Source: Isoetes taiwanensis (taxonomy: Eukaryota; Streptophyta; Lycopodiopsida; Isoetales; Isoetaceae). Taken from it: a stretch of DNA of 64,000 nucleotides. Below are positions 1 to 64,000 of the stretch, one piece after another (positions within the stretch are counted from its first letter, which is position 1; each line of letters starts with the position of its first letter). Below the pieces are notes generated by a model that was not told the DNA's origin, did no database searches, and saw only the letters and a program-made list of their open reading frames with translations. Both the position numbers and the translations under genes were made by a program. The DNA lies in assembly GCA_021234155.1 (NCBI GenBank), contig JAJEKV010000041.1, positions 3,276,829 to 3,340,828 on the forward strand, given 5' to 3'.

Positions 1-22
1 GAGTACTGTAGATTATTTAGTT

Positions 23-2586
23 ATGGCAGAAGAATCATTGTGTGACGTCATCGATTTTACAGTAGGGAATGAAGAACTTGAATCAGACCATAACCCATTG
101 CATTTCTCTCTAAAGGTTGACCGACCTGTTATCAAAGATCAATATAAGCAAAAGAAATATTTTCTGAAGCCTCATCTCCATAATCAGTACCGCTCTTGTG
201 TTGAAGACAAGGCAACCAATTTACAATGGGAAGGGGGTCTGAATGCCATGAACAGCCAACTAGTAAAGCTTTTAGAGGATGCAGCACAGGAGATCTTTAT
301 CTCTCAAAGAGCACGCAGAGGCCTACCATGTAGAGCATGGTTCGACCGAGAATGCCGAGATGCTAAGCGTCAGTGGCAAGCATGTGATCAGCATCTTAAA
401 ATGCACTATAAATAGCGCTATAAGCGTGTTATAAGGTGTAAGAAAAGGCAATATATCAAGCAAAGGCAGCAGATTTTGTGTCAAAGATATCTAGACGAGC
501 CTAAACTTTTCTGGAATGGCCTTAAGAAGACTAAAAGCAATGATATTCCACTTGAAGCAGAGGAGCTATGGCAATATGTAATGGCTCTCTACCATAATGC
601 AGCAGCCAACACAAACATTGTGAGATCGACATTGGTAATTAAAGAGGAGGAGGTAAAGGATGGCATTACATCGTTATCAAATGGTAAAGCACCAGATCTG
701 AATTCTCTTAGTGCTGAACATCTAAAATGGGCAGGTCCAAGTGTTGTTCCTATCATTACTCGCATGTTTAACCTTGCATTGGCACAAGGCTTCCCGTTTG
801 ATTAGAGTGGTGCCGATATTCAAAGGGGGATCTAGACAAGATGCAAGTAACTATAGAACAATTCTGGTAAGTAATTTGTTCTCAAAACTTTTTGCATCTA
901 TTTTGGAGAAAAAATTGAGCTTATGGGCGTAAGTCAATAAAAAAGGGCGAACGCTAAGCTGGTTTTAGGCGGGCAGATCCACATTGGACCACTTGTTGGT
1001 GTTGAAAACGGTCTTTGATAATGTTAAAGGAACAAAAAAACCAGTGTATGTGGCATTCGTTGACTTTAAAAAGGCCTTTGATAAGGTTCCACGTGTGCAA
1101 TTATGGGAAAGACTAGAAACGCTTAATGTGCCACTTGAGCTTAGAACTGCAGTACAGGTGTGAGAAAGTGCTTGTAGAATTATCACAACCTTTTTCATTA
1201 GATGTTTCAGCCCATGTAGAAAGTGACATTGGAGTGAAACAGGGTTGCCCGATGTCTCCCACCTTATTTGGCTTGTTCATTGATGGTCTAGAGGCTTGGC
1301 TACATAATAATTGCCTCGTGAGGTAATCAAGTACATGGCTACATTGTCCAGTTATTGATGTATGCCGATGATGTTGTTATATTTGCAAGATCAAAAGAAC
1401 ACATGCAAAAACACCTAGATGGATTGGCTGCATTTTGTGATCAAACAGGCATGCAAGTGAACTTAGATAAGACAAGTGTTATGACGGTTGGTGCTCTCAA
1501 ACAGGAACCTATTTTCAGATATAAAGGGAGTCTTGTGAGTATATGTGATTCTTATAAATACTTGGGCCTTATTTTCAGCAGGAATCATAGATGGAATATG
1601 TGTATTTCACAACGAGTTGATGGAGGGCAAAGAGCCTTATATGCGTTGCATAGCATGTGTAGGAGGTCTCATTTATGGTCTTGGAACCTTAAAGTAAAGT
1701 CAGATCGATCACTTGTGCAAAGTGTAATCCTATATGGATCTGAAATTTGGGGGGCCAAGCATTCCGCAAATGTCTATGGGATGATATAGAACAAGTCTTG
1801 AAGAAGTTCTTAAGGCTTGAGTTGGGAGTGAAAGCTCAAACACCTTACCCTATGATGTTGACGGAAAGTGGACTAATGCCACTTGAGGGAGAAGCTATTT
1901 TGAGGTGTATTATGTACCTCAAGAAGGTGTTGGCATTGGATGAATCTCGGCTTGCTCACAAAGCTTTGATATCAAGTAAAGAGAAAGGATTATTACATGA
2001 TGTAACAAAATGGCTCCAAAAATGGGATATCCAATGGGATGAAGTGATCTTGGTTGACTCGGATCTAAGACAATGGATCTCTAAGAAGATACTTATGAAG
2101 ATGTGGAGGCAGCCCAAAACTAAGATGATCTTATACAAGCAAAGCATAAATCCGAATTTGACGCCATCTACACACTTACAGGAAAATATTTCAATACAAA
2201 AGAGACATTCTATCTGCAGGATCCGTCTTAGCTCCCACCATTTGGGAGTAGAAGTGGGGAGATGGGGGCATATCATACCACGAGATCAAAGATACTGCAA
2301 GGTATGTGACTTAAACCAGGTGGAGGATGAAGATCATACATTGCTTCGATGTAGGGCCTATGAAGCAATTCGAGATAAACACGGTATTCATTATAACGAT
2401 CTACCCACTCTTTTTACACTTAATAGTGATATGTTGGGAAAATATTTGATTGAACTTCTCCAACATAGGGATACTTGTTTAAGTTCTCACACTGCTGGTA
2501 ATGTTGATAATTCAGATAGTTTGAGTGAGAGTGATGAGCTAGATGAGGATTTGGAAACTCGTCTATTATTTTATGAAGATGTTTAA
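23..2586 (+). pseudogene. LINE ORF2 remnant (endonuclease end, RT, zinc finger)
   Basis: ORF2 of an L1-type LINE would nick target DNA and reverse-transcribe the element's RNA. The first segment (23-415) carries the endonuclease SDH motif in context SDHNPL. RT signatures follow: NGKAPDLNSLSAEHLK near 680-730, SNYR near 850, FVDFKKAFDKVPR near 1062-1092 (motif A aspartate), GVKQGCPMSPTLFG near 1230-1270, and YADDVVIFARS near 1360-1395 (motif C). The last frame (1747-2586) is open for 279 codons and holds a C-X2-C...H-X4-C type region (CKVC...HTLLRC). Frames change near 415, 805, 930, 1198, 1326 and 1789, with in-frame stops. It aligns by eye with the RT of the next copy (2829-4127), including RLSSHHLGVEVGRWG. 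Confidence 0.85.
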
Positions 2587-2630
2587 GTGGTTTTGTCTAA
2601 TAGGCCTTTGAGGCCTCCCATAGACATAAT

Positions 2631-2796
<166 letters not shown>

Positions 2797-2828
2797 AATG
2801 TCAAGAGGAAATTATCAGCAATATAGGG

Positions 2829-4127
2829 GTGAAGCAGGGGTGTCCTCTGTCACCTACTCTCTTTGGCATATATATTGACCAATTTGAACGGTGGTTACAT
2901 GAGTATGGAGGAGAAGGAACCACAATCGCTGGATATGTACTAATGCTGCTGTTGTATGCTGACGATATTGTGATCTTTGCCAGAAGTCAGAAAGGTATGC
3001 AAAAACACTTAAATGCTTTGGCTGATTTTTGTGATAGAACAGAGATGAAGGTGAATTTAGGGCAAACGAAAATCCTTATATTTGGGATAAGAGTACACGA
3101 TTTTCATTTCTATTACAAAGGGCAAGAGGTAGACATTACAGACACATATAAATACCTGGGGCTAGTTGTGAAACACAATTATAGCTGGAATAGTGCAGTT
3201 GAGCAGAGAACAGATGCTGGGATTAAGGCCTTTTACTCAATGCAAAGAGTATGCAATAAAAAAGGGAATATTGACTGGCATCTTAAAAAGATGCTTTATA
3301 ACTCCTTGGTGCGTTCTGTTATTTTATACGGATGCGAGGTATGGGGGCCAGGATTATCTCTAAAGATGTGGACTAGAGTAGAGAAGATCCAAAAAAAGTT
3401 TCTGCTAGCAGAGCTGGGAGTTAAAATGCAAACACCATACCAGATGATGCTTGCTGAAGCAGGGCTGTATGAATTGGAAATTGAAGCATTACTGCAGACC
3501 ATTAAATATGTTAGAAAAATTCAGGATATGGATTATGATAGGCTGCCTAGAAAGGCTATGATTCATAGTAGCCTAAAAGGGTGGTTTGCAAATGTGGTCA
3601 CATGGTTGAGACAATGGGACATGACGTTAGAGGAGATACCAGATGAAGCCGATAAATTAAATGACTATGTTTACAAGAAAGCACGTGATAAAGGCTGGAG
3701 GAATCCTGGAACCAAGATGGTTTTTTACAAAGAAATGATTAACCCAGAACTGAAAGAGGCCTCACACTTGGCTGGTGGGCTTTCACAGTTTAAACAACAT
3801 CTTGTCTCTAGACTGCGCCTCAGCTCCCATCACTTAGGGGTGGAAGTGGGACGGTGGGGGGGCTTCCCGAGATATAAGCGCACATGCAAGGTTTGTGGGG
3901 ATGATGTGATCGAGGATGAGATGCACTTGTTATTCCATTGTCCAGCATATCAGGCACTGAGGCATAGACATATGATATCTTCGGGGGTGTCCCTATGGGC
4001 GTTCTTTGACATGCCACTTGCGACCGTTGGATATTTTTTAACAGATGTCATGAAAGTGAGAGAGATGTCTATAAAGAGTTATAACAGTCTATTGGATAGT
4101 TATGAGAAAGAGGGAGATATAGACTAA
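2829..4127 (+). CDS. LINE reverse transcriptase, C-terminal two thirds
   Basis: A 432-codon uninterrupted frame covering RT motifs B to E and the C-terminal region of a LINE ORF2. Visible landmarks are KQGCPLSPTLFG at residues 2-13, LLYADDIVIFARS near residues 40-52 (motif C, both catalytic aspartates present), YKYLGL near residue 108, SVILYGCEVWG near residue 165, and a terminal CKVCGDD...HLLFHC zinc-finger-like segment near residues 355-375. The first ATG is simply the first methionine after truncation, not a native start. The lack of stops over 1.3 kb says this copy is younger than copy A, but motif A is missing, so it cannot encode an active enzyme. Confidence 0.85.
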   Translation: MKQGCPLSPTLFGIYIDQFERWLHEYGGEGTTIAGYVLMLLLYADDIVIFARSQKGMQKHLNALADFCDRTEMKVNLGQTKILIFGIRVHDFHFYYKGQEVDITDTYKYLGLVVKHNYSWNSAVEQRTDAGIKAFYSMQRVCNKKGNIDWHLKKMLYNSLVRSVILYGCEVWGPGLSLKMWTRVEKIQKKFLLAELGVKMQTPYQMMLAEAGLYELEIEALLQTIKYVRKIQDMDYDRLPRKAMIHSSLKGWFANVVTWLRQWDMTLEEIPDEADKLNDYVYKKARDKGWRNPGTKMVFYKEMINPELKEASHLAGGLSQFKQHLVSRLRLSSHHLGVEVGRWGGFPRYKRTCKVCGDDVIEDEMHLLFHCPAYQALRHRHMISSGVSLWAFFDMPLATVGYFLTDVMKVREMSIKSYNSLLDSYEKEGDID

Positions 4128-4230
4128 TGATACATTTGAAAAGGATCATTAGATGTTTAAAAACTGTACGTGTGTTGATGTTCGTCTTCTAGACCTGATG
4201 GTCTCACAGACGTTAATAAAACATTATCTT

Positions 4231-4330
<100 letters not shown>

Positions 4331-4711
4331 CCCAATTGCTCTTGGAATCCTAGGCGCTAGTTGTGTGCGCTCGAAATTCTATTCGATGCCGTTTGCTCTG
4401 TTCGCTATTTAATTTGGATAAGGTGCTGATTAGGGCTTGCAAAATAAGCCGTGTGGGTCCCATCAAGCTCTGCAATCGGTACATCTCTATCAGCACTTGC
4501 AACCAGTTGCTACGTTCTCAGGTCAACCAAATCCATTTCCGACTCTTTTGGACAGACACAGTTCCATTTTCGACTTCTTTGGACAGACCTAAAGTCGGTA
4601 TTTCGCAGTCAGCCATTTGTGCAGACGGTGCACGCTTGGCTACAAATGCAGTGCAGACTTCTTCTGCCTAAGAGTTATAATAAGTTGTGCATCTCTTCTA
4701 CAAGTTATATA

Positions 4712-5604
4712 ATGACGACCAAGCAGAACAGAGGTGAAGGCTCCAGGGCTGCGAAACCACCTGCCAAAAAAAGTCCCGCTTACTCATCCGAAAGAGTAGA
4801 AGAAACTAAGAAATTACACAAACCCAGGGAAACGTATGGTAGGGATAAACCAGCTAAGTCAAAAATTACTGAGATAATTGATGATGGAGATGCTGATTTA
4901 TCTGAACCTAAACCTTAAATAGATCATAGAGGGTCTGAAACAGAAGAAACACATCAGTGCTCCAACAAAGGGGGGAAATGCTTAGATAATTCAAAAAAAA
5001 ATGCAATGCAGGAAACGGTGAAGGAATTGAGAGCAACAATAACAGATGAATTTAAGAAAGAGATTGAAAAAATTAAATCAGCTGGAGAAGAGATGCAAGG
5101 CAATTGTGACAAGAAATTGAGCTACTCAAACAGGGCCCCAGTAAGGAAGATGTACTGGCAAAGGCGTCTCCAGAAATGGAAGAGTTTGTGACACTAAAAA
5201 ATTAGTTTCAAGCCTATGTGGAAGAACAAGAATGGCGACAAAGATTCTTGAATCTACGGATTGTTGGATTACCCGAGGCTGATCAGAAGAATACAAAAAT
5301 GGAGGTGGAGAAACTCTTTATGGCTGAACTTGGTGTGCTAGATGCGAGCATCACAGAGGCTTTTCGAGTTGGAAAAAAAGAAAAAGGTACCCAACATGTT
5401 GTTGTCCGTTTCAATAGCAGAGAAAGCAAATTTGCGGTGCTAAAAAACAAATACAAGCTGAAAGAAAAATTCATCTGGATAAATGAGGATTTGACAAGAG
5501 AGCAAATGAAAGCTAAAAAACAGGAACTTGAAAGAGTTAATGAGGCTAGGGCTAATAACATAAAGGTCGAATGGAAAAAGGGAAAGGCTATCATTGAGGC
5601 ATAG
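4712..5604 (+). pseudogene. LINE ORF1 (RNA-binding, L1 ORF1p-like) remnant
   Basis: ORF1 proteins of L1-type LINEs coat the element's RNA. The ATG at 4712 opens a Lys/Ser-rich N-terminus (MTTKQNRGEGSRAAK) that runs to a stop at 4918. A Glu/Lys-rich, coiled-coil-like segment follows at 5006-5191 (ETVKELRATITDEFKKEIEK). After a frame change comes 5218-5604, with the RRM/C-terminal domain signature of L1 ORF1p: NLRIVGLPEADQ, FRVGKKEKG, VVVRFNSRESKFAVLKN, and INEDLTREQMKAKKQEL. One stop and one frameshift break it. It sits about 30 bases upstream of ORF2, the usual order. Confidence 0.75.
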
Positions 5605-6075
5605 GTAGGGGTGGAAGCACTCAGAATTGTCATTTGGAAAACAGATTTACAGTGGACAAGATTCTGAGTATGAGGGAAATTTTAGATGAAACTGATATGA
5701 TCTGCTTCGTAGAAACAAAGGACCTTTATGAATTACCTGAAATTGATGGATATGAAAAAATCTATTCAGTATAGAACATTAGATTTAAGCAAAGAGATAA
5801 TGGCAATGGTGGCGTGGTGTGCTATATCAAAAACACATTTCGGAATTTAGTGCATGGAGTTAAAAAGGACAAGAATAACCAGTATATTTGACTCTCAATT
5901 CAGGGGCCAGAAATTACATATTATATGGCAGTGTGTTATTATGCGCCGAGACATAAGCAAACGTATCAAGAATACTGATGCATGTAGTGAAGATTTGTTT
6001 TTTGAATTAGAGCAAGATATCATGAAGCACAACCTTTTGGGAATTGAAGCACAACCTTTTTGCCGATGTGAATAA
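5605..6075 (+). pseudogene. LINE ORF2 endonuclease N-terminus, truncated
   Basis: In frame readings the segment shows endonuclease/exonuclease/phosphatase-fold features: a start region like KILSMREILDETDMICFVET (the catalytic glutamate context ET), ELPEIDGYEK, NGNGGVVCYIK and VCYYAPR. In-frame stops occur near 5772 and 5890. It ends where a GDFN motif would be expected, and no RT follows. Confidence 0.65.
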
Positions 6076-6200
6076 ACGAAATGACATCCTGTGCATGTGT
6101 ATACGAGTGGGGTTCAAGCACAATTTTTTGCCGGTGGTGTGAGATATTGCTATAATAAACGAAATGAGCAAGAAATGTATACTATTAATGTTACCATGCC

Positions 6201-6797
6201 TGTTTGGGGTCTGGGTTCGGGAACTCCTGCAAGACAGCCCTCTGTGAGGACCCGTGGATCTAACAGGAGAATCCGGGGACTATGTCACGCGGGATTTGCA
6301 AGAAGAGAACAAGAAAGAGAAAACAGAACAAAAAGAGAACAATGAGATCACAATGAGGAAAACAACTCCCTTGACATCAATGATGATACATGAGCTCTCG
6401 CAATCGAGAGGAAACTGAAGTGAGACAAGACTCAAAACTCATCTAAAAACTCATGTGCTAGCTCTACTCATATATATAGTACAATGGCCTTTGACCCAAT
6501 ATCGACACTCTGCCTGATTTCAGTGCCGACTCCTGGAAGGAGGCCTGATTTGCAGGAATGCTGGCGGTGCCTCTTGAAGTGCCTGGAATCACGCTGACAC
6601 TGACGCGAGTAGTGACGGGCCGTCACTTGTCTGAGCGGCGCCTCTTGGTAGCAGACGCAGGCTTTGACTGCGTGGTCTGCTGCTTGGTCTTTTGCTGGGC
6701 CTTTGACGACTGAGTCGTGCCTGACTGTGGATCCTTGGCCTTGACTTGATCCGACGAATGCATGAATAGTCCTGTGCCAGGAGGCACAGGACTAACA
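6201..6797 (-). repeat. 3' LTR of Ty3/gypsy element
   Basis: 597 bp, nearly identical to 13699-14295 (about a dozen substitutions by eye, mostly transitions). On the element strand it begins TGTTAGTCC and contains an almost immediate inverted repeat (GTCCTGTGCC / GGCACAGGAC, + strand 6770-6794), then a TATATATA box near 6469-6475. Confidence 0.95.
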
Positions 6798-6812
6798 CTC
6801 CCCCCACCAAAC
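6798..6812 (-). promoter_or_regulatory. Polypurine tract
   Basis: On the element strand the bases just before the 3' LTR read TTTGGTGGGGGGAG, a typical plus-strand primer site abutting the TGTTAG of the LTR. Confidence 0.75.
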
Positions 6813-7265
6813 GACACTCAGTCTGAAGAAAAGGAGGAAGTGCTTCCGAGGGGGGGAAACCAGCAGTCTGAAAGTGATCCTCACGGGAATGAGGTCGGGC
6901 GTGCAAGTGTGGGCAAAGGGGCATGATGAGGGCGAAACGGCAACTGTTGATGATGCCAGGTGGCGATAGATGCGAAGGAGTTGATTGAAAGGCAAAATTT
7001 GGCTAAGTCTCCAAACGGTAAAGGGAGAAACAAGGAACGGTGGAGATGAGACGTGAGAGAATGATCCGATGTGACAGCTGGCGAAAGGACGCACATTAAT
7101 GTTCGACGGGCGTGAAAAGATAGAATGTCATTTAATGCTGGCAACTCGAAGTGGGATATCATTAAAACGAAGGTGTCAGAAGGTACCGTGGCTAGATACG
7201 CGGCGGGAGAAAAGATTCTCCATTTAGAAACAGCCTTGCATTGCAACCACGTTGGCGAATTTTCT

Positions 7266-7309
7266 GATTGGTCCACGTCGACAGGGAGGTCCTCGATTCG
7301 CTATATAAG
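7266..7309 (+). promoter_or_regulatory. Candidate promoter of the antisense ORF
   Basis: TATATAAG at 7302-7309 with an inverted CCAAT (ATTGG, 7267-7271) and a CACGTC core (7274-7279) just upstream, on the strand opposite to the retrotransposon. The spacing to the ATG at 7339 implies a very short leader, so the next ATG (7348) may be used. Confidence 0.45.
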
Positions 7310-7338
7310 ACGAACAGTGAGCGAAGCGGAGGCATCCG

Positions 7339-7593
7339 ATGGCGCTCAGTATGTCTGCTGCTGGTCTGCACGATAAGTGCACTATGCCTTCGAACTGCCT
7401 TGAATGGATTACGTGCAAGATGGATTGCTTGGACCTCTGGCGGTGCCACAACCGTGGCCTGGCCATGGACGGGTGGTGTGCCGGGATGGCTGAGCATCCC
7501 GATCCTCATACCAACGGGATGGAGGTGATTTTTCACTTGCGCTGGGACCCAGAGCAGAATTACTACCACATCCTGCGTGTCACCTCGGAGTAG
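7339..7593 (+). CDS. Antisense ORF between integrase and 3' LTR (84 aa)
   Basis: Open frame opposite to the element's own genes, in the 930-bp region between integrase and the polypurine tract. It lies 30 bases downstream of a TATATAAG box and ends with a TAG at 7591-7593. The product is Cys/Trp-rich (EWITCKMDCLDLWRCHNRG near residues 22-40, WDPEQNYYHILRVTSE at the end) and resembles no domain I recognise. Tat-lineage Ty3/gypsy elements are known to carry extra antisense ORFs at this position, which supports a real gene. Overlapping frames at 7125-7376 and 7268-7528 are alternatives. Confidence 0.5.
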   Translation: MALSMSAAGLHDKCTMPSNCLEWITCKMDCLDLWRCHNRGLAMDGWCAGMAEHPDPHTNGMEVIFHLRWDPEQNYYHILRVTSE

Positions 7594-7728
7594 AGGGTTT
7601 TTCTTCTTAGGACTTAGTAGATAGGGCTTTGAGCCCGTTTTTGTAAATAGGGCGCTGCCCATAGCGGAAATAGATGGGCTCTGCCCACATTTTGTAAAAA
7701 TTTCACCTATATAATATAAATATGCCGC

Positions 7729-8780
7729 TTAGTGTCTATCTGTTGTGTCTGTGTCTGGAACAGCATCTGGTGGATGATTGTCACTTTCTGTTGTATGAAA
7801 TTGTTTGAGGCGAAAGCCATTAACTAGTGTAGGTAATGGAGTTCCATCGAATTCAGCCAGCTTGAAAACGCTGGGTTGCACCACTTGAACAATTTGATAA
7901 GGGCCAAGCCATCGAAACTTTAACTTGCCCGGAAAATTTTTGTAACGAGAATCATAAAGAAGAACCAAATCTCCTGCTTTGAATGTTTTTGTCTTAATAC
8001 GTTTGTCATGTAAAGATTTTTGCAACTGTTGTCCATGAAGAACACGAATGTAAGCATCACGCCTAAGTTCATCCAACTGTTCCAATTGATAAACCCTTTC
8101 TTTGAGTGCAGCAGGCGGATTATGGGATGTAGCCAATTGAAAACGGAGAGTTGGAAGAATGTATTCAAAAGGCATGAGAGCTTCTTGACCATAAACCAAT
8201 TTGAAAGGAGTGTGACCAGTAGCTATTTTGAAACAAGTATTGTAAGCCCAAAGAACAGTAGGAAGCTTGTTTTGTCGGGCGGTCTGCGAGAAGCGTCACA
8301 AATTTTCTTGAGAATTGTGACCGAGTTTTGTTGGTGCTTTCAGCCAAACCGCTCCTTTGAGGATAGTAAGGTGTGCTCTTGTGATGATGGATCAGTAGAT
8401 AATCCGTCGGCTCCTTGATGGTATGATTGATAAAATGGACACCTCGATCACCGACCAGCTCCGGTAGAGGGGCAACCAAAACGCCGCGGATGATTCGGCC
8501 GATAGATGACCTTGGTTGTGCTTTTGCCGCAGTTGTTGTCCGGAAGTGCGCAAGCTTCCGCCCATTTGGTAGCATAGTCAGTGAGAACCAGAATGTAGCG
8601 GGCACGGGTGTGCCGCGCAGGAGGATCTATGGGTCCCACAAAATCCATCCCCCATTTGCTGAAAGGGAGTGGCGTGGCGACCGGCGTCAATGGAAGAGCC
8701 GCCACGGGCGGGGGTCGCCCCACACGCCGACAAGCATCACACGCGGCGGGCGTGGAGCGCCTTTGAAGAGCGTCGGCCAA
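7729..8780 (-). pseudogene. pol: integrase core and C-terminus (frameshifted)
   Basis: Would insert the cDNA. The catalytic core opens with WGMDFVGPIDPPARHTRARY and VLTDYATKWAEA (first two Asp positions) in the frame 8780-8448. STPYYPQRSGLAESTNKT (the region with the catalytic glutamate) is in a second frame (8605-8165). The C-terminal domain is in a third (8199-7729), with LPTLRFQL, GDLVLLYDSRYKNF and the GPY/F block KFRWLGPYQIVQV. Two frameshifts therefore interrupt the core. The last 40 residues are acidic and Pro/Thr-rich, with no chromodomain. Confidence 0.88.
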
Positions 8781-8809
8781 AAATAACCTGCAAGAAGGAT
8801 TTTGCGTGC

Positions 8810-9343
8810 CGTGGTGTCACCATGAAAATGACCACCACCGAGCCCTTCATGGGCTTCTCGGACAATAACACAGCGTCGAAGGACGGTATCCTTGCCCTTT
8901 TTGTAAAGATGGCCTGCAACCATGGTGTAGTCACGGGCCTCGCGGAGAAATTGGTGTTGACGGGATTGAAGCTTGGCTGGAGAGAGCGTGGTGTCCTCTG
9001 GTGGAAGAGCGCCTGTGAGGAGATACTGCTGAAAGTTATGGAACCAATGTGGCGTTGCCGTGACCAGAAAGAGTTGAGCATCAGGAAAGGCGTCTGAGAC
9101 TCCCGTGGAGGGATCATCTGTGTGGATGCGTGAAAGATAATCTGGGACAACATGAGATTTGCCTGCCTTGTGAACAATTTCAAAAGGTGCAAATTCTTGC
9201 AGAAGGAGGACCCAACGAGCAATGCGGCCCGTGGGTGTGGATTTGTTGATCAAATAAAGGAGGGCTTGGTGGTCAACAAAGAATTTGATCTGACTGCCTA
9301 AAAGATAGTGACGGAAGCGTTGGACACAGAAAATTAAACCCAA
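8810..9343 (-). pseudogene. pol: RNase H continuation and integrase zinc domain
   Basis: Continues the RT polypeptide in a different frame. RNase H features are FRHYLLGSQIKFFVDHQAL and NKSTPTGRIARWVLLLQEF, then HKAGKSHVVPDYLSRI, the usual end of the Ty3 RNase H domain. The integrase HHCC domain begins with REAHEGLGGGHFHGDTTARK (two histidines) and ILLAGYFWPTLF. The two cysteines (CDACRRVG) are found near 8745 in the next frame. Confidence 0.85.
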
Positions 9344-10375
9344 GGCTTCACGCCTGTGGGCGTAGTAGTTGCGCCAGCCAGATTGAGTTTTCTGCTGGCA
9401 TATCGGTTTGGTTTGTCAGTGTGCGCATCATATTCTTGAGAAAGAACAGCTCCAATAGCGAATGCCGAGACATCTACATGGACATGAAAGGGCTTGTCCC
9501 ATTGAGGAGGAACAAGAACCGGGGCCTGAGTAAGCAAAAGCTTCAACTGTTGGAAAGCAGCATCTGCCTGGGAATTCCAAGCCCAGGTGGATTCATCACC
9601 CGTGAGTTTATGAATGGGATCTGCAATGGCTGCAAGTCTAGGAATGAAGGTGGAGTAATAATTTACCTTACCCAGGAAAGAGCGTGTCTCCTTGATATTG
9701 GCTGGTGCTTGAGCCTTGAGCACACAACTGATTTTGGCAGGATCCGTGGTGATACCTGCTTTGCTGACAACGTGTCCTAACAGAACACCTGAAGTGACGC
9801 AAAAGGTGCATTTCTCGGGATTGAGACTAATGCCGGACTCATCGCATTTCTGAAGGACGAGTTCCAATTTATCCAAATGGTCAGCCATGGAACTGTAGGC
9901 AGAGAAGTCATCTTGAAAAATTTGCAAGAAGGGATTTTCCTTCATAAAATCATGAAAAACTGAGAGCATTATGCATTGAAACGTTGATGGAGAGTTTGAT
10001 AATCCAAAAGGAACCACCTTGTAGGCAAAAGTGCCCCACGGGGTGGTGAAAGTTGTCTTGAGTTGATCAGATTCTTTGATTGAGATCTGATTGTAGCCAG
10101 AAAAACCATCCATGAAGGAGTACATCTCATGTCCAGCGACCTCTTCCAGAACCTGGTCTGTGAAGGGAAGTGGAAAATGATCACGCTCCGTGGCCTGATT
10201 TAGTTTCCTGTAGTCCACGCAAACGCGGATCTTTCCATTGTGTTTGAGTGCAATGACAATGGGGCTCACCCATTCAGAATGTTTGACCTCATAGATCAAA
10301 CCTGCAGCAAGGAGTTTGTCAATTTCTTTGACGCCGCGATCACGGTAATTGGGGTTGAGCCGGTACTGTCGTTGC
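9334..10375 (-). CDS. pol: Ty3/gypsy reverse transcriptase and start of RNase H
   Basis: Copies the element RNA into cDNA. The open frame can be followed from about 10375 (RQYRLNPNYRDRGVKEID...) although the first ATG is at 10299. Motifs in order: CVDYRKLNQATERDHFPLP, FMDGFSGYNQI (motif A), VPFGLSNSPSTFQ (motif B), IFQDDFSAYS (motif C, FxDD where YxDD is usual), LLGHVVSKAGI, and SFLGKVNYY. The connection region and a HVDVSAFAIGAVLSQ block begin RNase H. The chain ends at a frameshift with the next segment (9343-8687), which continues RNase H. Confidence 0.9.
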
Positions 10376-11059
10376 TACACGGACGTGCATCGGATTTGGT
10401 AGGAATGGTGAGTTCCCCCAAGGTTTTGTTGATCCCCCGAAGGTCTCTCTCAGAGCTCCGTGCTTAAAATGTGTTTGAACTTTTGAAGAGCGTGGACGGC
10501 CCTGTTACGATAGGGTGTCGGAAGGCGACAGTGATTGTTGCCCACGCCCACAATCTCGACTTCGTGGAGTCCGAATATGTGGGATAACTTCCGTCTTGGA
10601 CAATATGAGCAGGAGAGGTTGAAGCATGACAGATGAGTGGTGCTCTGCGGGTGAAAAGAGAGGTTGCTGATTTTCATCAAGCGCAGGTTGCTTCATGACA
10701 AATAAGTACATCAACAGGATCGGGAGGAAGTTCGGCATCCGAAAAAGTGATCAACACGTTGGATGCGATTGCAAGGAGCCGTAGGGGTCAAGCAAGGCCG
10801 CCCACACCGGGTCCCGATCAAGAGTCATTTCTCCCCAAGGATCAAGCGTATTCGGGGTAGGAGGACAGAGGCAAACTCGCAGTGGAGCCCGAACTTGATA
10901 GATATTCTGGGCCCCTCGAATCGGTGTTCTGGAGAGAGAGGGTTCAAAGATTGTCGACCGAAATGATCTTACCCGTTTCCAAGTCCATAGTGGCATTGAG
11001 GTGACCATTTGTGATGACTAACCGATCCGTAGCCCAATAATGGATACTCTTGGCCCCGC

Positions 11060-11417
11060 GGAGAAAAGGTCTCACACCAACATTTCATAATCACCAGGAT
11101 CTTCTCCAGCCTTCCAAACACCAAATTCTAAGGGGAATCGGAGATCACCAATGTTGATGTGAAGAAGAGGTGTGACGCCTTGAGGTCTCGTGGATATGAC
11201 CATTAGCCAATTTGATGTCATATGGGGCACGATAGAGTTGTTTGATGCCCATTTGTTTGCGGAGTTTATCCGTGATGAGATTGACAGCGCTACCTCCGTC
11301 AATTTGAACATGATTGACTTGTTGATTGCCCACCGTGGCATGGACCGTGGGTGTAGAGTAGCAACAGCCCCAACCAAAACGGTCGGGAGTGGTAACTGGT
11401 CCTTGAGAGCAGGACAT
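11060..11417 (-). pseudogene. retropepsin-like protease (frameshifted)
   Basis: Aspartic protease that would cleave Gag-Pol. The active-site loop is VQIDGGSAVNLIT (D-G-G-S in place of the more common D-S/T-G), in the frame 11417-11145. The downstream part, including INIGDLRFPLEFGVW, lies in the gag frame ending at 11072, so a frameshift near 11210 splits the domain. It follows the zinc knuckles and precedes RT, as in Ty3/gypsy. Confidence 0.7.
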
Positions 11418-11419
11418 AG

Positions 11420-13651
11420 TTTTAAAATTGTTGCCAAACTTAAGGGAATTTTGATTTTTGCCAGCTCCTCTTGGAGTTCCAGAGGTACATGAGAAAAAGG
11501 ATCTGCTGGATCCACGGGTGCGGGAGTGCGTGGTAATGAAGCAGCAACTTCTTTGAGTAAGTCGACCTCTGCAGCAATATTCGGATATGTCTGAGAGCGT
11601 GGAGGTTGAGATGTGGAAGGTGCATCTTGTCTTTGCTGAGCTCTGGTGGTGGCATGAACATTAGCCAACGTGCGGCCTTCAGCAGCTTGCATGAGGTTCA
11701 GAATGCTTTGGCGTACTTTAGGCATGACATGAGGCATGAGTTTTTCAAAGTCAGGTGCAAAGTGAACCTTTTTGTCCTCTTCATGAGGGGTTGTGTCAAC
11801 TGCAAAGGCAGGTTGCGTGCCATGAGGACGTGACGCCCTGGTCTGGCGTGAAACCAAACCAACCCAATTTGACGGCTGGATTGGAGGATTAAGAGCCTGA
11901 AAAATTTCTTCCTGTGCTTGTTGATCCATCTGAGGTTGATTGGCAGGAGCTGGTTGATAGCGTGATTGCTGAGGTAGGCGAGGTGGCTTCCGAAGAACGG
12001 GACGCGGGCCTTGTTTGCCATTGGCAATCCAAAGTTGGTAAGCCATGAGGCGGACCGAGGTGGTCTGATTCGTGCCAGGAAGCTGCACATGAACTTGTGG
12101 AAGTTGAGGACATGCCGTGGTGGTATGACCCCATTCGTGACAGTGATAACACTGAGCTTTAGAAGGATCAAAAGGGGGGCGTGTGTTGGGTCCCCGTTGT
12201 TGCTCCTCCGCTTCTTGATAGAGTTGATTGGGTTGAGCCCGCAGTGGTTGCGGCTGATATCGCGATTGTTGCTGAGGTGTTGTTTGCACTTGATAAACCA
12301 GCTTGTTGCGGAAAGGTGTAGGATGAGTGCGAGTGCACTCTTCCGTGGCATGATTGCACATGTTGCATCTTTTACAATGAGGCGGGCCATTGGTGGAGTT
12401 GCACTCATTTGCCAAGTGGCCTTGATGTTTGCAGATATGGCACCGATCCGATCGCTACCGCAGATTGGCGTGTTGAGGTTGGACAAAATAGCCTATGGAA
12501 CCATGACTGGTGGTATGAAAGGGAGCTCCTGAAGAGCCACGCCACGGGAGGAAACATTGACAGAGTGATTGACAAGGTCGATAGCCTGCTCCAAAGTCTT
12601 CGGGCGCAGGTATTCAGTCATGAGTCGGATAGCTGGAGGAAGTTCTTGGAGAAACCAGACCAAGATCCGCTCGTGGTTCGGGTACTCTTTGAGTTTGGTT
12701 TGAAAGCAGATGTGAAGTCGATCCGCAAAATCCTCAGGCGGACTCCGTGGGCTCTTGTTGAAGGTCATTGAGTTGCTTGAGATGAAGTTGATCATCATCC
12801 GGGGTTCCATAGTGAGAAAGAAAAGCAGTTTTCATTTCGACCAATCTTGTTTCAAAGTGGCTTTTGTTGGACATAAGCCATTGATGAGGAGAGAAACGCA
12901 GGTGTGGTGGAAAAGATATGGAATTTCAGTTGAGGTTGTGCATGACCATTTAGGACAGCCAGAGCCTCAAATTCTTCCATGTGGGCCTGAGCACTTTGGT
13001 CTAATGGTTTGCCTTTCGTGTTGCCAAAGGTTGGATAAGTCACCTTTTAAGGGTCCGAAAGGTAGAGGTGAAAGTGCTTGGCTGGACAGGAACTGGATAG
13101 GGATTATATTGAGGTGGAGTTGGAGGTGGCATTGTGCCTGAAAGACTCTGATGAAGGGGTGAATGAGGGGGAGGTACTGGAGGTGCCCCGATCATTGGTT
13201 TTGAGGTCTGGTAAGGTTGTAAACAGGAAGAGCAAAGGGGAAATGTAGGGAAGGGAAATTCCCGGGAGGAGCAAAAGAGACATGTGGATATCCCTGTCCG
13301 CCCGGAGGAGATGATGGTTGTGAAGGCAGAGGCGTATGGCCAGAAGAATGATGGATGTAGGCATGTTCGGGGGTATGAAAGTAAGGTTGAGAAGGTTGAG
13401 CCTGATAGGGCTCCTGATAGTGATGAGGTGATCCGAGGCCGAGTACGTTTACACGCTTGACGCGGGGAACTGGGACGAGACATGACACGAGGGGTGGGTG
13501 GCGCCGACTGAGCCCTAGACCGAATGTGGCCTCCCTCAATGTCATAAGCAGATCCATACATGTCGCGAACAATTTCCCGTCGATGATGGCGCTCCAAGCG
13601 AGACGCCGTCTGGGAAAGAAGTTCTTCTGGCGTGAAGTTTCGGGCAGACAT
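11420..13651 (-). pseudogene. gag: gag polyprotein (frameshifted)
   Basis: Structural polyprotein forming the retrotransposon particle. It starts at the ATG ending at 13651 (MSARNFTPEELLSQTASRLE), about 45 bases inside the LTR. A Pro/Gln-rich linker follows in another frame (13450-13192, with SPHHYQEPYQAQPSQPYF). Capsid-like sequence is at 13043-12493 (ERILVWFLQELPPAIRLMTE, LRPKTLEQAIDLVNHSV). A long frame (12415-11072) opens with two zinc knuckles of the CX2CX4HX4C form: CKRCNMCNHATEEC and CYHCHEWGHTTTAC. The protein is spread over at least four frames, so it is not expressed as one chain. Confidence 0.85.
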
Positions 13652-13679
13652 GGCGACAGAAGAAAGGAAAATCGAATCA

Positions 13680-13698
13680 AACCCGGCAGCGGCGACAG
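13680..13698 (-). promoter_or_regulatory. Primer binding site, tRNA-Asp-like
   Basis: Directly inside the 5' LTR the element strand reads C, then TGTCGCCGCTGCCGGG. This is close to the complement of a plant tRNA-Asp 3' end (TGGCGCCGTTGCCGGG), with two differences. Related Ty3/gypsy lineages use that primer. The assignment is tentative because of the mismatches. Confidence 0.55.
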
Positions 13699-14295
13699 TG
13701 TTTGGGGTCTGGGTTTGGGAACTCCTGCAAGACAGCCCTCTGTGAGGACCCGTGGATCTAACAGGAGAATCCGGAGACTATGTCACGCGGGATTTGCAAG
13801 AAGAGAACAAGAAAGAGAAAACAGAACAAAAAGAGAACAATGAGATCACAATGAGGAAAACAACTCCCTTGACATCAATGATGATACATGAGCTCTCGCA
13901 ATCGAGAGGAAACTGAAGTGAGACAAGACTCAAAACTCATCTAAAAACTCATGTGCTAGCTCTACTCATATATATAGTACAATGGCCTTTGGCCCAATAT
14001 AGACACTCTGCCTGATTTCGGTGCCGACTCCTGGAAGGAGACCTGATTTGCAGGAATGCTGGCGGTGCCTCTTGAAGTGCCTGGAATCACGCTGACGCTG
14101 ACGCGAGCGGTGACGGGCCGTCACTTGTCTGAGCGGCGCCTCTTGGTAGCAGACGCAGGCTTTGACTGCGTGGTCTGCTGCTTGGTCTTTTGCTGGGCCT
14201 TTGACGACTGACCCGTGTCTGACTGTGGATCCTTGGCCTTGACTTGGTCCGACGAATGCATGAATAGTCCTGTGCCAGGAGGCACAGGACTAACA
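13699..14295 (-). repeat. 5' LTR of Ty3/gypsy element
   Basis: 597 bp copy with the same TG...CA ends, followed on the + strand by the target duplication ATGCC. It carries the same U3 inverted repeat as the other LTR (near 14268-14292). Confidence 0.95.
13969..13974 (-). promoter_or_regulatory. TATA box in the 5' LTR
   Basis: TATATA within CATATATATAGTAC, followed on the element strand by a long R/U5 region. It is the only good TATA in the LTR and is present at the same place in both copies. Confidence 0.55.
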
Positions 14296-14974
14296 ATGCC
14301 ATATAATATGAACAAGCTCAATAATATTATTATTTATTGTCAGAAGCCCGATGCTTGATTCCATAGGCAGACCTAGCATATCTTAGGTGTTTTGCTTCTG
14401 AATTAAATGGCTATAAAAGATGATGCCCACTTCAATTCTTTTAGCCGTTATGAAGTGGGATAAAACAATTGAGTAGGGATTGCTCTTTAAGGAGCCCATC
14501 CTCGAATTTGATGTTTTTTTTATAAATGAATAGTTCAATCTAATTAACATGAAAGCTATACTTATATCTTGCATACTTTAGATGAATGACTTTGTGCTAA
14601 TTTGTGTTATGCGATGGGAGATGCTTTCACAAACACCAACACCACTGGAATATCTAGTATTGGCCCCGGGGGATTCACCTATATACAATATGGATATGCC
14701 ATCTGCGTTACTAGGGTAGCAAGAAAACCCATAGTATACGGTCCAAAAGAACTAGAAAAATACCCATATCGAAAATGTACAGGCTTAAAATATTGCAAAA
14801 TGTGATAAAAACCACCCCTTTCCATATATTTTCGTACGAAAGCTCTCCAAAAATAACCCATTTCTTATAACTCAGATGGTTCATACGGGATTTCAGGGTG
14901 AACCCCCTTGGTATTGGCTATAACTTGTGTTGTGACCAAAGCATCAAAACCTCAGTTACAATTACTTTAAAACC
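14296..14974. other. No gene recognised
   Basis: AT-rich sequence after the Ty3 target duplication. No convincing coding frame, repeat or element end was seen. Confidence 0.5.
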
Positions 14975-16870
14975 ACTTTACTGGAGAGGGCATAAGAGAA
15001 CTATCAGATAGCAGCTGGTCATACGTGTGTTGCACCAGCTCTGGAGCATGCGCATATAAGAGAGCTCTTGTATTGTCATCATCGTCTGCTGAAACACATT
15101 CCGAAAAATTCATAGATATAAAACAAGCCAATAATTAAAAAGATAAAACTTGCCTAAATTGCTCTTACAAGATGAAGACATATGGAATCAAGAAGCATGC
15201 TCCCTTTGTCTCTAGGATGGAACCGTGGACCAACTCTTCTAATAATTGTGCACGCTTCAGCTACACCATTCATGCTTATAGCCTAGTCCAATAACCTTGT
15301 CCATGTTCCTCCATGATAATGTTATCAGAATGTCCTGCGTAATGTGAAAAATGAATCATTTCCAAGCATGCCTACATAGACACCATCTCAAAATTGAGTT
15401 AACCTCGTCTATGGACATCTTCATAATAATTTTAACTGCACTATGTCAGACCTCGCAAAGTTCAAAACGCACTATACATTCATTATGAAGTTGAATTATA
15501 CTTTTGAGTTTATGAGCTAACTCATCTGCCTTCTCATTACCAGCAGTGGCACGAAACTTATCAATTGCATGTGCAAGTGTTGTACTAGATGACAGATATT
15601 GCAAGGTTAACAGATTATGCCTTACCAACAACGCATCTCAATGCATCATAAATTTTAATTTGGAAGCATAAAACTGCAAGTTATCGTTCAAGGAGCTCTA
15701 GCAAATTATCTTCTACAATTCAGAAGGAGCATACCATGACTTATAGTCCATGTTTGAACAACTGCATTACTAAGATAATTAAACCTGGAAATTTGAAATG
15801 ACAACCAACCTAGCAACACAATACATAAGTAAGCTTCTTTCATTTAATCAAAAGGAAAAAAAAAAATCAGCTAATAGTGCATACCCTTGTTCAAGTGTGA
15901 GTTGTTGAGAACCTTCAACTTTCCGCCTTTCAGCAAGACGTAAAAGCAGATGTGCTGTTAATGCATGTTCTCCTTTATTAACATAATACCCTGACAACAA
16001 TTTCAAATACTTTGCCTGCTCCATGGATAATGGCTGCAAGACATGTATCATGGACGGTGCAGATGGTACTGGACTTCTCACACATAGTCTATAGTTTGTG
16101 CACATGGAAAGGTTAAACAGTAAGAAAATCACACGATGTTTGTTAACCCTAGGAAATCAAAATCCTTTCACTTTGTGGTTAATGCGTTACTTACAAAGGA
16201 ACAATTACCTTTCTTGACTGAAAAATTTCCAATACTTTGCAAGAATAGGACCAGATCTGGACCATCAAATTTAAGTAGTTCACATTCTAGACCAAGTTCA
16301 ATCATTGTTTGGTATACTTATTCATGGAAAGCACGATCAGACCATCTTAGACTAATTGGACAATTTGCCTTACATGAACATCTCGAGCTGCTACATCAAT
16401 AATATGATGTGCACCAACAAGCCTTCCTGGAGACTTGAACTCTAGTCGATGAGAGGAAACACTGTTGTAACACTATTGTTGTACTGCAAGTGATTCAAGA
16501 TAAAGACTCTCATTAATATGCTCATTAAATGCATTTTCAATGGGATCTGAGGCCTTAGCTTTATGCATAGGCAAATCAATTACAGCCTCATAGAACCTAT
16601 CCAGGATAATTAGATAATATAAACATGCTGAACTTTCCACTAGCATCAGAAGAAAGACGACAAACTTACCTTCAATCTTAACCATTGGCAGACTTGTAAC
16701 CTTCTCTAGCAAGCTTACGCTCTCTTGCAAGCATTTGTTGCTCCTCACTATCAGCTGCTGATGCCGCTCGTTCTAGACATTTAACATCTTGATAAAATGT
16801 ATAAACTGACTTGTTATAGTAACTAGGACACCCTTCATGCAATTTAGTGTTGATATCATCAACAATGCCC
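14975..16870 (-). pseudogene. NUP155: NUP155 (nucleoporin 155) C-terminal pseudogene with introns
   Basis: Nup155 is an inner-ring scaffold protein of the nuclear pore. Read on the - strand, family blocks appear in the correct order: INTKLHEGCPSYYNKSVYTF and VKCLERAASAADSEEQQ (exon 16870-16670), FYEAVIDLPMHKAKASDP (exon from 16596), VRQIVQLV then AFHE-stop-VYQTMIELGLE (16400-16230), QAKYLKLLSGYYVNKGEHAL and LLLRLAERRKVEG (16030-15880), LAVLCFQIKI (about 15690), ELAHKLKSIIQLHNE (15540), GVAEACTIIRRVGP (15260), and HTYDQLLSDSSLMPSP (about 15010). Introns are retained (GTAAGT after 16670, acceptor before 16596), so it is not a retrocopy. In-frame stops and frameshifts show decay. The N-terminal propeller is absent. 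Confidence 0.85.
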
Positions 16871-18118
16871 CTGCCATCAAGGAATATATAATACTTTAGA
16901 AATATGCATAGGCTAAAAAATATGCTCTTAAAAATCGTGCAAAAATTAAAACTTAATATACCAAGCACTTCTACAAGTGCTGCAATGAGCTAGTTGAGGA
17001 ACAAACAAGTTGGTGAAACGTGAGCTGCACAAGCTGGCGATGTACGTGGCATTTAACCTTTGAGCTAGCCGGGTATGATCATGTCATGAGGTCGTGTCAT
17101 GTCATGTCATGTCATGCACATATCTTCTGTATGTTTCTGTAGCCAATAAAACCATGCTCTTTGCTAACATTTATGCTTAAAGACATGTGTTCATTCTAAT
17201 GGCCCAGAAAAGAGAGTCAAATAACTGAGGTTGCAGAGTCTTCTTTCTTTAGTAAGTTACATTCCGTATCTTCTACAGTTGCACGAATCCAGAACGTTTA
17301 TTAGAGAAAAAGGCCACAGGGGCAGAGGTCTTCCCCTCTTAGGAGCAATCAGAGCAACTTGGGATATCTTCCCCAGCTAAAGATCCTCCTGCACATCACT
17401 AGATTACAGCACGGGACAATGTGCTTATTTCCTAACTCGTCCAGTTTACATCCTTCTCCATGAGTAACCAAATGGCATAAGCATGTTACTCCAAAACAAT
17501 AAACAAATGCAAGCCCTCAAGTTTTTTTTGTGATGTTTAGTTCTTGAGCTTACAAATTTTCAATAGCCTGTCCAAATTTTCATAACTTGTATTACAGCCA
17601 ATTTTGATAGGGACCTGTCACTGTTCTAAGTGTCAATAACCCAGCAACTCTTGAGGGAAAAAGTAGCACCAGACCATATGTGAGAAGATGGGTATAGAGA
17701 TGAAGCAATAGAGCATCACACCTTTGCTGATGCTGGATCATTTCGTTTGACTGCTTCTTTTATAGCTTTTTGCACATTCTTTTCCTCACGTTGTATATAT
17801 GAATATCAAAATAGGAAAGAGTATTTATGACCAGAGCGAGGAGACATCCAGAGACCAGTTCTCTGTAACAAAGGGAAAGCTCTTGCATAAATCCATGCTT
17901 AGAATTTGCAAACTCGGCTTTCTAGTTTAACAATAAAGATCTCTCACAATTAGCAACTCATCTTACTAATTAATCAAATGAAGAGATCTAGAGTTGTCTA
18001 AATTAGTTCTGAGATTGCATCATGTACGAAACCCTGGAATTTAGGGTAAATGATTATATCACAAGAACTAAGAGGAGATTCACTGAATTGTGGTCATTAC
18101 AAGCAAATGGATCACTTA
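16871..18118. other. No gene recognised; short (TGTCA)n run
   Basis: Upstream of the NUP155 remnant. No further family blocks were found. A short tandem pentamer TGTCA (about 17094-17116) is the only repeat noted. Confidence 0.5.
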
Positions 18119-18121
18119 ATC

Positions 18122-18540
18122 CACTACAAAAAAATTGCCCTGTTACGACGTCTATTACGACGTCCAGACGTCGTTTGAACGTCGATGAACGACGCCAAAA
18201 AGTCGATGAACGACGCCTATAACGATGTCTGCACGTCGTTTTACGACGCGGACGCGTCACTATACGCGTCACTATACGCGTCGCAACGGTGTCGTCTTAA
18301 AGCGACGACGTGACGTCGTTCAACGACGCCACATACGTGGTTCGCCGCCACGGGCGCTACCGCGGCGATGGCGTCGGCCCGAGGTTCTTGGCGATGGCGA
18401 CCGTGGTTGACGCCGTTTAACGACGTCACGCATTACGCGGCGACCACGCCGGGCGGCTAGCGTGGCGTTACCCGGCGCAGATTCTTGACGTGGCGATACG
18501 TAAGCAACGTCGTTTAACGACGTTGCTTACGTGTATTAAA
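18122..18540. repeat. Left terminal palindrome array, CGTCGTT/AACGACG family
   Basis: CpG-rich block with repeated GACGTC, CGTCGTT and AACGACG words, a short tandem ACGCGTCACTAT (near 18246-18275), and a perfect 35-bp palindrome at 18498-18532 (17-bp arms around one T). This resembles the subterminal transposase-binding repeats of CACTA elements. The base composition is very unlike the AT-rich interior at 18540-19180. Confidence 0.75.
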
Positions 18541-19682
18541 AAAAAAAATTTAAATTTTTTTTTAATAAATTGAAAAAAATAATAATAATACATTTATTAT
18601 GAATGAAGTTAATACATTTAATTTAAAGCCTATAAAATGAATTTAACCAATAAAGAAATATAAGATTTTAATGTCATTAAATGATGTCGCTTAAATATAT
18701 TAAAAAAATACAAAAATAAATGAAGCCCCAATTTTTTTAGCTAAATACATTAATCAATAAATTAAGCTAAATACATTAATCAATACATTAAGCATATTGA
18801 AAATTAAATGCTTACACGGGTACAAGGTGTAAAGTTGTTTTGCACAAACAACGATTTGCTAGGAGTGTACATGCAAAACAATAAATTTAATGATTAGTAA
18901 AATATTAGTATAAATAAACAACTTAAAGGAAAAAAAATGGAAAATCAATGGGGAGGGGTGGTTTCAATGACGTCCCTTCTTGGATAACAATTTAACCTAA
19001 ATAAAGCATTAGTATTTTATTAGCGTATTGAAAAAATTAAATCCTTACCGAAGAGGTGCCAACTTGTTTTGCAAGAACAACACATTTTGGTTTGTACATG
19101 CAAAACAAAAATTCAATGATTAGAAAGAAATAGTATAAAACAACTAATAAGGAAAAATTTTTGAAAGAAGAAGAAGGGTCTAGCCTTTTAACGACGCCTT
19201 CTTAGATGGGAAAAAATTAGAAGAAGAATGGAAGAATTCAAGAAGAAAAGGCTAAGAAGAAGAGGAGGAACCCAAAATGGGGAGGAAGAATACTGAAGAA
19301 GATGAAGCGAAAGAGGAGGATTAAGAGTAAGAATTTGAATAAGAGGAGGAAGAAGTAGTATAAGAGGAGGAAGAATCGAAGAAGAAGATGACAAAGGGAA
19401 TGGAAGAATATGTATGGAAGAAGGATGCAAGAATGGAAGAAGAAGAATGAACGTTGAAGAAAGAACAAACAACAAATACAAAAAGCCCTAAATCTACCCA
19501 AAAACAAGTTTAGATTCAAAAAATGAGTTGGTTGATCCGTGCACATACCTTATGAAGCTTGTCTTACACTTAGAATAGACCCCAAAGTAGATCCGCGCCG
19601 AAAATTGCCTCAAAAAACGCTCCTCCATAAGCTTTGCTTGCTCGAAAATAAGCGGCGGGATTGCCGCCTGTTTTCGATTTAA

Positions 19683-19790
19683 ATCACAGGTCGTCGTTTA
19701 ACGACGTCGTGACGTCGTTGAACGACGACAAAAAACGTCGTTGAACGACGTTTGTAACGACGTTTTTTTTTTTTACGACGATTTTTTTTT
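19683..19790. repeat. Second CGTCGTT/AACGACG block ending in poly(T)
   Basis: Same palindromic words as the left end, then two T tracts and TTTAGCAC, which could be a damaged TTTGTAGTG terminus of a 1.67-kb element starting at 18122. The 1.1 kb between them is AT-rich and purine-rich with no gene. Confidence 0.5.
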
Positions 19791-20613
19791 TTTTAGCACA
19801 CCAGCCTAACCAAGCCTACAACCTTTCTTGCAATTCTAGCCTATCCACGTAGCACCTCCACCTCATCAAAAATTGATGTGGCATTAGTTTTACCGTTAAA
19901 TTTTTTTTTCCGAGATCTACGGCTATCGAAATTAAAAAATAGGCAAAAATTGGCCAGGGAGATGGAGGAGGTCACGAATAACTACTTCCATGGAGCCTCT
20001 TGCTTTCTAATTTCATGTTTTGTCAGATCAGAGATCGATCCTTTGTGGTAAAAAGCCCCTCTCTGCTTTTGGCTTTGGTCCTCTGCTTCTCCATTCTTGT
20101 TGCTTTTCGTTGCCGTAGTCTTTCCATGTGCCGTTGGCTGGACTGGAAGATTTGCACGACGGGCCCTTTTTTTTTCCTTTAAGTCGAAAATGTTAAGCAA
20201 GAGCCTTTGGATCTTCATCGGCCTTGCCGAATCCGTCTCATTGCGCCATACCTTCCTGGATCTGTTTGGATTATTAACCAAGTATGTGATCTTTTTTTTG
20301 TTCATCTTTCTATTTCGTTTTTGATGAGCTATATCTGTAGACTTATGGCACAAAATCTAGGATAAAAAAGAATCACAATGGCGACAGATGAAAACCTAGA
20401 CAGGGATGTAGCCTTCTGGAAATTGAAAACAAAGATTGAAAACAAGGTTAAGTTTTTAAATCACAGTTTTGCATTGAATCACAGGTGCTTGAGAGGACTC
20501 TACAACTTTCTATTCATTATTACCAGGTGCTATATATAAACACATTCTTGCCTTTACAAAAACGATCAGCTTAGAGGGGCTGCAAAATTGTCTCATTCTC
20601 TATAGGTGCGCAG

Positions 20614-20802
20614 ATGTTGGAGCGCAGTATTTCCTCTTGCAGTGTTCTTGTTGGAGCAGATGCACAAAACGGATATTCCATGGAAGCTTTCCAACTTCTA
20701 ATGCAAATGCATTTGCAAGGTATGATGCCTAATCATCCAACTCTTAGTAGCATTCTGTATGCATGTAGAAATGCTAATATCATAGGTGAAGACTGCTTAT
20801 AA
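20614..20802 (+). pseudogene. PPR protein fragment (+ strand)
   Basis: PPR proteins bind organellar RNA. The frame contains one good repeat: AQNGYSMEAFQLLMQMHLQG followed by MMPNHPTLSSILYACRNA, the classical PPR pattern (GYxxEAxxLfxxMxxxGxxPNxxTxxsiLxAC). The segment stops at 20802 with no flanking repeats in frame, so it is a fragment. Confidence 0.7.
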
Positions 20803-20856
20803 TATATGCCATGTGTAGCAGTTTACAGCAAATATAGCCTCTGCCTTGCTCTCATT

Positions 20857-21500
20857 TTATGCACTCTGCATGCCTCCAGGTACATTTTTGCAGCAAATAT
20901 TTTTCTCTATATGAACGTGTGCTTGGAAAAAGGAATCCAAGCAGGGGTGCAAAAGCATGTCATTGTCGAGCAATTCTACAGTGTCTAGTGTCTGCCAGTC
21001 TACCTTCCCCAAGACATCAATGAAGCAGCTATCATGTACCAAGTTTTGGCATTTATGTTATTCATTCTTGCAGATGGCCATGTTGTAAGTCATATTCTGG
21101 TGTCTGTTGAAAGCATATAATTGCATTTTTCCTCTTTCTTATAACTTGTACTACATAGAGAATTTGCTCAAACAGATAAAGAGACTTCTTTGAATTTCCA
21201 TGTTCAATGTGCTAGGAAAATACATCATGCTGCATCAATGTGTTGCATGAAACAATATTCTACACAGGCTTTTTTTGAAGGGTTCAAATTACCAAACAGA
21301 TCATGTTTGCATTTCGGATGACACAACAGTCCATGGGATGATATCTTTGTGAAATGATGGAAGGCTGCCTCTATATCACAAGAATGAATAAGCTGAAATT
21401 CTATCATTATACACAAGGCCACAACTGACCTTGGCATTTTTTGAAAGAGCTGGAAAGCTTGCTCTACCATCTCTAATTTAGAGTATGTGAAAGCTGCCAT
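20857..21500 (-). pseudogene. PPR protein fragment (- strand), repeats plus possible E region
   Basis: The first part (21500-21225) reads YSKLEMVEQAFQLFQKMPRS and then DIEAAFHHFTKISSHGL, matching PPR repeats of the PLS type. Further along the same strand (21042-20857) is CFIDVLGKV...TVELLDNDMLLHP...QAHVHIEKNICC, which resembles the region leading into the E domain of PLS-class PPR proteins. Stops separate the parts. It faces the + strand PPR fragment at 20614-20802, so a rearrangement is likely. Confidence 0.55.
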
Positions 21501-22162
21501 GGAAGATGATGTTTACAGTTCAAAACTGTCATTAGAAGACCTCAATTTGTTATTCAATCTGCATATACAACGGTACACTAACAAATATAAACCGTCTGCA
21601 CACACCAATTTCATCTGCTATTCCACTAGATGCTGACCAAAAATTTGTACTTGCATCTTCAGTGCTGTAAAAAAAAGCGTGGATTATACATGCTAAAATC
21701 GAAGTGCTCATTTTATTCATGGCTATGCATGTATGGATCATCTGGTGGCTAAACCTTAACATCTCTATCAGGATATCTTTACAGCCTAGTAAAGCTTAGA
21801 ACATCATAATCAATGATTATATACAGTGGAAGAAGAGCTCGAATTTGCACCTCTATATAGAAGCTACGAAATTGGCCTGGCTACATGGAGCTCTTTGGCC
21901 TGGTGTCTTGACAGGAAAATATTGGAAAAAGCTATCAAAGAGACTTATGAAAAGTGCCCACATAAGTTTGCAGATGCATAAGAAAGCTTGCATGTTTCCA
22001 TATATATCTTCATCTTCAGCTTGTGTGAAGTTATGAATCATCCCAGTCTCATGTTTGTTAAGAAATTAGTAGGAGCAACACAAGATATAGAATTAGTTAT
22101 AATTTAGTCTTTGTTGTATTATTATACTACAAGGTTGTGAATACAATTTCATCCACATGTAT

Positions 22163-22320
22163 TGTAACGTTCCTAACCGACATGCCCTTAACCAACTGGG
22201 CAAAACCGTCTAGACGTTTATGAGTAGTCGCTTCTACCCATTTATGCCGGTGTCTCGGAAACGCCCCACAGGCAGATTCAAGGTTCGAATACTCGAGCGG
22301 TCTACCATGGGTCCGTTACA
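22163..22320 (-). repeat. TRIM 3' LTR
   Basis: 158 bp, ends TGTAACG...CCGTTACA. On the element strand a purine-rich AGTGGAAGAGAC lies just before it, a possible polypurine tract. Confidence 0.93.
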
Positions 22321-22460
22321 GTCTCTTCCACTAGAACTATGCTCGTCCTCGAGCATCCAAGGCTATACCATGTCTATGTCATACCATGTCACAATGATTA
22401 CCAAGTCTTTGCAAATTACCCATGCATATAGGCACCCATGGAGACTCGAACTCGAGACCT

Positions 22461-22472
22461 GCTCTGATACCA
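22461..22472 (-). promoter_or_regulatory. Primer binding site for initiator tRNA-Met
   Basis: On the - strand TGGTATCAGAGC, the complement of the plant initiator tRNA-Met 3' end, two bases inside the 5' LTR. Confidence 0.93.
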
Positions 22473-22474
22473 AC

Positions 22475-22632
22475 TGTAACGTTCCTAACCGACATGCCCT
22501 TAACCAACTGGGCAAAACCGTCTAGACGTTTATGAGTAGTCGCTTCTACCCATTTATGCCGGTGTCTCGGGAACGCCCCACAGGCACATTCAAGGTTCGA
22601 ATACTCGAGCGGCCTACCATGGGTCCGTTACA
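22475..22632 (-). repeat. TRIM 5' LTR
   Basis: 158-bp partner copy with the same ends, adjacent to the primer site and to the TGTAT duplication. Confidence 0.93.
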
Positions 22633-22919
22633 TGTATGAATGTGCAAGTAGCTGAAAAGATTATTGTCCCTCATCAACACTGTTCCTGAAGTTCTGAAGG
22701 TCTCAATATTGCAGTAAAAAATGGAAAAAGTTTGTGCTCCAACTCATACTGGCTCAACGATTTGTGATGATAGAGGTGCATTTCATGAATATTGTTAGAG
22801 GTGCATTTCATGAATATTGTGTGAATATGCAGTAATCTACTATTTACTTATGTTGCTTTACTTATTGCACCATGAAGGGTAAACATTTGTTATTATGTTG
22901 TTCTATCTGGCTAGTATAA

Positions 22920-23430
22920 AGAGTCGTGACAATAGAGATAAAAGGGCAGAAGCTTGACAATAGAGATAAAAGGCAGAGCTTCAGGCTATGACAATAGGTG
23001 CAGAGCAGCAATGAAGATCAGGAAAATGCAGTTTCACTTTTCCTTAATTAGAGCCCATGCAATAAGAGCATTTGTTTTTTCCTCAGGGGTATTTGCCTCC
23101 TTTCCATAATCTAGAGCTCTTATTATTCTTTGGAAGCTACTTTTGATCTGAGCATCTTATCTTGGAATGTGTTGTGTTTGTCCCCTTACAAAAAAAAAGT
23201 ATGACAATAGAGATAAAAGGGCAGAGCTTCAGGCTATGACAATAGGTGCAGAGCAACAATGAAGATCAGGAAAGTGCATGCCGTTTCGCTTTTCCTTAAT
23301 TAGAGCCCATGCAATAAGAGCATTTTTTTTCCTCAAGGGTATTTGCCTTCTTTCCATAATCTAAAGCTCTTGTTATTCTTTGGAAGCTACTTTTGATCTG
23401 AGTATCTTATCTTGGAATGTGTTGTTTCTA
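22920..23430. repeat. Tandem duplication, unit about 240-280 bp
   Basis: Two diverged copies beginning TGACAATAGAGATAAAAGG and ending CTTATCTTGGAATGTGTTG (about 22940-23180 and 23202-23428). A smaller partial copy of the first words precedes them. No coding frame is shared. A 25-bp tandem copy (AGAGGTGCATTTCATGAATA) lies just upstream near 22770-22820. Confidence 0.8.
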
Positions 23431-23794
23431 GTACCAAGGAAAGTTAGAGTTTCCATTATCGAAGATACATTGCTAGAAAGAAAGTATTATGGACTAAGTA
23501 TTTCAAAAATATTCACCATCATGCACGTAGAGGCTCAAGTATTTCAGATCTGTCTAGTTGCTTACACAACGCCAAGCATGCCAGATTATCCCAAAGTAGA
23601 TTATCCCAACACTGCATAGAGGATTGTAGATACATGACCCTACAATGGATATGACCATTTGTTTAATGCTTTACACTTACCGCCAATTACATCAGTTGCA
23701 GCTTATGTTTGTGTACCTGTATTATGATCCTCTGACAGCCTTTTTTCTTGCATGCATTTGAACACTTGGGAGCCGCACATTTAACTACATATAC

Positions 23795-23853
23795 AAGAAG
23801 AAGAAGAAGAAGAAGAAGAAGAAGAAGAAGAAGAAGAAGAAGAAGAAGAAGAA
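23795..23853. repeat. (GAA)20 microsatellite, 5' boundary
   Basis: GAA run directly before the first LTR-like repeat. Confidence 0.97.
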
Positions 23854-24538
23854 GAGGAAAAAGATAAAATATGGGATGAGGGGCATTTTTATTAAAGCCA
23901 TTGTTGTGGCTCCATATGATTAAGGGGCAAGTTAATAATTTTGATTGCATTGTAGAAGGATAATAAAATATAATTTGAATGTGTGCCCTTTAGGCTTCAA
24001 GTTGGATGGTGTGTGTTTTTAGACGTTGGAAAGGAGTACCATAGGAGTGAGGCTTTTCAAAATGGTCAAGGGATGTATTATACAAAAGAGAAAAAGGGGG
24101 GAAGTTAATAGTAAAGGTATTGTATGGTTTTGGTGGTTGAAGGTTTAAAATTGTTAAGGGGAAAGTTAAGATTCACGTTGTCTAATGGTTTTGTAGGAAA
24201 TCGTATAAGGGGAAGGACATGTGTCACGAGGCCTAATGGGTGTGTGAGTATAAAGGTAAGAATATTAATGGGAAAACCTAGGTATGAATTTGACCAATAC
24301 GATTAAAATAAGATGCCTTTAAAATATGATGGTTAAGATATGGATAATTTTAAGTTATGGAATGAGTAGAAAATTCAATAGTCTAGGTCTTTGGCGAAAA
24401 AATGGCAGTAGGTTATGGCTTCTGGAAATTTCCCTGGCCGCGTCCATGACCGCCGGATTGATCCTGGGAAGGTTTGCATGCCGATAGGGACTTCTAGATA
24501 TGGCTAACAGAGGATTCGCACTTAGTCGGTGAGGCATC

Positions 24539-24546
24539 TATAAAAG
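24539..24546 (+). promoter_or_regulatory. TATA box in the 5' LTR-like repeat
   Basis: TATAAAAG in context CATCTATAAAAGGACTGG, about 75 bases before the ATG of the basic ORF. It is identical in the 3' copy (31465-31472). It is the best core promoter in the element. Confidence 0.6.
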
Positions 24547-24619
24547 GACTGGAGTGATCGGATGGCATTACTGTGGGCTGGTTACAAGGAGTCATTGCAA
24601 GGAGACAGGAAGATACAAG

Positions 24620-24790
24620 ATGCCAAAGGGCAAGTATGAACGTAAACCTGGTAACAAGAGCAAGGCGCAGCTGGCGGGCAATCTACCGCCGAAGAAATTT
24701 GCAAAGGTGGGCTATGAAAAAAAGCAGGCAACTTTTCAAAAAGGGCCACGACAAGAGGCCAGTGGAGGCGACAAAAATCAGGTCAGATAA
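24620..24790 (+). CDS. Basic 56-aa ORF in the 5' LTR-like repeat, possible first exon
   Basis: Begins MPKGKYERKPGNKSKAQLAG and ends GGDKNQVR; strongly basic and Gly/Lys-rich, with no domain I recognise. The same peptide is encoded in the 3' repeat. The nucleotides after KNQ are GTCAGA, a usable splice donor (AATCAG before GTCAGA). Joining to the candidate acceptor TTCTAG at about 26430 keeps the frame open into the 350-aa ORF1 (continuing PIETDLDDLL). It could therefore be the N-terminus of ORF1, or a short peptide on its own. An in-frame extension to 24554 adds 22 residues. The choice of 24620 rests on TATA spacing and an A-rich context. Confidence 0.5.
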   Translation: MPKGKYERKPGNKSKAQLAGNLPPKKFAKVGYEKKQATFQKGPRQEASGGDKNQVR

Positions 24791-26454
24791 TGCTTGGTCG
24801 AGTTTATCTGTTCACGGGTTATTGGTGTTGAAATGATAAAAGGGTCTAAGTTTATATGAATGTCACAGTTTTCAAATGAGTTGAGCTATCTTCTGGTAAT
24901 AATATAAAGGTTATGGTTCCAAAAGAGCAGGGCTTACGTCTGTGCTTGTATTGCATTTGTCTAAAAGGGTCTCCTGTAGAGATGCTAGGGTGTCTAGGCA
25001 TAGGTTGCAGGATAGGGGCATTTGGTCGTTTGCTAAGGTTGGTGTTGTTCCTTTCTTAGTTTTAGTTTTGTGTTTGCTTAAGCTTAGTTTAACTTTTTGC
25101 TGGACCTTTTGTTGCAATGGGGTTTGGGCTGAATGAGGGTGCTGGTTTAGTTGTAGTACTTACAGGCGGGCATAGTTTGGTTACGTAGATGTGGTCTTTT
25201 CTTCTTAACTTTGCTCGCTGTGGGTTGGTACAGTCCTGCCAAGGTATTTTTAAATGCATATAATGGTTTATGGTAGAATTTGGAAGTTGGTTTTTCTATA
25301 GGACTGATATAGGATCTAACTGAATATATGGATTACGTATACTATTTGTTCATGCTGGTGCTGTAGGAAACCTTTAAATTCTAAAAGCATGGCGGTAAGA
25401 TTAGGCCTTGATGGGTTTAAAGATTAATAGGTTGGATGTTCTATGTTTTATGATCCGGTAGGCATCCATATATTCTAACTAAAGTACTAAAATTGCCAAG
25501 GGTCTGATTATAGAATGTTATTATAAGATCATAACCTGATTAACTAGAAGTGAAGGGCGATGAGCCATGTAGTTCTATTGCTTACCTGTCACCCCTCTCC
25601 TCGTTACCATTTTGATGCTAATGTTGGTCTGTTTGGGTGCAGGTAACCAGAACTACATCTCTTCGTAGTTTTTCGTTGGTTAACTAAGCATATGAATGCT
25701 ATTCGAGAAGCGATTCTAAGGATATTGTACAAGATGACTGGCTGATGTACTATGTGTTTACATGTATTCAAAATAATATTTGGTGAGATCCTTCCAGATT
25801 ATATTGTATGAACATTATAATATAGAAATATTATACTCGTTAATTAAAGGCTGATTACTAATAATACAAGTAGTTGGCATGGAAAAGTTAATTATGGTGG
25901 TTGACAAGTGCCTTTTAGTTGTGGCCTAGTTTAAAACTAGGGTGGACATTTGGGGTAAAAAGTTTTTTCTTGAATATAGTTGTAGGTTGTTTTAACAGGT
26001 CTATGATGATTATCCGGAAAACCGACTTATCGAAGAAGAAAAATGTGATCTCCATTTGTTGGAGGTATCCAACAAACACAACTTTGTGTCAACCCAATGG
26101 TCCCATGAGATGATACTAACTTATGTTTATTGGATATGTGTAGACAAGAAGTACTTGGCTAAAGCAACTGGTGGACATTGGTTATGGGATGGTGGGTATT
26201 GCTCCCAACTACGGGGTTCAATCTATTCTGAGCATGATCCCTAAAGAGATACACCATGTTATTCTGGAATTAAACAGAAGGTTGCCTAATGGTGCTTTTT
26301 CTCCCATTATTTATCTCGGGTTCACTCATGGTTTGAAGTTTTCCTCAAGCTCGATGAGCTTAAAATGAAGGTCGATGATTGCATCCCCAAGTATTGAGCA
26401 GATTTTTATTGATACACAGGGAAATTCTAGCCGATAGAAACGGACCTAGATGAC

Positions 26455-27507
26455 TTGTTAGCTATGGAGTTTAAGATTGGTGTGACCTTCTTAGAAAAGG
26501 AAAACAGATTGACTGATCTCACTTTTGAGGAAGATGGAAAGAAAGAAAACCCTGTTGTGGCTGCTGTTGAGGGACTGACAACTAATAATTTTGGTAAGTT
26601 TATACCCCAGGAAGACATTGATTTAATGAAAAAAGAGAAGGAAGCCTGTTTGGGAAATAACAAACAAGAGGAATTAGTTAGACTCACCCTTACTAATTGC
26701 ATGAGATTTCCGATCCTATCAGAAATGGCGGTTGAATGGTTAGGTGAAGAATTTCAACAAGCTTTATGGAGGAGTCAGAACTTTGGGACGCTGGCTCCTA
26801 TCAGCATAAAAGCATGGAGGCTTATTGCAGGGATTTCGGACAGTCAAATGGAGGAGGTAACTAATGCAGCCAATAACTTGGTAAAAATTATGGATAAAGC
26901 TGAAATCTGTTTCCCATGTGGTACTGACCTCTTTGATAAGAAATGTCAGAATTTTAGTGGTATCACGCTTTCTGTTAAAGCCCACATGGCTTATCCTGAT
27001 ATTGAGAGGACGTATTCCTATCTGCATAGGATGTGGAGGTGTTTTAGTCCATATATAAAATGCAATTGTGGTGATTCATGTAAAGACTCAATAACATGGT
27101 TCGATCAGGCCATTTGGTACATATTCAATCATTTGGAATTGGTTTATCCTAAGTATTCACAGGCAGGGAGAATGGGCTCGTTCCTGATTTTCATCCAGCA
27201 GAATCTGAAAAGGGCAGTTATGGCTCAGTTGGCGTATATGTTAGTCAGAGAAATGTTGGTCAAGGTAACAAATAAACTTGCCAGTAACCCTTTATGTGAC
27301 TTAAAGGTTAGTTTTGGTGATACAAAACTTGTGGAGGTCTGTGAAATGATGGTGAAAAACAGAATGTTTTTGGTTGATAAACTAAACCATGGAAAAGAGG
27401 AAGGTACTGTTACCATTCCCTCTTACAGTGGTCTGACTCAGAGTGAGTCTTATCTGCCGCCTAGGGTGGCAAAGGCAGATCTTGAAATCAGGTTGCAAAA
27501 TTGTTGA
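26455..27507 (+). CDS. Penelope-like element ORF1, unrecognised (about 350 aa)
   Basis: Long open frame in the body upstream of RT. The annotated start is a TTG; the first ATG is at 26464 (MEFKIGVTFLEKENRLTDL). The frame is open upstream to a TAG near 26428, so it probably continues an upstream exon. The protein is mostly helical-looking. Visible groups are LTLTNCMRFPILSEMAVEWL, a Cys cluster ICFPCGTDLFDKKC and another CNCGDSC, then LELVYPKYSQAGRMGSFL. It ends LEIRLQNC with a stop, but the +1 frame continues in similar style to 27634 (KIVENLADDSVSMIGCTPG), suggesting a frameshift. Its role may be Gag-like RNA binding; this is inference only. Confidence 0.6.
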   Translation: MLAMEFKIGVTFLEKENRLTDLTFEEDGKKENPVVAAVEGLTTNNFGKFIPQEDIDLMKKEKEACLGNNKQEELVRLTLTNCMRFPILSEMAVEWLGEEFQQALWRSQNFGTLAPISIKAWRLIAGISDSQMEEVTNAANNLVKIMDKAEICFPCGTDLFDKKCQNFSGITLSVKAHMAYPDIERTYSYLHRMWRCFSPYIKCNCGDSCKDSITWFDQAIWYIFNHLELVYPKYSQAGRMGSFLIFIQQNLKRAVMAQLAYMLVREMLVKVTNKLASNPLCDLKVSFGDTKLVEVCEMMVKNRMFLVDKLNHGKEEGTVTIPSYSGLTQSESYLPPRVAKADLEIRLQNC

Positions 27508-28546
27508 AAATTTGGCTGATGATTCTGTTAGCATGATTGGATGTACCCCTGGGGAGGCTTCTGTATCTAAAGCTGAAAAACCAGGAAGTTTTTTCAAAGC
27601 AAGTGAAGTGTTGCAGGGTCGTATCCTGTATTAAAAAGTAAGACACATTTATAATGTTTATTTATACATGATTTTAGTCCATGGTTACTAAATCATGTGA
27701 TATCCGCTGGTCACAGTACATCTTTTGGTCCACGGTCACCCTTTATGTTTGATACAGGGAAGAAACGGTGCGGTTGAAGCTGTCAGGAGTGTTTTTTGTT
27801 GCAGTAATAATTGATGTATGGTTCTATTTGACTTTAGTACTTTAAGATGTAGAAGTAACGTAATCCGCTAAAGGTAGCAATGGGCTGTTTGCCTACCTTT
27901 GGATTCAATATTGTACTGAACATCGGGATCTAATGCTAAGACATTTGTTGGTGAATACTATGGATTTGGAGTTTTCTGGAAGATTATGGATACCAAATGT
28001 TTAGAATATCTTTAGATATTCGGTATGGTTAAGAATGTGAAGATGTACGGTTCTATTTGGCTTTAATTACCTTAAGTTTTTAAGATTTATATGTAGCATA
28101 ATCTGCTAAATGGTGTAATGGACTGTATTCATATCTTCTGATTTAATATAAGCTTCTGGATATGATGCTAATACATTTGTTGCCGAATATTATGGAATGG
28201 GTGTACTAAGCCATGGTTCTTTTGACATTAACAGTCTTGGGTTTTTTATGGTTAATCAGCTGAATGTTGTAACTGGGTATATACCTACTTCTGGAGTTAA
28301 TTTGTAAATTCTAGATGTATTAGACATCATGTGCTGTATTAATGGCCTTTGTTACCGAAATTGGTGAATATACGGAGGATTTCTGGCGACATGGACGACT
28401 TTATTAATAGTATATGGGCACACAGAAGGACTGAGATGGTGATGTAAAAACAGGGGATTATTTGGATAATGGTAAATAATAAAGTGGCATTCACAGGCAT
28501 TAATAGTAGAACACATAACATGTGATACTAATGGTAAGATCTTGAT

Positions 28547-30624
28547 ATGCAGGGAGATGAAGGAGAAGGGAGATTAGTGATTAATGGACCTTGTGGAAGA
28601 AGAAGAATTTTTTCTGAAAAGGGTAATGCAGATGATAAGGTCAGAATTCATTTTCTCTTTTCTTCCAAGGTCCTGGATAAGATTAACATAAGGAGCTCAA
28701 TTAAAGATTATCTGTATGAAAGACTTGGGGATTTCGGTTTGCATATGATTGAGAAAACAAGTTTTGGCTGGAGATATGATAAAAAGCTTCTTGATTACGT
28801 TTATAAACCGTATAGAATTTTTGCTGATGAAATGATCCCGAGTTGTGTGTGCCATAAGCCGGGGATGCATAAATTTATTGACCACAGGGTAGGGCATGTG
28901 AGAACAATGGATCTCTCCATTATAAAATCCAAAGAACTAAGGAAAATGTTTAGGAAAGGATTAAACTTTATACCGGATAAAATACTTAATATTGAGGACT
29001 TTCTGGAGGATTTTAAAAGTGGTCTGCTCAGCTTTTTTGAGCTGCATGAAGCCAAGGGTAGATGGCTGCACCCGGACGAAAAAAGGGGAATTATGAAGAG
29101 ACTCCTGGAAAGGATAAAAGAACGAGCAGAGAAAATGGCTTTTCTTCATCAAAAAAATCTAAGAAGAGCTAATAATGATAATATTGGAAGATGTATTGAC
29201 TGGTTGGTTAAGAATCTGTATATTGCAGGGGTTGATAAAGCTGGCAATGTTCCATGCTTTATATGCCCGTGGCATGTTAGGGAAATGGCTAGGGAAAGAA
29301 TTCATGGAAAGGATTTTGACATAGTGAAGTGTAATAAAAGTGATATTATCCAATGCTCTTCTGAGGCGGTAGATAAATTTGGTCTTACATGTCCAGTATG
29401 GAGACAAGATACCTTACATCTTGGGAACATTTAAGGCACATAAAGGTGAATATAGATGGATTACTAATGCTAATCGAACTATTTTACTCTGCCTTCTAAA
29501 ATTGTGACTAGAGGTCTTAGAGAGGATTATTGAGATCTTGCCAAAAGCATATATGATGAGAATGAGCAGGATTAATGTGATGCTACGAGGTAAAGTCAAT
29601 CCATTTTGGATTGTCAATTCAGTGTCTACGATGTTATGCTTAATTTGCGAGAGAAAATATATGATGTATTTACTGCTGATATTTCGAAATGTTATGAGAA
29701 TATTCCGCTGGATGGTAAAGATGGGATCTGTTACGTGATTGGGGAAATAATAAATATTGCAGTTGAGTATATGACAGGTAATGGTGAAGAAGTCAAGTTT
29801 TGGTACAGAGTTATTGGTGATGACGTAATCTCTCTATGGGATAGAAAAAAAGGGAAGGTAAAACATGGTCATATATGGATAAAGGTAGGTTTTATGATCT
29901 TAATGTTTGGCTTCTAAATCATTGCTTTGGGACACAAGGTCTAAATGTTTGGAGGCAGGCCTGTGGTATACCGATGGGGTTCTCCTGCTCTCCAGAATGG
30001 TGCAACTTATATCTGTCTTATTTTGAGATGAGGTTTATTGAGAAACTAGCTCGTAATGGAAGGTTTGATGCTATTCTAAGATTCAGATTTGCCAGGAGGT
30101 ACATGGATGATATTTTTGTACCTAATGGACGGAATTTGAATGAGTTCTTTCAACAGGATAAGGATGCAGATGAGTGCTTTAATATATATAACTTAAAGAT
30201 TCTGCAGATCAAAGATGAAACAGAATATAAGACATGGGGAGGAATGGAAAAGGTGGGTTATAAAGGTAATTTCTTAAATGTTACATTTGAGGTGACAAAC
30301 AAGGAGGATGGGTGTTATTGTACTAAAAGATACGATAAGAGGGATAAGTTGCAGTTCAATGTTATGAAGTTCATACATGCATCAGGGTGTAGACCGTATC
30401 TTAATGCTAGTAGGGTTATTATCTCACAACTTATGCCGTACTTATATGTGCATACAGATCATGAGGCAGCTGCCCAAGACATTAATGGGCTTATTCAAGA
30501 ATTTGTGAATAATGGTTTTGACAAAAAAGATCTTATTGAGAATGTGCACAGGCAACTAAACAAAGATAACTATCCAGGGCTTAGGTACAACATTAATGAT
30601 CTTATCAGCTTGGTGGAAAAGTGA
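28547..30624 (+). pseudogene. Penelope-type reverse transcriptase (frameshifted)
   Basis: An acceptor-like TGATATGCAG precedes GGAGATGAAGG. Segment 28547-29434 carries the Penelope N-terminal pattern: CVCHKPGMHKFIDHRVGHVR, TMDLSIIKSKELRKMFRKGL, NFIPDKIL, and PCFICPWHVREMARERI. A frame change near 29410 gives IPYILGTFKAHKGEYRW (the PYLYGTxKAHK motif). FWIVNS and MLNLREKIYDVFTADISKCY then hold the motif A aspartate. RQACGIPMGFSCSPEW is motif B and FARRYMDDIFVPNG is motif C. The C-terminus QEFVNNGFDKKDLIENVHRQ matches the Penelope thumb. No GIY-YIG domain follows. At least two frame changes (near 29410 and 29890) break it, unless one is a missed intron. Confidence 0.8.
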
Positions 30625-30647
30625 GTCTGGATTTGTGATTGGATGTA

Positions 30648-30690
30648 AGGAAGTAGGACCCCTTCTCTTCATAGGGGGGTCCTACTTCCT
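30648..30690 (+). other. Perfect 15-bp hairpin after the RT stop
   Basis: Arms AGGAAGTAGGACCCC (30648-30662) and GGGGTCCTACTTCCT (30676-30690) around a 13-base loop, 24 bases downstream of the RT stop and 40 bases before the GAA run. It may be a 3' RNA structure recognised by RT. Confidence 0.75.
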
Positions 30691-30731
30691 ATGGATTGAA
30701 GGGGCCTGCATCCTGAGGGAGGGGTGTGGGC

Positions 30732-30773
30732 GAAGAAGAAGAAGAAGAAGAAGAAGAAGAAGAAGAAGAAGAA
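30732..30773. repeat. (GAA)14 microsatellite, body-to-repeat junction
   Basis: GAA run between the end of the body (GGGGTGTGGGC) and the second LTR-like repeat. Confidence 0.97.
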
Positions 30774-32946
30774 GAGGAAAAAGATAAAATATGGGATGAG
30801 GGGCATTTTTATTAAAGCCATTGTTGTGGCTCCATATGATTAAGGGGCAAGTTAATAATTTTGATTGCATTGTAGAAGGATAATAAAATATAATTTGAAT
30901 GTGTGCCCTTTAGGCTTCAAGTTGGATGGTGTGTGTTTTTAGACGTTGGAAAGGAGTACCATAGGAGTGAGGCTTTTCAAAATGGTCAAGGGATGTATTA
31001 TACAAAAGAAAAAAAGGGGGGAAGTTAATAGTAAAGGTATGGTATTGTATGGTTTTGGTGGTTGAAGGTTTAAAATTGTTAAGGGGAAAGTTAAGATTCA
31101 TGTTGTCTAATGGTTTGAAATCGTATAAGGGGAAGGACATGTGTCACGATGCCTAATGGGTGTGTGGGGTATAGTATAAAGGTAAGAATATTAATGGGAA
31201 AACCTAGGTATGAATTTGACCAATACGATTAAAATATGATGCCTTTTAAATATGATGGTTAAGATATGGATATTTTTAAGTTATGGAATGAGTAGAAAAT
31301 TCAATAGTCTAGGTCTTTGGCGAAAAAATGGCAGTAGGTTATGGCTTCTGGAAATTTCCCTGGCCGCGTCCATGACCGCCGGATTGATCTTGGGAAGGTT
31401 TGCATGCCGATAGGGATTTCTAGATATGGCTAACAGAGGATTCGCACTTAGTCGGTGAGGCATCTATAAAAGGACTGGAGTGATCGGATGGCATTACTGT
31501 GGGCTGGTAACAAGGAGTCATTGCAAGGAGGCAGGGAGATACAAGATGCCAAAGGGCAAGTATGAACGTAAACCTGGTAACAAGAGCAAGGCGCAGCTGG
31601 CGGGCAATCTACCGCCGAAGAAATTTGCAAAGGTGGGCTATGAAAAAAAGCAGGCAACTTTTCAAAAAGGGCCACGACAAGAGGCCAGTGGAGGCGACAA
31701 AAATCAGGTCAGATAATGCTTGGTCGAGTTTATCTGTTCACGGGTTATTGGTGTTGAAATGATAAAAGGGTCTAAGTTTATATGAATGTCACAGTTTTCA
31801 TATCAAATGAGTTGAGCTATCTTCTGGTAATAATATAAAGGTTATGGTTTTAGTTTCAAAAGAGCAGGGCTAACGTCTGTGCTTGCATTGCATTTGTCTA
31901 ATAGGGTCTCCTGTAGAGATGCTAGGGTTGTCTAGGCATAGGTTGCAGGATAGGGGCATTTGGTCGTTTGCTAAGGTTGGGGTTGTTCCTTTCTTAGTTT
32001 TAGTTTTGTGTTTGCTTAAGCTTAGTTTAGCTTTTTGCTGGACCTTTTGTTGCTATGGGGTGCTGGTTTAGTTGTAGTACTTATAGGCAGGCATAGTTTG
32101 GTTACGTAGATGTGGTCTTTTCTTCTTAACTTTGCTCGCTATGGGTTGGTACAGTCCTGCCAAGGTATTTTTAAATGCATATAATGGTTTATGGTAGAAT
32201 TTGGAAGTTGGTTTTTCTATAGGACTGATATAGGATCTAACTGAATATATGGATTATGTATACTATTTGTTCATGCTGATGTTGTAGGAAACCTTTAAAT
32301 TCTAAAAGCATGGCGGTAAGATTAGGCCTTGATGGGTTTAAAGATTAATAGGTTGGATGTTCTATCCGGTAGGCAAAACAATCCATGTATTCTAACTAAA
32401 GTACTAAAACTGTCAAGGGTCTGATTATAGAATGTTATTATAAGATCATAACCTGATAAACTAGAAGTGAAGGGCGATGAGCCATGTAGTTCTATTGCTT
32501 ACCTGTCACCCCTCTCCTCGTTACCATTTTGATGCTAATGTTGGTCTGTTTGGGTGCAGGTAACCAGAACTACATCTCTTCGTAGTTTTTCGTTGGTTAA
32601 CGTAGCATATGTATGCTATTCGAGAAGCGATACTAAGGATATTGTACAAGATGACTGGCTGATGTACTATGTGTTTACATGTATTCAAAATAATATTTGG
32701 TGAGATCCTTCCAGATTATATTGTATGAACATTATAATATAGAAATATTATACTCGTTAATTAAAGGCTGATTACTAATAATACAAGTAGTTGGCATGGA
32801 AAAGTTAATTATGGTGGTTGACAAGTGCCTTTTAGTTGTGGCCTAGTTTAAAACTAGGGTGGACATTTGGGGTAAAAAGTTTTTTCTTGAATATAGTTGT
32901 AGGTTGTTTTTAACAGTCTATGATGATTATCTGGAAAAAACTTATC
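30774..32946 (+). repeat. 3' LTR-like repeat of the Penelope-like element
   Basis: 2173 bp partner of 23854-26031, with the same start and end words, TATA box and ORF. It is preceded by about 14 GAA units and followed by about 53. Confidence 0.93.
31546..31716 (+). CDS. Basic 56-aa ORF, copy in the 3' LTR-like repeat
   Basis: Encodes the same peptide as 24620-24790 at the same distance from a TATAAAAG box. In the 3' repeat no ORF1 follows, so it is expected to be silent or to give only the short peptide. The amino-acid sequence from this ATG is unchanged while the surrounding repeat has diverged, which is mild evidence for constraint or for a recent origin. Confidence 0.45.
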   Translation: MPKGKYERKPGNKSKAQLAGNLPPKKFAKVGYEKKQATFQKGPRQEASGGDKNQVR

Positions 32947-33107
32947 GAAGAAGAAGAAGAAGAAGAAGAAGAAGAAGAAGAAGAAGAAGAAGAAGAAGAA
33001 GAAGAAGAAGAAGAAGAAGAAGAAGAAGAAGAAGAAGAAGAAGAAGAAGAAGAAGAAGAAGAAGAAGAAGAAGAAGAAGAAGAAGAAGAAGAAGAAGAAG
33101 AAGAAGA
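32947..33107. repeat. (GAA)53 microsatellite, 3' boundary
   Basis: About 160 bases of uninterrupted GAA directly after the second LTR-like repeat. Poly-Glu, poly-Ser, poly-Leu and poly-Arg frames through it are artefacts. Confidence 0.98.
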
Positions 33108-34086
33108 GATTTTAACGTCACTTGCCTCAAGAACTGTGCACATTTTAATAATGTTTCCAAGTCTGTGATATGTGGATGCAATTATTTTGCTTAATTGAGG
33201 TGAAAGTAGTCAGAAAGAACAATTATGACTGATGGTATCAACATACAACATTGGAACCTTGACACTTACATATAAATACCTAAAAATCTATTAGCTTAAA
33301 TGCTCCCTAAACAAGACCTTGCGAGTCTTCATACGTTCCATCACTTATTGCACGTACCTAGTCAATATAGCAACTATTAAGTATTTACTGTGCATTGGCT
33401 TGCAATGACAATTTGCATAATAACACAACCTATTACAATAAGTAATAATTACCCATTACAAAGCTAGACAACTTTGGTAAAACCATTTATCAATCTAACT
33501 ATTTCTAAAGAAACAAGACGACATCAAAACTTAGAAAGTCGAAGGGAAAAAAGTCTCAGGCATTTCTTTGTAAACAAGACCTTCTTAAAACTTCAACAAC
33601 TTGAAGGAAAAAAATCTTAATCAATTCTAGCTATTTTTTAGAAAACAATACCTTGCCAAAACCTTCTGGTGTGCTTTCTGCTAGTTTTAAATAGTATAGA
33701 ATGCATGTACACTTGATACATGGGTTTATTTAACTGGATAGGGGCTTATTTGACTTGCTACACCCGTTAAAGTTATGAAATATACCACCATGAAAATGTT
33801 CAATGTTTTGTGGTACATCCGTTGAGCTATGAGGTATATAATACGATGATGATAACTAGTAATACCTTACCTGCTACGATAACTAATACCTTACCAACAT
33901 GCAAAGATGTAGTTTATCTTAAAATTTTATTTTGTTAGATTTAAAAAGGTTAGGTTTCCACCAATAGTATATGTAGCTATGTGTTCGCTTGTTACGACGA
34001 CATATATATATATTTTTTTAATTTTGTCCCCTGCTATGAGAACTAATACCCTACCAACATGCGAAGATGTAGTTTATCTCAACATG
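33108..34086. other. AT-rich spacer with one dispersed 50-bp duplication
   Basis: No coding frame. Two diverged copies of CTGCTA..A.AACTAATACC through GATGTAGTTTATCT occur at about 33869-33920 and 34031-34079. Confidence 0.5.
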
Positions 34087-37000
34087 CCTGTATGTTGGCG
34101 ATGACTTAGGATGCTAGCTGACAAAAAATCAGAATTTAAGTCCGTACTATGCATTAATTACGAATTTACGAATGTCTTGCTACTGCAAAAGTGGGCCTTG
34201 ACTTCTAACTGCCACAACGGGAGGAGTACAGGTCCAAACTCCATTCCGTCAGTTCCCCTTGCTTCGCGTTCTCAACTGCATGTGATCGGCCACGTCCCAA
34301 GTGCAAAAGACCAAAACTCGGCACCCAAAACGCAAACCCCCGCTAGAACACGGCAACTCATAGGGTTTACGTTTGGGGCTCTATCCTTGTCGATTTGACT
34401 AGGACCTTGGCGCCGCGTGTCTTGGCGTAGAGGGTGGGTTTTGGCCGAGCACGGACCACGAAAACCACCCGGCGGCTTGCCCCAAAAGTCCTCTCCCGAA
34501 GGCCACGGTGACGGACGGGCAACTTCCCCTCCGAACCAAGTGATCTCTCTCGCCAATGGACTCGAACGTCGACATTGCCCTTGGGACCAAGTTTTGTGGC
34601 GAAAGCCCACCCCTTCTCGAAGAAGCGCCAAACTATCTCATGTGCAACGACTTCGTAGTCAATTGGCCTAGGAGGTGGTCTGCGAAATCTTTTGCAATGT
34701 AGGGCGTAAGTGTTTCTTTCTTTTGCAAAACCGACCGTAACTTGGTCCCTAGGGTAATTTTGGCATTCCGGACGATGTGGCAAAGTCGGATCGGCATTTC
34801 GAGACCGCCAATCTACTGAACGACAAAAACACTTTGGTTTCTACACTGTCGCCGCCGGGGCGACGCCGGTTTGATATGTTCTCCCAACGGATGTTGGATT
34901 TTTGGACCTTCTCGGACGGGTTCTGGAACAAAGGATTCAACGGGCCGGATCACGGAACCGAGATCCGGGAGTGTGGTCTTTAGCGCGTACACCCGTGAGC
35001 TTTTGCCCAGAAAGGCTGCCTCGGGGAAGCTTTTGGGGCTCGCCTCACGGGGTTCGGACTCTCCCCTTTAATGAGGAGGCCTTGCAAGGTCCCGGCCTTG
35101 TTTGACTTGGGCAAGTGTGCTGCGGCGGCTGCCCAACAACAACATTGCCCGGTTGTTCTAGTGCAAACTATTTGATCTAAACCTTATCCAAAATTTTTGA
35201 AAGTTGGCAGATGTGGGCGATGGACAAAAAATCAGAATTTAAGTCCGTACTATACATTAATTACGAATTTATGAATGTCTTGCTATCGCAAAAGCGGCCC
35301 TTGACTTCTAAGCGCCACAGCGGGAGGAGTACTGGTCCAAACTCCATTCCGTCGGTTCCCTTTTGCTTCAGCGTTCTCAACTGCATGTGATCGGCCATGT
35401 CCCAAGTGCAAAAGACCAAAACTTCGGCACCCAAAACGCAAAACCCCGCTAGAACACGGCAACTCATAGGGTTTACGTTTGGGAGGCTCTATCCTTGTCG
35501 GATTTGACTAGGACCTTGCTTGGCGGTCTTGATGTAGAGGGGGGTGTTGGCGCCAGAACACGGACCTAAAAACCACCCGGGCGGCTTGCCCCAAAAATTC
35601 CTCTCCGAAGGCCACAGCGGCGGGCGGGCAACTTCCCCTCTCCGAACAGAGTGATCCGCCTCTGCCAATGGACTCGAGCGTCGACATTGCCCTAGGACCA
35701 AGTTTTGTGGCCAGAAGCCCACCCCTTCTCGAAGCGCCAAACTATCTCATGTGCAACACACTCGTAGTCAATTGGCCTAGGAGGTGGGCTGGCGAATCTT
35801 GCAATATAGGGCGTAAGTGTTTGTTTCTTTTTGCAAAACTGACCGTGTAACTTGGTCCCTAGGGTAATTTTGGCATTCCTGACGATGTGGCGAAGTCGGA
35901 TCGGCATTTCAGAGCCTCGCAATGTCCGAACGACAAAACACTTTGGTTTCTACGATGTCGCCAGACGCTTGCGGTTTGATATGTTCTCTTGGGCCGGATG
36001 TTGGATTTTTTGGACCTTCTCGGACCAGGTTCCCCGGAACAAAGGATTCAACGGTCGAATCGAGAACCGAGATCCGGAGTGTGGTCTTTAGCGTCGCCCC
36101 CGTGGAGCCGCCGAGAAAGGCTGCCTCGGGGAAGCTTTTGGGGCTCGCTTCTTTGGGGTTCGGACTCTCCCCTCTAATGAGGAGGCCTTGCAAGGTCCCG
36201 GCCTTGTTTGACTTGGGCAAATGTGCCCATTTCGGTACGCCCAACAACAGACTGCCCGGACCGTTCTAGTGCAAACTATTCGATCTAAACCATATCCAAA
36301 AATTTTGAAAGTTGGCCTGTATGTTGGCGATGACTTAGGAAGCTAGCTGACAAAAAATCAGAATTTAATTCCGTACTATGCATTAATTACGAATTTTACT
36401 TAATGTCTTGCTACTCTTTTGCAAAAGCGGCCCTTGACTTCTAAATGACCACAACGGGAGGAGTACAGGTCCAAACTCCATTCCGTCGGTTCCCCTTGCT
36501 TCGCGTTCTCAACGCATGTGATCGGCCGGATCCAAGTGCAAAAGACCAAAACTCGGGCACCCAAAACGCAAACCCTGCTAGAACCTGGCAACTCATAGGG
36601 TTTACGTTTCGGAGGCTCTATCCTTATCAGATTTGACTAGGACCTTGCGCCGTGTCTTGACGTAGAGGGGGGGTGTTGACGCCAGAGCACGGACCCTAAA
36701 AACCACCCGGAAGCAGCTTGCCCCAAAATTCCTCTCCCCGGCCCCGGGCGACGGGCGGGCAACTTCCCTCTCCCGAACCGTGATCGGTCTCGCCAATGGA
36801 ATCGAACGTCGACATTGCCCTAGGGACCAAGTTTTGTGGCCGTAGCCCACCCCTTCTTCGAAGAAGCCAAAACTATCTCATGTGCAACACAATCGTAGTC
36901 AATTGGCCTAGGAGGTGGTCAATAATCTTTGCAATGTAGGGTGTAAGTGTTTCTTTCTTTTGCAAAACCGACCGTAACTTGGTCCCTAGGGTAATTTTGG

Positions 37001-39262
37001 CATTCCGACGATCTGGCGAAGTCGGATCGGCATTTCGAGCCTCCGCGGTGTCCGAACGACAAAACACTTTGGTTTCTACGCTTATCGCCCGCGGGACGCT
37101 TCCACGGTTTGATATGTTCTCCTGGGCGGATGTTGGATTTTTGGACCTTCTCTGACCAGATTCCCGGAACAAAGGATTCAACGATCGGATCACGGGAACC
37201 GAGATCCGAGAGTGTGGTCTTTAGCGTCGCCCCGTGACCTTTTGCCGCCAGAAAGGCACCTCGAAGCTTTTGGGGCTCGCCTGGCGGGGTTGGACTCTCC
37301 CCTCTAATGAGGAGGCCTTGCAAGGTCCCCGCCTTGTTTGACTTGGGCAAGTGTGCCAGCTTCGGCCCAACAACAGTCTGACCGGACCGTTCTAGTGCAA
37401 ACTATTTGATCTAAACCATATCCAAAATTTTTGAACGTTGGCACGTATGTTGGCGATGACTTAGGAAGCTAGTGACAAAAAATCAGAATTTAAGTCCGTA
37501 CTATGCATTAATTACTTAATTTACGAATGTCTTGCTACTTGCAAAAGCGGCCCTTGACTTCTAACCGCCACAACGGGAGGAGTACAGTCCAAACTCTATT
37601 CCGCCGGTTCCCCTTGCTTCGCTTCTCAACTGCATGTGATCGGCCACGCCCAAGTGCAAAAGACCAAAACTTCGGCACCAAAACGCAAACCCCGCTAGAA
37701 CCCGGCAACTCATAGGGTTTACGCTTTTGGAGGCTCTATCCTTGTCGATTTGACTAGGACCTTCGCGTGTCTTGACGTAGGGGGTTTTGACGCCGTGAGC
37801 ACGGACCCTAAAAACCACCCGGAAGCAGCTTGCCCCAAAAGTCCTCTCCCGAAGGCCCTGGCGACGGACGGGCAACTTCCCCTCTCCGGAACCGTGATCG
37901 GTCTCTGCCAATGGAATCAGAACGTCGACATTGCCCTAGGGACCAAGTTTTGTGGCCAGAAGCCCACCCCTTCTCGAAGAAGCGCCAAACTATCTCATGT
38001 GCAACACAATCGTAGTCAATTGGCCTAGGAGGTGGCTGCTGAATACTGCAATGTAGGGCGTAAGTGTTTCTTTCTTTTGCAAAACTGACCGTGTAACTTG
38101 GTCCCTAGGGTAATTTTGGCATTCCGGATGATGTGGCGAAGTCGGATCGCCATTTCGAACCTCCGCGAATGTCCAAACGACAAAACACTTTGGTTTCTAC
38201 ACCGCCGCCTCCGGGGGCGCTTCGGTTTGATATGTTCTCCTGGACGGATGTTGGATTTTTGGACCTTCTCGGACCAGGTTCCTTGAACAAAGGATTCAAC
38301 GGTCGGATCACGGGACCGAGATCCCGGAGTGTGGTCTTTAGCGTCGCGCCCCCTCCCGTGAGCTTATTTGCAGAAAGGCTGCCTTGGGAAGCTTTTTGGG
38401 GCTCGCCTCCCGGGTTCTGACTCTCCCTCTAATGAGAAGGCCTTGCAAGGTCCTCGCCTTGTTTGACTTGGGCAAGTGTGCCATTTCGGTGCCCAACAAC
38501 AAAGCCTGCCCGCATCGTTCTAATGCAAACTCTTTGATCTAAACCTTATCCAAAATTTTTGAAAGTTGGCCAGTATGTTGGCGATGACTTAGGAAACTAG
38601 CCGACAAAAAAATCAGAATTTAAGTCCGTACTATGCATTAATTACGAATTTACTGAATGTCTTGCTACCGCAAAAGCGGGCCTTGACTTCTAAATGCCAC
38701 TTCGGGAGGAGTACAGGTCCAAACTCCATTCCGTCAGTTCCCCTTGCTTCGGTTCTCAACTGCATATGATCGGCCATGTCCCAAGTGCAAAAGACCAAAA
38801 CTCGGCACCCAAAACGCAAACCCCAGAACCTCGCCAACTCATAGGGTTTACGTTTGGAGGCTCTATCCTTGTCGATTTGACTAGGACCTTGGCGCCGTGT
38901 CTTGGCGTAGAGGGGGTGTTGACGCCAGAACACGGACCCTAAAAACCACCCGGAAGCAGCTTGCTGCAAAAGTCCTCTCCCGAAGGCCCTGGTGATGGAC
39001 GGGCAATTTCCCCTATCCGGATCCGTGATATGGCTCTGCCAATGGATATAGAACGTCAACATTGCCCTGGCAATCAAGTTTCGTGGCCAGAAGGGCACCC
39101 CTTCTCGAAGAAGTGCCAAAGTAGCTCATGTCCAGCACACACGTAGTCAATTGACCTAGGAGGTGGCCAAGAATACCGCAATGTAGGGCGTAAGTGTGTC
39201 GCTTTTTTGCAAACCGACGCGTGTAACTTAGTCCATAGGGTAATTTTGGCATTCCAAACGAT
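34087..39262. repeat. Tandem array, 1.1-kb unit, four full copies and a partial fifth
   Basis: The marker word GACAAAAAATCAGAATTTAA recurs near 34120, 35223, 36350, 37475 and 38603, a spacing of about 1.10-1.13 kb. Each unit has an AT-rich start and a GC-rich second half, with shared words such as AGTGCAAAAGACCAAAAC, CAACTCATAGGGTTTACG and CCTTGCAAGGTCC. Small indels shift every reading frame between copies, so the many 60-160 codon frames are not conserved and I call no gene. The fifth copy is cut near 39262, where the palindrome-rich CACTA-type end begins. Confidence 0.95.
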
Positions 39263-39289
39263 AAGCGACGCCAAGATTAATTTTTTTTC

Positions 39290-39939
39290 CCCACGCTTTT
39301 TGACGCCGTTAAACAACGTTGCTTACGTGGCTTCTGGCCGACAATGGCGTGGCGCGGACGATGCCGCCACGCCGGGCAAAACCGCCGCCACGCCGATATT
39401 CTAGGCGCCGCTTAACGACGCCATGTCGACGCGGGCAGACACTTTGGCGTGCCGGCGGCATGTCGCCAAGCCCACGGCCGACCGGGTCACGCCGATTTTT
39501 TAGTCGCCGCTCAATGACGCCATGTCGACGCGGCGTAAACACGGTGGCGTGCGGCCGGCATGTCGCCAGCCACGCAGCCGGATGTGCCACGCCGATCCAC
39601 GAGACGACGTTAAACGACGTTTTGTGCACGCGGGCATGACACGCCGCGCTTACCCGGCGTGGCAAAGCACCATGCCACGCAGCATGGTGGACACGCCGGC
39701 TTCGGTGGAGACGCCGTTCAACGACGCCCACCGACGTGTTTTGACACGCAGCCCGCCAAACTTTGGCGGCAGCAGCATCATGCCACGCAGCCAATCCGGA
39801 CACGCCACCCCGAAAACGCCGTTGAACGACGCCGAACGACGTTATCGCCGTTGAACGACGATGTCGCCGATGTTCGACGACGACCGTGCCGTTTCGACGC
39901 CGCAGCGGCGCCGTTGGACGTCGACTATCCCTTGTAGTG
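39290..39939. repeat. Right terminal palindrome array, CGTCGTT/AACGACG family
   Basis: GC-rich block with repeated CGCCGTT/AACGACG words and two diverged copies of a unit of about 100 bp (GCCGC.AA.GACGCCATGTCGACGCGG near 39406 and 39505). It shares AACGTTGCTTACGTG with the left end. It closes with CCCTTGTAGTG, a CACTA terminus. Long frames on both strands here are composition artefacts. Confidence 0.8.
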
Positions 39940-39987
39940 ATCACTAGAAGAAAAAAAAAAGCAGATTAGTGCTAAGGTATGACATAC

Positions 39988-40100
39988 CCCTAATTTCGCA
40001 TTCTACATTGTGAGACTCTTGGCGCAAACGGCGCTGCCATTCTCGACATTGCTCCTGGGGCGTTGGCTTAGGCTTGAGGAGCCCTCGAACTTGAGTGCAG
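39988..40100 (-). pseudogene. VPS24: VPS24/CHMP3 first-exon fragment
   Basis: VPS24 is an ESCRT-III subunit. The - strand reads VRGLLKPKPTPQEQCREWQR followed by RLRQESHNVECEIRG, matching the N-terminus of plant VPS24 (family: LLKPKPxPxxxLRxWQRxLRQExRNxERQIR). A consensus donor GTATGT follows directly at 39982-39987, so the exon border is preserved. The expected start codon is not present (family MEKV... reads NCTQV here). No second exon follows because the CACTA-type end begins 45 bases later. It is a fragment or captured exon. Confidence 0.75.
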
Positions 40101-43010
40101 TTATTCTGTGTGACGAGCAAATGAATGCATTTCTGCTGCCGATCTCCACAGAGCGACCTTAAGCACATCAAAAGAAAGAAACTGGCTTCAAGAAACGAGA
40201 CGTCGAGTTCTTTGTCGAGTTCTTTACCAGGTGACCGCCAGTTTATAGGAAATAAGAGGTTTGGAGCAGTCACCCCTAGGGATATTCTAGGATATACCTA
40301 GGATATGCCAAAAGCCCACATAAACAAGGGTTTACCCCCCTAGGGGCAACCCAAAAAAATCATTGATCTGTATACAAACAAAAAATTGTTGTTTTATAGC
40401 TTATAAGTGGATGTGATGAGAGCTTCTTATATAACCTAGGTGATTCAAATATATTGATGATAAAAAGGACATCAATCAATATAAATTCCATTGTATCTAA
40501 GATGAGGTAACCTCAATTATCTAAACATATATAATTCATTCTTTAATTTTTCATTTTTGTTCGTCGTCCGCTCCAATATTTCTGCGCCGCAATCGTTTTC
40601 GGTGTTTACGTGGCACGTGTCATTCAAACCATCTACTCCGTTAAAAATTGGTAAGTTCGGCTCCTTCTATCGCATGTTTTGCAGGAGCACCCTGGTGACA
40701 TAGCCACTTCCGGCGCAGAAATACTCGATCGTTGGGCCTGTTCAAATACCTCTGCAGATCTTCAAAAATTGGATCGATTTCTGAAGCTTGCTTGGCCCCA
40801 AATACTCCGCCCATGGCTATGCTGTCTCCACACATCGGAAAAGAATATTTTGGAGAACCCATTACTCTTGCCGGAGATCCCATTTCATAGTGCAAACAAC
40901 TTTCGACTCTGTTTTCGATGTTACGCTCCTTTCTAAGCTTGGATTCGAATCTGCCAGGTTAGAAAATACATCAATTTCTGATTTGAAGTTCCAGTTTACA
41001 GTGAGCCCAGTGCTTCAAAAGCTTTAAATCTTTCATTGTATGAGTCGGGTGGGCTTCAAAAAATTTTCACTCTAGAATCCGTGCTACAGGCGGCTTTCTG
41101 AGGCTAAATCCGTCTTTGAGGCACTGTATTTTGAGCTCCAATTCCTGGATTTTTTTTTCCAGAGACACCATTATAGTCTGGAGGGTTATGGCTCCACAAT
41201 TGAGGTCTTTCTCTGTGTGTGAGTTGAAGCTTTTGGCTTCCTAGCACAGATTGTTATAGCTAGAAATCAAGTATACATAGATTTTCCATGCGAAATTGTC
41301 TTTCTTTTCAGCAATTCGATCGGTGGCATATGCTGTTGTAGCAAATCCGCACCCATATTAGCAAGAAATTGTTCGGATGTATGAATTCCTATCCTGCACC
41401 CAAAACATTTCTGAGCGGTAATAAAAAAGGACAGCTTAACCAAGTATAGAGCTTTAGGCACAGAATCTGGCTATGGCAAGTCTGGAAATTTCTGGGGAGA
41501 ACCTCTTGCGCCCAGCAAAAGCTTCTTGCCCTGCGAAAGGTTTTCTATACCAAAAAGGGGTACGAAAACTCTGCCCTAGCTAGGAAAGAGTTTTCCAAGA
41601 ACAGATGGCAAAAACTCCGGCAACAAGATACTAGAAGACGAGGTGCAACTTTGAGCTTGAATTTGATAATGCAGGCACTGTATTTTTAGCTCCAATTCCT
41701 GGGTTTTTTCCCAGAGACACCAGTATAGTCTGGAAGATTATTCCCCTGCAAAAATAATTAGCTGAGGCCGGATCAACAGGGCCGGAATTAGTCTAATGAT
41801 GTCGGAGTTGGTCTTGGAGTTACTGTAGCGCATCCAAAGATTACTGTAGCAGAGAATTGCTGTCGCGTTTGTCTCTATATGCTGCCGGCCAGCCGGCCAG
41901 GTGCTCAGCCCCTTTCACGTTGCCGCTCCAGATTGAAAATAGTTCACCTTTATTTATAGTTTTGATGCCTTTTAAGCGAAGATAAGTTTCCTATTTTAAT
42001 ACCGTCCCCTTTAGCCCTATTTAAACAAAATGCCCTTTATTTCCTTAAGGTCATGTTGCTTAAAAAATAAATGCCCTTGCCCCTTTTAAACTTTCTCAAT
42101 GGTATTAAAAAAAGTCACCCTTGGCCTTTTATCTAGCCTTTTATCTAACTTTAATGACTATTGGGTAATTCTTCTAACTTTAATGACTATTGGGTAATTC
42201 TTTTGGTCTTTCTTTCTCTTCTCATGCTCTACAGCCGCTCCCCCGAGCAGCACCATATCAGAAAGATCCGAGCAAAGGCAACTTTCGATAGGGAAATTTT
42301 GTGGCAACTTTTGCACACAACAGTTTTGGGAGTCGAGAGACAGAGGTGTGTTTTGGAGTGAAGGACCAGAATACACTGATTTATCTGATATCTAATTTAC
42401 CTGATAAATATCTGTGTTAGCCGGTATTGATTGCTGCATTAACCCTTGGAAGTGTTGCCTCAGAGCAGGGGAACTCTTGCTCTATTCTAGCATGAAGCCA
42501 TCGCCATCTCGCCAGAATGACTGTTCCGACATCCTTCTGCCATAGCCAGTTTTCAAAGCTACTATTTCCTTAAAGAATCATCAAAGCTGCAAAAAGATGG
42601 ATGCAAAATTGTTTGTTATGCAGTCTAACGACGTTTTCACAAAACCATTAGTAAAGTTTCTCAATCTAATGGTTCATAATTCATTCATTTTGTGATTCAA
42701 ATCTTTCAAGCTTAGACATTCAGCACTCTACAGTTTGGTTCGTTCAAAATTCATGCCATTTTGGCTTGATATAAGTGCACATTACTCAACTGGGCACACA
42801 AGGAAAACATATTTTGACTATTATATAATGTTCCAAGTGCTTACCCCATCAAAATTGTCATCATCATGTTAATCAACACACAGTTTGAGGACATCTATTG
42901 GTCATACCATTAAAATAAATGTCTACGTATGTTCTCTCAACTGGCACAAAACCAATAACTCTACCAATATTCCCCTTTAACAACTAATCTAAATACAGGG
43001 AAGTCGAGAA
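40101..43010. other. No gene confidently recognised; small repeats
   Basis: An open stretch at 40679-41027 (+) follows a TTTTGCAG acceptor-like site and might be an exon, but neither strand gave a family I know. Two 65-bp direct copies (GCTCCAATTCCTGG...CAGAGACACCA) occur near 41125-41185 and 41670-41735. A 29-bp tandem copy (TTTAATGACTATTGGGTAAT) is at 42148-42202. Confidence 0.5.
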
Positions 43011-43056
43011 AGAGAAATGTTCGCGGCGGCCTTGGCCGCCGCGATAAATTTCTTGT
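43011..43056. repeat. CG-rich foldback sequence, copy 1
   Basis: Perfect 11-bp arms TCGCGGCGGCC and GGCCGCCGCGA around TT (43021-43044), flanked by near-palindromic AGAAATGT and TAAATTTCT. The reverse complement begins TACAAGAAATTTATCGCG, like a CACTA terminus (CACTACAAGAAA). A second copy lies at 53049-53096 in reverse orientation. Confidence 0.85.
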
Positions 43057-43118
43057 AATTTTTATTCATATAAACTTACAATGACACACTCAAGTTTTAT
43101 TCATGATATCTTGGTGGT

Positions 43119-43510
43119 CTAGCATGTGACTTTGTATGACTTGGCATTGGAAACCTGGGTGCAATCGATATCATTCCAGTTGACTTGTGGCTTCCCACCA
43201 CAATTGGCACTATAGTAGAGCTTGAATGGCTTCCCCTTGAACTTGAACCTGTAGGCAACGTCAGTTTTGCTAAAGTTGACACATCTAGCGGCACACTTGA
43301 TGGTTTTTAAACCATTATAGCAGTTTGGATCTTTATAAATTATCGCTTGGCTATGATGAGGATGGTAATGGGCACTTGCAATGGATGCATGAAAGACTAG
43401 AAAGATTGCCACAGCAGCCAAAAAAAGAACTTTGTAGGATGCCTTGAAAAAAAAAAAATAGTGAGTATGGGAATTCAAAGAGTAGTACAACATCCAAATT
43501 TGCTTACCAT
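43119..43510 (-). CDS. MiAMP1-like secreted cysteine-rich peptide, two exons
   Basis: Exon 1 contributes only the ATG (43510-43508). Intron 43507-43443 starts GTAAGC and ends TTTCAAG. Exon 2 (43442-43119) starts GCATCC and ends at TAG. The 108-aa product has a signal peptide (ASYKVLFLAAVAIFLVFHA, then SIASA as likely cleavage site). A mature domain of about 80 residues carries six cysteines spaced C-x8-C-x3-C-x26-C-x12-C-x12-C. The pattern and the blocks FKGKPFKLYYSANCGG and SYKVTC match the MiAMP1 beta-barrel antimicrobial family (known spacing close to C-x9-C-x-C-x25-C-x14-C-x11-C, ending WKS-x3-C). It is extracellular and probably defensive. A TATA box lies 60 bases upstream. Intact, with no frame damage. 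Confidence 0.75.
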
Positions 43511-43568
43511 TTTGCTTGCGTGTGCTTGCTTTGAGTGTGTTGTGTTGGGTGCATCAAGGCATATCATG

Positions 43569-43576
43569 TATATATA
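43569..43576 (-). promoter_or_regulatory. TATA box of the MiAMP1-like gene
   Basis: TATATATA in CTATATATACATGATA on the - strand, about 60 bases upstream of the ATG, giving a plausible short leader. Confidence 0.65.
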
Positions 43577-43599
43577 GCTAAAGATGGCGGCTTTGTCTT

Positions 43600-44908
43600 A
43601 GTAGGCCAGGCCACATGGCAATATTCGATTAGGGGTTGGAGGTGGAGGCATCGGGATGAGATCTAGGGCAGAGATATAGCCGCCTTGCCTTAGTAGGCAT
43701 CACGATTTATGATGCTTACTTCTAAACAAGTGTTTCAGAAAAACGTGTCATATAAGTTAAGGTATATATACGGATGGTAAACAAGTATCAACTGATTATG
43801 TGCCTACGTGGCCGTGATTATGTGCCTATGTGGCCGTGAGTTTCAATGGGTCGATTACAGACCTCATGGTCTGTTTCTACAACAGTTTGTGAACAGAAAC
43901 CATTGCAATGCATTTTCACCATTAGCTCGCTAATGAGAATGCACAGCAGAGCAAGGATCTACCAGAAATGAACAGTAGGAGAGCCTCATGCGGTTTGCAT
44001 CCTTCAATTTGCCAAAAACTGTTATTCCGTTTGTATCAGGAAAATGGTTGCTGTGGATCGCCTTCTACCAGCTTCGCAGCCTCGGGTGATCTGCTTTCGT
44101 CCTTGTATTTAGATATTCATTTTTTGTATATAAGCAGTGTTAAGCTCCATTGTCTTTCACTGATAAGAGCTTTAAATTGCCACAGGAGTGCTAGTAACAG
44201 AGTTAAATTTTCATGCATGTACTCTTCTTGTATCTTAGAGTGCATGTACTAAATCCAGCCAGAGTAATACACTAATCTCTGTCTTACCTCCCTTATAAAA
44301 CACCAAGATCACATGTGGGCATCTAAAAGGGATCAAAGCTTCTGGGAAGAACTAGAAATAATTATACTAGATAGCAAAGCTCCCATTCCTCTATACTAGT
44401 CTAGCAAATAATTCCCAGTTTCCATTCCCCTATACAGCAAAGAACTTAATCATCATCTAATCCTGCAATGAACAATCCATGGCCTGTACAAATGATCAAA
44501 GAAATACATTCATATCTACCATTAGACTATGAAATAGCAGTATCTACTTGCATGCAATGAACCTAGATGGATAAGGATTGCAAAGTTCGAAGGATTAGAA
44601 GAGATCAGAGCAGTTGATGCATTCACATTGCTAGATCTTCTGATGATTGGCAATACATGGCTGTTGATTGCCTTCTTTGGCTCCTCCAGGATGCTATCAC
44701 CAGAGAAAAGGTATGAGATTCTGCTCTTTCCTCTACTTTTGCAATTCTCTTTGAGAGTTGCAATTGAGCTTAACATTAAGTTTTCATATATGCAGCATTA
44801 GGGACTAACCTTATTGCATTAGTTCTTCATGTTCAAATCCTTTCCAAAGTACTATTATATATTCTTTTAGTCCCCTAGTTTTGACATGCCTATACTTGCT
44901 TTAATCAG
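43600..44908. other. No gene recognised
   Basis: Upstream region of the peptide gene and AT-rich sequence. A short tandem repeat GATTATGTGCCTA(C/T)GTGGCCGTGA occurs near 43793-43838. Confidence 0.5.
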
Positions 44909-45040
44909 GTATTTGACAGGGCTACATTAGCACTGGCGGATTTGATAGAATTGCCCAGCCTAGCAGATCAGAAAAAACCAGGGGAGGTCATCATTGAGGC
45001 CCTGCTACAGCCAATCTCTAGGATAGGCTATGAGCAGTGA
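44909..45040 (+). CDS. Exon-like fragment, family unknown
   Basis: Directly after an acceptor-like CTTTAATCAG, 43 codons run to a TGA: VFDRATLALADLIELPSLAD, then QKKPGEVIIEALLQPISRIG, then YEQ. The composition and helix-like pattern look like real protein (a terminal exon of a helical-repeat protein is possible), but I do not recognise it. Upstream exons were not found. Confidence 0.3.
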   Translation, partial: VFDRATLALADLIELPSLADQKKPGEVIIEALLQPISRIGYEQ

Positions 45041-45895
45041 AACAGTATAGAACTCATTTCCTACATCTTTTGCTAGCTTTATTTCAAAGTAATGCCTTAG
45101 AGTTTTCTTATGTATGCCTTTTGGCAAATATCAATTTCCTTATGCTTTGTTCGATCGCTCTTTGTAAAAGTAATGTATTATTCCCTTGCTCTTGTTGCTA
45201 TTCTAGTTCTTATAGTTGAAGTATATTGAAGAGTTTCTGAAGTTTTTGAGCACAGCTATTTGTAATTAGCAATTGTCTAGCAATTGTACATGCAATCATC
45301 AATGGCGACCTTATTTTACTTCACTAGGCCGTTCTCTAAAGGAATATCTTATACACTTCATTTTTTGCAACCTTTTTTAACTTTATGCTTTAGAGTCTTT
45401 GTATTAACGCAATTTGCTATTGTCAATTCTTTACCTTGTGTCAATATTGCTAGCTCCTCTTTACCTTGTGTTACCCTTGCGGCAAGAGAATAGGGTGAAT
45501 TATTTGAGCGTGATGTTTGTGCTCTATAATTAGATAGATACCTCTTTGACTTGCTTTCCCTTTGTCCAGCTTTCCTCGAAAATTGTGAATCCTAACATCC
45601 TTTTATTTGGTATGGTGAGCTTAGGAGGTTATAACAGTTAATATCTCGTCTGCATAGTCTCTTGTATCTCTTATTCTAGCATTTTTACGTTGTTTTCATC
45701 CATTTATAACAAGTTGAAACGGTAAATGGGATAATGGTTTGTGTTTTGAATCGATCTTAAATAATTTTATATTTGAGCACTTGTGATTAATATCATATTC
45801 AATATTGGAAGCTGGAAAGCTCTTGATTTGCATTGGATGATCATGCCTTTTATTTTTTCATATGCACCATTTGGCCGGAACTTAAATTTCTTTGA
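45041..45895. other. No gene recognised
   Basis: AT-rich; no element ends or coding blocks seen. Confidence 0.5.
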
Positions 45896-47923
45896 ATGTT
45901 GCTTTTCATATGTCTTGTCCTACCTCTAATTGAACATCGCCCGACAATGGACCACAAGCAGGGTTGTTCCCATTCACAAGGCGGGCGACCCACACTGTCC
46001 GGCCAATTACCGGACGATCATGGTCAGTTCAGTATTTGCCAAACTGTTGGCTGGCATTCTCGAGCAGCAGTTGACCCGCTGGGCAGAGGCAGCAGATGTG
46101 CGAGCCCTCACACAGGCAGGCTTTAGACCCCGCCACTCAACGATTGACCATATCTTTACACCGCGCATCGATTGAAGACAAACCGGAATCATCGGCGGAG
46201 ACTTGTATTGCTTTGTGGACTTCGCGAAGGCTTTTGATACGGTTCCCCGAAAAGGCGTAGGCTAGGATCTGCGTCAACGGGGCTCCCGCCGCTGTCGCGT
46301 AATGCCATATACTGAGGTTGTATGAGAGTTGTTTTGGCGGGGATCGTACCGACGGGCCGAGCATTCATCGATGAGGTATCGGTCCGGCGGTTGTTGCCCC
46401 TCTCGCCAACACTTTTTGGCCTCTACATTGATCGGTTAGAGCCACGCTTCGAGCATGGGGATGGCATACGGCTTTTGCATCGGGTCATCCGCCCGGCTCA
46501 TCTATCTTGCGGGCGATGTTGGCCTTCCGCCCACACCCCCTGCAGGCTATGCGGTCTCACCTGGCGCCCTAGACACATTTTGTCGCTACTCTGACATGCG
46601 CGTCAATCTGCCAAGACCAGGGTGGTTCTCATATCCTCTTCACGTCACCCCATGCCTCCTGCACTCACATATCGGGGACAGCCTGTGGACGTCACGCCCA
46701 CCTACAAGTACCTAGGGGTGGAGTTCCCCTCCTCGCTCTGCTGGGAGGCGTCTATCCGCTATGGGTGACAAAGGGCCGAAAGCGCTTTATGCCATGCGAA
46801 CAACAGTCCACCGTGCGAGCTCTATGATTGGGGCCATCACACATCTGTTCGCACCGGTCGAACCCGTCCTTACATGCGACGGGTCGAGGTTTGGGGCCCT
46901 GGGCGCTTTGGCGACACGAATGACTTGGAGCAGTCGCGCGAAGGCATTTTTGGCACGGGCGGGTGAAACCTTCCCCCCATCGGTTCTGGCTGCCGGGGAA
47001 ACTGGATTCTTGCCGCTTCAAATGGGCCCTTTGATAGACACATCGCCTATTTTCGTAAAGTGGTTACTATGGGTGATGCTCGGCTCCCGACTGGGCTTAC
47101 ACCGTGGGCCATAGGTCCGCAATGCTTAGGGCCTGTTGGAGGGGTAAGAGAGATCAGTGGTTCGCCAGATGGAATGTGCAGGAGCACAGATGCGTGCAGG
47201 TGGGCACAGCGGCCGATCGTGACAGCCTGCGGGAGTACCTAGACGCTTGTTTCCTTGGCAAGCTCTGGGACCCCGGCGCTCTAGAGCACGTCAAAATGGC
47301 CCATTACAAGGAGCACATCAACCCCGTGTTAGCCCGGGGCCCACGATCTACCTGCGTTCCCAAATTGCCCCCGAAAAAGCGCCGACTCATTGCCTCCATT
47401 CGCATCGGGTGCCCACCATCTTCGCATCGAGTCCGGGCGTGGATTGGGAGCCCCCCGGGACAGCTCTGTCGGTCTTTGTCAAACGGGTACCATTGAGGAT
47501 GAGTCTCACACTTTCCGAGTTGCCCGGCGTCAGGTTAGATCCGGGCGGATCACGCCTCCTTTAGTACGCGGTAGGACTTGCCCTTTGCATTTGCCGATGA
47601 ACACACCGCCAAGATCGTGCCACCGGGTCGTACATTCAGGAGGTACTAGACCTGCGAGGTCACCTTTGCCCCCTTTTTCCGCCCGTGATTAGGCACTACA
47701 GGTGTGGTGCATGACTGTATATATTTGGGTGTTTCTGCATTTTATATGTTAGGACAGTTTGTCAGCAGGCTGATTGCTGCCACGGTTTTTCCCTCGAAAA
47801 CCCTTCGGGGCGGGGGTTTTTTAATCCGGGCAGTAATTCACTTGCTATGTTTTTGTATTGGGTCCCATAGACCGATTGGTCTCCGTGGACGATAAAAGAA
47901 CCTTCCTTCCTTCCTTCCTTCCT
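45896..47923 (+). mobile_element. LINE copy D, GC-rich, decayed
   Basis: RT blocks in order: SRVVPIHKAGDPHCPANYRT, AGFRPRHSTIDHIF, YCFVDFAKAFDTVPRKG (motif A, about 46210-46258), LSPTLFGLYIDRLEPRFE (about 46404-46450), KMAHYKEHINPVLARG and RRLIASIRIGCPPSSHR (about 47290-47430). A zinc-finger relic EDESHTF follows. The frame is broken many times and the YADD motif was not found intact. It is the same family as copies A-C (shared YKEHINP, LRLSSHHLG-type block) but far more GC-rich than its surroundings. It ends in a short (CCTT)n tail. Confidence 0.8.
47901..47923 (+). repeat. (CCTT)5-6 tail
   Basis: CCTT tetranucleotide run at the 3' end of LINE copy D, after GATAAAAGAA. Confidence 0.9.
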
Positions 47924-48380
47924 ATTCCTGGTTGTCTATTTAACTTTGACCAGCAATATTGTCGCATTGTCATATAGTCATGTACATCGCCTGCCTAAAG
48001 TGTAGCTTGAGCTTTTGGATTTAAGGACAATAATGAAGCATTAGATATAGTCTGAAGGTATTGGGTAGAACCTTTGTGAAACATATATGTTGGAATTGTT
48101 GGGACATCTTTTATACCTACCAATTCATACCTATTATGTACCTCCTTCTATTCTACAATTCTTTTTTAGCTAGTAAATAGTTTTGCTTGATTAGCCATGA
48201 ATTACGATTACCTTTATTTATATCATTAGTAAATACCATGGCTCGATACTTGCATATAGATTCAGGTGGTTGACATCCTTCTATTGTGGATCATCTCTAT
48301 TTTCCTTCAGGTGGGCGAAGTTGGTTAAAGGATCAGAGCGCTCATCATTCCCTTTGGCAAACTGTCAACACAACACAACT

Positions 48381-48804
48381 ACCAACACACAACTACCATT
48401 AATATTATTAACACAAACCATTATTTAAATTAAAATCCCCCTTGAACCCCCTTTGGTTTGGGTGCATATTCACACGGGGGGTTACTTCGGGCAACGAGAG
48501 CTGTCGGATGGGCATATTTGCCCTTTATTCCAAGATCTGGACCGTACATAGCGATCCTCGTTTGTGGGGTATGCATGTACAAGTTTTTATATACTGTATA
48601 TTAAGGTTTGCAAAATACTATAAGGTTTGAGGGAATGTACTTAATGGTGTTAATTTTATACACGTATTGAAAATATATTTTTGGGGCTCTCACGCCCTCG
48701 TAACCCCCCGTGTGAATATGCATCCAAACCAAAGGGGGTTCAAGGGGGATTTTAATTTAAATAATGGTTTGTGTTAATAATATTAATGGTAGTTGTGTGT
48801 TGGT
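48381..48804. mobile_element. Foldback MITE with about 105-bp inverted repeats
   Basis: The left arm (48381-48486) begins ACCAACACACAACTACCATT and ends CACGGGGGGTTAC. The right arm (48700-48804) is its near-perfect reverse complement. The interior is about 210 bp without coding potential. No clear target duplication was seen, so the superfamily is open. Confidence 0.9.
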
Positions 48805-49684
48805 TATTATATTAAAAAAAAAATTGGGCCCTTCGGGCCCTAACAAAAGCAAACGTAGATAAATTTTAAGGGCCTAAATCGTTAAACAACCTACTCGTAT
48901 GAACAGCAGTTTAGTGAAACTAATGGCAACGACATTTGCCATTACTTATTACTTGGGGCTTGTGCTTTTAGTCCCAATTTGCTAGATGAACATAATAGAA
49001 AATATCTGTAACGATATAGTAGATATATTCAAACGTATGTTTATTTAGGAATTTGAAATAGAAAATATAGTAAAAGTAGTTATATGCTCCAATAAGGCCA
49101 AAAGATAAGATAAGATAAGATAAGCATCTTTGCACAATCACACTATGGATTTGACTCATGGAGGCATTAACAGAACTTGAAATCTTCTTTCTATTATCAA
49201 AAGAATATGTATCCAAATTAATGAGAATAGATGTGTAACTACTTGAAAGAAATGTATAGTTCTCCATTGTTTGATGAAGAATTGATGTACATGTATGCAA
49301 AATTCCATGGCAACATGGCAACTGGGCTTTCTCCTTTTTTCTTATATATCCTACAAAATAGCACAAGTGTACATTTAGAACAGATCATTAATAAAAGCAC
49401 AAAGACCACTTGCTTAACAACAACTCAAAGCGGAGTTGTTGACCAAAGCATTTGTCCATGATAGAAGAGCTGGCTCTCAAATGCAAACAACCATGAGCTA
49501 ACCCAGAAACTTCCCTTTTCTTTATATACAACTAAAATATTTACCTTCATATGCACAAGCATATTTGTCGATAAAATCTGCATTGAATATAACAACAGCA
49601 GCGAACGTTATAGGAAAAATGCACATCTATACCATTACTTCATTTACCTAAAACAAATGCCAAGCATTCTATACCACATAATAT
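48805..49684. other. No gene recognised
   Basis: AT-rich. It contains a 15-bp palindrome GGGCCCTTCGGGCCC (48827-48841) and a short AAGAT pentamer run near 49103-49122. Confidence 0.5.
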
Positions 49685-50692
49685 CTACATGACGTCTTTG
49701 TTCCACGAACCAAATCAACTCCAATAGCAGCCATACTTTGCAAGCCAGTCAACGTCCTGAATTGCACCAGAGTTGAGGTAAATTCCCTAGAAAGCTTAAA
49801 GGCGCATTTGCAAATTACACAGAGATAATCACTCACTTGTATGTTTCAGCATGAATGTCAGCAAAGTATGTCTCAACCAAAAGCTTCACACCACTCAGTT
49901 CAGTGGCAAGATAACCATAAGCCTTCTCAAAGGCTTGCAATTTAGACGCTTCAAGGTGAAGCACAAGTGCAGGTTCATCAAATTGAATCCATTTTGCACC
50001 TGCTGCTTTCAGCTCACCTATGACTTCCCTCCACATATAAGGCCAGCTTAAATAACCTGAAACAATAAGAACTACTATCTAGGATAACAGCTTTAAGATT
50101 ACCCATAGACTTGCAGCAAGGAGTCAAGCAGAGAAAGAAGATCAAATCATTTACCCACAACCTTTGCTGGCTTTGCAAATAACAGATACATGCAACAATA
50201 ACAGGAACAGTCTCAATACCAAGCTGTAATAAAATGATCTAAATAAGCACATGATACACATGCACGCAGGAAAGGAATGCTTGCATCTTAAATTATTAAG
50301 CCACCTGCTTAGCTTCCTTGTATTCTTGAACAACTTTACGAGAGGAAAGGGTGAACTTCACATCTGGGCCCAGCTCTGGAACAATGTAGTGGCTGCAAAA
50401 TCAGTTAATCATTCAGAAACAAGGTTTTGAGTAAGCCTAGAAACAGCTGAGCTTTTGGGATATGTAACTTACTAGTTGGTGTATCAAGCACTTGGTCATA
50501 ATAGGAGAAGGTATCGCTTGGAATGTATGTGACGCCAGCATCAGACATCTGTTGCCATATGGATGCCCTCAAATGCTTGGCAGTCTTCTCCAGATCTTCA
50601 GCAGTAGTTTTCTTGTCCCAGAAAGACTCCAGGGCAAATTTCAACTCCCTCTTTGGTCCCATACGGGGATAACCAACCACATGAGATGCCAT
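49685..50692 (-). pseudogene. METE: Cobalamin-independent methionine synthase fragment, exon missing
   Basis: MetE makes methionine from homocysteine with 5-methyltetrahydrofolate. Exon 1 (50692-50473) is clean: [53 protein letters not shown], with donor GTAAGT. The expected next exon (LGAVPPRYG... to the conserved TKWFDTNY) is absent. Exon 50392-50305 ([27 protein letters not shown]) follows after 80 bases. Then 50223-50155 (LGIETVPVIV, then frameshifted), 50036-49837 ([36 protein letters not shown]) and 49756-49685 (TLTGLQSMAAIGVDLVRGTK). Splice sites are mostly intact. Only about the first third of a roughly 765-aa protein is present, so it is non-functional. Confidence 0.88.
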
Positions 50693-51156
50693 TTTGATAG
50701 TGCAGACCAACTAGGAAAAGAACAAAAACAGGGGTTAATGATGCTATGCAGACAATTACAATATTCTCAAATTCCAACCAGCATTTCTGTTTTCAGCAGC
50801 TTATCATTCCGACACCTTTGAAATTTTGAACGAAACATGTGGGAGGGCACGCTTGAAGCATGGAGTCTGCATTGGAGAGGTCAAGCAGATGGAAGGAATT
50901 CCTATGTCGCGGGAAATTGTGTATTGCCTTCTGCAACAATGTATAGATTGCAAAGACTTGAATGCGGCAGGCGAGTGCAGTTCCTCATGGCCCATGCTGG
51001 CCTGGAGCCTTGGCAATGCTCTGGCAGATGGCATAGATCTGGGAGGTATGGCGTCCCCCAAGACATACCTTTCTGATATTCTTTTCAACGCCATTTCACA
51101 ACTTTCTCTTACCTTGTGAGCTGAATCTTACAACTATAGATTGACCCTTTAGGTTT

Positions 51157-51348
51157 CGTAAAGTTAGGGGGGAGGATATTTCCCCATATTACAAGCGTTC
51201 TTAAAACTTATAATCTGCTGTAGCTCGCTTCCTGTCCTCCGATGCCTGGCTTCATCTCCTCCGGTGCTGGCTGATAACGGAGTAATCAGAGTTGTGTGGC
51301 TACGATGGTGCCACGTGGCAGGAAATATCCTCCCCCTCTAACTTTACG
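51157..51348. mobile_element. Foldback MITE, about 190 bp
   Basis: Left arm CGTAAAGTTAGGGGGGAGGA (continuing TATTTCC, 51157-51183) and right arm GGAAATATCCTCCCCCTCTA (continuing ACTTTACG, 51321-51348) are inverted repeats with one indel. No coding capacity. Confidence 0.8.
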
Positions 51349-53048
51349 TTAGAAAATGTTACAGCCCCTTACGCGGTGCGGACCGAGCTCGCCCCTCGCC
51401 GCTCGCCCGAGTCCTTACCCCGTGGGGCCAGCGCTTAACATTATCTCTAACATAATGAGGAAATGGCCCTAAAAACGCCCGCCAAATAGGTTTCTTCGCA
51501 TCCGTATGCATCTCTTAAAGTTTGAATTGTCATATTTCCCCTTGCTTGAAGCACTTTCCTCGAAACCCGCAAAGAATCTGCAAAAACCCTGCATGCAAAT
51601 CCACTGCTTCAAATATGCTGCAAATCCGCTGCTTCAAATCCGATGTGCCGTGATGTCGGCCAACCCCAACAGTGGTTCATGGCCAAGCTTTAGGGCAAAG
51701 AATGCCCTAAAATGCTATCCACGAGGCTTGCATGTTCAGCCCCTAAAATAAAAAGAGGGCTTCTGTTGTGAGCCCTTGGATGTTGGACCATTGAAAAAAA
51801 AAAAAGCTAAATCAACGACTAAGAAATGGTGCACTCTAGATGTACGCATTAGTACATCTATTTGAATACGCCATGAAATCTTAGAAAAACCTTTGTGAAA
51901 AACGTACAAAAACACAAAGAAAACCCCCTGTTATTATGCTACATATTTGCACTAAGGTTTCTTACAACTATTGATGGGCAGGTTTGTTTGTTTTGTTGCA
52001 GATGCTTTTAAGTCTACTGAGGTTGGTGAATCCACCATAGATTTTTACAAGTTAAAAGACCTTTTTCAGCATAGCTTATTTTTTGTTGAGCCTCGTCTAC
52101 TTTGAGGAGGTATTTGCAACCTTTGCGCTAACGGTGGTTTGATACGTATGTGATCATTTGTTGTAGGCATTATGATATTGTAGTGCAATATGGTGTTGTC
52201 ATGCGTAGCCATTAAGAACAATGGAGTTTACCTTCTATGTGTCATTTCTTTTGCATCCTTCCTTCTTCTAAACTTTTTGCCATGCATCTCTCCTCTTTGC
52301 ATGGTCTTGCTTGTCCTACCAATTAGCCTAGCCTTGCCTTATTTTGTCTATTTAATTTTTTTTGCCAACCAGATCATCATTCTTTATTCTCTTCCAACCT
52401 TTTTGTGCCTCGACCTTTGTTTACTAGCAATAGTTCTGTGATGGTTGACTTTACCCATGAGGTGTGGCTATTTCTTTGATAATACTATCGTGATAACCAT
52501 TGTTTTATTTTATAGAGCTTACATTCCATACCTATGAGTATTCTTACCTTCCCATGCCTTTATAAAGTCATTACATATGCATTGTTATATCTCTTAGGCA
52601 TGTTTTTAATTTATCCATTTTGCTCTCTCCACCTCAGAGTGGTATTGTCTTACTTTCTGCCTCTTTGTCAGCATGTTTCTATTTATGGAGATGCCCACAA
52701 GGGCCATTTTGTCCAACTTTTCTATATACCTCTAGAAGTCACTTTTACCTTCGTTTTAAACGAATAGATGGTAGATGGACTTCTAGAGCTAGGTGACAAG
52801 TGTTCTAGATAGTTAGGAACTGCCAGACTCTCATCTATTTGTAGATCCGCATTTAGCTTTCTCGCTTCAGCGCTTCTGTGCGCATCTCCATTCTTTGTTC
52901 CTTAGCTCACTTCCCACCCGCCCTCCTTCCCTCATTTTGCCCCCCTTTTTTATTTTTTGCTGATACATAAATTATTCTCTCCAGTTATCCCATTTGACCT
53001 TGCTAGTATGACCTGCCTTGGTTATTGCTATAGTATAATGGTTTATAG
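51349..53048. other. No gene recognised; one GC-rich patch
   Basis: A GC-rich patch near 51360-51440 (GCGGTGCGGACCGAGCTCGC) stands out from the AT-rich surroundings, but no element could be delimited. Confidence 0.45.
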
Positions 53049-53096
53049 TACAAGAAATTTATCGCGTGGCCAAGGCCGTCGCGAACATTTCTTTTG
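53049..53096. repeat. CG-rich foldback sequence, copy 2
   Basis: TACAAGAAATTTATCGCG, then GGCCAAGGCC, then CGCGAACATTTCTTT. It is the reverse complement of 43011-43056 with one indel and one or two substitutions. It looks like a miniature element or a solitary terminus of a CACTA-type family. Confidence 0.85.
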
Positions 53097-53255
53097 TCCA
53101 ACTCTTCTCAAATATATTAAGCCGAAACGATCACAATTATGAACCTACGAAATTGAACTAAATGGATCTAAGCTTGGAAAACTCCATTTCCATATTTTGC
53201 AGAATAATGATAAACATGTGATACAAAAAACAAATACTATTGCCAAATACATCTT

Positions 53256-53387
53256 TTACATCTAAAGAGTTTGTTTTGTACTTATTTCCAATGTCTTATA
53301 TATGCCATTGTGTGGAAACATTTCATCTAAAGAGTTTGTTTTGTATTTATTTCCAATGTCTTATATATGGCATTGTGTGGAAACATT
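53256..53387. repeat. 66-bp tandem duplication
   Basis: Two nearly identical copies starting CATCTAAAGAGTTTGTTTTG and ending GTGTGGAAACATTT. Confidence 0.9.
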
Positions 53388-53869
53388 TCACCTGCACAAA
53401 GGGGCAAAACATTTTGTCTTCATACTGCATTTTCTAAGTGATGATCCAATTCCCTTATTCTTTCCAAGGAGGTTTCATTACTTGAGATTGCAGAAGTCCA
53501 CCAAATATATACTGAACTAAAGTTATTAACAGTGAACGCGGATCTAAAACGAGAATTATAGAGGCACAAATCACACAAAGGACCAAGTTCACAAATTTGC
53601 CCAGACTCTCATACCTCATGAACTCATCTGCATTTTCTTGCCTTCCAGACCCAAGGTGGTTTTCAATGTCACACAGACGTGACAAAATACGAATGGGTGA
53701 AAATGGATTCTGATGTGGGTTCTGAAAAGCTTCTTATATATGATTTCCAAGTTCGCAGATAAAGCACCAATCATTTCGTTTGCCTTTATACCAAGAAAGA
53801 AACCAGTATTGACATCCAAAGACATGATAACGACTTCGAATAGTTGAGACAAATACATTTCGGATATAC

Positions 53870-54744
53870 TTACACCCTTTCTAGAATAGCCTCAGCACTA
53901 GTTTTTCTTTCACATTTAGTCTGTGCTGGGCGTGTTCTGGGTCTCCGATTGACCATGCTGTAAGGTCTCTTTTTGGTGATGCCAATTTCGGGTCTAATGG
54001 AGTAAGGTTCATTCTCCACATCCTTCTCCTTCACCGCAACCACAAGAGTAGAAACTGGAATGTTATCAACGAGCACGAGGGCTATGGGCCATCTCACAAG
54101 GTCATGCAGTTGGGGCATTTACGCGCAGGGCACTGGCGGCAAATATAGAGATCTTTTCAGGCATTGGAAAAATGTTCATGATAGTAGCAGCTATCGAGCC
54201 TTCCCCTAACTTCACGTCAGACACAGCATGGTTTGGATCGGCAAAAACGATAACACCATAGGCATAAGCCATGTAGCAGCATTCATGCATGAGTGTGCAC
54301 GCCTTCTCAACTAACTCATCTCTAGAAAGCCCTTGCACATGATTCAGTCTCATTAGTGGCTAACCCCTCATTCCCTCTGTCCTGCCAGTCTATCCTTTTT
54401 ATCTGACCTGGTGGGGTGCAAGCTTCCTCATGTCTATCTAGTGGAGCAACAATGTCCTTCTTGTACCACAACACAAAAGTCCCCACAGCTTCACCCATTT
54501 TTTCTATTTCCAATTCGGGAATTGGTAGCGGTAACTGTCCATCCAGAACATTCACAATTGAAACGACAACCATACCCTCCGGGACAGTCGAATTGTGATG
54601 GCGCTCGAAATTGTGGACTCTTCCTTCTGCCACCTTTTTCCCCAGCAGATACAGCGGAATTACATCAGCCATCCTCCAAACAAGAGGTCGTGAATAGCGC
54701 GGCCGCGATCCTAGTGAGCAGAAAGCACTGTGATCATAAACCAC
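53870..54744 (-). pseudogene. CACTA-associated protein remnant (DUF8039-like)
   Basis: The frame 54744-54322 reads RMADVIPLYLLGKKVAEGRV, PEGMVVVSIVNVLDGQLPLP, IPELEIEKMGEAVGTFVLWY. This matches the pattern of the plant DUF8039-type domain found in En/Spm-associated proteins (GRVH, V(K)VSVDxVxDGDAxLPxP, GDAxGSFVxWPK). A second, weaker copy of the pattern may be in 54353-54102 (AYAYGVIVFADPNHAVSDVK, EGSIAATIMNIFPMP). A basic tail follows in 54118-53870. The frame changes between segments. Family assignment is by pattern only. Confidence 0.5.
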
Positions 54745-56480
54745 TACAAAAAATATGAACTGAAAAATAAGAAATGGTCACGACTTTCGCCACCGCGATC
54801 TTATCGAGCATGGGTAAGAACGCGGTCGCGCTATTTGCAAGCATTCACACTAGCTGTTTCAATAAGAACTCGTGCAAATCAAATTTCGAGGCTAGCTAGT
54901 GGGTTCAACTCAAAGTTATCGATATCTGGGAGTTCTTTGGTCAATAGCAAGTGTAGATGGTTGAAGGTATCGCGACCGCGATCTCGTGGAGCACCAAAGT
55001 TAAACGATTGACTTACAGAATAAGGCATTACTCCTACCTCACAGAATACGGTGTTTAGTGTCATAAAACGATTTTTAGTTTCATCCACATAGAGAAAGAA
55101 AGCATATACTTGAAACACGTTTACATTGTATAATAAACACACCCGAGTGCACGCAGTTTTGCTTAGAACATCCATTTTACATAGTTGCAACAAAGTATCG
55201 GGAGGTATCTTATCAATCCATGCAATACATAGTGAATGTTAGTGCGAGAGACTTCGGAGGTTGCGGTTATAATTGAAATTCGATTGCATTCTTGATACGT
55301 TTTTCACTTGATGAGGGATATGCATCGAGAATAGGCCTTTTACCTCGGAAGAAACCACGAATTCGATGCACGGTTGCAGAATTCGAGTGTGTGTAGTGGC
55401 GGATTGCAAGCGGATTATCGGCGCCCTCGTCGGCGCCTTCAATGGATGCGGAATTCTCGCAAATCCTTGCCCAAACTTGGCCCGGCTTAGGCGCGGCTCG
55501 GCGCCTCGAAGATCTTGCAAAACAATGAAATTTGAATTGGCTTTTCCCGCTTTCTCGAATTGGTTTGCTCTCGAATTCAAATTTTGCGATCATTTGTCCG
55601 TCCGTGAACCTGGATATTTTGGAGGCATTTATGGTGGATAAAGTGTCGTCCAAAATATGACCGAAATTGAACGCGGGCGTCCAAGTGGATAAAGACCTTT
55701 AAATGCGGGTTCGGGCCTTTCCGGACGGGTATATTCGCATGACCGCATTAATGTCGGGGAATAAATACGGCGGCGGCCCGGGGTAATTATTATCGCCGTC
55801 TGACGACGCCATTATGGGCGGCACGTTTTTCCACGCCGCCATCATGATGGGCGGGCATTTAATTTCAGCGGCGCGTTCTATAAATTGAAACTCAAAACAT
55901 TCAAAAACTAATTTCTACTCCGCGATTTCATTCAAATTTTAAGCGCCGACCTCCGGCTCCCCCACCCACTCCAAAAAACCCATATTTCAGATCTTGAACC
56001 CGGTAGCGCGCGATCCCATGGCACCTAAGGACTCCCTCAGAGAAGGTATTTTCTAACATTTCAGCTCAGCAAGATCGCGGCCGCGATCTTGCCTACTAGA
56101 ACTTCTATTGTTTTCATAAGTATAGATGCTCAGCAAGATCGCGGTCGCGGGTCTTGCTTGATAGGTTTTATAATTTCTAGATAGCGGTCTTCATTAATTG
56201 TAGCTGCTCATCAAGATCAGCGACATGTCTTGCTTGATTGGTTTTATAATTTCTAGATAGCGGTCTTCATAAGTGTAGCTGCTCATCAAGATCGCGCCCG
56301 TGATGCCGGTGAGCATAGATTTTCTTTATTGCGATGTTCATCAGTACTAGTGTAGTAGGTCATTAGTTTCGCGACAGCGATGTTTTCTTGCCGTGCTTAA
56401 GTGCTACACAAAGTCGCGGCCGCGATTGTGTGGAGTTCTATTTTAGCTGCTTGGCAGGATCGCGGTCGCGTTTCTCTCTG
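54690..56480. repeat. CG-rich palindrome array (ATCGCGGCCGCGAT family) next to a CACTA terminus
   Basis: A CACTACAAAAAATATG terminus begins at 54742. Palindromic words built on TCGCGGCCGCGA or TCGCGGTCGCGA occur near 54699, 54820, 54966, 56069-56092 (perfect 24 bp), 56133, 56411 and 56458. At 56118-56290 they sit in 76-bp tandem units sharing GGTTTTATAATTTCTAGATA. This is the layout of CACTA subterminal repeats. No matching right terminus was found in the window. Confidence 0.7.
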
Positions 56481-56508
56481 ATAGTTTAAACCTTTTATTG
56501 CACCACAT

Positions 56509-59500
56509 TATGCAGACCTACCGGGCACTCACTGAGCTTTTGTTTACGACACTTGCTCTCTTCCGAGGACCGGATGTCGAGCGGTCCATTATTATAACCC
56601 CTTCCAATGAAAGGAAATGGTGTATCGAGATTGCACAAAGGGCTATACCGCACATTAAGGGGTGATCGCAGAAAAGGACACATGGCTGTTTTTGCGGACC
56701 GAAAAAAAAAGCCGAGGGCGTTGAACAAGTTGGCATAGTGGTGGCAATGTGAAAAGGCACGAAGAACAATGTGCAAGATGCCATCATATGCGGCATTGAG
56801 GACCCACAAGCATTGCGGTTTACGGAGTACATTTTGAAATGGCGCAATTATGACCCGTCTTTGATGACGGCCGAAAGAAATGAACAAGCCCGACCACGAG
56901 GAAAAACGTCCCCGACGTCGGCTAAGGGGTATGGCTGGTTGTTGCCATCCTATGAATCTCTCTTTTGTCGGGTATAAAGGGAAAGCAGACATATTGCTCG
57001 GGTTCTCGACATGCGAAAATGGTTTGTCTACGACAAAGAAGCCTCCGAAATTTGTGCCTTGAAAGCGGTTCGGGGCGAAAGATGCCCTCCGTGATGGACA
57101 CCAATTGGCTAAGAGCCGTGGCCAAGAAAAGAGTGTGAAGCCTATTGCTACTTTGGGAGAGACCTCAAAGCATCAAAAAGAAATTGCTCAAGAACCACAA
57201 TCCACGATAAACCCCTCCGGTATTGTTAACCCTACTCTTCCTATTGCTATGAAGGCCCCAGATAGCAATACATCTGGTGGATTTATTCCAAAAAAATTCC
57301 CTCCTTTCAAAATTAGCCTTAAGAATCTGACACCTCATGAGGATAGCCCGCAGCCCACCCAGTTCTCAAACCCCCTCGATTCACGAATGCCTCCTCTAAA
57401 CTAGCATTGACATGGCCCCAAGCACACGCCATTCCAAATAATTGAAGTTCAATCCCGAAGAGGAACGAAGATGGCGAGCAAACCACTTTCGAAGCTTGAA
57501 CAGTTCAAAGGTTCTACCCCTTAGGGGTTAATTGGTTTACAAAGATTTCTATTTTTGATTGTGAACCTGCACCAGCAAACTTGACACACAGAATGCGGTC
57601 AAATGACCATGTTCAAACTCTGGTTAAAAGCTTCAAGACATACCCGACAGAGGTCCTCACCCCTGCTGACGTCGTTCCGTTTGACCCTATTACCAGGTAA
57701 CTAATTCTTTATCTTTTGGACACTCGTTATATAGATTTGACCTGACGGTTGTCTATCTTTTCGGGAGGAGGGTGACATGGAGCAATCCGAGAAGATTTGA
57801 AGGGCAAGAAATTTTATATTATTTACGGCAACCACAAGTTTTTTGTCTTTGCAACTCCTTTGTTCTGTTCGTTTACGAAGTTCGAAAGCAAAGAACGAGA
57901 ATTTGCCAAAGTATATGCTAGAAGAAGATCGAGGGTGTTGAACGAAATCTTACGGACAAAGGAATATATAGAGTTGAGTATTCAATGCAACGGTAATTGC
58001 AAACACCGGTGTCTGAGAGCCACCGATTGAAAAACCGCAACAACTTAGGTCATCGGCACAAGGCTTATGGTTGCCCTCCACAAGGACCTATAGGGACAGC
58101 TAAAACTTCAGCTTGGAAGGTATTTATTTGTTTTCTACTAGCCAAGTTCGGCCACGATCTTGATGACCTTGAAATTGCTTCGAGGATTTCCATGAAATTG
58201 CAACGACCACCTTGAAAGTGCAGGAGCTTAAGGATGAAAAGCAATTCATTTTTATGGATGAGAAGGTTTTCAAGAAGTTAATGGAAGTTGCCGGTCTGTG
58301 GGTGAGTCGTAAACTCAGTGACGATCATGGTGAGTTTCCAGACAAGCCATCCAAAGACTTCTTTAACAAGACCTGGCTCCGGTTGCTACGAGGTATGTCG
58401 AATCTGAGTTATCACAAATTTCGATGAGATTATAGAAGGCAAGACCTATTTAAAGGTGCGTGATCGGGGTTATAGCGGGAGATTTGATTGCGCATAACGA
58501 AAGCAAACCGACATCGAACCCTCACTTTTATGAGGCGAAATTTTTTGTCTTATGCCTCAAATTTGCTGCAAAAGGATTTCGATAGCTGGGAGGAATTGCT
58601 TCAGGCTTTTCCTGATTTCACTGAACAGAGAATACTGGATATATCAGATACCGATACAGAGTACGTGAAGGCTAACTATAACAAGGATCATACACTAGGT
58701 AACCTACCTGTAGCCTTTTGGAGCCAATCAGGAATATTCTAAAGCCGGAAAGAGGCTAGAAAAAGAAAGGAAAAGAAAAATATTGTCATAGCAAAGGACA
58801 AAGGATGGCATCCCTACTTCCTCCCAAGTGTCGGAGAATACGACAATCGATATTTATTGACATCCGAGGGATAAACAAGGTATGGGATTGCAAGAAATAC
58901 ACGATCTATTTACAAGGATAGCTACCATGACGGATGCCAAAGTTTATCACTTGGTCATTATCATGCGCTTCGATGAATTTGCCCAATTGCTTTGTTCACC
59001 GTGGGGAAAAATTGAGGCGGTGGCTACCTATCTTTAGGTTCCTATGAAGAAATGGGATGGGAGAGCAAAAGAAGGGTGAAAGAACATCAATTTTATTAGT
59101 CATATGTGCATTAACAGGGAGTGATGTTCGTGTAGCACTCAATGCAAACCGTGAGTTGGAGCTTCACCTATATCCACACGGCAAGGCTCCTAAGTCAACA
59201 CCATTGCCTCCAATGCCGCTAACGGTAATGAGGATGCCGACGAGAAGATAAAAAAAGAAATATCGGACTCTTTTTCACAGGCAAACCAAGATTCAAATGG
59301 GCGGCAATGGAAGGAGATCTTGTATTGAAATGCCAAATGAAAACCTCCTATGCCTACCATATTGTTGAACAATTTGGTGCCGACCGATGGTTGTGTTCTC
59401 GATTTCTTTTTTACTTGGGGCGGCTTCTCGTGTTGCTCTTATGCAAGGCAAAAGAGCGTGGCTTTCAAAAGTTCGGGTAAAGTGTGCCGTTTTCACGAGG

Positions 59501-59800
59501 GCGTTCTTTGAAACGCTTGATAAGATGGCCAATCCAAGTGCCGATGGGTTTGAGGAAGAGCCGAAAGCGAGAATGTTGACCCGATCCAGCTCAACCCGAC
59601 ATCGATATCACCCAAAACACGATCTATCAAAGTTGGATTCCATTTTGGAAAACCTCGATGCTAAGTCCTAATGAAGAGAGAATGCAAGAAACAAAGCGCT
59701 TGCTTGAAGAGACGGAAAAAGGTATAGAAGCCCCGGAGCCCACTTTTCAAAAATTGAATGCACTTAATGAGAAGCTTGATGGGTACATGCCTTTCTTGAC
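56509..59800 (+). pseudogene. Decayed coding region, transposon-associated, family unknown
   Basis: Protein-like stretches in changing frames: QTYRALTELLFTTLALFRGP, then SIIITPSNERKWCIEIAQRA (from the ATG at 56509); CGIEDPQALRFTEYILKWRN (56771-56977); GYKGKADILLGFSTCENGLS (about 56963); ETSKHQKEIAQEPQSTINPS (57105-57404); FDSWEELLQAFPDFTEQRIL and HTLGNLPVAFWSQSGIF (58488-58742); MKTSYAYHIVEQFGADRWL (about 59340). Stops and shifts separate them. Its place just inside the palindrome array suggests it is the cargo or transposase gene of that CACTA-type element, but no TNPD/TNP2 signature is visible. Confidence 0.4.
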
Positions 59801-60770
59801 AAAGTAACATAAGTTTGAATACGTGGGCGTAGAACACATGGAAACAGACCCAAAGCACATGGAAGCGGACCAACAACAAAGACATGGACATTGACCAAGA
59901 TGAGGTTCTTGGGTCATAGGAGCATCGGTACCAAAGCAAGAAGCGAAGCTCTATCATCCACATCGAATGCTACTGCTGCTGCGAGCTCTTGCAAAAACGA
60001 ACTTATAGGCGGGGGCGATCACGGTGGGCGATGAAGAATGGGAGCCCGATTCACATCTGCAGCGCGATCGCAAAGGCCATGGGTGTTGTAGTTCCGAGAT
60101 CACGGTTATTCGAGATGGACACAACACAAGCTATGGAATTGGGTAGAGAGCATGTCAATCGCATGGCCAATGAAATGGGTGTGATACGATCAAGTATCTC
60201 AAACACAATCGAAATAATTATCTCCTTCAATCAAGTAATTATGTTGTATATTACTTCCTTCAATGGAAATTTTTGTTTCAAAACTTTGGTTTTGTCTTTA
60301 CCCATATCTTTTACCATATGTTTAATGCTAAAAATAATCGCGACCCATCCTCCTCAGTAACAATAACATGGCTTTAAATCTTGAATTTTGTGTGATATCC
60401 TTGCTCCTCGGTACCTTCTTTTAACACAATGCTCTCATATGGTTTTAATAAAAGGCACATTCTTTTCGTCTCCTTTCAATTTCAAGCGAAACATCGCGTT
60501 CAAGCTTCTTCTGAAAGTTTTCACACTCCCTCCTACTACGTTATACTCGCGGTGAACCTTTGCATTAGCAGTAAAAACTATATTTCCGAATAAGACTGAA
60601 GCATTTGCAGAATTTGTGCAAAAAAACGCCAACTTTTACTCAATTGGTAGTAGTTTTTGCACTATATGGCTACCCGCTAACCTATTTCATGCTAAACGAG
60701 AATTCCAAATTTCTCTAATTAATGAATTCGTGCTTTGGTGGCTTCTTTGTGATAAATATGCAGTGAGTGA

Positions 60771-61325
60771 TCTCGTGTATGTGAGACACTGAAGAACAAC
60801 ATTTGCAAAACAGCTACAACAGAAGAAATCTCTGCAAAAGGGGCCCGATTTGTGGAGGTAAGCAAAATCCAAGCAAGACAATTGGGCATGTTTAATGATC
60901 TGCCCAATTCCAACGAGCAGCTCCGTTTCTTTTCTTGTTTTAAATTTTCTCACACCAAAAGCCCTATTTTTGAGCTTGAAAATTTGACCCAAATGCTGGT
61001 CTCTGGTTCGTATGAATGTGTCCAAGTTTTTGGGTCGTCTAAGCCTGCTTTATATGCAGATCATATTGGGCGAACTTTGTCAGATCTTCAATCTATGCCT
61101 GAGAAGCATTCCCCCAATTTTGAAGTGAAACTGGGTAAGTATTTACTCTATCCCATGCAGAATGAAAGAATTTATGAGGTAGATTTAGATCTGCTAAAGC
61201 AGCGTTTATCTCGAGGTCAGATCCGGCAACGTTTTGTAGAATTCAAAGGCTTTGCGGATGTTGAGAACATGCAAAGGCTGGCTTGTTTTCTGAAGAAATC
61301 TGGCAGAATAGCTACGAAATCTTGA
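60771..61325 (+). CDS. 184-codon open frame, unknown
   Basis: The frame is open from a TGA at 60768-60770 to a TGA at 61323-61325 and has no early ATG (first Met in LGMFNDLPNS), so it looks like a terminal exon. It contains EISAKGARFVEVSKIQARQL, LRFFSCFKFSHTKSPIFELE, SPNFEVKLGKYLLYPMQNER, FVEFKGFADVENMQRLACFL and ends KKSGRIATKS. The soluble, mixed alpha/beta composition is plausible for a real protein. I do not recognise it. Neighbouring sequence gives no further exons. Confidence 0.4.
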   Translation, partial: SRVCETLKNNICKTATTEEISAKGARFVEVSKIQARQLGMFNDLPNSNEQLRFFSCFKFSHTKSPIFELENLTQMLVSGSYECVQVFGSSKPALYADHIGRTLSDLQSMPEKHSPNFEVKLGKYLLYPMQNERIYEVDLDLLKQRLSRGQIRQRFVEFKGFADVENMQRLACFLKKSGRIATKS

Positions 61326-63865
61326 GCCATGTGGGGTGAAAGCATGATAGGGCCTACATAAAAAATTACCAAAAAGGTACTTTTCTGTGTACTTCTGTGC
61401 AAGTACATAATTGTATTTTAAAGTACCTAGACTACAAGATTGACTAAAAGAAATTGTGTTATGTTCAAGAGTAGTAGTACATACATGTTGCAAGGTACTT
61501 TGTGATGTCAAGAAGATGTTAAGAACTTAAATATATCATCATCTTTGACTACCCAGAGTATTTTCCAGGTCCGATTTGAAGGAAATATTTAAAGGGTAGG
61601 GCGAATTCAACAAAAATCTGAGCTTGAAGGAGCAGTTGAAATGGAGCATGGAAAGGCAGTAGCAAATTATAGAAATATCACCATCCACTTATTTCGTCCA
61701 ACACAAGGCTCCCGAAAGTAAACTACTATATTTAACTAGAATTCATCCAAAAACCATGATATATGTAGTTTTTGATACACAAATTTATTTGATACAAGAA
61801 AACCACATGTCCTAATGGTTTGTTGAAAACGATACTGGTTCGTTACATGTTTATTTATGTTGGTTTTTAATGTTTATACTGGCTTGTTGAAACTAGTGAT
61901 GGTTTATGTGATAGTTTTATGCATACTATAATAATTCATTAAAACTAGTAACGGTTTAGTAAAATCACTTTATAATCACAACAAGATTGGGGGATAGTTC
62001 TATGATGCCCATTTTAATTAAAGGATATGGCATGGTTATTTATTGCTACGTGGATATGGTAAAATAATTGATTTATTGTACGGTATAGGTGGAATGAATA
62101 ATTGGTAGTCTATAACAACTCAAGTTGATTGCAACTCATAGTGGGTTACTCAATCAAAATTATTTTCAACCTCAGCACCTCTTTATGCCTCTCGCAACTT
62201 AATCATTCTTCTAGTGTATCGTATTGTATTATATCCTACTCGTTTTCATATGCCACTTCATCAAGAAATTATATATAACATTCACAATGTACATTCCCCA
62301 TTTATCATTTCTGGGTTGCCCGAAGGGCATACCCTAAGAATGGTTGTGAGAGCCCTAGAATATTTGAATAATATTATGAACATAGGGTGTAGATTGGGAG
62401 ACAAGCCGGAATGTGTACATATATATTAAATGAATGTAATGAGATGAGAGCAAAAAAAAGAAGGATGTCGTTTTTGCATTACCTTCTATATTGAGGTGCA
62501 TCAAATATCCTCTGAAGTCGTAGACTGCATAGATTTAACCGAATGGATTCATTCTAGCTGCTGCAGGCATAAAAGAATCCCCCTTTCTATTTGTTTATTT
62601 CAGGCTTCCAGTTCTGAATTTGTCCCTCAACACACTATTGCATCGAAGAGAACATAACAACTTGAAGCTTGCATCAGATTGAAGAACGCATTGTACCAGA
62701 TTGGAGCTTGTACCGGAAAAGTTCACACAATGCAGCCATGTAGTCCTTCTATATTTCCTTTTGTCTATTTCCTCATGCTTTCATGTAGATTGAAGCTTGC
62801 TTCGGCTTGCATCAGATTGAATAATAAATTGTTCGTAGCCATGGATTCCTTCCACTTTTTTTCTGCTATTTGTTTTTTCCCCTCTTTATACATGAAACCC
62901 ATTGTGAGAAAGCACCTTGCTTCATTCTTGTTGTCCATGGATATTTATATTAGAGTCAAAGAAGTCGAGACAATATACATTACAATCAGATATAGATTTA
63001 TGTAGTTGCACAATTCTCCCGTAATGGGGTGAGTACAAACAAAGTGCATGGACGAACATGTTTTCTCATAGGTAAGATTGAGTCAGAAGCATGTACAACA
63101 TAGAAAAGATGAAAGGAATTTAAATCAACAAATATTAATGAGGCAAAACACATGTGTTTAGATGAATGTGTGATCTTCATCAATAATGCAAAACCAAAAT
63201 TCTTTTTTGCTTTCGTTTTTTTTTAAGGCCAAACACATATGTCTATAAAATATTTACAGACTATACAAGCTAAATTCTTCCTCTCCATCAAGGCTCGTCC
63301 ACTTTGGTGATTTCAAATATGCCTCACAAATTGCAGCCCTGTTGAACAAGTGGTTCAACATGGCCCATTGCTATATTTTGGAGCAAAATTGTAATGGTTT
63401 GATGTGAAAAAAAGTGTCTAAAGGTTATGCAGGGTTTGGTGTGCGTTTGGCGATGCAAGGTATAAAGCACATCACATCAACAGAGTTATATTGTATGGCA
63501 AAATTGAAGGGCATTCATAGCTTTCTTTTTTCTTGGGCGTGGGCTCACGCGTCAAGCTGCAGCCCATTTCTCAGCGACCAGTGCAAAAAAGTGGCATATT
63601 CTTTTACTTGGTTTGTAGCTATTGTAAAATAGCTTAAGAACTTGGATATCAAGTTTAAACATGGTAAGCACGATCTGCTATTCTATGTCATGTGTATACT
63701 TGCTTACTATAACATAGATTGGAAGTCTTATGTTCACATGTATTAGGTGGCGTGTGTTGCTTCACAACGTCCAACCAGTTTATGTATTTTGTCTGTGCTG
63801 GTGGCATGCAACCTCTCGGGGTTCCGATGTGAGACATGATATATCCTTCTTAAGCCATAAATAGC
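61326..63865. other. No gene recognised
   Basis: AT-rich. A short dispersed duplication (GAAGCTTGCATCAGATTGAA, with diverged copies near 62660-62830) is the only structure noted. Confidence 0.5.
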
Positions 63866-63867
63866 GT

Positions 63868-63960
63868 AGGATTTTTTGGCTCTGGAAATTGCAACGAAAG
63901 TCTTCCATCTATAACAAATTCCAGTGACACTACAGCAAATCCTTCCGGCAGTGCCATGCT
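63868..63960 (-). pseudogene. Second DUF8039-like fragment
   Basis: From an ATG near 63957 the - strand reads MALPEGFAVVSLEFVIDGRL then SLQFPEPKNPTLFMA, the same pattern as the 54.6-kb fragment (PEGMVVVSIVNVLDGQLPLP). It is a short relic of another CACTA-associated gene, cut by a stop. Confidence 0.4.
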
Positions 63961-64000
63961 TGAACATATTGACCCCCTTGTGCAGTAAAGTAGAAGCTTG

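What the first reader, a model, noticed from the sequence alone, without database searches (positions are those of the whole stretch)
23795..33107. Plant Penelope-like retroelement with 2.18-kb LTR-like repeats, no endonuclease, and GAA microsatellite at every junction
The RT reads as Penelope-type (GHVR..DLSIIKSKELRKMF, FKAHKGEYRW, DISKCYENIP, GIPMGFSCSPEW, YMDDIF) yet ends about 110 bases before the second GAA run, with no room for a GIY-YIG domain. Endonuclease-less members of this class are known to join telomere ends. Here the four junctions carry 20, 3, 14 and 53 GAA units instead of TTTAGGG repeats. GAA may be the priming or target sequence, or a templated tail. That would be an unusual way for an endonuclease-less element to enter internal chromosome sites.
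Basis: partly seen in the sequence, partly recalled or inferred. Interest (0 to 1): 0.85.

Follow-up and report, generated by a model that had tools for sequence, protein, structure and literature searches.

The report
Penelope-like elements inserting into GAA microsatellites
This is a jumping gene of an ancient telomerase-like kind with no sign of the usual DNA-cutting enzyme; in this plant genome its copies repeatedly sit in GAA-type simple repeats, which suggests that a short repeat carried in its own RNA finds the landing site.

Summary
Window 23795-33107 is a decayed retroelement, GAA-[2.2-kb repeat]-(GAA)3-[ORF1, RT, 3' RNA fold]-GAA-[2.2-kb repeat]-GAA, with 20, 3, 14 and 53 units. The assembly is a plant (1.66 Gb) with many relatives. 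A purine-triplet tract directly follows the 3' fold in 29 of 30 nearest copies (window's own included). Key control: the inner repeat/body junction has 2-3 GAA units in 16 of 16 places read, whereas the same end at the outer edge is followed by 7-57 purine triplets in 16 of 16, so the long 3' tracts belong to the target, not to growth of the element's seed. One locus keeps a 46-bp target duplication whose bottom strand would have ended in TTC at the element's 3' end. No endonuclease domain was found in 14 RT ORFs or 12 ORF1 proteins. More distant relatives end in a similar G-rich 3' stretch but carry T-runs or (TA)n there. Likely mechanism (inferred): GAA in the RNA pairs with a free TTC 3' end in a microsatellite and primes reverse transcription, as reported for telomere repeats of rotifer Terminons. 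Penelope-like membership rests on architecture, recalled motifs and a weak RVT_1 match; no reference tree was possible. New variant of a known kind.

The parts
23795..23854 (+). 5' outer GAA tract (20 units)
23865..26031 (+). pseudo-LTR 1 (pLTR): promoter, exon 1, most of the putative intron, structured RNA core
   Evidence: 95.5% to pLTR 2
24539..24544 (+). TATA box, 81 bp upstream of the exon 1 ATG
   Evidence: the exact motif was found in 3 of 13 pLTRs examined
24620..24781 (+). exon 1: conserved basic peptide MPKG.Y.R.PG.KSK..., ends ..NQ then GT (putative splice donor)
25547..25670 (+). structured RNA core of the pLTR, inside the putative intron; covarying stems
25920..25949 (+). end-proximal hairpin of the pLTR (TGTGGCCTAG..CTAGGGTGGA); 19 matches in other pLTRs lie 74-88 nt before a GAAGAA
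   Evidence: for the 19; the window copy missed the regular expression and was read by eye
26032..26040 (+). inner GAA seed (3 units) at the pLTR/body junction
26055..26077 (+). body-start hairpin TTTGTTGGAGGTATCCAACAAAC
26144..27507 (+). ORF1 exon 2 (interrupted in this copy; long open frame from 26455); putative acceptor TAG at 26141-26143 after TACTAAC
28547..30624 (+). reverse transcriptase, broken into three frames in this copy
30639..30731 (+). 3' RNA fold: two hairpins directly before the GAA tract
   Evidence: z -4.26
30732..30773 (+). GAA tract (14 units) between body and pLTR 2
30785..32946 (+). pseudo-LTR 2
32947..33105 (+). 3' outer GAA tract (53 units)

Best explanation
A member of a large group of Penelope-like retroelements without a recognisable endonuclease that enter purine triplet microsatellites of a plant genome. 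SHOWN in the regions read: pLTR-body-pLTR anatomy; no endonuclease domain found; inner GAA seeds of 2-3 units; long GAA or GGA tracts at outer 3' ends; an element lying in the GAA tract of another array; RNA folds in the pLTR and directly before the repeat at the 3' end; in one locus a 46-bp target duplication with the element's 3' end on the GAA side. INFERRED: tandem copies are transcribed from the pLTR promoter; unspliced RNA (core and GAA seed lie inside a putative intron that joins exon 1 in the pLTR to ORF1) is bound by the RT through the folds; the GAA seed, at the pLTR/body junction or after the 3' fold, pairs with a free TTC-ending 3' end in a GAA/TTC tract (nick, gap, break or slipped strand), which primes cDNA synthesis without an endonuclease; the cDNA ends in GAA at the 5' side and is joined to the other broken end, by repeat annealing or otherwise. 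Repeated entry next to existing copies builds the head-to-tail arrays.
For: Inner seeds: 12 of 12 found by script plus 4 of 4 read later (C456 twice, C1079, C923) have 2-3 units; outer 3' ends: 16 of 16 that I listed have 7-57; Mann-Whitney P 3e-6 on 12 against 16, copies not independent. C456: the 46-bp sequence GCTCTTC..GGCAG preceded by GAA stands on both sides, left as (GAA)12-46 bp-(GAA)9-pLTR and right as pLTR end-GAA/GGA tract-(GAA)3-46 bp-host, so the bottom strand that received the 3' end would have ended in TTC. C1065 array begins directly at (GGA)28 and ends in GAA then (GAG)46, while its inner seeds are GAA. In C923 a pLTR-body-pLTR element of one family lies between body and pLTR of another family, at GAA. 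A repeat shared at 89-95% by C908, C1055 and C1079 ends in GAA and is followed by a different element or pLTR in each. 32 of 44 exact 3'-fold ends are followed by 4 or more GRA triplets. 294 inner junctions with a seed genome-wide, reversed pattern 0. pLTR core: 17 of 33 pairs with two-sided changes, covariation score 0.453 against 0.185 shuffled, 0 of 500. 81 of 83 RT matches on contigs over 1 Mb lie more than 250 kb from a contig end. Precedents: PMC6431247 (passages), PMC3846280 (passages), PMC11167929 (parts 1-2 of 4).
Against: No biochemistry, no RNA data, no sequenced empty allele. In C456 the 5' tract lies between the duplication and the pLTR, so there it is the element's, not the target's. 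The tract between body and pLTR 2 varies from 3 to about 60 units, so element-borne GAA can grow. 12 of 44 exact 3' ends lack 4 triplets (8 of them in two arrays spaced 3.3-4.2 kb). Right ends of C908 and C1079 have no tract. Of the 16 outer 3' tracts, 6 are followed by the pLTR start of a neighbouring copy, 4 by a start like that of another pLTR family and only 6 by other sequence, so much of the evidence is copies next to copies. In 7 other loci no flanking repeat of 10 or more bases was found next to the tracts. A complete 5' pLTR upstream of the presumed start site needs read-through transcription or a strand transfer that I cannot show. No RT reference tree.
Confidence: 0.7

Rival explanations
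1. The element merely carries short GAA seeds at its ends and these grew into microsatellites after insertion at otherwise ordinary sites.
For: Seeds of 2-3 GAA exist at the inner junction; the body/pLTR 2 tract varies from 3 to about 60 units; the 5' tract of C456 is element-borne.
Against: The inner pLTR/body seed stayed at 2-3 units in 16 of 16 while all 16 listed outer 3' ends are long; C456 has GAA outside its target duplication; C1065 begins at GGA, not GAA; nesting in a GAA tract (C923) and a shared repeat that itself ends in GAA.
Confidence: 0.1
2. A GIY-YIG endonuclease acts in trans: the genome holds 121 or more GIY-YIG matches, possibly of an endonuclease-bearing Penelope-like group with microsatellite bias, and these elements are mobilised by it.
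For: 121 matches to PF01541; the 46-bp duplication of C456 shows a staggered double cut or break, as an enzyme might make; microsatellite bias of N-terminal-endonuclease Penelope-like elements is recalled, the paper is not held.
Against: Related copies have their own RT frames of about 700 aa and ORF1; nearest GIY-YIG match is 46 kb from any of 150 RT matches. Neither excludes help in trans.
Confidence: 0.15
3. Not targeting at all: insertions were general, but recombination or selection kept only copies in GAA tracts.
For: Arrays and repeats recombine; GAA tracts are unstable (general knowledge).
Against: Orientation is constant in the regions read (42 purine, 0 pyrimidine array runs) and the joins are at fixed element positions across families.
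Confidence: 0.05

Closest known systems
Terminons / Athena endonuclease-deficient Penelope-like elements of bdelloid rotifers (PMC6431247 and PMC3846280, passages)
   Same: A 3'-terminal RNA fold directly followed by a short simple repeat that can pair with the target; head-to-tail arrays; said to prime at exposed 3' ends, at telomeres or double-strand breaks, without endonuclease
   Different: Repeat is GAA (or GGA), not telomeric; sites internal; no hammerhead match in the window; LTR-like paired repeats
Endonuclease-deficient Penelope-like elements of Selaginella and conifers (PMC12477314 and PMC9033089, passages)
   Same: Plant host, no endonuclease; two ORFs is given as the form of endonuclease-less elements (PMC6431247)
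   Different: Selaginella elements are named as telomere-associated; no GAA targeting in the passages read
Poseidon of Anolis (PMC11167929, parts 1-2 of 4)
   Same: Tandem pLTR structure; reverse transcription starts inside the RNA near the pLTR/ORF junction, here the place of the GAA seed
   Different: Poseidon has a GIY-YIG endonuclease and its start site is not homologous to the target; here seed and target match
Chlamys/Naiad N-terminal-endonuclease Penelope-like elements (recalled; paper not held)
   Same: Green-lineage members, microsatellite bias and a CxC motif before the RT (recalled); a CVC/CIC is present here
   Different: No endonuclease domain found here
Microsatellite-targeting non-LTR retrotransposons (recalled; start of the abstract of PMC4640811 mentions microsatellite targets)
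   Same: Insertion into simple repeats
   Different: They encode an endonuclease

Membership tests
Penelope-like elements | RT of the Penelope/telomerase branch | tested here: inconclusive
   RVT_1 in 14 of 14 members at E up to 0.1, best 1.3e-4, first member below the curated cut-off; no useful PDB match; no relatives in viral or prokaryote contigs; motifs judged from recall; no reference tree
Penelope-like elements | Pseudo-LTRs and tandem or partial tandem copies | tested here: met
Penelope-like elements | Introns kept in genomic copies | tested here: inconclusive
   Exon 1 ends in Q then V (GT) in 11 of 13 pLTRs examined; AG acceptors read by eye before a conserved K[QH]L stretch in 12 of 14 places (one none, one false match); no RNA evidence
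Endonuclease-bearing (canonical) Penelope-like elements | GIY-YIG domain | tested here: not met
Endonuclease-deficient Penelope-like elements | No endonuclease, two ORFs | tested here: met
Endonuclease-deficient Penelope-like elements | Telomere association with telomeric repeats at junctions | tested here: not met
   81 of 83 matches over 250 kb from contig ends (94 of 150 matches had a known contig length); no three-unit telomere repeat in the window and fetched loci; TTTAGGG arrays exist elsewhere
Penelope-like elements | Hammerhead ribozyme in the pLTR | tested here: not met
   No hammerhead match in the window at gathering score or in 23700-33200 at E up to 5; only the window copy was searched
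LTR retrotransposons | RNase H and integrase domains | tested here: not met
   No Pfam match in the ORFs
LTR retrotransposons | tRNA primer site and TG..CA ends | not tested
   The pLTR ends read are GAA-adjacent, but no primer-site search was run

The most novel reading that the evidence does not exclude
A whole radiation of endonuclease-less, telomerase-related retroelements in which the simple repeat placed directly after a structured 3' end (GAA, T-run or (TA)n, depending on clade) works as an exchangeable RNA address that pairs with the matching microsatellite: targeting by template complementarity, as telomerase does at chromosome ends, moved to internal microsatellites.
Probability: 0.4. 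Interest if true: 0.87.

Novelty: new variant of a known kind. Interest (0 to 1): 0.72.

Why it matters
Endonuclease-deficient Penelope-like elements are described as largely confined to chromosome ends (PMC3846280, passage). Elements that use repeat complementarity inside chromosomes would link telomerase, Terminons and ordinary retrotransposons, offer a target choice written in RNA rather than in an enzyme, and account for GAA tracts around their copies. The inner seed against outer tract comparison makes target versus growth testable from sequence alone.

Tried and rejected
PDB searches gave nothing useful (none; chance-level rows only). Relatives in viral contigs and prokaryote genomes: none confirmed. 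A PLE tree was not possible; a tree of 14 copies of this genome (13 different) only shows splits within the GAA group. A hammerhead was not found in the window. My first reading of the pLTR core as a 3' splice site was dropped: by eye the frame after it soon stops, and a better acceptor lies just before the ORF1 frame. Alignment A3 used wrong coordinates and is not used. Reading GAA as a polypurine-tract primer, as in LTR elements, was considered; nothing tests it. The genome-wide count of grown inner seeds (pattern with 5 or more GAA) did not complete, nor was the shared-repeat pattern. One measure of the covariation test did not stand out: further pair types 38 against 35.1, reached in 71 of 500 shuffles.

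Literature searches bearing on novelty. I saw no title or abstract start on GAA-targeted Penelope-like elements among the listed papers (lists were capped). Three key papers (recalled as Gladyshev and Arkhipova 2007, Lin 2016, Craig 2021) are not held, so this is a weak negative.

They added four inner junctions (12 became 16) and the C456 target duplication; for that I raised the confidence from 0.68 to 0.70, lowered the growth rival from 0.12 to 0.10, and recorded against my reading that the C456 5' tract is element-borne.
Full report
WHAT IS THERE. Two 2.2-kb direct repeats (95.6%) enclose ORF1 and an RT, with 20, 3, 14 and 53 GAA units at the four junctions. The RT is broken into three frames. 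The window lies at 3.28 Mb of a 13.7-Mb contig of a 1.66-Gb assembly that is a plant by 66 chlorophyll a/b-binding matches and TTTAGGG repeats. The species is not established.

COPIES. The RT C-terminus gives 3013 candidates, of which 150 were scored and listed as matches. I read the 30 best (the window's own copy is one of them) with 1.5-kb flanks, eight longer regions of 16-30 kb, four of which hold several copies in tandem, and 200 bases after the RT in 20 more distant copies. Many copies have open RT frames of about 700 aa; ORF1 frames reach about 500 aa.

ANATOMY. In the window and the eight regions the common form is GAA-pLTR-(GAA)2-3-body-GAA-pLTR-GAA; C908 and C1079 have their second pLTR cut off, and C456 is partly rearranged. 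pLTRs of one element or array are 94.0-99.7% alike; the window's pLTR aligns with those of other families only over a core of about 100-140 bp at 71-83%, although some other families (C1040 and C1055A) align further at 72-78%. The core folds into stems that covary: 17 of 33 pairs have two-sided changes, score 0.453 against a shuffled mean of 0.185, reached by 0 of 500, and slid versions are lower; the measure of further pair types does not stand out (71 of 500). The structure was derived from the same alignment, which favours it in the slide control. The pLTR also codes a conserved basic peptide that ends in Q followed by GT in 11 of 13 pLTRs examined; ORF1 follows an AG in the body in 12 of 14 places examined (by eye). 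So the core and the GAA seed probably lie inside an intron kept in genomic copies. After the RT stop come two hairpins and then at once the GAA tract (window: -50.7 kcal/mol, z -4.26; in the alignment of 21 copies 9 of 21 pairs show two-sided changes, with many broken cells).

TARGET OR GROWTH. The best evidence is an internal control. The pLTR 3' end occurs twice per element. Facing the body it carries 2 or 3 GAA units in 12 of 12 places found by script and in 4 of 4 further places read afterwards. Facing outside it is followed by 7 to 57 purine triplets in 16 of 16 ends that I listed (Mann-Whitney P 3e-6 on 12 against 16; copies are related, so P is nominal). The truncated right ends of C908 and C1079 are not among the 16. 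Six of the 16 tracts run into the pLTR start of a neighbouring copy, four into a start like another pLTR family's, six into other sequence (by eye). Genome-wide the inner junction with at least the seed occurs 294 times against 0 for the reversed pattern; the companion count of grown inner seeds did not complete.

SINGLE LOCI. C456 keeps a target duplication: left (GAA)12, a 46-bp sequence, (GAA)9 and the first pLTR; right a pLTR end, a GAA/GGA tract, (GAA)3, the same 46 bp and host sequence. The 3' end is thus on the GAA side, and the bottom strand that received it would have ended in TTC; the 5' tract there is the element's own. About 22 kb with several copies lies between, so this may record the first entry only. 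No flanking repeat of 10 or more bases was seen in the other seven flank pairs compared, two of them from one region. C1065 begins directly at (GGA)28, in a Glu-rich frame read by eye, and ends in GAA then (GAG)46 followed by a start like another pLTR's. In C923 a pLTR-body-pLTR element of one family lies between the body and the last pLTR of another family. A repeat of unknown nature, shared at 89-95% by C908, C1055 and C1079, ends in GAA, and a different element or pLTR follows in each.

HOW GENERAL. Directly after the 3' fold, 29 of the 30 copies have GAA or GGA (7 of these only 3 units; L009 is cut off before); 26 of 30 show the exon 1 motif of a second pLTR beyond it. Of 44 exact 3'-fold ends genome-wide, 32 are followed by at least four GRA triplets; of the 12 others, 8 lie in two arrays spaced 3.3-4.2 kb. 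Of the 20 distant copies, 15 (L051-L065) have a T-run and 5 (L066-L070) have TA repeats after a G-rich 3' end (by eye); genome-wide 23 of 26 exact ends of the latter type are followed within 20 bases by six or more TA. The outer ends of these clades were not read.

NO ENDONUCLEASE FOUND. No GIY-YIG match in 14 RT ORFs and 12 ORF1 proteins. The genome has at least 121 GIY-YIG matches, the nearest 46 kb from any of the 150 RT matches; only best candidates were scored, so this is not exhaustive. Copies are internal: of 94 of the 150 matches whose contig length I had, 83 lie on contigs of 1 Mb or more, and 81 of these are over 250 kb from an end.

MECHANISM. Rotifer Terminons are reported to carry a 3' ribozyme fold that exposes a telomere-complementary repeat (PMC6431247, passages), and endonuclease-deficient elements are thought to prime at exposed 3' ends at telomeres or breaks (PMC3846280, passages). 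Poseidon starts reverse transcription inside the RNA near the pLTR/ORF junction (PMC11167929, parts 1-2 of 4). The present elements have GAA at both matching places: after the 3' fold and at the pLTR/body junction. The simplest reading is priming by a TTC-ending 3' end in the microsatellite, which the C456 duplication fits. Which seed is used, how a complete 5' pLTR is copied, and who opens the target remain open; an endonuclease in trans is not excluded.

VERDICT. Association with purine triplet microsatellites as targets: strongly supported. Absence of an encoded endonuclease: supported. Penelope-like membership: likely but not tree-tested. Priming by complementarity: inferred.

Noticed in passing
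window 1747-4327: Two non-LTR retrotransposon fragments head to tail, the first followed by (CT)79 and the second by (CT)31(CA)16 (RVT_1 in the second): perhaps a second microsatellite-associated retroelement in the same window.
   Followed up: partly
window 34086-39246: Tandem repeats of about 1.1 kb, about 70% like the right flank of the C908 element.
   Followed up: no
G000, 121 places: Many small GIY-YIG frames, mostly around 90-160 aa: possibly a separate endonuclease-bearing mobile family.
   Followed up: no
G000 C946:1501995-1513183, C1059:124701-136398, C952:20187528-20193665: Arrays of element ends or junctions spaced 3-4 kb, too short for full units: possibly non-autonomous derivatives.
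   Followed up: no
window 33106-33121; L033 near 9899: The window's right flank and a neighbouring tract in C923 share GAGATTTTAACGTCAC directly after GAA: perhaps a shared host target or an element end.
   Followed up: partly
L031-L050, body starts: The hairpin at the body start changes on both arms between families (for example TTTGTTGGA/TCCAACAAA and TTAGTTAGA/TCTAACTAG): probably a further RNA structure beside the GAA seed.
   Followed up: no
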